This document shows, piece after piece, positions 1 through 64,000 of a stretch of DNA of 64,000 nucleotides (position 1 is the stretch's first letter; each line of letters begins with the position of its first letter). The notes beneath the pieces are model-generated. The model ran no database searches, was not told the origin of the DNA, and saw nothing but the letters and a program-made list of their open reading frames with translations. The position numbers and the translations under genes were made by a program. The stretch spans positions 13,024,501 through 13,088,500 of the forward strand of contig OX485808.1 in NCBI GenBank assembly GCA_950295325.1. Reading direction: 5' to 3'. Source of the DNA: Polytrichum commune. Lineage: Eukaryota; Streptophyta; Polytrichopsida; Polytrichales; Polytrichaceae.

Positions 1-2731
1 GGGATCATGGAGGTGGCCATATAGCTTTGCGCACCGTTACTAGCTAGGTGGTCTTTGATCTAGCATGGGTCTAGTACCCAACTATGTTGTGTTGGTTCTA
101 GGTAATGAAGGTGGGGATCCTCATCATATCCAAGGTTGTCATACACGGGGCCTATATATTGGTTTAAGGAAGCTAGTGGTTTTGACTTTGAATGTCATCA
201 AATATCTAATTGAGGCTAAAAATATTTTCTCTTTCTTTAGATCTATGTTTAGAACAAAGGCTACTATGAATAAATTTTGTTAATAGAAACCATGTAACCA
301 TATGTATGTATAATAGCTTAAAGTGTTGGTTTAAGCACCCTCTACCTTAGTTGCTCTCCAAATGTGTCATACATGATCATGAAATTTACCTCAAACATAA
401 AACCTTGTGCATTATCCATCTGGAAAATCCACAGTAAAGGCAAGAGCTTGTGTTCAACTAAGAGAGTATGTACTTGAGCCGGTACGTTGAAGTTGACCGT
501 CGACTTTGCATCAAACACTAAGTTAATGATCGTAGAAAACCATAGTTGTCAAACCTCCTTTCTCAAGTGTTGAAGAGAGGAGCATTGGCTACAATGATTG
601 GAGTGATGTAGCTACATATGGATGATTTTACCAATGTTCACTCAAATTATACACATTCATCTAAAAGTCGGCAATTTCATCTATTTTAGGGATTTTTTGG
701 GCTAATTCATCCACATAATTGCAATGAATATTCATAGAATATTCTTCTCTAAAATTTTAGTATCACAAATCAACAACACATAGCCATATTGAAAATGTGT
801 CGTCTACAAGGCACTATAGATTGAAAAGTCTGTAGATATTAAAATACGATAGATTTTGGAGTGATTGATATGCGAATTAAATATAATTAATAGTTTTAGG
901 TATTTTAACAATGAAAATACCAATATGATGTTCGGTATTATGGCCTTAATCATGTAGGACTATCGTGTACCAACTAGTTTGAGCTTTCATTCGATGAATA
1001 TTTTTAGTAGATTGAATGAGTATATTGATATTCACATTCATCTGCAAATCAAATTACTAATTGTGTTTATCAATTATATTTTAGTAAACTAAATATTATT
1101 GATTATTTTTTATACATAATTTATTTGCCAATTTGTTCTTGAGGCAACCTATATCCCTAAACATTTTGAACATTTGGCTCCAACTCCCAATATTGAAGAA
1201 GCTAAGTCAACATGGAGTTGAAGACATAACTCACAAAAATTGCTAGCCTAAAGCTACATTCGTCGTAGTTACTAACCTTTCAGAGCCCCCATACTCTTTG
1301 TGAGTACAAAGGATGGTCAAATATGGATATACATTGACTATCACATGTTGAATCATGTCATATCAACCCTCAAATTTTCATTATAAACTGAAAAGTCTAT
1401 AGCTATGAAAATATGATAGATTTTAGAATATTTGGTATAGAAGAAATATAAATAATACTTTTAGGTATTTTAACAATGGAAATACTAATAGGATATTCAA
1501 TATTATCACCTTAATCATGTAAAACTATCGTATGTTAACTAGTTTGAGCTTTCATTAGATGCATACAATTAGTCAATAGAATTATTATATTAACCGTGTG
1601 TTCGAAAATACAATGGTTGATTGGAAGGCTGATTGGAACGGCCTAAGGTAGCCATTACTTTACAAACAATGAGAAACTTAGAACATAGAAGAATAATATA
1701 AATAATGCAAATGATGAGAGTTGATTGATAGTCTCACATAACCTTCTTATCTCCATTTTTTTCCACCTCACACCTCCCCCCCCCCCCCTTCTTTTTGGTC
1801 ATTCCCTCAAGTTTTTTTTTTCTCTTGGCCATCCTCCCCTCCCCCAAGTTGCTACACCGTTTTCTTTTTGGTATAGTGTGTGGAAACATTAAGATTTAAT
1901 TTAAAAACTTTGAAGGAGTATTAGCCTTGATATTGGCTTTCTAAAAAGCTAAGGCTCGTCTGAGTTGGAGTTCGTGTGTTGAAGTTATCCACTCCAATGT
2001 CCACCTAGACACTCCCAACACATAGTTGGAAAAAAACCCAGACCTATCATTCCCACACTATTATCCCCACTCGTTCCACCCCGACCAACTTTTCCTCATG
2101 ACCCCTTCCCATTATTTAAATTTCCACCTCAACAAAGCACATGTACAAAATAATATGTTTTTAAAGAAGACAACCAAACTTGAGTGGGATATAATTGAAT
2201 TTCCCCCCAAACACCAACACTCAACTTGCCCTCTCCCTACCATGATGCCAAAACATCCTTTGTGTGGAGTTTATGGCCTTACACAGAGCCACCACATTAC
2301 TCCACCCCGTCTCACAACCCACATCTTCATGGATAGCCCTGTCTCAATATATCTCCCAAGGAACTAACTATAAACACTCCCCCACAATTGACATACACCA
2401 CCTCGACAAAGTTTCCATGCACAACATCCTTAGACAAATACAACTTCACCCCCACCCAATGGGGTCATTTATTGGAGTGAGTGTTGGTGGATGAGTGGTG
2501 GGAGGTGGGGTGGTTTCTCGGGGGGGGGGTAGTCATTGGTTGGAGTAGCAATATACGTGCGAACAAATGATAGGGTATTTTAAAAACATGGGGACTAAAA
2601 ATTATAATTGGACTTAAGAGTAATATAGGGTATCAAAAATGGCACTGGACATCTTTAAAGTACTATAGGGTATGGAATAATAGGTAATTTGGAATTATAA
2701 GTAATGCAAGCCATTTTTCTATTAACCCAAA
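1..2731. other. Intergenic, AT-rich; no gene seen
   Basis: The only open frames are short and have no recognisable motif. The stretch holds one diverged direct repeat (listed separately), a poly-C and poly-T tract near 1775-1830, and a poly-G run near 2521. The frame at 2026-2367 lies in a C-rich low-complexity stretch and looks non-coding. Confidence 0.6.
821..1592 (+). repeat. Diverged direct repeat pair (about 205 bp each)
   Basis: Positions 821-1033 and 1386-1592 align along their length. Shared blocks include GAAAAGTCT, TTTTAGGTATTTTAACAATG, CCTTAATCATGTA and ACTAGTTTGAGCTTTCATT. The copies lie about 350 bp apart in the same orientation and have drifted noticeably. No terminal inverted repeats or coding content are visible. 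This is either an old tandem duplication or two copies of one unknown repeat. Confidence 0.7.
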
Positions 2732-3478
2732 GGGGGCATTCACGGTTGGGGTACTACTTTTGGGACAAAGGACTTAAGGACTTTGTCGCATTGATCTTGG
2801 TTTTTATCATGATTTACTATTATTTGATCAATAAATTTTACATAAATAAGTAGATAGTTCATAAGCTTTATCAAGAAAGATTTTTATTATTATTCAATAA
2901 TCACCCTAAACCCTAGGCCACATCAGTGGCATTTTTTTGCTATTTAGGTGTGCATTGGTGGTCAATTATTTCCTGTTATGTATCTTGGTACATTGGTACA
3001 AGTGTCATGTGTCCATTCATATAAATTTTTTTGTCCAATTCTAATACTAGACGTTCCTTTTACGTGTGGCCGTGAGTATATGTATATTTGGACATGTTTG
3101 GTGCCACATGTAAAGTTGGGCAATTGCTATTCAATACATATTTGGTTCTATTGGTACACACTTGAATGATGAGTGTGAGGAAAAAATTTGGGATCATTTC
3201 GATTAATTCTTGTTGTCCTTTTCGTTCCTTGATCCTAAGGTCAGGAAGTAAGACAACACTCCTAAATGTCCTTTAAGGAATCAAATGGATATCATAGATG
3301 ACCCTATTCCTTCTAAATTAACTTTGTCGTTGTACTAAATATGGAGGATGAAATGTAGGTATGATCCAAAATATGCTCCACAATACAAATCCAATTATAC
3401 CAAGTATGTGAAGTTATCAAAAAAAGTCCTTAAACCGTTAGACACCCAAAAGTAGTACCCCAACCGTGAATGGCCCCC
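2732..3478. mobile_element. MITE-like element with long terminal inverted repeats
   Basis: The left end begins GGGGGCATTCACGGTTGGGG. The right end is its near-perfect reverse complement, and the similarity runs about 50-60 bp inward through TACTACTTTTGGG and GGACTT. The element is 747 bp and has no transposase frame. AAA flanks both ends, which could be a 3-bp target duplication but is too simple to prove it. The superfamily is uncertain. Confidence 0.75.
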
Positions 3479-6400
3479 AAAGTAGAAATTTACATAATGA
3501 TAGCATGTGGAAAAAAGAAGAGAATTGAAAGTAATACCCCCCTATAAAATAGTGGTTGTTCGCACCTATATCCTTAACTTTTTAACACACTGCCCCCCCC
3601 CCCCCCCCCGAGGGTGGTTTACTGGAGAAACTAGGAATGGTGTTGAGGATTTTGAGGGCTTCTTGAATGATAATAGGTGGGTGGGCTAGAAATTGTTTTT
3701 GGGTTTTTGTTTGGGAGGGTGTATGGTTGTTGGTTATTGTGTCACCCCAAAACCATCCTTCAATCTTGCCTAATATTTGAATGTTCACTCAACTCACATA
3801 ATATCCTCAATGTTGACCTAGTCAATTTCACCCTCATATAAATTTGAATGTTCTAGCCACAAAACGTTGCAAAGTAGTTGTATATCATCTACTACTCACA
3901 TATCAATTTTCATGACTAGAAAAGTAATGTACACTCATGGTGCAATATTTATTCAAACTAATATTTTCCCTCAACAAACCCTTAACAAAATGGTTGCATG
4001 AAGGTCAATATTTATTAATTTATAACACTTATGAAGTTGAAATTTCACAACAATTGAGAAAACAAATCTTCCAAGTTACCCTCCAAACCTCACATTCTTA
4101 GCTACAATAATTGTGGAGAACCAAGCCTTTAAAGTTGGGTTACTTAAATGCAATAGTTTTTAGACCATGTTTGCTTCAACGCTTCATTCCTCCTTCTCGA
4201 GCACAAATTACGCCCTCAAATTTTGCATACAAATGATGTACCCCACTAAGAACATTTTTCAAAATATTACAAGATACTTCTTTCATCATGCATATTAGGC
4301 CACAATTCAAGACCCAAATTTTGTCTTATTTATAAACCAAATGTAAAAGATAGCACACTTTGCCTAGTTCATATCCTCACTCCTCCAAGTAATCTCAACA
4401 TCTTTAATTTTTCTAATTCTTAAAAACACTCACTTTCTCAACCCCATAAGCTCTCTAAACACAAAACCCTTCAAACCCCTCAGGAATACCGACTTCCTAA
4501 TACCAACCACCCAAAATGCCTACAATAATGCCTCGCCACCCTTCTACTTCTTAAACCTCTTCACCTTTGTCCCCTTTAGCCAATAGGAAACCATTGGGTT
4601 TAGGGCATCAAGTAACCCTACGTGGCTAGGTAACGGCTGCCACCAGTAAACCATAACCTTCCCTTACCCTCAAGCCCTCCCTACCAAGCACTCCCGGTCT
4701 TCAATTCAAGACCGGTTCTCAACAAAACAACTAACTAGAACATGATTAATATAATATTATACTTAACATCTATCTACATGTGTACTTGGAGTAGCAATAA
4801 CACACGTAAATGCCTACGTTTTTAATACTAATTGGCCCACATCACGACATCATATTATTAAATGATCATCGCATCATGTCATTCGTAGATGTCAAGGCGA
4901 AGGAGGGTATTGAACATGCTAGTGACAAAGAGGAGGAGGAGGGAATGAAATACGACAAGGGTAGCTATGAAGCTTCTATGCATGGTTCCACATTGACTAC
5001 ATTGTATGTGCTCATTACTATATGGACATTGATATGGGTGAGTGAATTCCTATTGTACTTCCATCTATGTCCAAAAACTTTGATTTTAATTTTTTTTACA
5101 ATGCCTCCATCAATTTATTTTTCAAACATACATGAATTCTAGAAATATAGTCTAGAGCAAGCTCAATACTTGGAATGTGCTTGCAATTGTTTTTGGATGA
5201 ATGTTGACTCTAGCAATAATGTTAAAAAATCATCTCCAAACTCTTATACCAAGCTTGCGGTTGTTAATTTTAAAAATAAAGTAAGGCATTCATTAGGTAA
5301 TTTCATTTTGTGTGAACTTCCCACTCATATTATTATAAAAATGTTATTATTTATGCCAAAATACCATGGTTATAAGATACTAGTGGGTGTATTTCCAAAT
5401 TATTTGCCAACCTCACTGCTCACAAGTTACCGCTCACATGTTAGCACTCCCTATATTGAACATGGTATAGATTTTATCTTCAACATGAAGATCCTTTGAT
5501 GTTTCAAGAATGGATAAGTGCAAGTCTTGTATGATTTTGTTCTAATTTGAAACAAAATAAAGCTCTAAAGTCTTTTGAAGATTGTAGAAGGTTACTAAGA
5601 CTTGGAGTAGGAAGCAAATTGTCATACTCAAGGTTTTCACATTGCAAGGATAAAACTTCTTTAGTATTGCCAATGCACTTCACTTTAAATCATTAATGTT
5701 TCAAAATTGTAGTTCAAGTTCATTGTGAGAAACCCTCATCATCCGGTCAATGAACTTTGACCACCTCTAAAAATATATACATATGAACTCCAAATTCAAA
5801 ATTTTAGTTCTCATATACATGTATTCTAACTATATACAAAAAAGATGAACTTCCTCATGCATCCCATCATCCAAATTTAGAAAGAACAAGATTTAAGATG
5901 ATATTACGAATGAAGATATCAAACCATATATAAGTCATGACAAGTTTGACTATATGAAAATAGGTAATTGCCTCTAAGAGTCAATTATGTTGAATTATGT
6001 TAGTGGGATCTCTTGACTCCTTGTCTTTTATTTTATTATGTTGTAAATTGATCTAGCCTTGTCATAGCCCAAATGTACCTATATCTAGACAATTGAGAAC
6101 TACTTAAAAATATTTCATTTGAAATCTAGGGAAAGAGGTCATGGCATTGGAGAAACCAAATGGATCAAAGATAGTATTTTTTTATTTTATTTTTTATTTG
6201 ACACGTGTTCAACAAATGGGAAAAAAAAATATTGCTTAGGAAGAAAGTAGGTAACAAACAACCATCTAAGGGGTTGATCCCAACACCGGGATCCCAAGAA
6301 GGCTAAGTGATAATGCCCATACAAAGACTCTTCTCATGCTAGAGGAGGTTAATGACCATGTTTGAGCAATCTATTTGGAAATACATCAAATGGCATCATA

Positions 6401-7028
6401 GAATATGTTTGTCTCAAACATCATGCTAAGCAACCTATGGTAGTCCAAAGGATGGTAAGATATGGCACATGTGACATAATGGACATTAGTGGGTCCAATG
6501 CAATGAAGATCTACAAACAAAGGCTATTGGCAAAGGCTTCAATCTCAATAGATGCCCATTGCCTACTAAGAATAGGGGGAGGCAAGGAGGGGACTATTAA
6601 AGACATCTACAATAAATCACATATTTGTGCCAATGGTGAACTCATCCATCATCCATGACAATATTTGTTCACTTATTCATAAGAAGTGTCATCTGAAAAG
6701 TTACCATGGTGACATGAAATACCATACGACACTAAATAAGTTATCATACTTAGCGTGCGTCTTACGATTGGCAGTAGCCATGTGGTATACCCAACCCCTA
6801 CCCCTCCTACTGCATTGCTCTCGAGTAGCCATCTCCGCTTCATTTCTAAAATGACAAATTAAAGCATGGGCTGCTCCATACCTTAGAACCGCTTCCATAA
6901 AGGCATCCCGATTGCAAGAATATCTGTAACGTACAGCCTGGTTTGATATTACATGCAATCTTGAATCTGGTGATGTTGAATCACAGCTCATTGTGGGCCA
7001 AGCATGCCCATAATGACATCCTTGACCA
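3479..7028. other. Intergenic; no supported gene
   Basis: Includes a C18-like run at about 3592-3609 and several AT-rich frames of 60-110 codons (4810-5142, 5170-5499, 6362-6658) that match nothing I know. Positions 6628-6745 are an inverted copy of sequence inside the MITE at 42448-42998 (about 42540-42655). A weaker version occurs at 62190-62260. So at least the end of this stretch is repeat-derived. Confidence 0.5.
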
Positions 7029-7604
7029 GTGCGTAGACATCAAAAAAATTGACTCTATCCATAACACTAGGCAACTATGCAGCTCCCCTTGACGCTTTTG
7101 AGTCTAAAGGTAAAGGTTGTGGACCCTGCAAACAGAGTGAGTACAAGTAACTCCCACTCTGCTAGTTCGCAACAAACCATCACTCCCATTGTGCCACAAC
7201 CTCAGTCTTGCAATTCTGTGCAAATTATAGGTGTATGCATCCGGTCACTAATATATACATTTCCTTGGCACACGTGGGAGGAGCTGGACCACAGTTGATT
7301 CAACAGAAGGATATTTTGAGATCCTTGGTGCGTAGACATCAAAAAAATTGACTTCATTTATAATATATACTATGCAACTATGCAGCTCCCCTTGACGTTT
7401 TCGAGGCTGAAGGTTGTGGACCCTGCAGACAGAGTGCGTACAATCAACTCCCACTTTGCTAGTTCGCAGCAAACCATCACTCCCCTTGCGCCACAACCTT
7501 AGTCTTGCAATTCTGTGCAAATTATAGGTGTATGCATCCGGCCACTAATATATACATTTCCTTGGCACACGTGGGAGGAGCTGGACCGCAGTCAATTCAA
7601 CGGC
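7029..7604 (+). repeat. Tandem direct duplication, about 275 bp x 2
   Basis: Copies at about 7029-7303 and 7329-7604 share long runs, including GTGCGTAGACATCAAAAAAA, TATGCAGCTCCCCTTGACG, TTGTGGACCCTGCA and ACATTTCCTTGGCACACGTG, with scattered substitutions. They are roughly 90 percent identical by eye. The second copy runs directly into the dehydrogenase-like relic downstream, so the duplication may have involved part of an old gene. Confidence 0.85.
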
Positions 7605-8010
7605 TACATATTGCGTGGAGTAGCCATAAGCTAATTGTTGTGACAGGGGCTGGTGGAGGCATAGGTGCTGTAGGAAGGTCGGTTGTTCAACTCTTAATAG
7701 AACTCCTCGTTCTGTCCTTCAGCTTCGTTGTCTCCACGAGGGTAGAAGCCTGAGCTCTAGTGTTTGGAAGAGAAGTCGCTGCAAAACTTGGTTGGTACAC
7801 AGATTCTGCTTTGTCATGCACAGATGACGAAGAAGTGTGTTGTTGATGTGCGGAGTTAGCTAGGGTTGGGAAGCGTACGTGATGCCTGTTGGTGCCGTGG
7901 AGATCTTGAAGGAATCTGGTGGTGGCTGTTAGCTCCAATACGAATCAATCGGCACAGAGGTATTTGAAGCCTTCACTTTGGACCAGATCTTTGGCAGCAA
8001 GCTAGATGTA
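7605..8010 (+). pseudogene. Possible relic of an NAD(P)-binding protein exon
   Basis: One frame here reads KLIVVTGAGGGIGAVGRSVV (about 7627-7692). It is a hydrophobic strand followed by a glycine-rich turn of the kind that binds the dinucleotide in short-chain or medium-chain dehydrogenases. The frame ends at 7753. Another frame further on reads FTLDQIFGSKLD and is followed directly by GTAAGT, an ideal plant 5' splice site, at about 8007. No second conserved motif, such as a YxxxK catalytic site, was found. The match may be chance or a degraded exon; I do not assign an enzyme. Confidence 0.22.
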
Positions 8011-8124
8011 AGTTTTCTCCTGTTAAGCAGTGTTTGCACCTCCTTGTTAGATCTCGTCGTGGGACAGTGGGGGTTTAGGGGACCTTGGGGGAAGAACCTG
8101 GCATTTCACAGGGTGGTTAGTGTA

Positions 8125-8806
8125 CTCCCTCCGTTTCATGGTAAGAGTCCAGCGCTTTTGGCATGAACTTTTTCCCTAGTACTTTTCCTATGTTTGAAAC
8201 TATAAACGTGAGCATTTTCCACTTCAAACAGGGCGGACAATGAGAGTGACACGAAAACTAGATACTACTAGTAAAGATAGCCCTTTGTTAGCTATGTCTG
8301 TAGGACAGACACTATGCATCAACTTCTATGTTTCAAGAGGAAATTTTCTACCCACTTTGCGATCACACTTGGACATTACTTGTTCTTGCTATTTTTGGTT
8401 TAGTTTATTTAACGTGGATGATGAAAGCTTGCATACCTTGGACAACTAACCAACTAATTCAACTATTAGTTAATTAGTTGCCTTTCATAACTATAGTTGT
8501 TCACAATTTGACCTGCCAAAAAATGTAGTTAACTATATTTATATATATGTAGTTAATTATAGTTGTTCCCTAAAATGTATTGAAAAAAAATTCTAATTGA
8601 CAATAGCTGGTTATAGGTATAGTAAATAGCCATGGACTGGCATGAGCAAAGTGTATAATTATAATTATAGTCTTTCATAAGAAAGGACAGAGCTTCACGG
8701 TTCTACCGTTTTCTTGTTTGAGTTTTGAGATGTATTTCTTTGGCAAAAGAAATGTCAATTTGAAACTTGTCAAAAGCGGTGGACTCTTGTAATAAAATGG
8801 AGGGAG
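8125..8806. mobile_element. Stowaway-like (Tc1/mariner-type) element
   Basis: The left end reads CTCCCTCCGTTTCATGGTAA. The right end, reverse-complemented, reads CTCCCTCCATTTTATTACAA. The match continues through AAGAGTCCA and CGCTTTTG for about 38 bp. CTCCCTCC ends are the hallmark of plant Stowaway and mariner-like elements, which duplicate TA. TA precedes the left end, while the right flank is AA, probably a mutated copy. The element is 682 bp with no transposase frame. It carries the separate 434-bp block at 8285-8718 inside it. Confidence 0.85.
8285..8718 (+). repeat. Dispersed 434-bp block, copy 1
   Basis: This block matches 35884-36319 end to end in the same orientation. Both copies start and stop at TTGTT and have nearly equal length (434 and 436 bp). 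Just inside the ends there is a short inverted motif, GGCTCTGTC-like on the left and GGACAGAGC-like on the right. Outside the block the two loci share nothing: here it lies within a Stowaway-like element, there within a LINE RNase H domain. The short reading frame it carries is conserved only because the DNA is, and I do not call it a gene. Confidence 0.8.
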
Positions 8807-10567
8807 AAGTCGTTTCTAGTGTGGTTCAAGGGGTAATGGTGGTGTGAGAGTGTGGAGACTGGGACCCCAAATCCACCATCTATCGAGTTGCACTACTAGA
8901 AAAATGACCCCATAGCATCAACCATGACATTGCTATGAACATCGGCTATGCTCCAACTTGGATATCATTTTGCCAATGTTGTAATGCGTGTTATTTTTGA
9001 CAAGTTGAGTAGTTTACGTCGCAGACTCCCTCCCTGTGAATGCTTTGGAGGTTATTGAAGAGTATGAGAACGGAAGCGTTTGGTTTACTGGCGCTAACGT
9101 TGTCAAGTAGAGAGAAGTTTGCTATGAAAAAACATAGAGTTTCTAGCTACAACTAGCGTAAGCCCAAGGATGGAGAAAAATCTAAATTCAAAACCCAAAA
9201 CTCTAGAAGAAAACACGAGGGAGAAAGAATGAGAGAGCAAGAGAAAAACGTTTGGAGAAGAAGACTTCCCCCCTTTATATATCAACTCACACTTTTCACA
9301 ACTAGGCGATCCATATCACCCCACCATAATCTCTATCCACTCACTAACTTTAGAGAAATATCTAACTTTTGACAACCAACTTTAAGTAACTTATTATATT
9401 TAGACAATAAACTTTAGATAACTCACTGTCTTTAGACAACTAGGTGACCACTCCTAACCTTTTTTTCTTTTTTTTTTCCTTCCCATGAAATTCAATGAAA
9501 ACAAATCAAAATAACAAAACCAATTTTTTATTTTTTTTACATTGTATAAGAATTTGCCTCAGGACACCGTAGAGATTTTGAAAGAATATGTCTCTTCTCT
9601 TATTTTATCGTGAGTGCGTTGAATCGTTGGGAGCAAAGGTATTTTATTTGATTTCCTCGAGACCTTTGGTGGTGAGGTCCAAAGTTTCTCATTAGTGTGT
9701 CGTCATTGCCTAAAGCTTAATGAATTGTCCGAGATGTTTGTCTTAGTTATATATAATTTGCAAGTTGTGGATCAACACCTTTACTCTTATAAGAATGTAT
9801 GCCTTAATGTTCGAAGCCCAATGTGAATAAATTTTGGTTACCATTCTACTAATTATGAGATGTAGCATAGAGTTGCTCTGTTGGCTGATTCAAATTAAGA
9901 ATGAGTATTTGCAAATATCTCTAGTAGATTGTTATCTTCATTAATTATTTTAAAAATGACATGACTTTTCTTGGCATGAGATTGAGTGTTCGACTTAAGT
10001 TTGGATCTTTATACGAATGGTGGGTTTGTGTTTCTCAGTACTTTTGATTAGTAATATCGATTATAGCAAATTATGATTTAGGTGCATGTGAAGATCAACA
10101 TTGTTTGTATTGGTATCAACGAATGATTTTTGTCATGTTGGTGGATTGTCTACCGGTAATGTATTGCCATTAAATATTGCCATGAAATGTGTGCCTAGTG
10201 CATCGTTCATTAGAGAGTTTAATGATGTTGATCTAGTCTTTATTGGTTCGATCTGATTTAGTGGGAATTTTGTTGTTGCAATTTGATCTTAAAGATCTTT
10301 TTAATATTCGATTGATCGCGATAAATTTGTCTATCGGTATTGTTTTTGCAAGTAACCAACATTAGCTTGTTAGATTTTCCAAGCAAGTACTAGCAAATGA
10401 GAAGGGATTTGTTAATCCTATTGTATTCTCATACTCTACATGAAAGTTCCATGCCACTTTCATTAAACTTGAGGTAATACGAAGAGAGAAAACTACCGTA
10501 GTTTGTTATTGGTCTAATTCCAAGCTGAGTGCCTAAGATAATGTAATTGGCAGTTTCACAGGTTGTA
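8807..10567. other. Upstream region of the NLR gene
   Basis: No coding sequence is recognised. The last part is probably a 5' UTR intron of the receptor, because a good 3' splice site ends at 10561. Positions 9360-9440 contain a short repetitive run of TTTAGA-CAA-type motifs. I could not identify a TATA box or transcription start with confidence. Confidence 0.45.
10546..10561 (+). promoter_or_regulatory. Candidate 3' splice site just before the NLR start codon
   Basis: The sequence TTGGCAGTTTCACAG is followed by GTTGTAATGGCG. The AG at 10560-10561 is preceded by pyrimidines and by a branch-point-like TCTAAT about 50 bases upstream. If used, it removes the ATG at 10547 from the mRNA and leaves the ATG at 10568 as the first start. 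This supports the shorter protein. Confidence 0.5.
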
Positions 10568-13500
10568 ATGGCGGATCCAATCGTTCCTGCAATAATAGGA
10601 TATGCGGTGAGTAAATTGTTCGATGGGGTATTTAATGCTGCTGGTGATGCAATCCAGTGTAAGGAAGAATGCAAGACTCTCCAGGCCAGTTTGGAGATAA
10701 TTAAACCACTACTTATGAGTGCGTGTGAACATTCAAACAATGGGAACGCTACGTGTACTTCATGGTTGACAAAATTCCGTTCCCTTTTGAAAGACGCGGA
10801 GGATGTAACAAATCAATGTCTACAAGAATCTAAACGTGAGAAGTTGAAGAGGGCGTTGCAATTTTGGCGTTGGAAGGAGTTGCCAGGTCGTGTGAAGAGT
10901 ATTGATCAACGAGTTAAAGAGCAAATTGCAAATACAAGTGTGGTCACGCTCGGGATTCTTCTAGCCATGAACAGCCCCACCGCAAGAGAGCAGATAGATT
11001 TTGAACCGCAACAAATACCACCAAATGTCGTGGGGCACGAGGAACACTTCAACAAACTCAAAGCATCTATACTTCAAAGTCGTGCAAAATCCGAGCATAG
11101 CTACCTTGGTGTGTATGGAAGAGGGGGAGCGGGGAAAACTGTGCTTGCAAAGAGGTTGCACAATGATGAAGAAATCAAAGCAACTTATGGAAAGCATTCT
11201 ATCGTGTGGATAACTGTTGGATGTGATGCAAAAGTATCTCAGCTCTATGAGAGAATGGCATCTCTTTTGAATGATGATGTATACAAGGATAAGTTTGCCA
11301 CTCAATGCCTGGAAGATCAACGTACTCACTTGTGCAATGTACTTGCCAAGAAGGAGGTTTTGTTGATTTTGGATGATGTGTGGAAGAAACAATATGATCA
11401 ACATGATATGATGTATTGGTTGGATATTGCAACTGCTCCTAATTCTGCAACATTGATAACTACGAGAGATTCTTCAATTTTGACTAAAGTTCATGCAGAA
11501 GTGGTAGGCGTTCTTCAGCTTCCTGAAGATGAGAGTTGGGAATTGTTTTGCAGCTATGCTTTTTACAATGGTTGTCGCCCATCAATTATTTCGGAGCAAT
11601 TAGCGAGAGATGTTTGTAAGGAATGTGGAGGTCTTCCCTTGGCTTTGACAGTGATTGGTAGTGCAATGTTGGAGAAGGTAGATGAACAGGGATGGAGGTG
11701 TGCTTTGGATTATTTGAAGCAATCAAAACCAATTCCAGATTCTGAGGTGGATGATAAATTGTTTGGGCGTCTACAGCTGAGTTACAATGAGTTAAAGGAT
11801 GACAAAACAAAGATATGTTTCTTGTATTTTGCAGCATTTCCAGAGGACTATGAAATTTTGACTGATCAGTTAATCAAAATTTGGACAGCAGAAGGATTAT
11901 TTGGTACGCTTGATGTTACAGATGCCAAAGACAAGGCAATGGAACATTTGGAAATTCTTGTGAAGAGGTCGTTGATAGGATGGACTTCTGAGGAACATGA
12001 TCATGTCCAAATACACGACATTCTTCGAGATGTAGCAATGTACATTATAGAGAAAGCCGAACCAGGGGAATGTGCCTTTGAATGCTACTTTCAAGTTGGG
12101 AAAGAATTCAAATCATTTCCATCAGTACAATCACTCCAACATGTGAAGAGGATGTCATTCATGCAAAGTATCATCTTTGAATGGCCAAAAGAACTTCATC
12201 TTCCACATCTTCGAGTGTGCTTACTTTCTCAAGCATCTATTGGCCAACAACCATTGGGAATTCCATTGCACTTATTCTCTTCCATGCACAGTTTGCAATA
12301 TCTAGACCTTGCTCGAAATACATTCCAGATCGGAGAAGAAATTCTAGATTTCAAAGGATTGATGAACCTTGCATATTTGGACCTATCACAGTGTTCAAAT
12401 CTAGAAAACTTTCTAGTAAACATTGGCAAGCTGCAGTGTCTTACAATTTTGAACCTACAAGAGTGTGAATCCTTGGAGGAGCTTCCTGTGAGCATCGGCA
12501 AATTGAATTGTCTTACCCACTTAAATCTACAAGGGTGTGAATCCTTGAAAGAGCTTCCTATGAGCATCGGCGAGGTGAAATGTCTTACTCACTTGAATCT
12601 ACAAGGGTGTAAATCCTTGAAGGAGCTTCCTATAAGCATCGGCAAGTTGAAGTGTCTTACCCACTTGAATTTACAAGGGTGTGCATCCTTGAAAGAGCTT
12701 CCTATGAGCATTGGCAAGTTAGAGTGTCTTACCCATTTGGACTTAGGAGGAAGTGAATCCTTGAAGGAGCTTCATGTGAGCATCGGCAAGTTAAAGTGTC
12801 TTACCCATTTGGACCTACAAGGGTGTGAATCCTTGGAAGAGCTTCCTGTGAGCATCGGCGAGTTAAAGTGTCTTACCCATTTGGACCTACAAGGGTGTGA
12901 ATCCTTGGAAGAGCTTCCTGTGAGCATCGGCGAGTTAGAGTGTCTTACCCACTTGAATCTACAAGGGTGTGAATCCTTGAAAGAGCTTCCTGTGAGCATT
13001 GTCGAGGTGAAGTGTCTTACTCACTTGAATCTACAAGGGTGTAAATCCTTGAAGGAGCTTCCTGTAAGCATCGGCAAGTTGAAGTGTCTTATCGATTTGA
13101 ACCTACGAGGGTGTGAATCCTTCAAGGAGTTTCCTATGAGCACCGGCGAGTTAGAGTGTCTTACCCATTTGGCCATGGGAAGGTGTGAATCTTTGAAGGA
13201 ACTACCTGTGAGCATTGGCGAGTTAAAGTGTCTTACCCATTTGGATCTACAAGATTGTGAATCCTTGGAAGAGCTTCCTATGAGCATCGGCAAGTTGAAG
13301 TGTCTTACTCACTTGAATCTACAAGGGTGTAAATCCTTGAAAGAGCTTCCTATGAGCATTGTCAAGGTGAAGTGTCTTATGCACTTGAATCTACAAGGGT
13401 GTAAATCCTTGAAGGAGCTTCCTATGAGCATTGGCAAGTTGAAGTGTCTTACTCATTTGGACCTACAAGGGTGTGAATCCTTGATGGAGCTTCCTGAGAG

Positions 13501-14899
13501 CATTGGCGGGTTCAAGTGTCTTATCGATTTGAACCTACAAGGGTGTGAAGCCTTGAAGGAGCTTCCTGTGAGCATCCGCAAGTTGAGGTGTCTTACCCAC
13601 TTGAGTCTAGTAGGGTGTAAATCCTTGATGGAGCTTCCTGTGAGCATCGGCGAATTGAAGTGTCTTACCCATTTGGACCTACAAGGGTGTAAATCCTTGA
13701 TGGGGCTTCCTGTGAGCATTAGTAAGTTGAAGCGTCTTACCGATTTGGACCTATCTTGTTGTGAATCCTTGAAGGAGCTTCCTATAAGCATCGGCAAGTT
13801 GAAGTGTCTTACCCGTTTGAACCTACAAAGATGTGAATCCTTGATGAAGCTTCCTGTGAGCATCGGCAAGTTGAAGTGTCTTACTGATTTGGACCTACAA
13901 AGGTGTAAATCCTTGATGGAGCTTCCTGTGAGCATCGGCGAGTTGAAGTGTCTTACTGATTTGTACCTATCTTGGTGTGTATCCTTGAAGGAGCTTCCTG
14001 TAAGCATCGGCAAGTTGAAATGTCTTACCCGTTGGAATCTACAAAGGTGTAAATCCTTGAAGGAGCTTCCTGTAAGCATCGGCAAGTTGAAATGTCTTAC
14101 CCGTTGGAATCTACAAAGGTGTAAATCCTTGAAGGAGCTTCCTATGAGCATCGGCGAGTTGAAGTGTCTTACTCATTTGGACCTAGAAAGGTGTAAATCC
14201 TTGATGGAGCTTCCTGTGAGCATCGGCAAGTTGAAGTGTCTTATCTATTTGAACCTATCTTGGTGTGTATCCTTGAAGGAGCTTCCTCCGAGCATAGGAG
14301 AGTTGAAGTGTCTTACCCATTTGGACCTATTTTGGTGTGTATCCTTGAAGGAGCTTCCTGTGAGCATTGCCAAGTTGAAGTGTCTTACCTATTTGAATCT
14401 ACAAGGGTGTGAATCCTTGAAGGAGCTTCCTGTGAGCATCGGCGAGTTGAAATGTCTTACCAATTTGGACCTATCTTGGTGTGAATCCTTGAATGAGCTT
14501 CCTATGAGCATCGGCAAGTTGAAGTGTCTTACCCATTTGGACCTAAGAGGGTGTGAATCCTTGACGGAGCTTCCTGTGAGCATTGGCGAGTTGAGGTTTC
14601 TCACATTTTTGTACGTAGAATGGTGTAAATCCTTGAAGGAGCTTCCTGTGAGTATCGGCGAGTTGAATTGTCTTACCCACTTGAATCTACAAGGGTGTGA
14701 TTCCTTGAAAGAGTTTCTTGGAAGCATCGGCAAATTGAAGTGTTTTACCCATTTGGACTTAAGAGGGTGTGAATCCTTGAAGGAGCTTCCTATTAGCATC
14801 GGTGAGTTGAAGTCTCTTACTTATTTGGACCAATCCGGGTGTGAAACCTTGAATGATTCTGAGAGCATCGGCAACCTTAACAATCTTGAAATTGAGTGA
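10568..14899 (+). CDS. CC-NB-ARC-LRR immune receptor (NLR) with a giant 34-unit LRR array
   Basis: Intracellular plant immune receptor of the CNL class. NB-ARC switches from ADP to ATP on effector recognition, and the N-terminal helices then drive signalling. I chose the ATG at 10568 (protein MADPIVPAI..., 1443 aa) because an upstream in-frame ATG (10547) lies before a probable splice acceptor, and because MADPI resembles the MAEPL/MADA-type N-terminal helix. Numbered from 10547: coiled-coil about 8-130; P-loop GRGGAGKT 191-198; kinase-2 LLILDDVW 272-279; RNBS-B TLITTRD 302-308; GGLPLAL 361-367; RNBS-D CFLYFAAFPED 424-434; MHD motif present as IHD 489-491. LRRs run from about residue 575, with a strict 24-residue array from residue 626 to the C-terminus. 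All NB-ARC motifs are intact and the coding frame has no intron, so it is probably functional. No partner receptor gene lies in the window. The ligand is unknown. Confidence 0.95.
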   Translation: MADPIVPAIIGYAVSKLFDGVFNAAGDAIQCKEECKTLQASLEIIKPLLMSACEHSNNGNATCTSWLTKFRSLLKDAEDVTNQCLQESKREKLKRALQFWRWKELPGRVKSIDQRVKEQIANTSVVTLGILLAMNSPTAREQIDFEPQQIPPNVVGHEEHFNKLKASILQSRAKSEHSYLGVYGRGGAGKTVLAKRLHNDEEIKATYGKHSIVWITVGCDAKVSQLYERMASLLNDDVYKDKFATQCLEDQRTHLCNVLAKKEVLLILDDVWKKQYDQHDMMYWLDIATAPNSATLITTRDSSILTKVHAEVVGVLQLPEDESWELFCSYAFYNGCRPSIISEQLARDVCKECGGLPLALTVIGSAMLEKVDEQGWRCALDYLKQSKPIPDSEVDDKLFGRLQLSYNELKDDKTKICFLYFAAFPEDYEILTDQLIKIWTAEGLFGTLDVTDAKDKAMEHLEILVKRSLIGWTSEEHDHVQIHDILRDVAMYIIEKAEPGECAFECYFQVGKEFKSFPSVQSLQHVKRMSFMQSIIFEWPKELHLPHLRVCLLSQASIGQQPLGIPLHLFSSMHSLQYLDLARNTFQIGEEILDFKGLMNLAYLDLSQCSNLENFLVNIGKLQCLTILNLQECESLEELPVSIGKLNCLTHLNLQGCESLKELPMSIGEVKCLTHLNLQGCKSLKELPISIGKLKCLTHLNLQGCASLKELPMSIGKLECLTHLDLGGSESLKELHVSIGKLKCLTHLDLQGCESLEELPVSIGELKCLTHLDLQGCESLEELPVSIGELECLTHLNLQGCESLKELPVSIVEVKCLTHLNLQGCKSLKELPVSIGKLKCLIDLNLRGCESFKEFPMSTGELECLTHLAMGRCESLKELPVSIGELKCLTHLDLQDCESLEELPMSIGKLKCLTHLNLQGCKSLKELPMSIVKVKCLMHLNLQGCKSLKELPMSIGKLKCLTHLDLQGCESLMELPESIGGFKCLIDLNLQGCEALKELPVSIRKLRCLTHLSLVGCKSLMELPVSIGELKCLTHLDLQGCKSLMGLPVSISKLKRLTDLDLSCCESLKELPISIGKLKCLTRLNLQRCESLMKLPVSIGKLKCLTDLDLQRCKSLMELPVSIGELKCLTDLYLSWCVSLKELPVSIGKLKCLTRWNLQRCKSLKELPVSIGKLKCLTRWNLQRCKSLKELPMSIGELKCLTHLDLERCKSLMELPVSIGKLKCLIYLNLSWCVSLKELPPSIGELKCLTHLDLFWCVSLKELPVSIAKLKCLTYLNLQGCESLKELPVSIGELKCLTNLDLSWCESLNELPMSIGKLKCLTHLDLRGCESLTELPVSIGELRFLTFLYVEWCKSLKELPVSIGELNCLTHLNLQGCDSLKEFLGSIGKLKCFTHLDLRGCESLKELPISIGELKSLTYLDQSGCETLNDSESIGNLNNLEIE
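12422..14866 (+). repeat. In-frame 72-bp LRR array (33 x 72 bp plus one 69-bp unit)
   Basis: Each unit encodes about IGKLKCLTHLDLQGCESLKELPVS. This corresponds to a plant-type LRR in which the L-x-x-L-x-L core is CLTHLDL, followed by Gx-C-x-S-L-x-E-L-P. Thirty-three consecutive units have exactly 24 codons. The 34th has 23 (residues LNDSES replace the usual ELPVS end), and a 10-residue cap follows. Units 6 and 7 (12782-12925) differ at one base. Units 23 and 24 (14006-14149) are almost identical and share a rare Trp in place of the core Leu. EV-K-C type units at positions 3, 9 and 14 suggest duplication of multi-unit blocks. The open frames on the opposite strand are a by-product of this repetition. 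Confidence 0.95.
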
Positions 14900-15929
14900 A
14901 GATATTTACACTAGACTTTGGAGGATTGAATGAATTTGCACAATCAATCTACAACTACTAAGACATTGGAACAATATCATCTTATTTTGTTTTGGGTAGT
15001 TTGTTTCATGCTCTTCACAGTAGCAAGTGAGTTGTATCTTGCCCTTTGCAATTGTTGAGTAGTCTTATATCGTAAACCGGATGTGATTCAGTCTCTTTAG
15101 TATTGTATATTACCCAATCAATCTCATTTGCCGGTTCAATGCTATGTGCCAACTAAATATATTTGGAATTTCTCAAAATCTTAAATTCTTATATCCCTTC
15201 GCATGTAGATGCTTGAGACAGTTTTGCAATTGGTTGCTTTAATGATTTTCAGCATATCTCCATCTACATCATAATCCATGTGATCATAGGATTCATAGGT
15301 GTGGGAAAAGTGGCCATGGCTATTAAAGATGTCAAAATTCATAGAGTACACCATAGTTGGTTGAAGTGCTTCTACAATTGAATATTTTCAACACAATTAA
15401 CTCAGGATCTCAATCTGATTATCTTCATACCCAGAAATTGTATATTGTGTGAGTGGGAAGTAATTGGCCAAAGTAGCAAGTACTTGTGTGAAGTTGGGCC
15501 ATGGGTTAACCCATGTCATGATTGCTGCTATTGAATTTCCATTGGAAAGTGACACTAATGGACGTTGACAAAAATCACTCACATTATTGCTCTGGTTATG
15601 TATTCTTAAGAATTTGCTCGTGACTCATATGAATATAGAAATTTGGGGGATGAATATCCATGGCAACATGCAAGTGAACCACTTGCCATGGTGAATTGAG
15701 TTTGAATCTTCTCTTGATTCTTGATGCCAAATGGTGCAATGAAACAATAAGTTGTCATATATGTGTTTTGTAGTACTTGAGTAGTCTAAGAGATCATCTG
15801 ATTGTTCTTAATGTAAATGAGCTTATTGTTATGCATGCTTATGAGAAGGCCATTTCTTCAAATGGGTTGCTACTTTCTTGTCCAAGTTGTTTGGAGACTA
15901 TTTTGTCAATTTGCGTGCTTTAAAAATAT
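14900..15929. other. 3' flank of the NLR gene; no further gene seen
   Basis: AT-rich sequence that should include the receptor's 3' UTR. No convincing protein, tRNA or transposon end was found. I could not pick a poly(A) signal with confidence. Confidence 0.5.
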
Positions 15930-16399
15930 TATAATGAATATGGGGAATGGTAATGTGACAATTGCATGGGACATGTGAGTGGACAGGAGAAATATGAGGG
16001 TGTGATTTGGAAGGTTTGTATAAGTTTGTTTAGAATTGATGATGGAAGTGTGTGGTGGTTATGGATGAGGGGGTACATGGGTGGTTCGTGTCTTGGAAGT
16101 GGTGTGATGTATCGATTAATGAAGAGGAGAATTTTCATGGCAAAGTCTTGTGTAGATGGGAAGAGGGTGTGGTTCTCGATGGGTGTATAGAGTGAGTATG
16201 TTTCCCATAGCCATGTTGATTTTTCAATTGGTATAGGGGTTTGGTAGCTTCCCATGTTGTCATGTATTTGGATTAGGGGGTGTGTATTTGTATTGTGGAT
16301 GATGTGGCGATGATGTTTTTGTTTGGATTACATTCTTGAGTATGAAGGGTAAGGTGTGGGATGTCAAGGTTGGGGCGAACATTTTGTCTGTTGTGTGAT

Positions 16400-18340
16400 T
16401 GTTGGTGTAATGCAATTTTTTTGGCCATAGCCTGGTAGTCGGAAGGACAATACTCTTTTAATGATAAAGTAGCCGAAATAGTGGATGGAAACCAGTTTAA
16501 GATGAATCAGGAAGGCTATAGTCCAAGGAAAGTATTTGCAGGAGTTACAACTGCCAGAAACTCCGAGCCTAATAAGAGGGCTATTGCCAAGGAGAAGGTA
16601 CTTCTTGTTAAATCTACTAAGGCCATAGCCGTGGAGAGTCAAGCTACAGGCCATAGAGTTAGAGTTAAATGCATTGTTTTTTGAGAGTAGAATCAAAGTA
16701 GTAGCATCGCCTCTTGTGATAGGGGGATGCAAACAAGCAAACTTAAGTGAAATTGGCTAAGTAAAGCATGATTTTGTGATAGATATATGGCAATAGTGTG
16801 TGCGTAATAGACGTGGTTGAGTAAGTGTGTGTGTCATGAGTATTCAAATGATCAAAGCGTGTCGAAGATAAAAGAAACTATTTGAATGAGATATCGATGT
16901 AGGTTTTAGAGCCTGAGATAGATCAAGATTCAGAGAAGAAGGCTATAGCCATCAATGTGGAAGAGGGTGAGTGAATCAAAGTTAGAGGATTGCACCTTGT
17001 GTCAATGAAGAAGAGGGTCAGTGAAGGAAAAGTTTAGGCTATAGCCGTGGTTGGTGAAAATCTAAGAGTGATTGGCAGTAAGTGAGAGAGATGATCTCAG
17101 TGTGAATCAAAATCATAGAAAGAACTTATGAAGAAAAGAGATTGACTATTGCCTAAGTGATAATTTTTTTTAATAATAGTAATAGTAATAATAATAACAT
17201 GGTTTGTAGCACGTACGGATTAGATGCCATAAGCATAATTACAAGAGGTTGAGGAAATTGAGAAAGAGTTTGTAGGCACATAGGCCATTACCACGATTAT
17301 CATAATATGGCCAGGATTGTAAGGACAGAAGAGTCAGTGCCGATATGAGCGATCCGCAGAGGCGGTTGAGCCACATTAGTGCACACATAAGAGAGAGTTT
17401 GTTGAGAGCAGCTTGAAAGGGAGAACCCGAGTGTAGAGAGGTTTCGTGTGGCAACAACCCACTATCAAGAGCATCCTAATGGACCAGTGAGAGAGAGAGA
17501 GAGAGAGCTGGGTTTTTCTTGCTTAGTGCTATGCTCACTATCAAGCTTAATCTTTGTGCAATACTTCCTCTTATCAAGAGGCCAAACCATTCTGTTGCAT
17601 ATCTATGTACCTTTCAAAATGTGGGAGGGTGGGTGGGGTCATTCCTCATGGTTGTGCCCTTGCCTAGCTATCAACTTACCATGCTCATGTTCTTCTCTTG
17701 GTATGTCTCTAAGAAAGTAAACAACCATAAGTAATCTATATTACTAAGGTTTTACCTTTGCACCCTTAACACAAAATAATGTATTTCATATCCAAAGTAT
17801 GCCATCCTCAAGTATAAACCTTGTTCACTAATACTTCAAAGTCCTATCATTACTCAAAATATTGCCTAACATTCCTCATCATCAAAGAATGTCTAAGCCC
17901 TATATACACACTATTTTTTGACAAAAGTTGATATGCAAAACCTAAATATGTTGTCAAATTTGACAAACAGAAGAGACTAACCCCAATAGGATAAAAATCC
18001 ATTGGAAGACTATTGCCAAGATACAGAAAGATTATTGCTAAAGCTTTTGAGCTTCACAACGAATTTAGAAGGCATGAAATTAGAGTCATAGAAGTCGTCA
18101 TATAACACACACACACACACACAATTGAAGATGCACAAGAAACCATAAGAGTGGAAATTAAGCCTAATGAAGAAGAAATAAAGGAGTAAAAGATCTAGAT
18201 TGTTATTAAAACCTTAATCCGATGCGATATTAATCCTTATAGACACTAGCTCAACCTTCCTTGAGACCTAGTCCCTGGGTTGTTTTCTTTGGGTTAGTTT
18301 GAGCCCTAGCAAAACCCTTAACTACAGTTGGGGTTCTAAG
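16400..18340. other. Unidentified insertion within LINE copy A
   Basis: The LINE frames on either side (about 16250 and 18450) are recognisable, but these 1.9 kb are not LINE-like and have no counterpart in copy B. Contents include a (GA)n run at about 17489-17508, an (AC)n run at about 18103-18122, a recurring CTATAGCC motif near 16430-17050, and an AAT/AAC-rich patch near 17166-17200. I found neither clear terminal repeats nor a protein. Confidence 0.4.
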
Positions 18341-19788
18341 TTGTTGAGTAATTTGTTGTTTCATGTCTTGTTGTTTTATTTTTTGTGTGAGTTTGTGATG
18401 AGTAGTAGGTTATGCTCATAGATGATAGTGTCGGAGTTCAAGATTTGTGTTTGTGTCATCCATTTGGAGCGGTTGGTGTGTAGGGCTTGCCAATGGCAGT
18501 GAAATTTATGTGTATGTTGTTTGGCTCCCCATTTATTTGTTTTTGTGCATTGATTTAAAGCTAGAGATGTATGAGATGGGGTTGCCTGGGGGTTGTGTGG
18601 TTGTGTTATATCTTGGATGTGGGATATAATTTTGAGGTTGTGGGAGGTGGGAGGAGTTGGGAGGTGGTGGGGGTTGGAGGTGGAGGTGGGTGTTATGTGG
18701 GGATGGTGTGTAGTATGTGTTTAGTGGGAAAACAATAGTGGCTTGTAAAAATGCAATTTTCAATATTCTAGATTTGGTATGGTATTTATCAAATTTCTTT
18801 AATGGTGAGTATGCGTGTGTTGGTGCGATCTTGGATTTGGGGTAGGGCAATAATGTTGAAGGAGGAGAGTTTTTTTAAGGGATTTCTCCGTATTGGATAT
18901 TTATTCGATAACAAGGAGTTGTTGAGAGGAAAGGTGGTGTCTATGGAGTCTAGATGGATGTTGAATTTATTTTTTTGGAAATATTATGTATAGGGATCTA
19001 TAGGTTGGTGAACTAGAGCACGGTTGGTATTTCAATTGTGGGAGGTGTTCAACTTCACCATATTATTGGCCATAAATTTCACTATTCCTTGGTATATTTG
19101 GTCTAGTGGGCTTGGGTCATTGAGTGTCTATGTGAGTTGTTCACTAAGTGTTGTGGGATATCTTGGGAGTAAGGAGAATACTTCAATGCCGAATGTTTCT
19201 CGGGGTAGTTGGGCAAGGATGTTATATATGGATTTTCTAAGTTTGATGAGGAGTTTATCTAGTTTTTATGATGTCTGGGACAAAAAAAAAGGCGGTATAA
19301 AAGGCATATTCAATGTCCAGGTGAATGATTGTGTTAAGGATCTTTATCTTTTGTTGTAGTGATGTGGGTGATAGTAGTGTGGTCATGCTTTATTATTTGA
19401 TTTTTGCTAAAGTGATTTCTTTCTGTATGGCCCATTGTAGAGATGGGACTAGTCGTATTCCTAGGTATGTGTATGGTTCTTTCCGTGAGATGACGGGAAA
19501 TTGTTGTTGTTTATAGTTAATGTTTTGGGCTTTTAGGTATGTGATAAATGCAAGGCATTGCAATTTTTATTTGTTGGGGCATCTTGTGATTGTGTATTTG
19601 TTTATGTCTAGTTTCATGTGTGCCCAGTCGGAGAATTGTGTTAGTTTGTTGAGTTGGGGTTGTATGTGTTTTATGTTGTCAATAAGGATGGCTAGGGCGT
19701 CGGCGTAGGTTATGGTTGTGATACTATTTGGTGAGGTGCTAAAGTGGTATCCTAGTTGATCTTTCTCTAACCATCTAAGTAGGGGTTT

Positions 19789-20737
19789 TGTCGCAACCCT
19801 TGCTAGCCCCTCTTAACTATCTTGGTCATTTTTCAAATCTAAGAAAGGTCACAAGCGCTAACCCTTCGCATTCTGCCATGCTAATGGTTAGCTCCCCATA
19901 CCACGGACCTCTTAGTTCATAGGAGGGGACACAACGTACCCTCCTACACTTGCATTCGGAACTCACCGCTTAATCGGTAACCAATGCTTAAATGTGGACT
20001 TCCATTCATGAAAGTCCAATCTTAAGTTGATCATCACGTTGCCAAAGCAACACTACAACAACCCGAACCATACTAGGCAACTATATCCCCATGTTGGGCC
20101 AATGCCCGTGACCGTTTGGCTTCGGGTGGGTTTGGTCGGCCACGCCGCCGCACCCATATAAGCCTCTAGGACTTTAAGCAGGGCCCCTACCCCACTATCA
20201 AGAGTTGGGGCCAAGTAGACATTTTCCCTTAGCCGCTGGGGCTGGAAGCCCCAGTAGCTTCAGAACGGCATAACTTCCTTGAATGATCTTTGATGCTCAC
20301 ATGTGACGACTCCATTGTCATTTATGTTTTACGTAGATGCCAGTGGATTCCTCTCTTGCCCCATTCGAGCAAGAATTGAGGAAGTTATGCATGTTCAAAC
20401 CTTGGCAGTCCGGGGAGCCACTCCCAGGCCACTGCTGTACTAGGGCGCTGTCCCCGGATAGCACCTCACTCAAATTGCCATATCTCCTAGTTCACACCTC
20501 CGATTAAGGTGTTCTTGAGCATTCTAGAATTCACACGCCATAAGCTACGCAAAGTTGATGGCCTTATCCTCTTGACTCCTAGTCTCTATGGGTGGGAGGT
20601 GTTCCCAACGCCCGGGGCCCTCACCCACACTAGCCTTGGGCCCTCTCACGAACGGCGCCACAAGTCCCAGCTGTCATTCCGGGGTCCCCCTTGTGCCCAT
20701 GGTGTTTCGGGCACTCCTCATGGAGAGGTGTGCGACA
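19789..20737. mobile_element. Solo LTR (949 bp) inserted in LINE copy A
   Basis: The segment begins TGTCGCA and ends TGCGACA, a perfect 7-bp terminal inversion of the TG...CA type used by LTR retrotransposons. It is flanked by GGTTT (left) and GGTTC (right), a 5-bp target duplication with one change. It is clearly more GC-rich than its surroundings and contains a TATA-like CCCATATAAGCC near 20153. The reverse-transcriptase frame of the LINE resumes on each side, which independently marks the junctions. No gag-pol sequence is present, as expected after recombination between two LTRs. The sequence resembles plant Ty3/gypsy LTRs, but that family is inferred only. Confidence 0.85.
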
Positions 20738-20945
20738 GGTTCTCAGAAGATGATGAATAAATATGGGCTTAGGTGTCTCCTTGAATGGCTTCACAACTTA
20801 TTTGAATGGATGTTGTTGTTGTAAAGTGTGCGCCTTGGAAGGAGGTGGTTGAACTTTGTGTAGATATTGCTAATTAGTTCAATGTTGTTTGGTGGGTATC
20901 CAAGGTCTTCCAGTATGACCAGTAATCTAGGGTGGTATATACACA

Positions 20946-21478
20946 CTTTTCAACATGGTCCATTTGCCAAACAATATCATCTAAGTCCACTCAAAAAACC
21001 ACATTATATATCAAATTGGTCAATTTGACACACACTTGTCAATAAATATCAACTTTTTGATGGGCCCCTAGGCGCCAAATGTGAAAAACACCTTGTTTTC
21101 TTATTATGTAGTGGGTGTTTGACCGAAACATGACATGATGGGTGACATCGAGCTACTTTTCAAATTCAAGGGGTTTGAAATCCATCCATCTAACCCATCA
21201 ACACAAGCCAAGTCACACATCACATGTGATAGTATTGCAATATTGATGCAATCATATCTAAAAGTGGTACAAGAAGAGCTTCACATGTATCATAAAAGCA
21301 TTTAGTTCACAGCCCACCTTCTGTAAGGAAGGCACTAGGCCATATTCTGCACAATGCATAACCAGATGGATAACATTACCCAACCCAATACTCTTAACTC
21401 CGGCGCGGAGTTCGATGCGGCTCCGGGGAGGTTCGGATGCCAGCTCCGGTTGGCAAAGATGTCTTGATGGAGAATTAG
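20946..21478. other. Spacer between LINE copy A and the AP2 locus
   Basis: AT-rich at first, becoming GC-richer from about 21390 (CTCCGGCGCGGAGTTCG). No gene start is certain. A frame open from about 21256 runs into the broken AP2 locus but shows no motif. Confidence 0.4.
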
Positions 21479-23272
21479 ATGACGAACGCAGAGTGCACCT
21501 GCAAAACTAGCTTGCTTGAAAGGAAGCTATGGAGTTTTGGATTAAATTCTCCGAAACATCATTTCCTACTCACCGTTAGAAAATTGTATTTGATTTGATG
21601 GAAACCTTGGCAGTAGGAGAGTTTGATGCAACTTGTACCTGCAAGATTAAGTATGTAGGTGCTCCAGGTCAGTTTTTGTGAAAGATTTTTGAGTCAGTAC
21701 TTCAAAACGGATCGTACAAGTTCGAGGTGGTAGGACAAAACTCAGGGTGCTATTCCTTCAAGGAGGATATCTATCTCATCCCCAAGGAAGGTCAAGGTTC
21801 GATTTCGCGTGAACTTGGGAGACAATTCACGCGCATGTTACAAAAGATTATCGTTGAGTCGTGTTGTCGGATCACCATGTCCTCGTCGAATGGCGGGAAA
21901 GGATTTTGCGATCCATACTACAAAATCTCTCCTGAATCGAACCCCCAACACCGATTTCTCTTGGGTTCGAGCAGATTCGATGAGCACGGCGTGCTGGAAC
22001 CTATCGTCAAAGCGTATGGAGTGAATCTGCTCCATGATTTGGAGCCGCTCCTTGTACAAAAAATTTTGTTTTTCTTCTCGACAAACTTCATGAATGGATT
22101 CGCGTCTTAGAAGTCCGTTCATAACGTTGACGATAGCATAGTACATATGGATGTGGAACTGTGTCTTTGCGATCTGCGCACAATCCCAACATTGAAACAA
22201 AACTGCCGGCGAGCGTGGGCGGTCGAGAGGACGATGACGAGACGACTGGTGCAAGAAATCGAGACGCTCGTAAATGGACCGAAGAAATATTTCAAGGGAG
22301 TTCGTTGGCGGCCTGAACGAAAACATCCTTGGGTTGTGGAACTCAAGATTTCGAAGAACAAGAAAGCGTGGATTGGCGACTTTGAGACGGCCGAGGGCGC
22401 CGCGCAAGCGTATGAGACTGTTGCTCGTCAATTTAAAGTTGCAAAAGAAAGAAGAACCCAACAACTCGGTTTTCCCGAGGATTCAATGTTAAGAAGGATC
22501 ATACAAATTGCGAAGACGAGGAAGCAATCTTCAACTTATTCCAGTAAACAACAAGAACAAACTCAGTCTGAAGTTGCGTTACATGAAGTATCAACAACAG
22601 AATAGCTTAAGAACGGAAGAGATAACTCTGATGTTGACATCATCGGCGCGAATTATGGTGTTGCTTCATCTTCGAGTTGGTCGAAGTCTATATGCAATCC
22701 CGAAACAGGCATCACCAAATTACATGATGATAATATTGGAAAACGATTTAAAGAGTTTGAGGCTCCAACAGGAGCAGGAGTGGCAACACTTATGCATCAT
22801 GATTCGACAACAAGATACAGATACTCAAGATTTTGTTGACTTCAGTTTTCATTTTGAGCACATCCCTAGATTTCAGGATGATAGGCTTGGATTAGACATA
22901 TGTGCTGATGACTTCATGCTCACCATCATGGTTGATGAGACCTTTGATGTGCAAGGGTTCAGTCCATCCTTCAATAAATTGGTGATTACTCCCGATTTCC
23001 ATGACATTGCACCATAGACATCCCCAAAACACGTGGACAATGAAAGGATACGAAGTGGGGTGGAAGGAGAACCATTTATGAGTCTCGTAGAAGAAAATGA
23101 TAGTGGTGGTTATAGCACAATTGAAGTGTTAGAAAGTGTGGGAGAAATTCAGTCTGCCACAACCCGAGGTTCAGAAGAGTTGGATCCATTTTGTGAGTGG
23201 ACGAAATGGATTGGACCTAACAATTCCACATATTTTGACTTTGAGATATGGAAAGACCCCCTCAATTATTAA
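21479..23272 (+). pseudogene. AP2/ERF transcription-factor gene, probably decaying
   Basis: The AP2 DNA-binding domain is at 22288-22476. It reads YFKGVRWRPERKHPWVVELK, then WIGDFETAEGAAQAYE and LGFP, which keeps the GVR, W-x-x-E, W-x-G-x-F, AA-x-AY and FP landmarks in a divergent form. The longest uninterrupted frame around it is 22147-22605 (152 aa). The same frame reads as plausible protein far beyond that on both sides, interrupted by TAG 21508, TGA 21517, TAG 21577, TGA 21679, TAG 22108 and TAG 22603. A frameshift near 22800-22835 leads into an acidic tail that runs to 23272 with one more TAG at 23015. Alternative: a live two-exon gene starting at 22147, with an intron from the GTAAAC at about 22547 to the AAG at about 22829. 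That intron would skip the stop and the shift and end the protein at 23017. I favour the pseudogene because the skipped part also reads as protein. Confidence 0.65.
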
Positions 23273-26200
23273 CAGTGATATGCTGTTTGAACACTTCAAT
23301 GCACACAAATAATGTGGCCGTAATTTGGAAGTTCCAATCTTCTTTCGCTTGGTGGGCTTTTCATGAACACGAGAGCTTATTTGCATCTTTATCCTGTCTC
23401 TTGAATATGAGAAATCCCATTACAAAAGATGGTGAATAATAACAAAAGTCCATCCTTGGTGTTAACAGATAATTTTGTTTGGTTCTACAAGTGTAGGAGA
23501 TCCCACCTCATTCCTCTAAAACAAATTTATATCCTTCAGCTACAAAAAGAATAATAGAGATGGCAGTGTATGGAAAGTCTTAGGTACTGCAAAGAATGTG
23601 TTATGTTTCCAGTTTCTGCATTTGTGAACCTTGACTATGGTTGGAATATTCACCATTGTTGTGAGGACTTCATAATGATATTCCCATGGTGAATATTAGT
23701 TCCATCCAAGGTTGATTACAAGAAGCTCAGTGGGCCAGTATTAAGATGCCCTATACTTGAATGTGAAATGTGGAAGTTGCAGATCAAAGGAGAATCAGAG
23801 AATAAAAATGCATGAGCTGAACTAAGACAATCAAAGATCAGTTCTACATGAAGTGTCTATCATCAAACGATAGGTCAGTAAATTCTCCAAATGTTGGAAT
23901 GCATGCAGGAAGTTAATTCGCAACAAGGAGTTAGTGCTACACTCTCAACACCATGATCCAACAATATGTTGTCATGGAGAGGGAATTCAATGTCAAATTC
24001 CACAAACAAAGATGGTGCCTTGGAGGTACGAGTCTCTTGCTTTGCTGTGTATCTTACCCTCCCAATGGAGATAAGATGTTCTTTATATTCTACTGACTTT
24101 ACCTTTCCTTTCGAGTTTTCTTTTCCCATGAACATTACCATGATGAGAAGAATCACTATCCCTTGCAGCAAATGGGAAATACCTATGCCGTAGAGTGCTG
24201 TCTAGTTTGACACCAAAATACATATATATATAAGAATTACCACATGTCATGTCCACATTGGTCAAGACCTTGTTGAACCAAATGGCACTCTCTAGTATGT
24301 GCACGACACGGTCCTCATTTACAGGTCTTTTTGGCTTAACAAGAGGATGTCCTTATGTCAAATCCTAGGTTAGCCCCCTGTAAGTAAATAAAACCTCGGT
24401 TTAGAAAAGTCAGTCCATGGACAATTGAGTGTGCTTAGGGTGAATTTCCATGTAGGCCGTTGGCCACTAGATTCTACATAATAATGGGTTGGAGGTGTTC
24501 TTAGGTAGATAAGCACATGTTGCCAACCAACCACATTTTGGTGGCCTACTAGAATGTGGAGGGCCATGGACATGTAATATTCTATAACCATGTGTTATAT
24601 ATGGCCTTGTGTGAATTCAATTAGAGCAACATCTCAAATTATTGACAAAATCATCTCCATATTCATGAATTCATTACCATTCTTCCATGTCAAATACCAT
24701 GTTTTCTAGGGATCACAACAAGTTTGAACCGTATAGATTCTAAATTCATGTGATTGCCTACAATGATTTTGTGGGATACATGGAGACTTTGTTTTTCAAC
24801 ACCTACCATGAGAGGACCAAGGGGGGGGGGGGGTGAAAACTATTAGAAAAATGACAACCTACGTGTTTGTTACTAATTCATCATAATTTAATCTTACTAG
24901 ATAAATTCAAGGTTTTTGATCCCAATTTAGGTGTTACTTTGATTTTAAGTAATAATTTGTAGGCTCAACATTATAGCAATCAATGTTTTCACCATCCTCC
25001 TTGGTATATGTTACAAGACATCACCCGGTATATGGCATAAGGTAGATGAGGTTAATTTGGTTAGCTTCCTTAATTATACACCTATTTTTGGCTCCTAAAT
25101 GGCAACACAATCGCTATAATTCAATGGGTGAGTAATACATAGTGATATAGCCGTCGCCTTGATGATATTTGGGTCAATCACCTTCGCAAAAGTCAAACTA
25201 CACCCACCTTCCTCCATAATTGAGAGTGCTATTAACCGAACTATGACACGCTTGTTTTTTGTACCCGAGGTGGGCAGGAGGCGGCATGTGGCGATGAGGT
25301 GCCAACCAACTTGTATTGTGGCTTTACTATAATGAAAAAATACTTCGGCAACATTTAATCTTCCATGTAACCACTTTAGAGACATGACACATCCAATATT
25401 GGCATTGAATTTGGTTTTCGTTGGCAAATGACCCATAATATTTTGTTAACGATGCATGTTGTCCACTTACACAACATTGAACAATAAAAGAATTCCCCCT
25501 ATAACACCACATTGAGAAGTAGAGAATCTTTGATTCCAAGCCTAACTCAACACCTTCCCCAACTCCGATTTGAACGATTTCAAATTCTTTGGTCCTGATT
25601 CATAACTGCTAACTTGCTCAAGCTTCTAGTGCTCAAGTTTTTGTCTAGAGGATTCCACAAAGCTAGAGGTGTCCATAGAGGCCTCATCTACCTTATTTGT
25701 ACTCTCAATCATCAAAATTCATTTCTAGACATAAGACAAGCAATGAAATTCTCATCAAAATCTCCTAGACATTTGGGCCTCGTCGTTTTTTTAAAGCAAG
25801 GATTTCATTTGCATCGATATTCATTCCATCATGCTTGCATCAAACTTCTAACATGTTCTTTGTTCAAGTGGACCTTAAGAAATTACCCATTGACTCTCTT
25901 ATCCTTTCAAGTTGCCAAATTACGTAAGATACTAAGGTGTACTAAGGTTGTACTTCCAACTTTGTGGCCCAATTATACCATTGTACTTGCACATAAATGG
26001 TCTAAGCATGTAAGCAAATGTAAATAAGAAGAATGTTATAGAAAATTTTACAATCAGCACCGGCCATATTCATGTGCATTAAGCCTCCAATCTAGTTCAA
26101 CTTTATCAACAAAAAGATTGGGTCCAACTTTGTCATATGTAAAGTGATGATGTCAATCCTAATGTTCTTGAGGGGAAAGTGTAGTGAAGAGAATTAACCT

Positions 26201-29200
26201 TTCATGGATTGACGGCGGAGATGTTCATTATCCAACAGATGAGCCCAATCCAGCCCATGTGAAGAGTTCGGGCCGAGGAAAATCTCATCCCGATTTTTTT
26301 CAAGCCGGCCCAAAAGTTTGGCACCAAAATTGTGTCACCTAGGACGCCACATGGGATGAGTGAGTGTTTGAGCCCAACCCTAGTATAAAGCCATTGGACC
26401 GGATTTGATGAAACCGAGAGATCCTAGTGTACCAAATTTTTAGAATTCAAACCCGCCCCAAAGATAAAGTGGACCTAAGGTATGTGCAACTTACGTGGCC
26501 ACTCTTGAATTAAACAGCTATATTTAAGTGGCATATGACAAGACTGGACACTAAAAGACGTGTTATGTTGAGGTTGGACTATGCGCTCAAAATACATCAA
26601 CCATCCTAGGCTCAATATCCACCAAGATAATATTCTCTAGGTTTTATCTAGAGTTTAGTTGTAAAGTTGACTATGTATGTATGTTTGTATCAAAAGCTAA
26701 ATAAAAGTCAAAGAAGTACCAAATTTTAAAAATACAAGAAACCAAAAAATAAAGAAAATTATAAGTAAAATCATTCACCAATGAATGATTAATCAATAAA
26801 CCCACACGTGAGTAAAAATCCATGTACATATGTATTTGCCAAAAGTTAAAGAAATATTACAATTAAAAAATAATCAAGAAATAATAAGGAAATATTAAGT
26901 AAAAATTAAATATTTATCACTTACTAAACCCACATGTGAGCAAAAATCCATGTAGAGAGAGAAAAATATACATTATCTCAAAAATTAGACTCTAGATAAA
27001 ATCTAGAGCTTTCTTCCCCAACCATAGGGTTCTAGTTGTGCAAGGCAAGCAAGGCCTATCATAATTTACAAAGAACTAAAATTGTTGAAACTAGTATATT
27101 GCCCACTTTAACCCAAAAATATGGCACCACATAGAACAAGTCCAAGTCGATACTTAAAGCCTAGACACCTTAGTCTAAGGTGTTCTCAAACCACAAGCAA
27201 ATGCCTAACTCTAGTCTTCAAGCACCAGTGTCAACACCAGTGTTTATTCATTGGATAGCAATTTCAAGCTACAAGATATGTAGTCTCGTGCCATGATAGG
27301 TCACTTCATTTCATCGCATACGTTTGGAAGGACCCAAAATGATCCAATTCATTTACTTATTCTTTGTCTAATTCACACTCCTTTGTTCCTTGACAAACAA
27401 TGTATGGTAGGTGGAATTCAAGGTGTATATATAAACGCATATTTGTGTTTGTTCATTAGTTCCACATGGAAGTCCAATCATAATAATGAAATAGATGAAA
27501 GAACATTAGTGTGGGTACAATGACATGAAAAGGGTTCAACAATTGCCGACAACCAATCAAGAGCCTTTGCTCATGAATGTGGTTAAGAGGGAATTGCCTA
27601 CTTATCAGTAGGTAGACCAAGAACTCTTAAACATCAATGTTCGAAAGGGGTTGTATTTGCAACCATGTGATCGTTCATTTTTATCACTTTGTTGTCATAT
27701 GGAATTGAAATATGAGGTTTGAATTTCTTTCATTATCTTAGGGGAAAGCTACTCTTCCTTGGGGTTCCAGAATTCTACTCATGACATCTACATTTGACAT
27801 GACAGTCAAACTGCCTTTGCAAGAATTCGACATCCGAGCGCTTGTAAATCATGAGTTCCTTTATAGATTGAATACTATGGTTGAGCTAGTGTTCAAGCTA
27901 TGAGTCGTGTGTGGGCACTAAAATGGTGATTCTTATTGCCTTCATTGACCATGATTTCTTCATTTTCACATCTACTAGTTTATTCACCTCAAGGTATTAG
28001 AAGGCTTGGTGAATTATAAGTTAAGTGAAATGATTTTGTGTGTCTATAGGTCCTTCACTCCCCTCACTATTCACAAGAATCATCTGTCAGGAGATTTCGA
28101 AGACGAAAGTTTTCTCATCACACCAGACTCTACCATACGACAAGATGCTACGCCGATTTGAAGTTACTTCTCTTAATAACACAAAATGCTTGATTGCTGG
28201 CACTTGCCTATGATTCTTCACCACCAGGTATGAATCCAAGGCCCAAATTGTGAGGCTCAAATTGTGACCACCTGAATCTGTGTCTGAACAAGGTGTTAAG
28301 AGAGCAGTAAAGTTTGTTGCAGCGTGCTTTCTTCTGAGCAAGCTTTTCATGTCCAGCTGCTCCTGCGAAAATGTTCCAGACAGCCAACCGCAGGGGTCAT
28401 TAAAAAGAGGGATCAATTAAGAGAGGAAGTCTACAACATTCCTGTATGGAGATTCTTACTTGCTTGGTACAATACCCAGCAGGATAGATGGACACCAGAG
28501 AATGTAGTGCTAACCTGAAATCGGGATCTGCATTGCACTACACTTCCAATCTTCCAACAATGGAAAACATAGGATTTAAGGAGGAATCATGTTCTTTCCA
28601 GAACCTGTCTTGCAGGACTTCACACAGAAATGGAATCCACCAATGGAAAGCTAAGCTTCACCTTCTAATGACCTGAACATTTGTACTTTTGCATCATCAC
28701 AGGGTCCACCACAACAGGACCTCAACAAGACTAGAGCCTTTTGAAAAAGAATATGTGCACCTAGCCATTCAGGAGACTGACAACACAGCCTCTACAAATT
28801 TTGTGTACAAAATGGGTACAATTATTCCTAGTTTTCAGTTACTGTACATCTTTGATAGCTAAGCTACTGGTAGTTACTGGGAGGTGCAGTCTAGCAGTGT
28901 GCATCTTTCTGACTATGCGAATTTTGTACAAGTGTTTTACAAATAGGTGAGGAAGGTGCATCCTTGTGAAGTCACGGGGCCGTCGAGAGTCCGATAAGTT
29001 TGACTTAATAATCACCTCTATCAAAATCCTCAAGCTTGACCTCTATCTTGGAATATCAAAGAAAAGGGGTTCTGGACATCAGGGTTTCTGAAGAAGTGTA
29101 TGTACCATTTGGACTTTTCCCACCATCAGTCTGCAATTTACAAGCTAGTAATAGTTTGCTAACCTATGGAGGAGCTTACCAATGTGACAAGGTCTCCTGC

Positions 29201-29276
29201 CCAGCACGTTTCCTGCTACTGCTATTCACATAAAACATGACGAGGGAAGATGAGGACCATAGCCATGCCATCAACT
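23273..29276. other. Long intergenic region plus probable 3' UTR of the ACT gene
   Basis: No gene was recognised in 6 kb. Contents: a poly-G run near 24823-24835, AT-rich sequence, an inverted-repeat element at 26635-27008, and unrecognised open frames such as 25614-26027. The last part, about 28080-29276, is less AT-rich and lies just downstream of the minus-strand ACT gene. It may be its 3' UTR; an AATAAA on the minus strand occurs near 27977. I could not confirm the transcript end. Confidence 0.45.
26635..27008. repeat. Small inverted-repeat element with internal duplication
   Basis: CTCTAGGTTTTATCTAGAGT on the left faces ACTCTAGATAAAATCTAGAG on the right, about 370 bp apart. Inside, a roughly 130-bp motif containing ACCCACA-GTGAG-AAAAATCCATGTA occurs twice in tandem. 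It looks like a MITE, but no target duplication is evident. Confidence 0.5.
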
Positions 29277-32200
29277 TCAAACCCCGTTCCCCAACAGTAT
29301 GTTCTGGACACGGTCAAGGATGAGGTTTCGCGCTTTGCCAGTATTAAGATTCAGGTCTTCTTTGTCCACCAGCAAGAAGCGATAGACTTCCCAATTCCGA
29401 CCATTCTCGCCACCCTCGTCCACTTTGTGCCTGCCAACTTCAGCCTGCAGTTTGCAACCGTATCAACTGTCATTAGCTGTAGTCATCATGCAACCTTCCC
29501 ACTAGAATTTGAGGTCCCATCACAAAAGAATAGAACCTAAGAGACATAGTTTTTTGGGGCTGTTTTTGACCAAGTCTCAAATGAGGACACTTCCTGGATA
29601 GTGCTCTGTAGCTGAAGCAACAAGCAGGAAGGCTATTCCTATCAAGATTATTATTACCTGCAAAAGCTCCTTCCACCAGTCTCAGAAGAGCGCATATGTG
29701 TTACAGAAACAGAAGCGGCACAAGCAGTGCAGTACCCAAAATAAAAATGAACAACAAAGTCCTTGAGTGCAAAAATAGGGATGCGTGTTAATTACCTGAA
29801 AAATGCATATATCCAGCGTCCTTAAGGCCAAAGAAACGTCATAAACAACCCGTGGACGACCTCTTCCACAAGATTCTATTGGAGTGGCAACAAGCAACTC
29901 GGTGTCTAGACCTCTTGTTACAACCTTGATTCTCAAAGGTTGTTCAATCTGATCTCGCATGGAATTCACCAAGTTGTCCTTCTCTTGAGGGTCGGTCAGC
30001 TTTCCGCCATCTGCCTTTACAACCCAGACACTAATCTCAGAGTTGTCATTCTCCAGTGTAGCAATCCGCATATGTGCCACCTGTTCACATAAATTCAGAA
30101 TACAACAATCCTAAATTAGCACACCTACAATTCACCAGAATTTGTATTCCTAACGATTCACATCAAGTGATGACTACCGATGGTGTACACAAATGAAGTT
30201 GAATCATCCAATTGATCAATTAGGTCTAGACCTGAATTTACTTAAACTCGTCCACCTTAACCATAGAGTTCAAACAACACCAGTGCAAAGGAGAGGAACT
30301 ACTCTCTAAGCTGCCAATTGGCTGGGCTTTATTTGATGTTCAAACAACAAATTCTGAAGCAGCCTATGGTTGAAGAGATGAAAACTTTCACAAACCTGCA
30401 ACTTCCAGTCTCTCACAGTTCGCAGGCAGTCATATAGCAAGCCCTTCCGCTGTTGACACGTCACTTGTATCAGGCTATGGAGTGGGCTGACAATTGCATC
30501 GATGGTGACATGTGCTTTAAAAGCATGTTGATTCTTATAAGCTCCGCATCTGCTCCAACTAATCTCACTTGGAGTACGCTTGTATTCAAGAAGGTCGTCT
30601 GTGAAGGAAGCAGGCAGAGGAGAGATTTTAAAATATTCAGGACCTTGACGGTTTAACTCACACGTCGAGGAAGTATCCCCGAGCAATTCCGTTACTTCGC
30701 TTTTTAACTCGTCTCCTCTTTTCTTCCAAGGCAGCTTGTTTCTGCTACAAAATCAAAACTTCAGTTAGAGAGCATGAATTGATGACACAGGTAATTTGAA
30801 ACTGAATTCTAGGATTGTCAGCCAAGTCGAGCCTGAACCATAGAGCATTTACTTTTATGATAGACGATATAGATGTCAAGCAGTTAACTGTTGGATGATA
30901 CGCTCTCTTGGTGGGCACGAAGAGACAAAATGTTAATTGAAGTCACAAACTCACAAGTCGCAGTTTATAAACAAATACTTCATAATATTAATTAGGACAT
31001 CATGACACAGGCCCGTTACAACGACCTAGATCTAAATTTGTTTCACATAGAGTTTCAATTTCAAGAACTCATGATCTCACCACCTAGGATGCAAAGCTAA
31101 GATTGACATGGTACCTATTATCCGTAATGAAGAATAGGTTGACAGATTTTTCATCTGGACTGGTTGTCACTTTTACTCTGTGTATAGTGAACTCCATCTC
31201 CCACAGCTTTTGTGCGACATCTGGAATCCAACCATCCACACTGATGTTTAGTTCGTGTTCACCTCGGCAGGACTTACAACCGATTGAAGGTGGAATACCT
31301 CTACACCCAGAGCAAGTAACAATATATGATTGTTGCTAATATAATACTTTAGGTTCAAGTAACACTCGCTTCTCTTCATCGAGGGCACATATTATGGACT
31401 AGAAATTAAACATTCCCAGCTTACAAATCATAGTGTCAAATAACCGATATGTATGGGGGTAAGACAGTCACCATTTAGTAGACCTGTTCGATCGGTTGAC
31501 CAGACTTGGAGCAGTAACAATCTATTTTCCTGGTGTACAGGGGGCGGAGGGGGTAACAATGACGCCATAGCAGAAGGACAGATTTCTTCCATCCGCTCCT
31601 TCAGCAGTGACCATCGCACTTCTAGAGAGCTCGATCTGGGTTGCACCCAAAGCACCACGAAACACCAGCGCCCATCCGTTGCTAGATCTGCATTCCCGGA
31701 GAAATTGCAGCTTTAGAATCCTAGAGAGGTTAGATACACCTGGCTTCTAGTCGACTTGCTGTGACGTCATGGGGGGAAGCTCAGCACCTATCAAAGTATG
31801 ACAAGGAGAAGGGCGAACTGATTATCATACTACTTTTAATTAAGATCTCCATTATCAGAAGCCACATGACCTTGTGAGTCGCATCAAATGAAATTGGCGG
31901 TCTAGCAGAATTTCGTACACGAGAGGGATCACGATTTCTACCCTCAGCAAGTGCGACATGACAACCACAACCCAGTGACTATGATGTGGGAGGATCTTAG
32001 CCCCTGTTATCTCAGCATTGGAAATCTAAAATCTAAACACCGTACCGTAGAACCAGTGTACGAACTTCAGCAATAAATTACATTCAAGACAGAAAAAGAG
32101 TTATAATCATGCGATGGAAATTACCTCCTTTAACAACACTCAAACCAAACTCAAACACTAGTCGAGTGAGGTCACAGCCGAGCCCAACTTTGTCAGGACA

Positions 32201-32287
32201 ATTCACAGTTATTTCAGTGAGCTCCCCAGGATGCTGGCCCTCGCGCACAACCACAAACTCGTCTGGAAATACCCCCATCTGTTTCAT
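29277..32287 (-). CDS. ACT domain repeat protein (ACR9/ACR10 type), six exons
   Basis: Plant protein built from GlnD-like ACT domains, thought to sense amino acids; it has no catalytic part. Exons on the minus strand: 32287-32125, 31687-31472, 31220-31115, 30744-30396, 30080-29796, 29444-29277. All introns are GT-AG and all phases fit, giving 428 aa; Arabidopsis relatives are about 410 aa. ACT1 spans about 22-95 (ITVNCPDKVGLG, then ATDGRWCFVVLWV across intron 1). ACT2 spans about 114-165 (STDRTGLLNDVAQ, VNLFFITD). ACT3 spans about 250-340 (QQRKGLLYDCLRT, WVVKADGGKLTDP). ACT4 spans about 345-428 (GRPRVVYDVSLAL, NWEVYRFLLVDKED). The start could be Met1 (32287) or Met4 (32278, MGVFPDE), and the latter matches relatives better. 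A stop in frame at 32294-32296 limits the N-terminus. Exon 4 has a tandem TAG/CAG acceptor, so one residue is optional. It stands alone, in no cluster. Confidence 0.9.
30741..30748 (-). promoter_or_regulatory. NAGNAG tandem splice acceptor of ACT gene exon 4
   Basis: The minus-strand intron ends TTTTGTAGCAGAAACAAG. Splicing after TAG starts exon 4 at 30744; splicing after CAG starts it at 30741. Both keep the frame and differ by one residue (DNSRNK or DNRNK) in the linker after ACT2. Confidence 0.6.
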
Positions 32288-32763
32288 CGCGTGCTATTAT
32301 TGTTCTTGCGCCTCACTAGCAGGTGCCGCTGTGACTACGCTCCAAAAATTAATCTCTCAGTACAGATGATTTGCACTTGTTCGCAACTGCGAAGCACAAG
32401 ATAGGAAATTCAGAATGTAGAAAAGCACCACACTTATTACCCGAGGCACAGCTTATCTGCACACGTATAATAGTTCACGCCTCCAGAATCGGACATGCTT
32501 CAAACTTTTCCAAGGAAGTGCCGTCATTGATGCGAGACAAGGAAATGCACTTAAGCTAGCGGACTTAATAAACTGTATGCATCTTGAGCATTCCGCTCAT
32601 GGCCAGTTGAAGTTACAACGAAGGACTTGACCTCAGTGTTAACAATACCAAAGAAACGAGTCCTCAAAGCAGTTACCCGAGCCTAAGGAACTGCCTTATG
32701 AACATCTAATTTTATGACAAGCGCTGGACTTTGATATGCTACCACAGAAGAAAGAAAAATTAA

Positions 32764-33200
32764 CAATTCTCACGGAGGTCCACTCATGAATCACCAAACC
32801 ACCAAATCAACAAACAAAATTCAGCCAATGCTTAGCAGGCTTCTTTGCTGCACCGCAAAGGCACAGATTCACCACTTAATAATACCGCCATCATGATTGT
32901 ACATCTGAACTACTACTGTAGTCTATTAACAAGACAATCAGTAAGCAAGGTCAAGAGATGATCTCCAAACACAGGTGAACTTCCAGGAAATTTTCAACAA
33001 TGCTCACGGAGGTCCACTCTTGAATCATTAAGCCACCAAATCAACAAACGATAGTCAGCCAAAGCTCACCAGGCTCCTACGCCAAGGCACAGATTCGCCA
33101 CTCAATAATACCGCCATGATTGCACATCTGAACTACTAGACTCTTGAGAAGATAACTAGTGAAGTAGCATAATCTCCGAACACAGGTGAACTTCCAAGAA
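32764..33200 (+). repeat. Tandem duplication (about 234-bp offset) upstream of the ACT gene
   Basis: Two copies begin at the CACGGAGGTCCACTC motif at 32771 and 33005. They share CACCAAATCAACAAAC, AAGGCACAGATTC, AATAATACCGCCAT, CACATCTGAACTACTA-like and AACACAGGTGAACTTCCA blocks in the same order. They lie between the ACT start codon and the likely promoter, so probably in the 5' UTR, a leader intron or the proximal promoter. Confidence 0.85.
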
Positions 33201-33239
33201 TGGCCAATATCTTCCCCTCAACATCACTCACCTCGTACG

Positions 33240-34330
33240 ACGCAAAAGGGAAACTCCTAAGCTACGGCTCTCTGGCACCAACTTGAGTGTGTGTAATAAG
33301 CGCAGCAGCCGCAGCAACCTTTAGTCTGAACACGCTCCGCGACCTGCACCCAAACCACGTCGCCAATGACTCCGATTCTAAGTTCCCGCTCCCCGCCTCT
33401 CGTCGCCACTCCCACTCTCTCAATCCGCCATTGCGCTCGTCCATATCCACTCTAATCCCACCGATTCTGACCTCTTCTCTACTCTTATCTCCTCTTCTCT
33501 CCTCTCCTCTCCTCTGCTCTTCTCTTCCGCAGCCAGCCACCTCACAGACTCTCAAAATTCTCCGCAGCCGGCCACCACCGCTAAGCATAAGCTTAAGTTA
33601 CCTCCTCGTCAATCCCCGCCGCATCGACACACTGACTCCCGCCATCTAAATGAGGCCCGATGATCGCCACCTCCACGTGTCCACCCGCTACGTACTAACT
33701 CCTCCGCCTCCCTCCGACAAAATCCCGCACTGTCCACACTTTACGGGGCCGCATCGCTCCGACCTCGACACCACTTCCAAAAGCTGTCCCGCATCTCGAC
33801 GACAAGCGCAACTGCCCGCATCCTCACCTTTTAATGGCTCTTAATCAATCCCCCTCCCAACTCTGCTCCTTCCCTTGATCCCTTCTCTTCTGCTCTCTTC
33901 TCTTCTGCTCCCTTCTCTTCTGTTCTACTCTCTGGCTCTCCTTGCGTCCGCTCTGCTGCCGCTGATGCCTCGATCGGGTGATTTGAGCGCAGATACTTAT
34001 TGATTTCAGAGGTTGGTGGTCGTGGAGTCAATGATCGGAGGAGCTTGGTCGTAAAATATGTGAGAAACGACGGAGGACCACAAATTCTGCGGGCGAGGGA
34101 ACAGGCAGGAACAGGAATAGGGCGCTCACCTTCCCCGCCCGGCGGCCGACAGAAAAGGCCTCGTACCCATTCTCGGCGTATGTATTTTGTCGTGTACGTT
34201 GTATTTCTATGTCCTGTATAGTATTCGTATCGTATGTGGAGGATATCCGCCTACATGGTCCCCAATTATCCCCGCCCCCCTCCTCCACGGAGCCAGGTGG
34301 CGGGCGGAGATTGGTAGGAAGGGATTAAAG
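33240..34330. promoter_or_regulatory. GC-rich, CT-tract promoter-like region
   Basis: This kilobase is much richer in G, C and CpG than its surroundings. It carries long pyrimidine tracts on the plus strand at about 33470-33535 and 33840-33945 (purine tracts on the minus strand). Its position, 1-2 kb upstream of the ACT gene on the minus strand, suggests that gene's promoter and leader. The plus-strand pyrimidine tracts would equally suit a transcript going the other way, and no protein gene to the right is supported. The short frames inside (33287-33649, 34000-34221) look like composition effects. Confidence 0.5.
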
Positions 34331-34564
34331 GGCCCGGTTCATCATGCACCTACTTATAGCACATTTACTGGTGTGGGCCATCAGTGAACGGTTTCTACTA
34401 GCACTGGTTACATCCAATGGTCATCACTGGCCAAATTGACGTTAAAAGGGGCTCCTGTTGGTACGAACCGTTCGTTGGTCGTCCACATCAGTAAGTGTGG
34501 GCATGCTATTAATGAACTCCACGAACCCATTCCGTGTCTTTGATTGCTAACAAGTCTAGTTAAT

Positions 34565-34720
34565 GTTTTGGGGGGGGACATAACTGGTCGAGATGCTAGT
34601 ATTTTCAAATCCAACCGGTTACATGTTGACATCTTTCGGTTTTACTTTATTGATTGGGGTATATTCTATAGATTTGTCTAGAATGACCGGTATTTTTTTT
34701 GAGGTCTTGAACATTTCGAG
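34565..34720 (-). mobile_element. Fragment of the hAT-type MITE family (copy 1)
   Basis: Matches 56470-56625 in the same orientation: CCAACCGGTTA-ATGTTGACATCTT-CGGTTTT, then GGGGTATATTCTAT, with terminal parts degraded. No target duplication is detectable. Confidence 0.65.
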
Positions 34721-34839
34721 TTTAGCATATAGTCTTTTATGTAGGACTAAGTAGGTGAGGTACTTGATAGTTGATTGATGTATGTGTTTCACGAGTGTTT
34801 GATTCCCATCTTTCATATTTTTAGACGTTACAGTTCTTT

Positions 34840-37800
34840 AATTGAGTGTGTCTATATATCTCCTCTACCCCCCCGGTGATGGTGACAAGGGGGTACGCTT
34901 GCCACCCAACAGTTCTTAGTGTTTGTATAAATGGATTATGGTTGATATTTTTGTTTTGTTTTTGGCACCAATGGGGAATTTGTCATGGCAATATGTGAAT
35001 TCTCTAAATTAGAGGACATCATGTGGGGTTAGTGTTAAGAGGGGTTGGTTGTTCGTGGGGGCACCTAAGACACATAAGATACATGGTCTAAGTTTGACTA
35101 TACATGTGCAGGGGTGGGGGTATTGCATGTGCATTGTAGTAGCCAATCTAGTATTTTGGAGGTCGAGAATTTTGGTTTCCAACGTTTACAAAATAATAAG
35201 ATCTTGTGTGTTTGTTTGATTGGAGGGTGCGGATGATGTAGTGCACAAGGTTGTTATGTCAGGCTATGTAGAGTCCTTTGATGTGTTCATTTGAGCATGT
35301 AGAAAGAATGTAGGGCCAGGTGTCTATAACCTTGTTGGGCATAGTGTGCATTTTGAGTTTGGGTTGTGTGGTTGGCCAAAAGATGTTCTTGCGGTGATTA
35401 TCAATATATTGGCCATAGCTGAATTTGAATGTTTGTGTAATTTGAGCGTTTGTGATTCTAGGGGCTTTCCATATGCTCAAATCAATTCTATCCAATGAGC
35501 CTTGTTAGAGAATTTGTAGTTTATTTTGTTCATTGGATAACCATTTGTCCACGAATGGATATTTCGATTGGACTACTTTTAGTTTTTGTTGTCAATGGTC
35601 TTCATTAATGTATGCTTGTAGGTTGCGGATGGCTCCCATGGGAACTCCAATGAGCCAATATGGTGTGGTGTGAGCTACATGTATGTGGGGTGTAATACTT
35701 GGTTTGGCTAGGGTGGTTCCGTCATTTGCAAGTTGGTCAGTTATTTCGATTCCTATTATGCCAGTGTGTGCTATGACTTTTTGGGTTGTGATTTAGTGTG
35801 TGGACCATACGATTTGATTAGCTATGGCTTACGTCAATAGTTTGTCCACGTGATTGTGTTGGGATGTTGGGTGACCAATACAATTGTTTATTGGCTCTGT
35901 CTGTAGGACAGAGGCTATGCATCAACTTCTTCGTTTCAAGAGCAAATTTCCTAACCACTTTGCGTTCACACTTGGACGTTACTTGTTCTTGTTATTTTTG
36001 GTCCACTTTATTTAATGTGGATGTTAACTATAATTATATATGTATATGTGTGTATATATATATAGAACTATAATTGCTCCCTAAAATGCATTGAAAGAAA
36101 TCTAGTTAACTATAGTTATTTCGGTAGTTCTTGATTATTTATTCTAAAAATTTCGGGTGATATCAAAATCCTTGACCTGCATTTGAGAAGAAGGTGCACA
36201 AAATCCAAGAAAGGTTTGGTATAGTAAATAGCCATGGATTGTCATGAGCAAAGTGGACAACTATAATTATAGTCTTTCATAGTAAAGGACAGAGCCTCAC
36301 AGTTCTAGCGTTTTCTTGTTAGGTAGATATTGTTGAGGTTGCCAGTTAGGATGAAAGTATTTTAGGGTTGATTTTGTGTGGTGGTTATTGCTATTAATAA
36401 GGCATTTAGTTCCGCTCGGAGGATGTTTTGTAGGCCCGGTAGTCTTTCAACAATTATGAGGTTATGGGTTGGGTTGTATAGGCTTGAGCCCGCCGTCTTG
36501 TCTACTCCGTTTTCATCAAGGGATATGAATGACCCATTGGTGATGTATATACATTGTAGTGGGTTAAATTTAAGGGAATGTATATAGTGGTATCATATTG
36601 GTAAGGGTTGTGTGGTATGGGCGGTTGTTATGTGGGTGTATTTTGGGGATGGTTTGCCATTTCTTATGTATTTGATTTTGTAGTTGAAAGGGGTGTTTTG
36701 GATTTGGTTGGTTTTGACAAGGACATCACAAAGGTTGAGTATGTTTGATGTGAGTGTGTGGAGTATTTGGTGATTCCTTGGTGGAGGTATGTTATTATGG
36801 ATGCATATGATGGAGGTGTATTTTTTTGAGATTATGAAGGTGTTTTAGCCATTCAGTCATGGGATTGTATAGTTGTGATGGTGTGCATGTCTATGTGTTG
36901 GGTGGGAAGGGGTTTTCTTTGTGGTGCAGTACTGTTATGGTAGTGGCGTTGTGGTCTTCTTTGGCAACCATGCATGCCCAATGGATGGCCATTGTGGCAA
37001 AAATGTGGTAGGGTGAGTAGGTGAGGCCATTGCTTGCACCTTTTGAGGAGTGTGCATGTGCGGTTGAGCTAAAAATGAAGTATGTATTATGTGGAGAGTT
37101 GGAGTTTGTGAGTGTAATAGGGCAGGTGAGGGGTGAAGAATAGTATGAATGTGTGATTTGGTAAGTTTCTATTAGGGATTTCAATGTTCTCGGATGTAAT
37201 GTTTGGTGGTTATTAATTGGAATGTATTTTTTTGCAATTCCTTGGGAGGATGTAATGTATCTTTGAATTAGCCATAGTATTTCATTGGTGAAGTATTGGA
37301 GTGGGGGGGGGGGGGGGGGCGGGGTAGGAAGGTAGCCATATAATGCCTGTGATTTTGGGAAAATCTTGCCCATAACCATTGGAGTCTTTGAAACAAAATG
37401 GTGGTGATAAAGGCGCATGTTTGATCGTATATGTTGGATTCAATCCCTCGTATTTGGATGGTGGGTTTGGTGGTAGTGATGTCTTTGTCCGGGTTACATT
37501 CTTTGATGAAGAGACTTAGGTTGGGAGCTTATATAGGTGATCGGATAAATCGTTGGTCTTTAGATTGTGTGAAGTTGAGGAATGCATTATATGTGTTGAG
37601 AGTAGTTGTTTCATATTTGTTTTTCATGAATTTGTGGAGTAAGTGTATGTTGTGCTCTTAGATATGTTGTTTAGGTGGAAGAGTTGGGAGTTTTCTATCC
37701 ATTTGCATGTGGAGGTTGGGGGTGTATTCCATTGGCATAGGTAGTGTAGTTTGATGGCATGTGCTCCCCATTTGTCTTTACTTAGTGTGGTTTTGCTCTC

Positions 37801-39770
37801 AATGATGGCTTGTATATGTTTCCCAATTGTGGGGTGCGCTTGGTTTATATTTCTTGTGGGGATTAGGTTAGTGGAGGTGTAGTTGTGTCCCCTTTGTCTT
37901 GAGAGAGATTTAGTGTTTGAATGGGGTATAGGGCTAGGTTGTCCATATATTGAGCTCATTCTTGGTCTTCTATATTTAGGGTTTGGGATGTGCCACCATG
38001 GGTGTGCCCTCGTAGTAGAATGTCTCTATTAAAACCTTTTGCTAAGATTATTTTGTTGGTGGGATGGTGCTTTGTGAGGATTTGGATTTGGTCTTATGTC
38101 ATTGTGTGCGGCGTCGGCGGCCGCACCTTATCCGTTGGGCTTCATCCATTTAGAGTTGGATGGATGAACCTTAGTTTTGGAAAGTGAGGCTCCTAAGTGA
38201 GGAGCCTCCTCCTTGGCTTGGCATTCTTGCTAAGTGAGAATTGAAGGAAGAGAGTAGAACACTTGTCGAGATGTGTTGTTCATGTGTGACCTTGCTATGT
38301 TTTAGTGTTGTTTGTTAGTGGTGGTTGGTACTCGAGCTGCAGTGACACACGATCGGTATTTACACGACACTTCGATTACAACTATGAGGTGTAGGTCGTT
38401 CGCGTGTGAGGGCATCTATAGGTTCATGATGAGGAATGGTATGAGTGGTTTGTTAGTTATCTTGAAGGCTTGTAGGTATGGTGAGATATTATTTGGAGTG
38501 GGGATTTTTGTGATGTTTTCGGTTATATGGATGTCTTTGTGATCATGGTTAGTACTCCTCCTTGTGGAGGTCCGTTGTGGCGTATTTGTCAATGGTTGCC
38601 TTGAATTCTGTTGTTTTGTAAAATTTTGTAGAATGGGAGTCTATCATCTATGTATGTGGTGGATTTGTGGCTAGGTAGCTTGGTTTCTCGTAGTAGAATT
38701 ATGGTGGGTTGGTGGGGGATAGACTTCATTAGTTCGATATGGTTTGGGAGGCTAGAACTAATGAGTCATATGTTCCATGTGGTGATGTTTGTGGGATGGG
38801 GTTGAAAGTGTTTTATGTAGGTGAGGTTGTCGGTGGGTGTAAATCATGTGACTGGGAGGGTGCATTTGGCTATTGCTTGTATGAATTATTGAGTAATAAA
38901 TGGGATGTAGTATTCAAGGGTTTGTTTGTTGATAGGTTCACCAATGGCGATTTTTTGGTTGATGTGAATGTGGATGAGTGTTGTTTGGGAGGTGCGTGGT
39001 GTATGGTTTATGGGTCTAAGTGGCTAGAGAGTTGGTGATTGTCTTGCTTTCATATGGGGCAAAGGGTTATTACGAACGCGTAAAATTGGTAGTGTGGGGG
39101 ATACTTTGCTAGGAGATGGCTATGTCTTTGGAGGTGTGGGAGGTCCGTATTGTTGTGGGCAGTTTGGGATATGCATGGTGCAAAAAATTCTTCTAGGTGG
39201 AGGTAGTGGGCTTTGAGCACAAGGTGCTCAATATGAAGCTTTGCTTTTGCTTTTACTCTTTTAGGAGGTTTTGAGAGTTTGTGTGAGTGGGTTAGGTTGA
39301 GTTGTATGCCCCCCCCCCACCTAGGAGAATGAGCGTTTCGAGGTCTACAGTGTAGATGGTAGTTTTGATGATGTGTTTATGGCACGTGTTTTCATGTTGT
39401 AGAAAGAGAGCGAGGTTATGTTGGTACGTAGTATGTGTGTGAGTGGCATTTGTGAGTTGGGTTGGGGGTATTGATGTGAATGAGGGTGAGTGTGGGGTGG
39501 GTGATGATCATGGAGTTTGTGAGGGTGAGTGTTTGGATGACTTTGTGGGGTTCGGGGGCTATGTGTCCAAAAGGGGGGGGGGGGTTGGTTATAGGTATTT
39601 TGGGCTAGTGTTTTGTTGGTATAGGGAAAAACACTAATAGTACTTGTGTGATTATTACAAGTTTTAGTTTGCACATGTACGATGATGTTGGTTGTTTTGG
39701 TATGCGGCTTTGTAGTGTGGCTAGGTTTCCGACTTCGTGGTATTGGTGGTAAATTATTTGGGTACGTTGA
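34840..39770 (-). mobile_element. Degenerate RNase H-bearing LINE, copy B
   Basis: Minus-strand order: an endonuclease-like segment at about 38740-38420 (PTIILLRETKLP, NGPPQGGVLT); a post-RT region at 37960-37620 (DKWGAHAIKLHYLCQW); a segment at 37420-36890 shared with copy A (ETYQITHSYYSSPLTCP); RNase H at about 36590-36330 (YITNGSF with N for the catalytic D, then LRAELNALLIAI). After a 436-bp insertion come KVIAHTGIIGIEITDQLAN and the C-terminal region DTWPYILSTCSNEHIKGLYI at about 35320-35260. Several stops and shifts interrupt it. The reverse transcriptase core between endonuclease and thumb is largely missing. The outer limits are approximate, because no target duplication was found. 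Confidence 0.8.
35884..36319 (+). repeat. Dispersed 434/436-bp block, copy 2, inside the LINE RNase H
   Basis: Same sequence as 8285-8718. Here it interrupts the RNase H frame of LINE copy B between LNNIYL and the HPTSQHNHVDK-like continuation. TTGTT lies at both edges (35884-35888 and 36315-36319), either as a target duplication or as the element's own ends. It lacks the CTCCCTCC ends that surround copy 1. Confidence 0.8.
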
Positions 39771-42447
39771 TTAAGTAAAATAAAAATCCAAAGGAGAAGT
39801 TTGTGCTCTTTATTCTAAAGGAAGCAGAGTGTACAAGATACAAAGCAAAAGAGCCATTGAAAACTTGCTATAAGGTTTTTATCCATTGAAGTTGTTAAAT
39901 CCTTGATGGTGTTTTGATGGGTTGTTGTGAAAGCCCTAGGGGGGAGGGGGTTCCATCGTCAATGTGTTGAAACGTTGTGGGTTGGGTGGGGTGAGTCAAT
40001 GAAGGAGTTATGGAGTTGTGGCAGACAAACCAATGACTATGCCTTGCATGCAGAGGTTCAATTGTTGAAACTCTTGGGCTATCATTCCAAAGAATGCTTG
40101 AAGGTTGGCGGTATATGGGTGATGGTTACCATGGATATTTTGAGACCTAGGTCCATATCGTTGTTGATGGTGGTGGTGAAGAAGCCAAATTCCTCATCCA
40201 ACTTATCTTCAAGATCCTTGATGGTTTTAGTGAGGTGCTTATTTGTGATGAGAGGGTTCATGTTGGTGGCATTGCTCATGGTTTGTACCTTGTCCTGAGC
40301 AGTACTCTTACAGGTGCATAGGCAAGGCAAATTGTTATTTTGTTGGGGTGCGTGCCTTTGATACTTCCACATTGTGGAATGCAATCTACACATTGGCCAG
40401 GTATGTAGGTCGATTTATGAAGCTATTCCGTATAAATTGCGGCATTGGAACATTGTGTATGGTGCCAACCCGCTTGTTTCTCGGTGTTTTGACGGGTGTT
40501 GTTGCCAAAGCTCACTCCAAGGATGTTGTCCACTCCAAAACTTGCTTGATTTTCATCCATAGCATGTAACTCAACAATTGCATCAAAAAAACAAAGACAA
40601 TAGAAAATCAACCTAGCGACAATCCAGAGAGCCCATGAACACTCCAAGAGCCTCTAGCTTGTCACGTAACCCAAAAACAAACCCCAATAATAATGGACAA
40701 TGGGATCATTAACGAATATTACCATATGACAATAATGGATGAAAATATTAATTACATAAAACTAACACATCTATTGTCAAAATTTCTCTAAACCTCAAGG
40801 CCCCATTTTGTACATCTACTTTTACTTCAAAAATAATAATAGCATGTTTAAATGTACACACTAGAGAAAATTATTACCCCTCCCTTATGTATATAATAAA
40901 CACTAATACCTCGAGTAATACCCCTTCTTACGTCTTACATTAACGTCAGTTCGTACGTGGCATGAAGAGTCTACCCCTCGGGCCCTAGTTTACGAAGCTC
41001 TTCTAATACAATCAAAACATTTCATCATTCCCTTTGACTCATTTGGGGTTTTGTGAAATCAAACTCAAGCATCATGTGTAGCGTGGCATACCGTCATCCA
41101 AAAGCCCCCATCCGCCAATGATTGAATATGTGATATATATATGTTTTGAAGCCTTGCCTAGTAGTGTCTACATAAATTCTTGTATTAAATTTGACCGTAC
41201 ATACCTAGTTTCGAAAACCAAGGGAGGGCTTGGGGTTTGTGACATTCTATGTACGTTCATTCATTCATTCATTCATTCATTGTGGATGAAGGGGCTCCAA
41301 TGAAAACAAGTTTCCTATGAGTTTATGGTCGATTATTTTAAATTGGGTCCATAACACTATTCAACTTCTTTTTCATGTTCTGTAGACCCAAGAACCACCC
41401 CATATATTTTGTCCAAAACTAGTCTAGGGTTGACAAACTTTCAATTTAGATATATGTTCGGGGAAAACCGACGGCTAGTTCATTATCAGCCGATGGATTT
41501 CCCCTCATGGCCGGTCCAAATTTCCAACCATCGGATGGCAATCCGACTGTAATCTCAATCCTCCAGCAATTAGCCGATGGACCATAAAATGTCCCGGAAA
41601 TGTAGCCGATTCTTCTTGTGAGTTACTGGATTTCAGCTGGAAGCATCCAGAGCGTTATTTGTCTGGGGCATCTGATGATGCACTTGAGGAAGTACCCTAA
41701 ACCTTAAACTTTTTGAATTATGCAACCTTTCCATGACCAAATCCAATTGCTTCTATGAAGAATTGGGGGACCCTTGGCCTTCAAGCGGTGAAGGCATTGC
41801 TAGGTTTAATTCCTGCCAAGGATATTAACTCTTCAAATTTAAAGTTTTGAACATGCCTTTCTTTTCACTTATTCAATATTTTGTACTAAGAAATGATTTC
41901 TAATAAATTTTCATACATTTTTCAAACAATTAGTGCCAATATGAATTCCATTTAATCGGATATTGGCCAATGAAAATATGAAAATATAGGCAATTGGCCG
42001 ATTGATTTTACAAAAGACTGGCTCTTGCCGATGTAAATTGGGAAAAATCATACCCTTCGTAGCAACTACCGGCAATTAGCCACTAAGGCTTCAAAAACAT
42101 CCCGAACTCTGATTTAGATTCAATTTTATTACGGTTATTCATACTCAACCCAATCTCACTACAGTTGGTTGCATTAAAGCCAGAGTGATTGGTTTCACAT
42201 GACATCTTTGTTGGACTCAACATGGGTTCATGTTGATTGGGCCTATATACTCAACTTAACTTGGGTCATATGTCCACATCATACTAATTAGACATAATCA
42301 CAACCAAAAGCAACGACACCTTAAAACAAGAACTTAAGGTATTTGAGATACATGTGATAGCCATATGAACCGATTTTTTTTTTAATTACCATGTAGATGT
42401 ATGTAGAAAGCTACTAATTACTACCTTTGTTGGACTAGAAGTGACTA
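39771..42447. other. Intergenic; no supported gene
   Basis: A minus-strand frame at 40082-40393 contains a charged helical stretch (HLTKTIKDLEDKLDEEFG) that could be a LINE ORF1-like coiled coil from copy B, but I cannot show it. Positions 41256-41281 are an (ATTC)n microsatellite. Positions 41460-42120 contain GTTCGGG-type ends and several CCGATGG / GCCGAT motifs that suggest an old inverted-repeat element without clear boundaries. Confidence 0.4.
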
Positions 42448-42998
42448 CACTATTTTGTCTAATTAGTGTGCGTTACGATTTGGAGTTACGTATTGCTACT
42501 TCTTTGGTCTGCGTTCTAACTACACTAAATGTGATATAATAGTGTCGTATGGTATTTTATGTCACTATGGTAACTTTTTGGATGACACTTCTTATGAATA
42601 AGTTTACAAATACTGTCATGGATGATGGATGAGTTCATCCATTGGTGAAAACCCTACCTTCTCTTGTCAACAACTTGTCATGAAATAGTGTCATGGAGGA
42701 TTGAGATTTGGATGAAAATCACTTGATAAGTGACAGTAGTTGCAACATTGTATATCTATAATCCACCAAGAAATCTTACAAGCAATGACAAATAATGTTG
42801 GGTTAACAGTTAGTGTTGGTGACACTACACCATGGTTTACAATCAGTATTGAGCAAGACAACTGGAATTGACGACACTAAATATCATATTTAGTGTACTA
42901 CTTATGTTATATTGGTAAAAAAAATGATAATCTCAGTAAAAATTCATAACACCACGTAACTCCAAAATGGTACCCCACACTAATTAGACAAAATAGTG
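42448..42998. mobile_element. TA-flanked MITE, long form (551 bp)
   Basis: The ends are CACTATTTTGTCTAATTAGT and its inverse, with about 55 bp of inverted similarity that includes TTTGGAGTTACGT. TA flanks both sides (42446-42447 and 42999-43000). It belongs to the same end-family as 45807-46028, 48688-48837, 52409-52626 and 63496-63720. It is longer because it carries extra internal sequence, part of which recurs inverted at 6628-6745. Confidence 0.8.
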
Positions 42999-44927
42999 TA
43001 GTTTTTGGATCAGCACACTTTATCCAGCTCAATGGACCCAACTTGTCAAGGTTTAGTGTTTAATTTTCTTTTCTCCATTAAACAAGGATGGCATCGATTA
43101 GAAGACGAGTGCATGTTATGTTCAGTTATACTAATCCAGGAATTTTTATTTCCCAATTTCAAAGTCAAATAATCTATTGTTCTCCCTCTTTAGTATGACG
43201 CGTTTGGGAAACATAAAAGTCTTATTATTGAGGTGTCGTCTTCTTATTAATATGACTAATGGCGTAAAGTTGTCTTCTTATCAAGGGAATATGAAAACAT
43301 AACTAGTATGAGCTTAAAAATATATACAACGAGTTTCAGCAATATAGATGGTATGGAATAATAACTTATAACTCCAAACAAATACAAATATTCTCAAAAA
43401 ATCTTGAAATAGGAGTCCAAAGAGCTTTGGTGTTGCCTACCCAAGTTAGCAACTGTCATCTTCTCTAAATTCCCTACTAACTTTTGAAAACTAATAATTT
43501 CATTAACAACCTTAATATTGAGTGGAATTGGAAAAGGCAACGTGGGTAGGTAGTGTGGTAGGGGTGGAGATGGGTTGGGGGTGGTCCTTGGCTTGGTGGG
43601 TTCGGGGTTGTCCATGATTAGGGTCAGTCATGGTTCTCTTTACGTGGCGGTGTTTCGCACCCGAGGGGCCTTGCCTCCCCTTGGTGTGGGCGCGTTTTTC
43701 TTTCCTTTGGTTATTCATTTGGTGTTGGCTTTGTTGGCCTTTTGTCTTAAAAATAAAATAAATAAAATAAAATAAAAATCATTTACACCAAAATATAAAG
43801 AGTTCTATAATAAGAAACTAGATAACAATGATGCATGACATTTAGCATCACCAAGCTTTATTATAAGTGGAGCAACATCATCCACATCTACTGAATCTAT
43901 ATCAACATTACAATCAAAGTCTTGTGTAGAATTGGTTCCCAAAGTAGCATCCACCAACTCATCAGTACTCAATTCTAGCTCAGTGTTCTCTACCCCTTCC
44001 ATATGAATGTAAGTCTCGATTGACATCTCATCATCTACACTAATGACCTTGATTCTCATTAGGTTCCCAATGTTAAGTGAAGTTCCCAAGTAGTTCCCAA
44101 GTGAAGATGGATGTGTTTTAGATGTACATAACATAGACGAAAGAAATTTTAGCATGAACTACCTCTTTCACATGACAAAACGGAGATTCTAAACGTCGCA
44201 TTGTCGAGTATCGTGGTTGTATAAAAGAGGGAGGTTTAGACTTCAAAAGTTTGGTCTCGCAAAAACGTGTCGTAATGTCAAGGGTGTGGTATAAACGAGT
44301 GTCGTATTAACGAGGTTAGATTATAGCAAAGTGTTCACTACATTTTTACCTTCCCTCCCCAATGGCTGAGTTGACACATGCACCACCAATCCATACATTG
44401 GTTCCTTGGAGGCAAGGGTTTAGGCATCCAACAAGGAAGGAACCAGTGTATGGGTTAGTTCGCCCAAATCCAATCCTGCCCTAGCCAAGAACCAAATTCA
44501 ATGTGCACGGAATGAATCTTGACGCCATTGGCCATTCCTTGCAAGGAATAGGTACGAGAAAGTTTAAAGTATGTAACTTATGACGCACGTGTGTAATAAG
44601 GTGTAACGTAGAATATCTCATGAAGTCATGCTTGCAAGAAGCCGGGTCCCTTCGTCGAGCGATTGAAAACAATAAAGATACCTATGTATGTTATTAGACA
44701 TTGAATTTTGAAGTGGAGGAGGAGGAGGGACTTTATGGGGACGGGACCAATGAGGGGGGAGTCAAAGTTGATGTTCCCATCTAGGTGTGTGTGAGATGCA
44801 TGCAAATCCTCCTCCATGGACCGACCTCTAAATATCGGCCAAAAAGGTACAGCAACACGTAACCCACACTAATATCATCTTAACTACACTAACTAATCTT
44901 AACCCACACTAACCGGTTGAGTGTGAG
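42999..44927. other. Intergenic; repeat scraps only
   Basis: Positions 43500-43775 are G/T-rich and end in an AAATAAAATAAATAAAATAA-like tail, which resembles the 3' end of a retroposed sequence; its source is unknown. Positions 44398-44473 are a short repeat also found at 45651-45720 (TGGTTCCTTGGAGGCAAGGG). No gene was recognised. Confidence 0.45.
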
Positions 44928-45338
44928 CACGGGGAGGTCACTCCATTTTCAAGTTGAAAACCACGTGCGAACAAAAAAAATCTACTTTTTCTAAGTTGCA
45001 TCAACAAAATGGGTCAAACTTTTATCAAAAAAAATTTATGAGTACATATACATGGTATCTATTACATAGTAAAAATTGATAACCAAAATTGATAATTTTT
45101 TTTTCCCTAGAAAACATACCGTTTCTAACTCGAATGACGCAAAATTGAACTAAAATAATTACTAGAAAAATGGAGATGACTAAAAATTTCAAAAAAATAT
45201 ACAAAAGATAATATCAATGGATATGTATATATAGGAAAAATATCATAATTTTAAAATTTATCTATGGCATATAACATAGGGGTAGCAAACTTTGTTCGCA
45301 CGTGGTTTTCAACTTGACAATGGAGTGACCTCCCCGTG
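44928..45338. mobile_element. hAT-type MITE with exact 8-bp target duplication
   Basis: The element is 411 bp, beginning CACGGGGAGGTCACTCCATT. It ends with the inverse of the same sequence, and the inverted repeat extends about 46 bp, with TCAAGTTGAAAACCACGTGC just inside. It is flanked by AGTGTGAG on both sides (44920-44927 and 45339-45346). An 8-bp duplication and CA-starting ends fit the hAT superfamily. The interior is AT-rich with no transposase. The perfect target duplication suggests a fairly recent insertion. Confidence 0.92.
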
Positions 45339-45455
45339 AGTGTGAGAAATAATAGGTGCAAGTTCAAAACTTTGTGAAAAAAACCGATCGTCTTAGGATG
45401 AATGCATGGAGTTATATCCCAATCGATGTGCCCCAACTTTTGCTCCAAGGAAGGG

Positions 45456-45777
45456 GGAGAACCGGCCGCTAGTTACACATGAACCGCTTGGGTTTGAGAC
45501 AATAACCGGTTGAAAGTTCATGTCTTCGGGACATTTACCGAAACATTTTTGAGGAATCTGTGGAATATGCCTCATTTTGATAAACAAAGAAACACCCAAA
45601 GATCACAACATGTAACTGGTTGGACGGCTAGGGTGAATCAACTTGTACACTGGTTCCTTGGAGGCAAGGGTTAAGGCATCCAACAAGGAACGAGTGTATG
45701 ATTTGGTTCGCCCAAATCATGGTTGGACTTGGAAACACTAGGATCTTGACAGATTATGCCCAAAAATTCACATGGAC
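45456..45777 (+). mobile_element. hAT-type MITE family, copy 2 (degenerate)
   Basis: Follows the same order as 56458-56683 read in reverse: GGGGAGAACCGG, TTACACATGAACCG, ATAACCGGTTGAA, GAATATGCCTCATTTTG, AACTGGTTGGAC, AACACTAGGATCTTGACAGA, TATGCCCAAAA. It carries an extra segment of about 75 bp (45640-45715), also found alone at 44398-44473. It has no TA-MITE at the site that is filled in copies 3 and 4. Confidence 0.7.
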
Positions 45778-46403
45778 AATGAATGATCGGGGAGAACGAG
45801 CCACTACACTAATTCTCCCCATTAGTGTGTATTACTTGTCGGAGTTTACACATTGCTATAACTATTTATTGAGAACATAATATTCTACCAAGCAAAGTCA
45901 TCTATGTTCTACAAATGTCTGAACACCCTATTGAACTTTCGAAGCTAAAAATTGAACTCCCAAGTAAGAGGTAATTGCACCACGTAACTCCGAATAGTAG
46001 TAGCACGCACTAGTCGGGATAATCAGTGTAGTTACAAATGAACTATTTGAGTTCGAAAACCAAGCGGTTGGAATTCAATACTTCGGGGAATCTACCAATC
46101 ATTCTAAATGAATCTATGCAACACCCCTCATTTTGGTAAAGAAAAACCTCGAAAGATCACAACGTGTAACCAGTTGGACAATCCTTCTAAAGGAATCTAT
46201 GCATACCCCATTTTGGTATATAAAAAAACCGAAAGATCACAACATAGAAAAGGTTGGACAATCATTCCAATGGAATCTATGCAATATACCCCATTTTTTG
46301 GTAAAGAAAAACCCTAAAAGATCTCACAACGTGGAACTAGTTGGACTTGGAGACAACTAGGGTTTTGACCGATCGCGCCCAAAAATCTCCTCGGACGCCG
46401 GTG
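45778..46403 (+). mobile_element. hAT-type MITE family, copy 3, with nested MITE and internal triplication
   Basis: Starts CAATGAATGATCGGGGAGAA directly after copy 2 and ends near GCCCAAAAATCTCCTCGG. A TA-flanked MITE (45807-46028) is inserted near the left end. Further in, a unit of about 80 bp beginning GAATCTATGCA is repeated three times (starts 46110, 46193, 46273), which expands the element beyond the 226 bp of the simple copy at 56458-56683. Confidence 0.7.
45807..46028. mobile_element. TA-flanked MITE nested in hAT-type MITE copy 3
   Basis: Ends CACTAATTCTCCCCATTAGT and inverse of CACTGATTATCCCGACTAGT; 222 bp; TA on both sides. Copies of the host repeat at 45470 and 56650 lack it and have a single TA at this position (GCTAGTTAC and the inverse of GTTAGTTAC), which supports a TA target duplication. 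Confidence 0.82.
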
Positions 46404-47350
46404 CCATGTTGTTTGAGGGAGGCCCCCCCCAAGGCCCGGGCGCGCCTTTTGTTAATAAGTGAGTCGTGGCCAATCAAGCGGGCGGAGGCTAGCTCATCAC
46501 CACAACAACAACTTGAATTATTCATTTGCACCCAAAAGTGCGGGTGAAGGCCACCTTTGTAGCTTTACCTTTGTGATATTTTGTTGGATGCGATATGGTA
46601 TCATTCATGGGATACGTAATACGGTAGAAACGTGTGTTGTGTGGATATTTTTCTCACGGCACCTACTTGTAGGATATGAAATACACAATTAGTGCGAGAT
46701 GATTAACAACTCCGAGTCGTGCCTCTAGCCATTTGCCTTGTAGTTTTTGGAGTTCATATGAATATCTTACTTTTTATAAAAGTGAAGATTTTGTGTTCAT
46801 TAAGTGGTTGTACAGCCCCCCCCCCCCCCCCAATCATGTTCATTGGTGAGTTTAGAATCGCATTATGAGCACGTACTCCAATTTCTTCTAAGCATATGTT
46901 TTTGTTGTCTAATATTGGATACATACCTAACGACATACCATTCATATAAAGAGGTTTAAATTATTGTTACGTGTGGAATTATTGTGTCCCTTATTGTCCA
47001 CAGTGGATTTCACACAACTCAACGTGGGTTTACATTGGCATTTGGGTCCAAGAAACTTGGGAACTTGTGGCATGGTTTCATGAATGGCACTTTTGGATTA
47101 AGAGTCCATGTTGGTTTGTCAAAGTAGATGGAATATTTGTTTTCATAAGCGGGGACTGCTGAGATTGGGCGGTAAAGTAATGCCATGTTAGAATTGTGTG
47201 TGAAATCTTGCCATCTGACTCCTGACAAGTTGGTTAAAACATGAGTTCGAGAGTGTATCCATTAAACAACCCATATTTTCTCAAAGCTTGAAACAATGTG
47301 CTCAAATAATGTTGTCTAGTTATTGAAATTCTTCTTTCTAGGTTATCATA
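46404..47350. other. Intergenic; nothing recognised
   Basis: Contains a short GC-rich patch at 46420-46450, a C15-like run at about 46816-46831 and short frames with no motif. Confidence 0.5.
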
Positions 47351-47989
47351 CAGTAACCTCCCGCTTAAGTACGCATCCCGGTTAAGTACGGATTTTTTGG
47401 CAAAAAAATTAGGGTTCAAGATTTATTAGTTGAACATGTCGTGAATCGTCATTTGGCGTAAGTTTTGAAGTTTTTTGCGTTTGGCTTTGAGGTCGACCGC
47501 TCCACTCTTGCTCTGAAATGATTCAAACGATTTCTTAAGGCCATCAAATGTTTCCTCTGCTACTGATTGAACTTCAAGGCAGAGCAACTAATCCTTGATG
47601 TCAAGAACATGCTCATAAAGAGAGTCAAAACCCTAGAATATAACTCCGTTTTCTAAACTGACATTCAGTTCATGAGTGTTAACATCGCCTTCACTAACGA
47701 TGTACTCTCGGGCTAGAGCCCTTTTACTCGGAGTGTTCGTTTTGCTAAGCTTCAAGATGATTTCGCAGCGTTCATGCTCATTGAGATGCTTTCCGTTTGG
47801 TTTCTTCGACATTGTAGCGAAACACAAGCGATTTGGGAAACCTTAAACCCTAAAATACACACCTACCGGCTATAGTGAAACACAAGCGATAGCGATTTGG
47901 GAAACCCCAAATCCTAAAGTACGCACCTACCAACTAAGTACGCACAAACTGCACATGTTCAAGTTGCGTACTTAAGCGGGAGGTTACTG
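47351..47989 (-). mobile_element. pogo-like DNA transposon, internally deleted
   Basis: Perfect 25-bp terminal inverted repeats, beginning CAGTAACCTCCCGCTTAAGT, bound a 639-bp element. TA lies on both sides (47349-47350 and 47990-47991). CAGT ends with TA duplication are typical of the pogo/Tigger branch of Tc1/mariner. AAGTACGCA-like motifs recur near both ends, as expected for transposase binding sites. A minus-strand frame encodes the start and end of a transposase-like protein (listed separately), so this is a shortened derivative of an autonomous element. A 60-bp repeat with GAAACACAAGCGAT lies near the right end. Confidence 0.88.
47426..47812 (-). pseudogene. Remnant pogo transposase (start and end joined)
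   Basis: The frame begins MSKKPNGKHLNEHERCEIIL and continues SKTNTPSKRALAREYIVSEG. This resembles the N-terminal CENP-B/pogo helix-turn-helix that binds transposon ends. The same frame continues to ...KLQNLRQMTIHDMFN and a stop at 47426-47428, recalling the short hydrophobic C-terminus of pogo transposases. At 128 codons it lacks the whole DDE catalytic domain. Two in-frame TAG codons (one at 47633-47635) interrupt it, and each would be CAG with one base changed. The frame is otherwise unbroken. It could once have encoded a DNA-binding protein without nuclease activity. Confidence 0.7.
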
Positions 47990-48657
47990 TACTCGTATAC
48001 CCACAAGTACACTAAATAGACTTATGTATGTGGGCCACACCTATTTTCTAGTCAAGGTGGAATTACTGTGGGTCCAAGACCTTGGGTCTTCCCCTTAGTC
48101 ATCATGAAGATTTCCAACCAACACCTTACATAAAACAAATAGTCATCTTACATCAAAAGTGGCAGAACACAAATAATCACCTACATTCATTGTGCAATTA
48201 GGATAAGTACTTATCTAAGACCCACCTAAGTTACATACCTTATACCTTAGCAAGTATGTAGGGTGTGAGAGTGTGTGTGTGTGTGTCTGAAAGGTGAACG
48301 AAGGCAACGTATCGGAGTGATTCTCGTGGGAAAAATCTAAAGGGAATGGAAGAATTCAAGTCCTTTGGTTTTGTGCCAGAACGGCGGTGGTGGGTGGCCC
48401 GGTTTACTTACCGATGGCGATGAAAATTTAACTACTTTAAAGGGAATTTCAAAAGGGAGTGGTGGAACTCCGCTCCCTTATTGGCCGGCTACGCCGACTG
48501 AATAGGTTTGCAAACCACCATGTGCCCAAATATCCTTCGGGTTTGGGGGATGAGAATCCCATGTGACACCTTTGGTGGGAGCTACATACCCCATTCGAAC
48601 TCCGAGGCAAAGGCCCGGAAGAAACAAACAAACAAACAATCAAACAAACAACACAAA
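47990..48657. other. Intergenic; nothing recognised
   Basis: A (GT)n run lies at about 48270-48288. A (CAAA)n-like patch lies at about 48623-48660, just before the next MITE. No gene was recognised. Confidence 0.5.
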
Positions 48658-49016
48658 CAATGAACGAACGGGGAGAACCAACCACTACACTGTTTTTGTC
48701 TAATTAGTGTGGGTTTTTTTGGCTCTACACATCTGGATGAAAGTTCCAGGGAAGGCAAATACTATAAAATCAGTGTGGGCCACACTGATTTCCAACCCAC
48801 ATGAATTTCCCACCCACACTAATTAGACAAAACAATGTAGTTACAAATGAACCAAAATAACATGTTCAAATTGAAGACTTCTGTAAAATTACCCATCGTT
48901 TTAGAAGAATATGTAGAATATACCTCAAAATAATAACGAAAACCAAAAGATGTGAACATGCAACTGGGTCGACATGCAAACAATGGGATCTAGACCAACT
49001 ATGCCCAAAAATCAAG
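48658..49016 (+). mobile_element. hAT-type MITE family, copy 4, with nested MITE
   Basis: Begins CAATGAACGAACGGGGAGAA and follows the family order (TTACAAATGAACC, GAATATACCTCA, AACTGGGTCGAC, ACCAACTATGCCCAAAAATC). The far end is degraded. The TA-flanked MITE at 48688-48837 occupies the same internal site as in copy 3. Confidence 0.7.
48688..48837. mobile_element. TA-flanked MITE nested in hAT-type MITE copy 4
   Basis: 150 bp, with ends CACTGTTTTTGTCTAATTAG and inverse of CATTGTTTTGTCTAATTAGT; TA on both sides. Its ends are closest to those of the 551-bp element at 42448, not to the nested copy at 45807. Confidence 0.8.
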
Positions 49017-49111
49017 AACACATAAAAGAACACATAAAAGAAAGCAAGAAAAAACACATAAAAGAATATGGTGGAGTGGAGTTAGACGAATCCAGACATT
49101 CCTTTACTTTG

Positions 49112-49410
49112 GGGGACTCGACGAGCCAGGCCTCAACTAAGGTGGACCATGTATAGCGTGCGATTTCAATTTTGGATGAAAACTTGTGGATGAAAATGTT
49201 TCGGTGTGCCCCCCCCCCACCACCTCAAGAACGGCACTCCTTGAAGCCCTTTGTGACTCATGTCATTCCCGGGGCCCCAACTAAAGTGGACCATGTATAG
49301 CGTGCGATCTCACGTTTGGATGAAAACGCATGGATGAAAATCTCATGGGGTGGGGGCTCCCCACTTGAAAATGGCATTTGTTGAAGCCCTTTGTGACTTG
49401 TGGCGTTCTT
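49112..49410 (+). repeat. Tandem duplication, 144-bp period x 2
   Basis: GTGGACCATGTATAGCGTGC recurs at a 144-bp spacing (GGACC at 49144 and 49288). TTTGGATGAAAAC, GTGGATGAAAAT-like and TTGAAGCCCTTTGTGACT follow in the same order. No coding meaning was seen. Confidence 0.85.
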
Positions 49411-52408
49411 AGGACCACGGGGGGCGGGGCTACCATGGAAGAAGGGTCAAGCCTCATGAAAGGAGAGGCCACGAATGATTCACCGTATATTCCTATTCAT
49501 GTACCTTGATGGTAAGCGACGGATGAAATCCATCCGGGGGGTGTCTATGGTGCATGGGCTAGATTCCAACGTTTCCAAGCCTTTCTCTCACTGACTATGA
49601 TATCAAAGCGAAACTCCTTGAATCACTCTGTGGACTATCCATTCTTTGGGTCCCATATATCCCTAAATGTGAGGTCCCGTACATCATACTCATACGGATA
49701 AAAAGTGGTGGATCACAATTTGATGGTGGATTGGGCCAATTAGAAATGGACTTCAATAAAAAAATTAAGTTACTTTGAGACGATGGCGCTCCTTTATTAA
49801 CATCGTTCGGTGCAATAACAACAAGTAAACTATCATCGTGTGGATTACCTCAAAGGAGATCGAGGAACGACTTAGTGCTCAACGAAATTCGGTGGTTGAC
49901 CTAGACTCAAGGTTTCTTTAAACCATATCGCCTACCCTTGTTCACTATGATAGGCCGCCTAACTAGGAGAAAAGCTTGTAGTATTGTTAAGTAGAAGGGT
50001 TGCTTACTCTTCCCACTTAAAGGGAATCGAATCGGGTCCACCGTATGCGACACGTGTCCCAATATTGAAGCTCCACATCATGTTGGGAAACACCCCGCCA
50101 TGGTTCACCCTAAGATGAAGGCCATTGTCATGTCATAATGTTTCTTTGCCTTTGTTGATTCATTCCCCTTGGCATGGTAGGGAAGCATTATTGATTAGCA
50201 ATGTTTGTGGCTAATCCAAAGTTCGAGAACACTCGTGAGATTCTCTAGCAATGCGTGTGCAATATCTTTGTGTGAGGAAGTTGATTGCTCGGAGGAGTAA
50301 CCTCGTGGTTCATTGAAAGGACAAAGGTCATGTGAAGTGTGTTATTGTTTAGTGGACGGGGGGCAATAAGTAACTTGAACATGAGGCTTTGTGGGACCAT
50401 CTTGAGACCCAAGAAATGACCTGATGGGATTGTTCACCTGAGCAAGATGCATTTCAATGCACTTGGAACTTTCCTATTACCCTTGATGTTGAAAGCATTT
50501 GAGTTCATTGTCAGCGACACTTGGTTTGATTAGCCACTTCTATACAATAGTCGAATTCTTGAGGACATCTCTTCATTGCAACATTTTTGAGGAATACATA
50601 ATGATCGCAAGGTCAAGGTTTTTTGGGTAGACGTCTAGTAATTTTCCCTAATTTAAGATGACATGATGGATGAGAACTTAAATTTTCTCAAAAAAAAGTT
50701 GAATATGTGTATGTATGCTTAAAAATAGAATACATGCTTGTGAGAATTTGGATATCCAAATTTGAAATCCACATGTTTCTTGTAGAGGTCATTGAAAAGT
50801 GTCTAATTTATCAAATGGCGAGCGTCTCTACGACGTCTCTCATACTGGACTTGAATGTCGTATTTTAACTAGTAGGAGGCATGGGTCTTTTGTACAAAAT
50901 TGTAGGTGCATGACATTGTCATGGTTTTTGGCAGACCACAAATTTAATGTCAATAGATTGTCATCATGGGTTTGTCTTCACTTTTGTGAATTCCATTGTC
51001 ATTCCACATAGAAGGTGAATATGCAACTCAATGTAATCGATTTCTTACAAAAGTATCAACTAGAATGTCCTCCTATAATCATGAACTCCTCCGTACAATG
51101 TTTTGATGCCTATATTGGACCTTTGACGTCCTTGAAAGATAAAGTCCCAACCCACACTTATTATTTCCTGGACGTGTTTGTTTTATCCTTTACCTTTTTG
51201 AAGCTTGCTATCGAATGAGCCTCACATTGGTGCTCTTCGTGTTGGCCATGCAAATTGCTTGCAATTTAGGAGGTCACAATTTTACGGCATCGAGGCCGTG
51301 GATATGAACATGTGAACATTGAGCACCTATGGAACAAATCCGCACACATCTAATTAGTCGCCAAAAGGGACTCGAAAGTTGTGTGCAAAGTCTACACACT
51401 ATTGAAGGTTCTTCTTCACGTATGGGGCATGTGTGTTTTTTGAGTTGAACAAGTGTACCACCTATCCCAACTGCAAATGGAAGTTGGGAGTTAGATTTTT
51501 TTTTCTTGGGGGGGAAGAATCATCTTCTTCGATTCACGTCATGTTGTCATGTTGCAACTTAGACTTGTCTTTTTAGGGCTTAGTATACTAGGAGCCTGTG
51601 TTTCCCTCTCAAAAAGTGAGGCATCGGCCACCCAAAAGGGCCACCTCGAACACGACGGTGAAGTACAACTTGTAGCTTAGACTTGCGCCATAGCCATGCC
51701 TTTATATCATACCTCCCACTTCCCGACAAATACCCTATGGAGTCTCCCGATGCCTCACACCGTTCTTGTAGTAAGCTTGGATATGTACATAAAGTGGAAG
51801 TAAGGTAAGGCAAGCACACCTAAAACGGACATATAAGCATCGAGTCGCATATTTTCTAGTATTAGAGAGACCAAAAATAAATAATCGATCTTTGGCGAGA
51901 TCGGGAGGATTCCAAGTTCCAACATACTAAAGCCAACACCTATATCATATGTTTGAGTGGAGTACATCCTCATAATTGATATGTATCTAATGTACAAGAT
52001 TTATTTGTGTTGGTTCAAGGTCAAGGGTTGGTTTTAGGTATACATCCCTTAAATTGATGAGTGCAACCACAAGTAGAGTTTCGTGATGTCTAACACCCCA
52101 CCCAAAACCAACACTTTAAACTCCTGCACAATAAGTACGTATAGAGAATGAAAATGTCCACTGCCTTAGCATCATTTGACAGGAATGTAAACATGAAATG
52201 AATTGGTTTATAATTTGGGTTTTTTTAATAAATTTATTTTGTTTTGTCCCTAAATGTCATTTGTCTTCATGTAGTTGGTTGTCCAACCTCTTAATAGCTT
52301 ATGTGGAAATTGAATTTAGGCATATTCTTAACCTATCATACTTGAACCTATAGTTTGTATTGATTATGAGTAGAACGAATAGGCAAACGATTGTCTTTGA
52401 CAACACTA
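49411..52408. other. Intergenic; no supported gene
   Basis: Several frames of about 65-80 codons (50799-51011, 51015-51218, 51580-51819) have no recognisable motif. A 13-bp inverted pair (GTGAGGCATCGG at about 51618 and its inverse at about 51748) could fold or mark a small element. Confidence 0.45.
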
Positions 52409-52626
52409 CATTAAATATGATGTTTAGTGTCAATTACTATTTCGAGTTACATGATGCTATATATTTTATTATTGATGTATTTTTTACGAAGTAAAGATGG
52501 TAATGTTCTATAATGGCTAAACAATTAATTTCACCTTTGTTGACAAAAAAAAATGAAATATACGGTAAATGGTTATAGCATTGCATAATTCCAACTAGAA
52601 AGTGATGATAAACACAATATTTAGTG
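52409..52626. mobile_element. TA-flanked MITE (218 bp)
   Basis: Ends CATTAAATATGATGTTTAGT and inverse of CACTAAATATTGTGTTTATC, with roughly 75 percent inverted similarity over about 55 bp. TA lies on both sides. It is a diverged member of the CACTRATT-end family. Confidence 0.72.
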
Positions 52627-54959
52627 TAGTATGATTGTTGAGACTCTTTGTGCAAAGACTACCACCTCCACCCGTACAATTTTGACCCAAGTAACTAGGC
52701 CTTTTGATGTGACTATCACTTTAATATTTTTTTACTCCCCCTCCTTTTTCTATGTGCCCCAAGTAACTTTGCATATGAGAGATGGTAAGGTAGTGGGTCG
52801 TTGATGGTGATATTTTCAATAGAGTTATCCATAAAGGGTTGATACTAATAAAGCTACCATCCATACAATTGGATGTCAAATATCATTTGGATACTGCATA
52901 TCATAAACCTTCAAAAACCACTCCCAAAATTATAGAGCATTTGAGAGATTCGAACTAATATTTTTTTCCTTGGTGTAAATCGAAGTGATCCTAGGACGAG
53001 TTCAAAAGCCAATCACAAATTTACAGGGCCTTGGTACGACTTCATGGTCCACGGTGTAAACAACCCCATCCATGGTGTAAATTTACAAATACTGTCATCC
53101 CAAACTTACTTATAGTTCATCCACTTTCAGTATATTGTGCATCCTAACCTTTATGTAATGGTTTATTATTATGGGTGATTGAAATTTGGATGAAAAATCA
53201 CCTAGTAAGTGACAGTAATTACCTTAAATCACTTAGTGTAGTGTTTGATCGAGGCCCCATATATACCTTAATAGAGCACCGTATCTTTGACAAGCTTTGT
53301 GAGCTACTGTGTGAATAGGGTGAAATTCGAGCAATGTTCACTTTGATTTAGTCGAGGAGTGGATTGTTCAACTGTCTATAAAGTACAAGTTGAAAAGCAC
53401 ACCAAGTTGCATGGAAGTCGGGCTATCAATGTAGCCCAACCTAATGTATGTGGGAATTATTTGGTTCAATTTTCATGTTTGCCAACCTCTACAGCTTTAC
53501 ACAGCGAAATTTGTGTTGCATTAGCAAATCTACAATGAAGCTTCAACAACAATTAGAATAAACATCAAAACTTTCCCTAATTTAGTTATAATAGTTATCG
53601 AAAGTGCATGTTTCTTGACTCCTCAAGCAAATACATAGATATGTTTTTTCAATTGCGTTCATTATGGAATGTATGGTAGTTGATAAGATTAGAAAATGTA
53701 GTTATATCTCTTTTAAGAAATTGTGTTTATTGAGTTTTACTCTTTGATCCTCACCAAACCACACACCAATCAAATACATGAGTCCACTTAAGAAAAGCCG
53801 AATAACATCTGCACATCATAAAATAAAATAGAAGATAACACCCGTACATAGGTACCGGCATGAATTTGAGCCCGTTAACCTGATGCTGATCACGGGTACC
53901 GTGATGCAATATTAGGTGTTATGCCTCCTTTGGGAGGTGGGCTCTGGGGGACCGCACATCATAACACCAACACCAACATAAAACTTGCACATCACTCAAC
54001 CACATATACTTTGGAACATATATGGCATTGGACTATATGTTGAAAATGTGTTAGTTATTTTAAGGTGAATTATCGACAAACATGGGGGGGGGGGGGGGAC
54101 CTCTATGATCAATTCGTATTTTGAAAATGAAAATAAAAAATAAATTTCCACTTGAGCTCCAAAAACAACTGTAATGGACTGTCAAACCAACACCATGAGG
54201 GCCGGAGAGGAGATGGTGCGGTGGTAAGGCAACTTCCTTCAGCGTTGCATAATCATAGGCATCTTAGGGCCACTCCACACACGAGCCAAGAGCCATGACC
54301 ACGAAATTGTGAGAGCCCGAATGAAAGTGTCCAAAGGCCATCCCAACACACCTCCAAAATCATGTAGTGTGGTCACGGGCCCTCAAGTGCAGTGTGAAGT
54401 CATATGTGACTAGGCCCTCAACCAAATGTTATTTCAATGAATTATTAGTCACACATGATAAAATAGAATAAACCAATGGTTGTGAGCATGCAGAGTGCCA
54501 TGATCTCCCAATTTTGTGTTAGGCCTACCTGCAAGAGGTGGTTTTTGAAAATAGTCCAAGTGACCATGAAACATGATCCATTTGATGCCATGTAGGAGTC
54601 CATGTAGACTTTACATCCATCTTGCCTTCACATAATCTGTTGGTCCCTCAAGCGTAGTGTGAAGTGAACTTGGACGGGCTCCGCCTTTTCCACCATTGAG
54701 AGGTGCTTGCAGTGTAATGGTCATGGGCTCTCAGTCTCGTGTGTGAAGTGACCCTTAGCTCATGAGTCTTGAGTATATGCTTACAGGTGTACTTAGATTA
54801 ATAATATTGGTGATGTGCAGACCGGTCTTACGGTATCTCGCATCCCTGTTATTAGCCATATACTGGTACCAATACAAAACCCTAACACAATGATGAGTAG
54901 ATTTAGCGCCATGACACCGAAACTAGGGTGGCAGAGTTGTAGACAGACATAGCTGACTA
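52627..54959. other. Intergenic; repeat scraps only
   Basis: Positions 53085-53230 resemble internal parts of the 42448-42998 element (TTTACAAATACTGTCAT, GAAATTTGGATGAAAA-TCAC). A G14-like run lies at 54084-54098. A CTCAAG-GTAGTGTGAAGTG-type motif repeats around 54380 and 54650. No gene was seen. Confidence 0.45.
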
Positions 54960-57900
54960 GAAGCGGCCACCTTTCCTTCGTGGCTGGGGTGCAGCAAAAC
55001 CATCAACCCAACACGACTCACCTAGAAACTAGGGAACTGGGATTTATGGCCCATGCAACTTTCCACGGGCCCCACATTGACAACACATTGACAGAATCCA
55101 CATTCTGGGATAACATAATGCAAGATTCTCGAGATGCTAAAGTGGATTTCTGATTCAAAACGACACTGAAGGCCCGGCTCTTGATGATTACTGCCTGGAA
55201 GCCGAGGTAAACTTTCTTTGTGACCACATGATGATGGCAAGTTTTTATCAATGAGAAGCTTCCCACGCATGCATTAGTATCTTGGGTAACGCTACTCGAC
55301 CAAACAGTTCATCTAGGGAAGATTTTGTACAAAAGCAAATCAGGATCAGGGTTTCTTTTTTATATTTGAAAGCTGATTCTCCTGGCATTGCTAGGAAACC
55401 CATTCAAAGCAACATGGGGTATATCTGATATACAACCCGGATCCCAACTTTTAATCTAGCCTCCCTAGCACGGTTGAAAGTGCCGACTTGGATCTCCCTC
55501 AAACAACTTCCGCTAGAATACGCCCCAATACCCTAATCCATCGTCCAAGGAATTGGTGAAGTCCTGGGTGTTGATTAAGCCAATGAGACAGCCCAAAACC
55601 CAGATTCTGTGTGGCGATGGCCTTAGATAGAGGATGGATCAGCTCCGTCAACCTCAAGTCCCTTGACCCTACGAGGTAAGTGTTGTTCTTATGGACTACG
55701 AGAATGCACCCAGAAGATGCAGATATTGTTTAGATACTAACCACTGCGTAAAGGATTGCCACGAACTCAACAGGTGAAGGAGGTCTCGAACATTCTCAAG
55801 ACAGAAGCCCATGGAGACAGAATGGCATGGACACTAGGAAATCCCACCTCACTCCTAGCATAAACCAACATGAGAACCCACCAGACTATCAGAATCAACA
55901 CTCCACATCTAGAACCCAACAAACAGATACAGAGGCAAACAAAGGCAAGAGCATCATGAACTCCCAATTGGATGCAGATGGTTTTCAATATGTCACTGAC
56001 AAGAGGACTTCCCGAACATCCAACACGCTTCCCACCAAACTGAGACTCCCGCGCAATCAGAAAGCCCATCAATAGCTACCCGAAGCCAATCTTTCATGCC
56101 CATTCAACAAGTTGTAGCTACTATGGAGGACAATATGCCAAATCAACCCCTAGTAACCTGGGTTTTACCGAACTTAGACTCAATCGGGGAACCCGCCATC
56201 ACGCCTCTTCCAATGATTAATGAAACATAGTGGTTTTCCCGCTTTGTATTCATAAAGGACAACCTGCACCAACTACTTCACCGATCATTGTCCTCATGGA
56301 TTCTTTCGTAGCTGCAACTGACGCCTCAATGGACCCCAACATACCTGCAACGATTCAATAGATCAGTAGCGAGATAGAAACCCCCTCGGAAGAGATATCA
56401 ATCCTCTGCAGTCAACCACAAGGAGAGAACCTCTCAACACATGGTCGTGATCCTAGACAGTGATCGGGGAGAGTTTTGGGCATAATCGGTTGAGATCCTA
56501 GTGTTTGCAAGTCCAACCGGTTAGATGTTGACATCTTCCGGTTTTCCTTTATTAAATTGGGGTATATTCTATGAATTCCTCTAAAATGATCGATAAATTT
56601 CCTGCAGTCTTGAACTTCAACCGGTTATCTCTCAAACTCAACCGGTTCATTTGTAACTAACTGCCGGTTCTCCCCGATCATTGATCCTAGAAACTCAACC
56701 CCCGCTCCTCTCAGAGTCCCCGTCCTTCCAGGTCAACCATGATACAACAAGGATCCCAGGAGTGGAAAACCCAGCTAGAATTCACACGGATGAGGATCAA
56801 GAGAATTAGGAGAACCTGATAATTTCAATGTGAAATTACTGGGACAACAGGAGAAACTCCACCACAACCAACAGAGGGATGGAAGGTTAGTGGGATCTAA
56901 CCTAGGTTATATTCTTCACCTTGAGACTGCACGCCAAGAGACTTGTGATCTGGAGATGATGGAAGGTCACGAAGCCCTCGCTCCAATCTTATGAAAACAT
57001 ATTGATAGACTCACAGCTTGAGAAAAACAAAAGGGGTCGCCTTGGCCCCATTGGTGCCGCGCACATGAGCAACCATCAGCCGTTCTGGGACCGTCCGTCA
57101 TAGCTCAGAAGCCATGGGTTCGCCGTCCTCCGTCAGGTAATTCCTTGGCAAGTTTCTTACTGCGCAAATTTTCTCTTTCTCCTTTCTCTCACATTCATAG
57201 ACACCGGGATAGAGTAAATGAAAGGTGGGGAGAGGTGGAGGCGAGCGCAGCAAGGCGCTTTGTGCCCACCTGGTGTATCAGCTTGTAGGCAGAGGTATGA
57301 ACACGCCCCCCTACTGACCAACCTCGGGGGGCACGTGGACCTTTGCCATGCGCATGGTGGGGCAGACTGCTACCGTGTGCATGGCACCATTGCGGTTCGC
57401 AAGAAATTGGGCAAAGAAAAATCACTTAGAAACATGAAGTTGGAAGCTAGGACGTGGAATGTAGTGGCGCTACAAGAGAGGAATCCTTCTCAATGTGGAT
57501 GGTCAAGGCCATACTCCAAGAGTATGCTTCCCTTGACCATACACACCCGGAGGTGACATTGGGATCATGGAGTATATGTGTCAAATCTACCAAGGGAGAG
57601 AATGAAACGGTGGGATGAGATTAGCACTAACACCCCTTTAGATTGTGGATGGATAGTAGCATGAGATTTTGATATGGTAGAACAAAGAAGCCATGAATGC
57701 TCACTTAGTGGTAAGATGATTAGTCACCAAGAAATAGCTCTTAACACATGGAGATGGCCTACATTACTCCTGAGACAATGTTAGAGAAGATGATATTAGA
57801 GTGCTAGCTCACCTAGATAGAATCTATAGCCTCTCCAACGAACACCTATGCTTTGTTCCCACATCACCCAATATGTAATTCATGGAGATGATATCACCTT

Positions 57901-59121
57901 TGATCAACATCCAGTTTCATGCCAAATTGAGCTCTCCATCCTTGAGGTGTGGAGCAAATTGGAATGCAAACTTGCACCATCTAGTAGTAAGCAAAGAAGA
58001 GATGGCTTCCATATGGCAAGAACAACCTCATCATGAAGCTTTCTTTACCAGACTCTAACATATTACAAACTGGTACAAGAACTTTTGCAAGAAGACAATG
58101 GAGGAGTTTCAATACACGGAGACTAAGCAAAAGACTCAACTTCAACATGCATAAGTGTGGTTACAAATAGAACCTACAAACCATGACATTCAAATGGAGG
58201 TGAAGGAGGCATGTGAACAAATCACACAAATTGAAACACACAAAGGCCGGAGGGTACATCATTCGTAGATGAAGTGGATGGAATCCGGAGACATGCTCAC
58301 AAAGCAAGTCTTCTCATGTACTAGGGAGAAACCCTTTAACCATCTTATTGTCAAGCTTAATTTCCCCAAGGTTGTAGCTATCAATGAAAAGAAAGACCTT
58401 GAAGGAGTTTGCATTGAATTCTATTTTTTAAATGTATAAATATTGCCCATCTACCACCGCTCGATAGAATCTCATTTAAGATCTCCTCCAACATGTACCC
58501 AACAAGTTCTCTCGGTTTGCCTATGCTAGTCTAGATGCCCATATTACCATTGATGATTTAACTAATGCAATTGATTACATGGCTGCTAACAAAGCTCCAG
58601 GTCCAAATGGCTTGACCGTCGAATTTTTTCAAATCTTGTTGGGAATTCATATGAGATGCTACCTCAAGATGGTCCAACCCACCTTGTAGAATGGGCACTC
58701 CTTCGTGGGGTCACTAAAGGCCTTATCATGCTTATCCACAAAGGAGAGTCCAAGGAAGAGTTCACCAACTGGCAACCAATCACCCTCCTCAACATAGCGT
58801 ATAAGATCTACGTGGAAGTCTTGCAAAGGTGGCTCCAATTCCTTCTCTCATAGGTTATTGACAGTGACCAATCGATTTTTCTTCCACTTAGGTATGTTCT
58901 ACACAACGTTTTCTTAACTCATGAAGACATTTAGTGGGTTGAAGTATCTAAGCAAATAATCTCTTCCCTAAACTAGATTTTGTGAAAACCTATGATAAGG
59001 TTGCATGAGACTTCCTTTTTTGCAATATGATTAAACTTGGCATGCCTCAAAGTTTCGTGGATAAAGTGAAACTATTTTTAAGAGATGCAAGTGTGCCCAT
59101 GAATCTCAACAATCAAGTATG
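54960..59121 (+). mobile_element. L1-type LINE relic (gag-like ORF1, endonuclease, reverse transcriptase)
   Basis: ORF1 pieces: a DUF4283-like segment VPTWISLKQLPLEY from 55480 and a perfect CCHC zinc knuckle CRYCLDTNHCVKDC at 55718-55759, followed by DADGFQYVTDKR. ORF2 pieces: an apurinic-type endonuclease remnant at about 57640-57950 (WIVA-DFDMVEQ and DDITFDQHPVSC), then reverse transcriptase at about 58555-59110. The RT shows NKAPGPNGLTVEFF, EEFTNWQPITLLNIAYKIYV, SDQSIFLPLRYVLHNVFLTHEDI and the motif-A region LDFVKTYDKVA. Stops and frameshifts occur every 50-150 codons and the YxDD motif is lost, so it is inactive. The sequence breaks off into a minisatellite at 59122. A 226-bp MITE interrupts ORF1. 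Confidence 0.85.
56458..56683 (-). mobile_element. hAT-type MITE, complete copy with 8-bp target duplication, inside the LINE
   Basis: 226 bp, with ends CAGTGATCGGGGAGA and the inverse of CAATGATCGGGGAGA. It is flanked by ATCCTAGA on both sides (56450-56457 and 56684-56691). An 8-bp duplication with CAGTG-like ends fits hAT. It is the simplest member of the family seen at 34565, 45456, 45778 and 48658, lacks the TA-MITE, and so serves as the empty-site reference. Its interior contains several AACCGGTT motifs. Confidence 0.92.
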
Positions 59122-59670
59122 GCTCTAGCAGACTAAGTGTCTCTTGTTGTTGTAGAACCAAGTAGCTTTAGTAGGCTAAGTAGTTCTTTGTTGTTGTAGA
59201 CCAAATAGCTCGCTAAGTGTCTCTTGTTGTTGTAGAACCAAGTAGCTTCAGTAGGCTAAGTAGTTCTTTGTTGTTGTAGACCAAATAGCTCTAGTAGGCT
59301 AAGTATCTCTTTGTTGTTGTCAAACCACGTAGCTATAGTAGACTAAGTGTCTCTTTGTTGTTGTCAAACCCAGTAGCTATAGTAGACTAAGTATCTCTTT
59401 GTTGTCGTTGTAGAACCAAGTAGCTCTAGTAGACTAAGGCTCTTGTTGTTGAAGAACCAAGTATCTCTAGTAGGCTAAGTATCCAAGTAAGCCTTTTGAG
59501 TAGCTATTTTGCAAGTAACAAAATAATCAAGTAGTCAAATAGCCAAGTAAGCAAGTAATCCTTTGAGTAACTCTTTTACATGTAACCAAATAACCAAGTA
59601 ACCAAGTAGCCAAGTAACCGAGTAATCCTTTTGAGTAACTCTTTTATAAGTAACCAAGTACCTCAATGAT
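59122..59670 (+). repeat. Minisatellite: about 44-bp units, then AAGTANCC-rich units
   Basis: From 59122 to about 59484 a unit of the form TAGTAGGCTAAGTATCTCTT plus TGTTGTTGTAGAACCAAGTAGCTC repeats about eight times. TAGCT marks occur at 59163, 59206, 59243, 59286, 59330, 59374 and 59420, a spacing of 37-46 bp. From about 59485 to 59670 a second pattern follows, built from AAGTAACCAAGTAGCC-like pieces and CTTTTGAGTAACTCTTTTA. It starts exactly where the LINE reverse transcriptase stops being readable. Confidence 0.88.
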
Positions 59671-62600
59671 CAATTCTTACACTCCTAATGACTCTTAAAC
59701 CAAATCTTCTCTCTTTTGACTCTTTTTACTGGCCTCCTATTTGTTGCTCCCTATTGTTGGAGTTGCTTTCCGGCAAGACATAGGTGACAATCAATTTAAT
59801 AATCATAAAGTTGTTGTTAGACACATTTTTACCATGTAGGGAGGATTTTCTATCCATATGTGTGATAATACCTCTACTAACCTTCCACTTCCTTAACCTT
59901 CTTATTTCTTGAAGAGGCATCCTTGCGAGTTGCGACACTCCTAAACTTAACATTTTCTCTTCATTTTTCACTCCTCTTTATGAGGTAGTTTCCTTCTCAT
60001 TATAACTTTCAACACAATGTGGTTATTGCAGACTCGCAAGTATAATAGTTGCACTCTATTTCCATAACAACTACATTAGTATATATATCTCATAGATATA
60101 ACAACTTATAGTCTATTTTGGGCACATCACATTAGTGTATATATATCACTCAAGAACTTACAGCAATAACATCATGTAATATACCTGTCAAATTCAAGAA
60201 GTTCAAAGATATTTGTGCATTGATTTGCAGTGTTGTTCCCTGGGTGTCTTGGAAAGTAAGGTATCAATTAGTCTTCAGATAAAATACTGGATATGATATA
60301 CAATTTGGTCAAGTCCTTTGGAACTACCTGCTAGATGTAGGATTAAATGGGGCCAACTTCTGGCTACCTAATGAGAAAACTCCTAATATTACAAAATCTA
60401 ACTTTTTGACTCATTTGATGTATCCTGGGAGGCCAAAGGTCTTATTCGTGTTATAAAGAGTTAGGCAACGTGGATAGGTCCGAATCCTCCTATGGGTTTG
60501 TTTTTATTGAAGTTAGTGACTTGGCTTTGGAAGGGCCTTGTCACTTGATGTTCCTTCCTGATTACATTTTGCAATGGAAGGCTTCATTTACACCAAAATA
60601 CAATAGATTGGCTACAACAACAATTTGGATTCACTAATCATCTTGTACTAATCACTTGTTCAGTCTCCTATGAGTTTTAAATCCACAAACCATTCACCAA
60701 CTACACAAAGGCTCAATTTTGCAGGAAACTAAACACTCCCCCCCCCCCTCCTCTCACATGCTCATGGAGCTCAACACATATTTACTTGCTTGGACTTAAA
60801 CCAACCAAAATCCTTCCTTGGGAGTGGCACCAAAATGTAGTTCAGATTTTTGGATATGACAAAACCCATGGAGACACTCATGGAAGACTTAAAAGGTGAT
60901 CTTTATGTTGTTTAGGTGTCTCAAATAAGTTTATCAGGGCAATTTTAGGTTCATTTCAAGTTATTTAGGATTATGGGTGGACAATTCATACTTCAAGTAT
61001 AAAGGTTTAGAAGCCTCTCAACCACAGTACATGCATTTGGTGACATCCTCTCAATCTCACACTATTTTACCTAGGCAACATTTTGGCAGTGAGTTCATTT
61101 TAATTGGACATTGAGCAATGCACAAACGTAAGCACAACCATCATAAATAGTTTTACATGTGGAACCTATTTTGTCGCTTTTACCAAAGCCAAGGGCACTT
61201 TGTTGTATTCGATTTTCTCATGTTAATTGGAATTTTTAATGTGATTTGATAGTGTAGTGCAATCACCCTTCCAAGGTTTCCAATTCTCCTTTATTAATAT
61301 TGCATTTTAATTAAGTTGTCATAGTATGGTTTTTATTTATTTAACTCCAATCATAAGTGATAGGTATCCATTGTTGGAGTCCCGATGCTGCAACTCCACC
61401 ACAACCAACATGGGTTCAATTCTTTAACACACGAATGTATGACCGACCGGGTTCTACTTTTCTAGGCTATGGTGGGTAAGAACAATTAGCACTATAAATT
61501 TAAAGATTATAGCTGGAACACCAAAGGTCGTACTATTGACTTTTCAAAAGGCTTTCCATCTATATTCCTCTTCAGCTAAATCCCAAGTGTAAATGCCTTT
61601 CTTCGTAGAATTTTTACTTAATTATGCAGACAATTCACCTAGTTTGACAACTCATGACCTGTAATTATATTTGGTTTGCAATCACCCACACCACGGGAAA
61701 TCTTATCATCACATTGAACCTATCACAAACTATTGAATGATTCCAATGTATACTCCCAATGCCATCTAAATGGTCAAAATTTATTCAATAAAAATTTATC
61801 AATTTACTCCAAAATCTCCACATTATTCTGCATCACTCACAAAGGAAATAATATGAAGAAACAATTGGATCAACATCAATTTGATGACCTTAAACTATTT
61901 CTAACAATGGTCGAAGTAATTCTAAGGTGAATATCTCGCCCAACAAGCAAAATCCTTAGAACTTCATATGCTAGCTAAGAATTTACGACAGATGTTTAGT
62001 ACTAAGTCAAAATTCTCCTCAGCAAGGAGAAAAAAATTCCCTATTTATACCAGACAATTACCGTGTGTTGTATTTAGAACTTGAGATTACCTTTGAGTTG
62101 TTTGAAGTTGGAGATGTTTGTTAGCAAGACGTGTGGGTTTGCTCTTACATTGGGCATGCTTCATACTCTCTCATAATCAATGTAAGCATATTCCTAAGAA
62201 GTGTCACTAGAAAAAGTACCACAACGATGTAAAATACCATATGACACTAAATAAAATATTTGGTGCACTCTTTCACTTTGAAAATCTCAAAATTATTATG
62301 GTTAGCAATCGACAAGGGGTTCCACAAAGCATGTCTTGTTGGAATTATGCATGCAAAAAAAATAGAGGGGGTTCAAAGTCTAATTGATGGTTAACCCAAA
62401 ACTAGTAGAAAAACCTTATAACAAAGTGGGGGACATTTCAAAATTATCGAGTCCATGTTGACATGCAAGAACTTAAAAGGTTGGTTTTAGCATGCTCTAC
62501 TTTTCATAGTTCCATGTTGAACCGTTTCAAGCAAGGTTAAAGCACCTTACAACCGAGTGTGGTTGGGAAATACAAACCCAAAGCTCACGTGCTTGCTCAT

Positions 62601-63495
62601 GCAACAAGATACTATTGCATACGAGTGCACCTCTCATTCATCCAACTTTGACACCCTTAACTAGTACGAAGCCTGGAGGTGATTGGTTTTGAGTTAATTT
62701 GACACCGAAATTAGCTTCAAAGACCCCAAATTAAACAAATCCAAGTCATCAGAGATGAACTTGCCAACAACATATAAAATAAGGTGTGAAGATTTATTTC
62801 CACCGGATGCGAGATACCTACGTTTGTATGCAACAATTCCCTCTCGCCACTTGTCCTTTGCTTAGTATCATCCAAAAGAAGAAAAAAAAAAGTGGTGGGC
62901 CTAGTATCATGCAAAGTGCCAAATGGCCATGCACCTTTAATGGAAAAGTAGTCGGTAGTCCAATACTCCCCCCCCTTTTACGGGTCGTAAATTTGAACCT
63001 CGTGGCCACACATGTGTACTAGTATAAAATGCCACTCCATGATCACTCCATCATGGTGTGGTGTGGACTCGAGGGGACCCATCATACTCATATTCTATTG
63101 GCCCTCCAACCTCATTTATTTTTATTTTTATAAGGGCAAAGTGTGATTCCGGTTGGTACCGGAACATGTCACCCGGAGACGGCCATGGTTGAATGGGCGT
63201 GTTGCTTGGTTGGCACTTCTTGGGAGGGGAGGTGGCCGGCTCCTAAATCCGGGTCGAAACTTTGTTGTTGCGGTCAAGGAATTCCGTTATTGCATGACCG
63301 CTCTTTAGGGCTTTTGAGGCCATGATTGGGCCGTGGTCGAGTTTTCTTGCTTGTGTTTTGTTTGTTTCCGTGTGTGCTTTTTCCTCCTCTTCTTCTTGTT
63401 CTCCTTGTTTTGTCGAAGCCCTAAAAAACAAAGAATGTTAGGCTTTCTTCGCAAATACTCGAGTCGGGCTTGGTACTTACATTGGTTATGGACTA
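59671..63495. other. Intergenic; possible second LINE ORF1 scrap
   Basis: A frame at about 60515-60635 reads LALEGPCHLMFLPDYILQWK and then FTPKYNRLATTTIWIH. This resembles the DUF4283 region of plant L1 ORF1, but no second motif supports it. Positions 62190-62260 repeat part of the 42448-type element. Poly-C runs lie at 60739 and 62968. Otherwise nothing was recognised. Confidence 0.35.
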
Positions 63496-63720
63496 CATTG
63501 ATTATCCCGATTAGTGCGTGTTACTAGTCGGAGTTCTGCAGTGTAATAATGTCTCACTCAAGAGTTCAAGAGCTCGATTCCTACTAACGATAGTTCAATA
63601 AGTTGTTCGGATACTATAGAACATAAATAACTTTGTTTGGTAAAATGTGACAATCTCATTAAATAGTTATAGCACCGCGTAACTTCGAATAGTAATGCGG
63701 ATTAATTGGGATAATCAAAG
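63496..63720. mobile_element. TA-flanked MITE (225 bp)
   Basis: Ends CATTGATTATCCCGATTAGT and inverse of CTTTGATTATCCCAATTAAT, continuing through GTTACTA-TCGGAGTT / ATTCGAAGTTACG. TA lies on both sides. Close in length and sequence to 45807-46028. Confidence 0.82.
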
Positions 63721-64000
63721 TAGGTAAGGGTTGGTTACTAGACATAACCATTTTGGCACCCGCTCTTCAGATCTAGACCCTTCAATCTCCAAGATCGAAG
63801 ACCTAGATTGAGGACATGGGAGGGAGAAGATTATGCTATGGGGAACTCATCCTCTTACCCAACTGGGTATGCCACCTCGTGTGACAAATGGTTATGGTTA
63901 ATATAATTGTGGCCCATGTTGTGGTTAGATAAATAAATTAAAATTAAAAAATTAAAAAATCTGAAAGAAATGAGTGTCCAAGTTTCAACTTTGAAAGGTT
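63721..64000. other. Window end; nothing recognised
   Basis: AT-rich sequence with an AAATTAAAAT-type patch near 63930. No gene or transposon end was seen. Confidence 0.5.

Follow-up and report, generated by a model that had tools for sequence, protein, structure and literature searches.

A 34-unit LRR array in a complete CC-type NLR gene of Polytrichum commune, with related arrays that differ in length and unit order

The diversification of plant NLRs is commonly attributed to point change, gene conversion, and the birth and death of genes. One locus of Polytrichum commune raises the question of whether the sensor of such a receptor can also be built, and rebuilt, from a single repeating unit. 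It lies in a 64,000-nucleotide stretch of contig OX485808.1, hereafter the window, within a genome assembly of 407.8 Mb in 64 contigs, seven of which are probably chromosome-sized, to judge by the lengths of five and by match positions on C1 and C3. A preliminary description, made from the letters of the window alone, had reported a homogeneous 34-unit LRR array in an intact NLR and had proposed that such an array could change in length and act as a fast-evolving recognition surface.

The plus strand is free of stops from 10547 to 14899, and the first ATG of this frame, at 10568, opens a product of 1443 aa (the window gene, W; Table 1). Its N-terminus, MADPIVPAIIGYAVSKLFDGVF, matches Rx_N in Pfam (E 2.2e-7; 31.3 bits against a cut-off of 27.7) and, below the cut-off of 30.4, RPW8 (E 9.2e-6; 25.8 bits). 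Neither a TIR nor a kinase domain was found in the protein among the 16 Pfam families. NB-ARC motifs, an Rx_N N-terminus, a C-terminal LRR region and the absence of domain-boundary introns place W with the CNL class; the N-terminal protein kinase that marks the PNL class is absent by Pfam. Comparison with solved structures (best 60 of 137 matched sequences) gave the top scores to RPP1 and Roq1, by way of the LRRs. In the same set, most of the CC-NB-ARC part matched NRC2, NRC3 and RPP13-like protein 4, which we take to be ZAR1, and the NB-ARC matched an RPW8-domain protein and At5g04720, presumably an ADR1-like protein. Judged by its predicted domains, the window gene is a complete CC-type NLR.

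Six bases 5' of the ATG of W there is a splice-acceptor-like CAG (window 10550-10570), and the translations of several relatives have a glutamine codon immediately before the first methionine in the open frame. A leader intron at the 5' end is possible.

Table 1 Features of the window gene (positions in the window)
Feature	Position	Strand	Basis
1443-aa CC-NB-ARC-LRR (CNL-type) immune receptor gene, single open frame	10568..14899	+	Stop-free translation, Pfam
Helical domain at the N-terminus, Rx_N-like and weakly RPW8-like, aa 10-99	10595..10864	+	Pfam
NB-ARC domain, aa 159-407	11042..11788	+	Pfam E 2e-40
P-loop	11117-11140		Motif name presumed
Kinase-2, LLILDDVW	11360-11383		Motif name presumed
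RNBS-B	11459-11476		Motif name presumed
GLPL	11630-11644		Motif name presumed
RNBS-D-like, CFLYFAAFPED	11816-11848		Motif name presumed
Winged-helix domain, aa 424-490	11837..12037	+	Pfam WH_DRP E 2.1e-11
MHD-like, VQIHD	12005-12019		Motif name presumed
Irregular LRRs preceding the array, limits approximate	12185..12430	+	Read from translation
LRR array, 34 units of which 33 measure exactly 72 bp; unit consensus LKCLTHLNLQGCESLKELPVSIGK	12431..14878	+	TRF, translation, unit comparison
Units 6 and 7, 100% identical 72-bp neighbours; 77-bp exact repeat starting at 12789/12861	12791..12934	+	
Units 23 and 24, 95.8% identical; 91-bp exact in-register repeat starting at 13981/14053	14015..14158	+	
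Degenerate unit 34 and C-terminus (..SIGNLNNLEIE stop)	14807..14899	+	Translation

TRF reported the array at 12421-14874 (period 72, 34.1 copies, 83% matches, 0 indels) with a score of 2983, the next-best score in the window being 414. Cutting at LxxL from 12431 yields 34 units, and the claimed run of 33 consecutive LRRs of exactly 24 codons was recovered as units 1-33, followed by the degenerate unit 34. Together with the open frame and the Pfam domains, the period of 72 bears out the description of a homogeneous array in an intact NLR. The accompanying phrase "mostly near-identical DNA" was too strong, because pairwise DNA identity among the 33 units averages 82.5% and ranges from 66.7 to 100%. 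Against their own consensus, the units agree in 89% of DNA bases and in 81% of amino-acid residues. Other tandem repeats occur in the window outside the gene, at 59122-59657 and 46096-46346 (periods 44/37/80, 67 and 80).

Single-unit duplication is visible within the array. The two neighbour pairs that had been taken for recent single-unit duplicates (units 6/7 and 23/24) hold up as such, and the array contains only two exact in-register repeats of at least 60 bp (91 and 77 bp), both between neighbours. Neighbouring units are slightly more alike than chance would make them (the observed value was reached in 13 of 400 shuffles), and no clear decay of unit similarity with distance was seen over lags 1-14. 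Recent block duplication, also proposed earlier, is not visible: the best non-overlapping blocks of 2, 3, 4, 5 and 6 units were equalled in 175, 42, 115, 79 and 72, respectively, of 400 shuffles of the unit order. Units 3, 9 and 14, said to have an EV-K-C variant in common, all carry V-K-C; the residue before it is E in unit 3 and unit 9, which are 97.2% identical to each other, and K in unit 14. Block duplication as the origin of these three units was rejected, as it does no better than shuffled order.

Arrays of this kind recur across the genome. A search with the CC-NB-ARC half (71 of 380 candidates scored) returned W itself, one place at 87% identity and nine at 38-39%; the following match was far weaker, at 103.6 bits vs at least 329.7 for the ten relatives. 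All ten hold 24-codon LRR chains, of 12 to 20 units, and in nine of them the array is homogeneous (mean DNA identity 0.72-0.84). The exception is L009, in which two kinds of unit alternate (mean 0.63). A five-unit protein query gave at least 192 genome matches with 150 of 3471 candidates scored. Ten loci were picked mostly for their long open frames and are no basis for genome-wide proportions. Three long-array genes among the loci were read whole, L013, L016 and L017, and these, the only genes in which a kinase domain was sought, encode kinase-NB-ARC-LRR proteins. Their single open frames have 3674, 2924 and 2806 codons and their unit chains span 108, 78 and 71 units, respectively; the choice of method shifts such counts by a few units at the edges, that for L013 being 108 by span, 107 by DNA scan and 109 by a looser chain. 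The 77 scored units of L016 comprise just 35 distinct sequences. Among the arrays read, that of the window is thus mid-range in length and homogeneity; with an array of about 108 units elsewhere in the genome, the view of it as exceptional is not supported.

Several of these loci have features of their own. L016 (G000:C4:11942831-11951602) has a mean DNA identity of 92% and 181 identical unit pairs. The 3674-codon single frame of the kinase-NB-ARC-LRR gene that carries about 108 LRR units lies at G000:C6:37264788-37275809 (L021/L013/L022). In L007, a near-copy of L004, an insertion of about 0.98 kb (L007:about 2322-3300) lies between the NB-ARC and LRR parts, and the array behind it is still open, with changed unit content. 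A fragment matching cytochrome P450 (L019:1495-2289) is situated downstream of the L007 gene.

The nearest paralogue of the window gene, L001, is 87% identical (Ks 0.144, Ka 0.067 over 621 codons) and has an array of 21 units vs 34 in W, ending in a similar kind of C-terminal end. A stop where unit 19 begins interrupts its frame and leaves three of the 21 units behind it. The order of units is mostly different in the two genes; their best ordered pairing was reached by 11 of 300 shuffles, weakly beyond chance. Using 15 of the 17 L001 units before the stop, unit identity was 0.807 between the genes and 0.793 within L001, as compared with 0.825 within W. Units are therefore about as alike between the genes as within L001, and gene-specific homogenisation is weak. 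With equal sampling, the best match fell in the own array for 78% of W units and 33% of L001 units. Strong gene-specific concerted evolution was accordingly rejected, being unsupported by the unit identities and asymmetric with equal sampling.

Closer copies allow length differences to be read directly. The NB-ARC stretches of five clustered genes, L011-L015, fall inside about 153 kb and are nearly invariant across all ten pairs (pS 0-0.005, pN 0-0.008); L011, L012, L014 and L015 are presumed to belong to the class of L013 because their NB-ARC DNA is nearly the same. The arrays of L011-L015 have 76, at least 84, 107, 63 and at least 57 units, the two lower bounds arising because the arrays of L012 and L015 reach the edge of the sequence analysed. 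All 107 L013 units occur exactly among the 63 of L014, with an exact run of 57, and within L013 a stretch of 3,201 bp recurs exactly, 44 units further on. L013 thus equals L014 plus one exact 44-unit (3.2 kb) block, for which one gain in L013 or one loss in L014 would be the simplest history, as far as the units tell. Ordinary slippage does not make steps as large as 3.2 kb, so that the route was more likely unequal exchange or conversion. L011 and L012 have 53 of 76 units in common, including an exact run of 31. The length change that the preliminary description anticipated is therefore supported, as a difference among related genes within a single genome rather than among individuals.

Two members of this cluster are interrupted. 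The LRR array of L012 is split by an insertion of about 1.94 kb (L012:about 4030-5990), in which no inverted repeats of at least 14 bp were found. In L015, a single 71-bp step among the 72-bp units (L015:3594) shifts the frame inside the array.

A second close pair, L005 and L006, lies 58 kb apart. Ahead of the array, 2,281 bp of the two align without gaps and with 5 mismatches; behind it, the alignment of 1,476 bp has 9 mismatches and 8 gap columns. Their internal units number 11 vs 17. Five of the 11 L005 units have an L006 partner at 97% or above: the first units of the two arrays pair with each other, as do the last ones, and three of the nine inner L005 units have a partner at that level. 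Further into the 3' flank, 3,556 of 3,557 positions are identical. The 5' flank is about 99% identical for about 2.2 kb and then drops to 84-96%, so that conversion of the gene body could explain part of the similarity.

These comparisons bear on whether the arrays change quickly at all. If gene conversion had homogenised the NB-ARC and flanks of old duplicates, the arrays could be old and different without having evolved fast. The loss of similarity about 2.2 kb upstream of the L005/L006 gene would fit such a history, as would the small number of exact units common to L011 and L013 (12 of 76) and to L011 and L015 (0 of 76) despite near-identical NB-ARCs; low sharing in these other cluster pairs is compatible with fast turnover and with older arrays joined to a converted NB-ARC. 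Conversion of old genes accounts poorly, however, for L013 and L014, whose arrays have all units exactly in common and are set apart by a single exact block of 44, a difference that needs a recent event in the array itself. Nor does it sit well with the exact 31-unit run in L011/L012 or with the near-perfect 3' flank of L005/L006. We regard old arrays behind converted NB-ARCs as an improbable explanation.

The same near-identity invites the suspicion that the assembler expanded or collapsed tandem units or near-identical gene copies. Assemblers can indeed err at sequence such as the exact 3.2-kb duplication in L013 or near-identical copies separated by about 38 kb. The window array, by contrast, is 2.4 kb long and anchored by variants, because its units average only 82.5% identity; length also differs between well diverged genes (W/L001, Ks 0.144), and uninterrupted frames span arrays that range from 34 to about 108 units. 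An origin of the length differences in assembly alone is thus highly improbable.

Selection on the units was computed for seven of 23 array rows, a non-random choice. The 24 unit positions were divided into framework (1, 4, 7, 9, 12, 15, 18, 19, 22), concave (5, 6, 8, 10, 11) and other positions, a division that follows the LRR motif. Pairwise pN/pS for framework, concave and other positions was 0.30, 0.53 and 0.61 in the window array; 0.28, 1.10 and 1.23 in L006; 0.36, 0.93 and 1.13 in L008; 0.33, 5.3 and 1.8 in L016; 0.26, 1.99 and 1.27 in L017; 0.22, 1.54 and 0.51 in L013; and 0.23, 1.39 and 0.58 in L011, with bootstrap ranges that are too narrow because co-duplicated units are not independent. 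Concave pN was 3.9 to 12.6 times framework pN across the seven. When each variant was counted once, a measure that saturates, concave ratios were 0.71 for the window, 3.5 for L006, 2.75 for L008, 0.88 for L016, 1.16 for L017, 0.90 for L013 and 0.86 for L011. Framework constraint is clear in all seven arrays, and diversifying selection is likely in some arrays other than that of the window. The window array shows no sign of positive selection at concave positions by either measure, and diversifying selection at its exposed positions is not supported.

Length might also drift without adaptive meaning, as a neutral by-product of 24-codon LRR DNA recombining out of register, with regular spacing persisting only since frame-breaking changes kill the protein. 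On this account one would readily understand why pN/pS above 1 is absent from the window array, why the unique-variant concave ratios are near 1 in five of seven arrays (0.71 to 1.16) and why broken copies exist (the stop in L001, the insertions in L007 and L012, the 71-bp step in L015). It is harder to reconcile with strong framework constraint in seven of seven arrays, with concave pairwise ratios of 5.3 in L016 and 2.0 in L017, and with unique-variant ratios of 3.5 in L006 and 2.75 in L008. We consider purely neutral drift unlikely, though far from negligible.

A single-sequence model of the window LRR region (mean pLDDT 64.7) has many strands recurring every 24 residues. Its best Foldseek matches are mostly LRR solenoids (plant receptor kinases, TLRs, SHOC2 and RPP1), with query-normalised TM-scores of 0.22-0.40 among the best 50 rows. 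Weakly but consistently, the model points to an LRR solenoid.

Taken together, we think it probable that the window gene is an intact CC-type NLR with a recombinationally elastic LRR recognition surface. Its C-terminal sensor would be a long LRR solenoid built of one repeating 72-bp unit. Misaligned recombination would add whole units and blocks to the array or take them out, either through gene conversion or through unequal crossing-over that involves sister chromatids, homologues or neighbouring copies. Because the units are alike and in frame, such events would leave the frame unbroken, and the window array may still be changing in length today. Purifying selection keeps the framework residues and the concave strand-face residues vary, so that each change in length would re-order the binding surface. 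That concave face may bind a pathogen or modified-self molecule, and the elasticity might then be useful to the plant. In CNLs, ligand binding frees the NB-ARC and the CC end signals. The CC and NB-ARC of the window protein would presumably signal as in other CC-NLRs once the sensor is bound.

More widely, though here we are tentative, it is possible that in a plant lineage a whole repertoire of CC- and kinase-NLRs carries LRR sensors made of recombination-driven, interchangeable 24-residue cassettes. Unit number and order would shift by tens per event, faster than point mutation elsewhere in the gene, and would generate receptor diversity at the population level much as fungal HIC repeats or lamprey VLR cassettes do, but inherited through the germ line. 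The NLR sensor here seems to be an elastic repeat array, and L011-L015 and L005/L006 form a natural series of receptors with nearly identical NB-ARCs and different sensor lengths, which makes the role of LRR number and order in recognition directly testable. The findings also suggest that short-read NLR catalogues of such plants are unreliable in array regions.

Among known systems, bryophyte CNLs are described as having no introns between domains (Xue 2012, PMC3352924). W resembles them in its CC-like N-terminus, NB-ARC and LRR region within one uninterrupted frame from CC to LRR, the comparison covering domains and introns. The LRRs of W are 34 in number and nearly uniform at 24 codons. The PNL class of Physcomitrella combines protein kinase, NBS and LRR with domain-boundary introns (PMC3352924); L013, L016 and L017 likewise carry kinase, NB-ARC and LRR but are open in one frame, and W lacks the kinase. 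Taken by itself, this kinase-NLR class would point to a bryophyte, probably a moss; a comparison of cellulose synthase with the PDB matched several cellulose synthase and CslF6 chains and did not place the plant. A CC-MAEPL subfamily with an N-terminal MAEPL motif has also been reported (PMC11218826). The number of LRRs in angiosperm R genes changes through recombination that is either illegitimate or unequal (Wicker 2007, cited in PMC6032283). The likeness is that intragenic recombination between LRR units would alter the size of the sensor. Cf-2/Cf-5, RPP5 and flax M are further angiosperm examples of such change in LRR number. To our knowledge, a single-block difference of 44 units and about 108 units in one frame exceed what those genes display. 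In hvNLRs, variation focuses on the LRR binding face. Arabidopsis hvNLRs generate recognition diversity within the NLR family (PMC8226289), whereas in the NLRs analysed here unit number and order change as well. Among the titles and abstract openings listed from an open-licence library, none describes long homogeneous LRR arrays in plant NLRs.

A parallel is found in fungi. In the HIC-repeat NLRs exemplified by Podospora HET-D/HET-E, the sensor repeats are very alike, their number varies and particular positions vary most (PMC12222747, PMC4986451). HIC repeats are defined by more than 85% identity over at least 100 aa (PMC4986451). By our own measure, which differs from the program of that study, the window array falls below this cut-off at 0.81 to its protein consensus, L014, L018 and L020 reach 0.83-0.84, and L011, L012, L013, L016 and L017 reach 0.85-0.87. 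As for selection at repeat positions, concave pN/pS is 0.53 in the window and 0.93-5.3 in the six other arrays (0.71-3.5 by unique variants), and differences in repeat number were found between paralogues only. The fungal sensors consist of WD40, ANK or TPR repeats and those described here of LRRs on a plant NB-ARC; common to both is a C-terminal NLR sensor of alike repeats, which in W and its paralogues differ in number from gene to gene.
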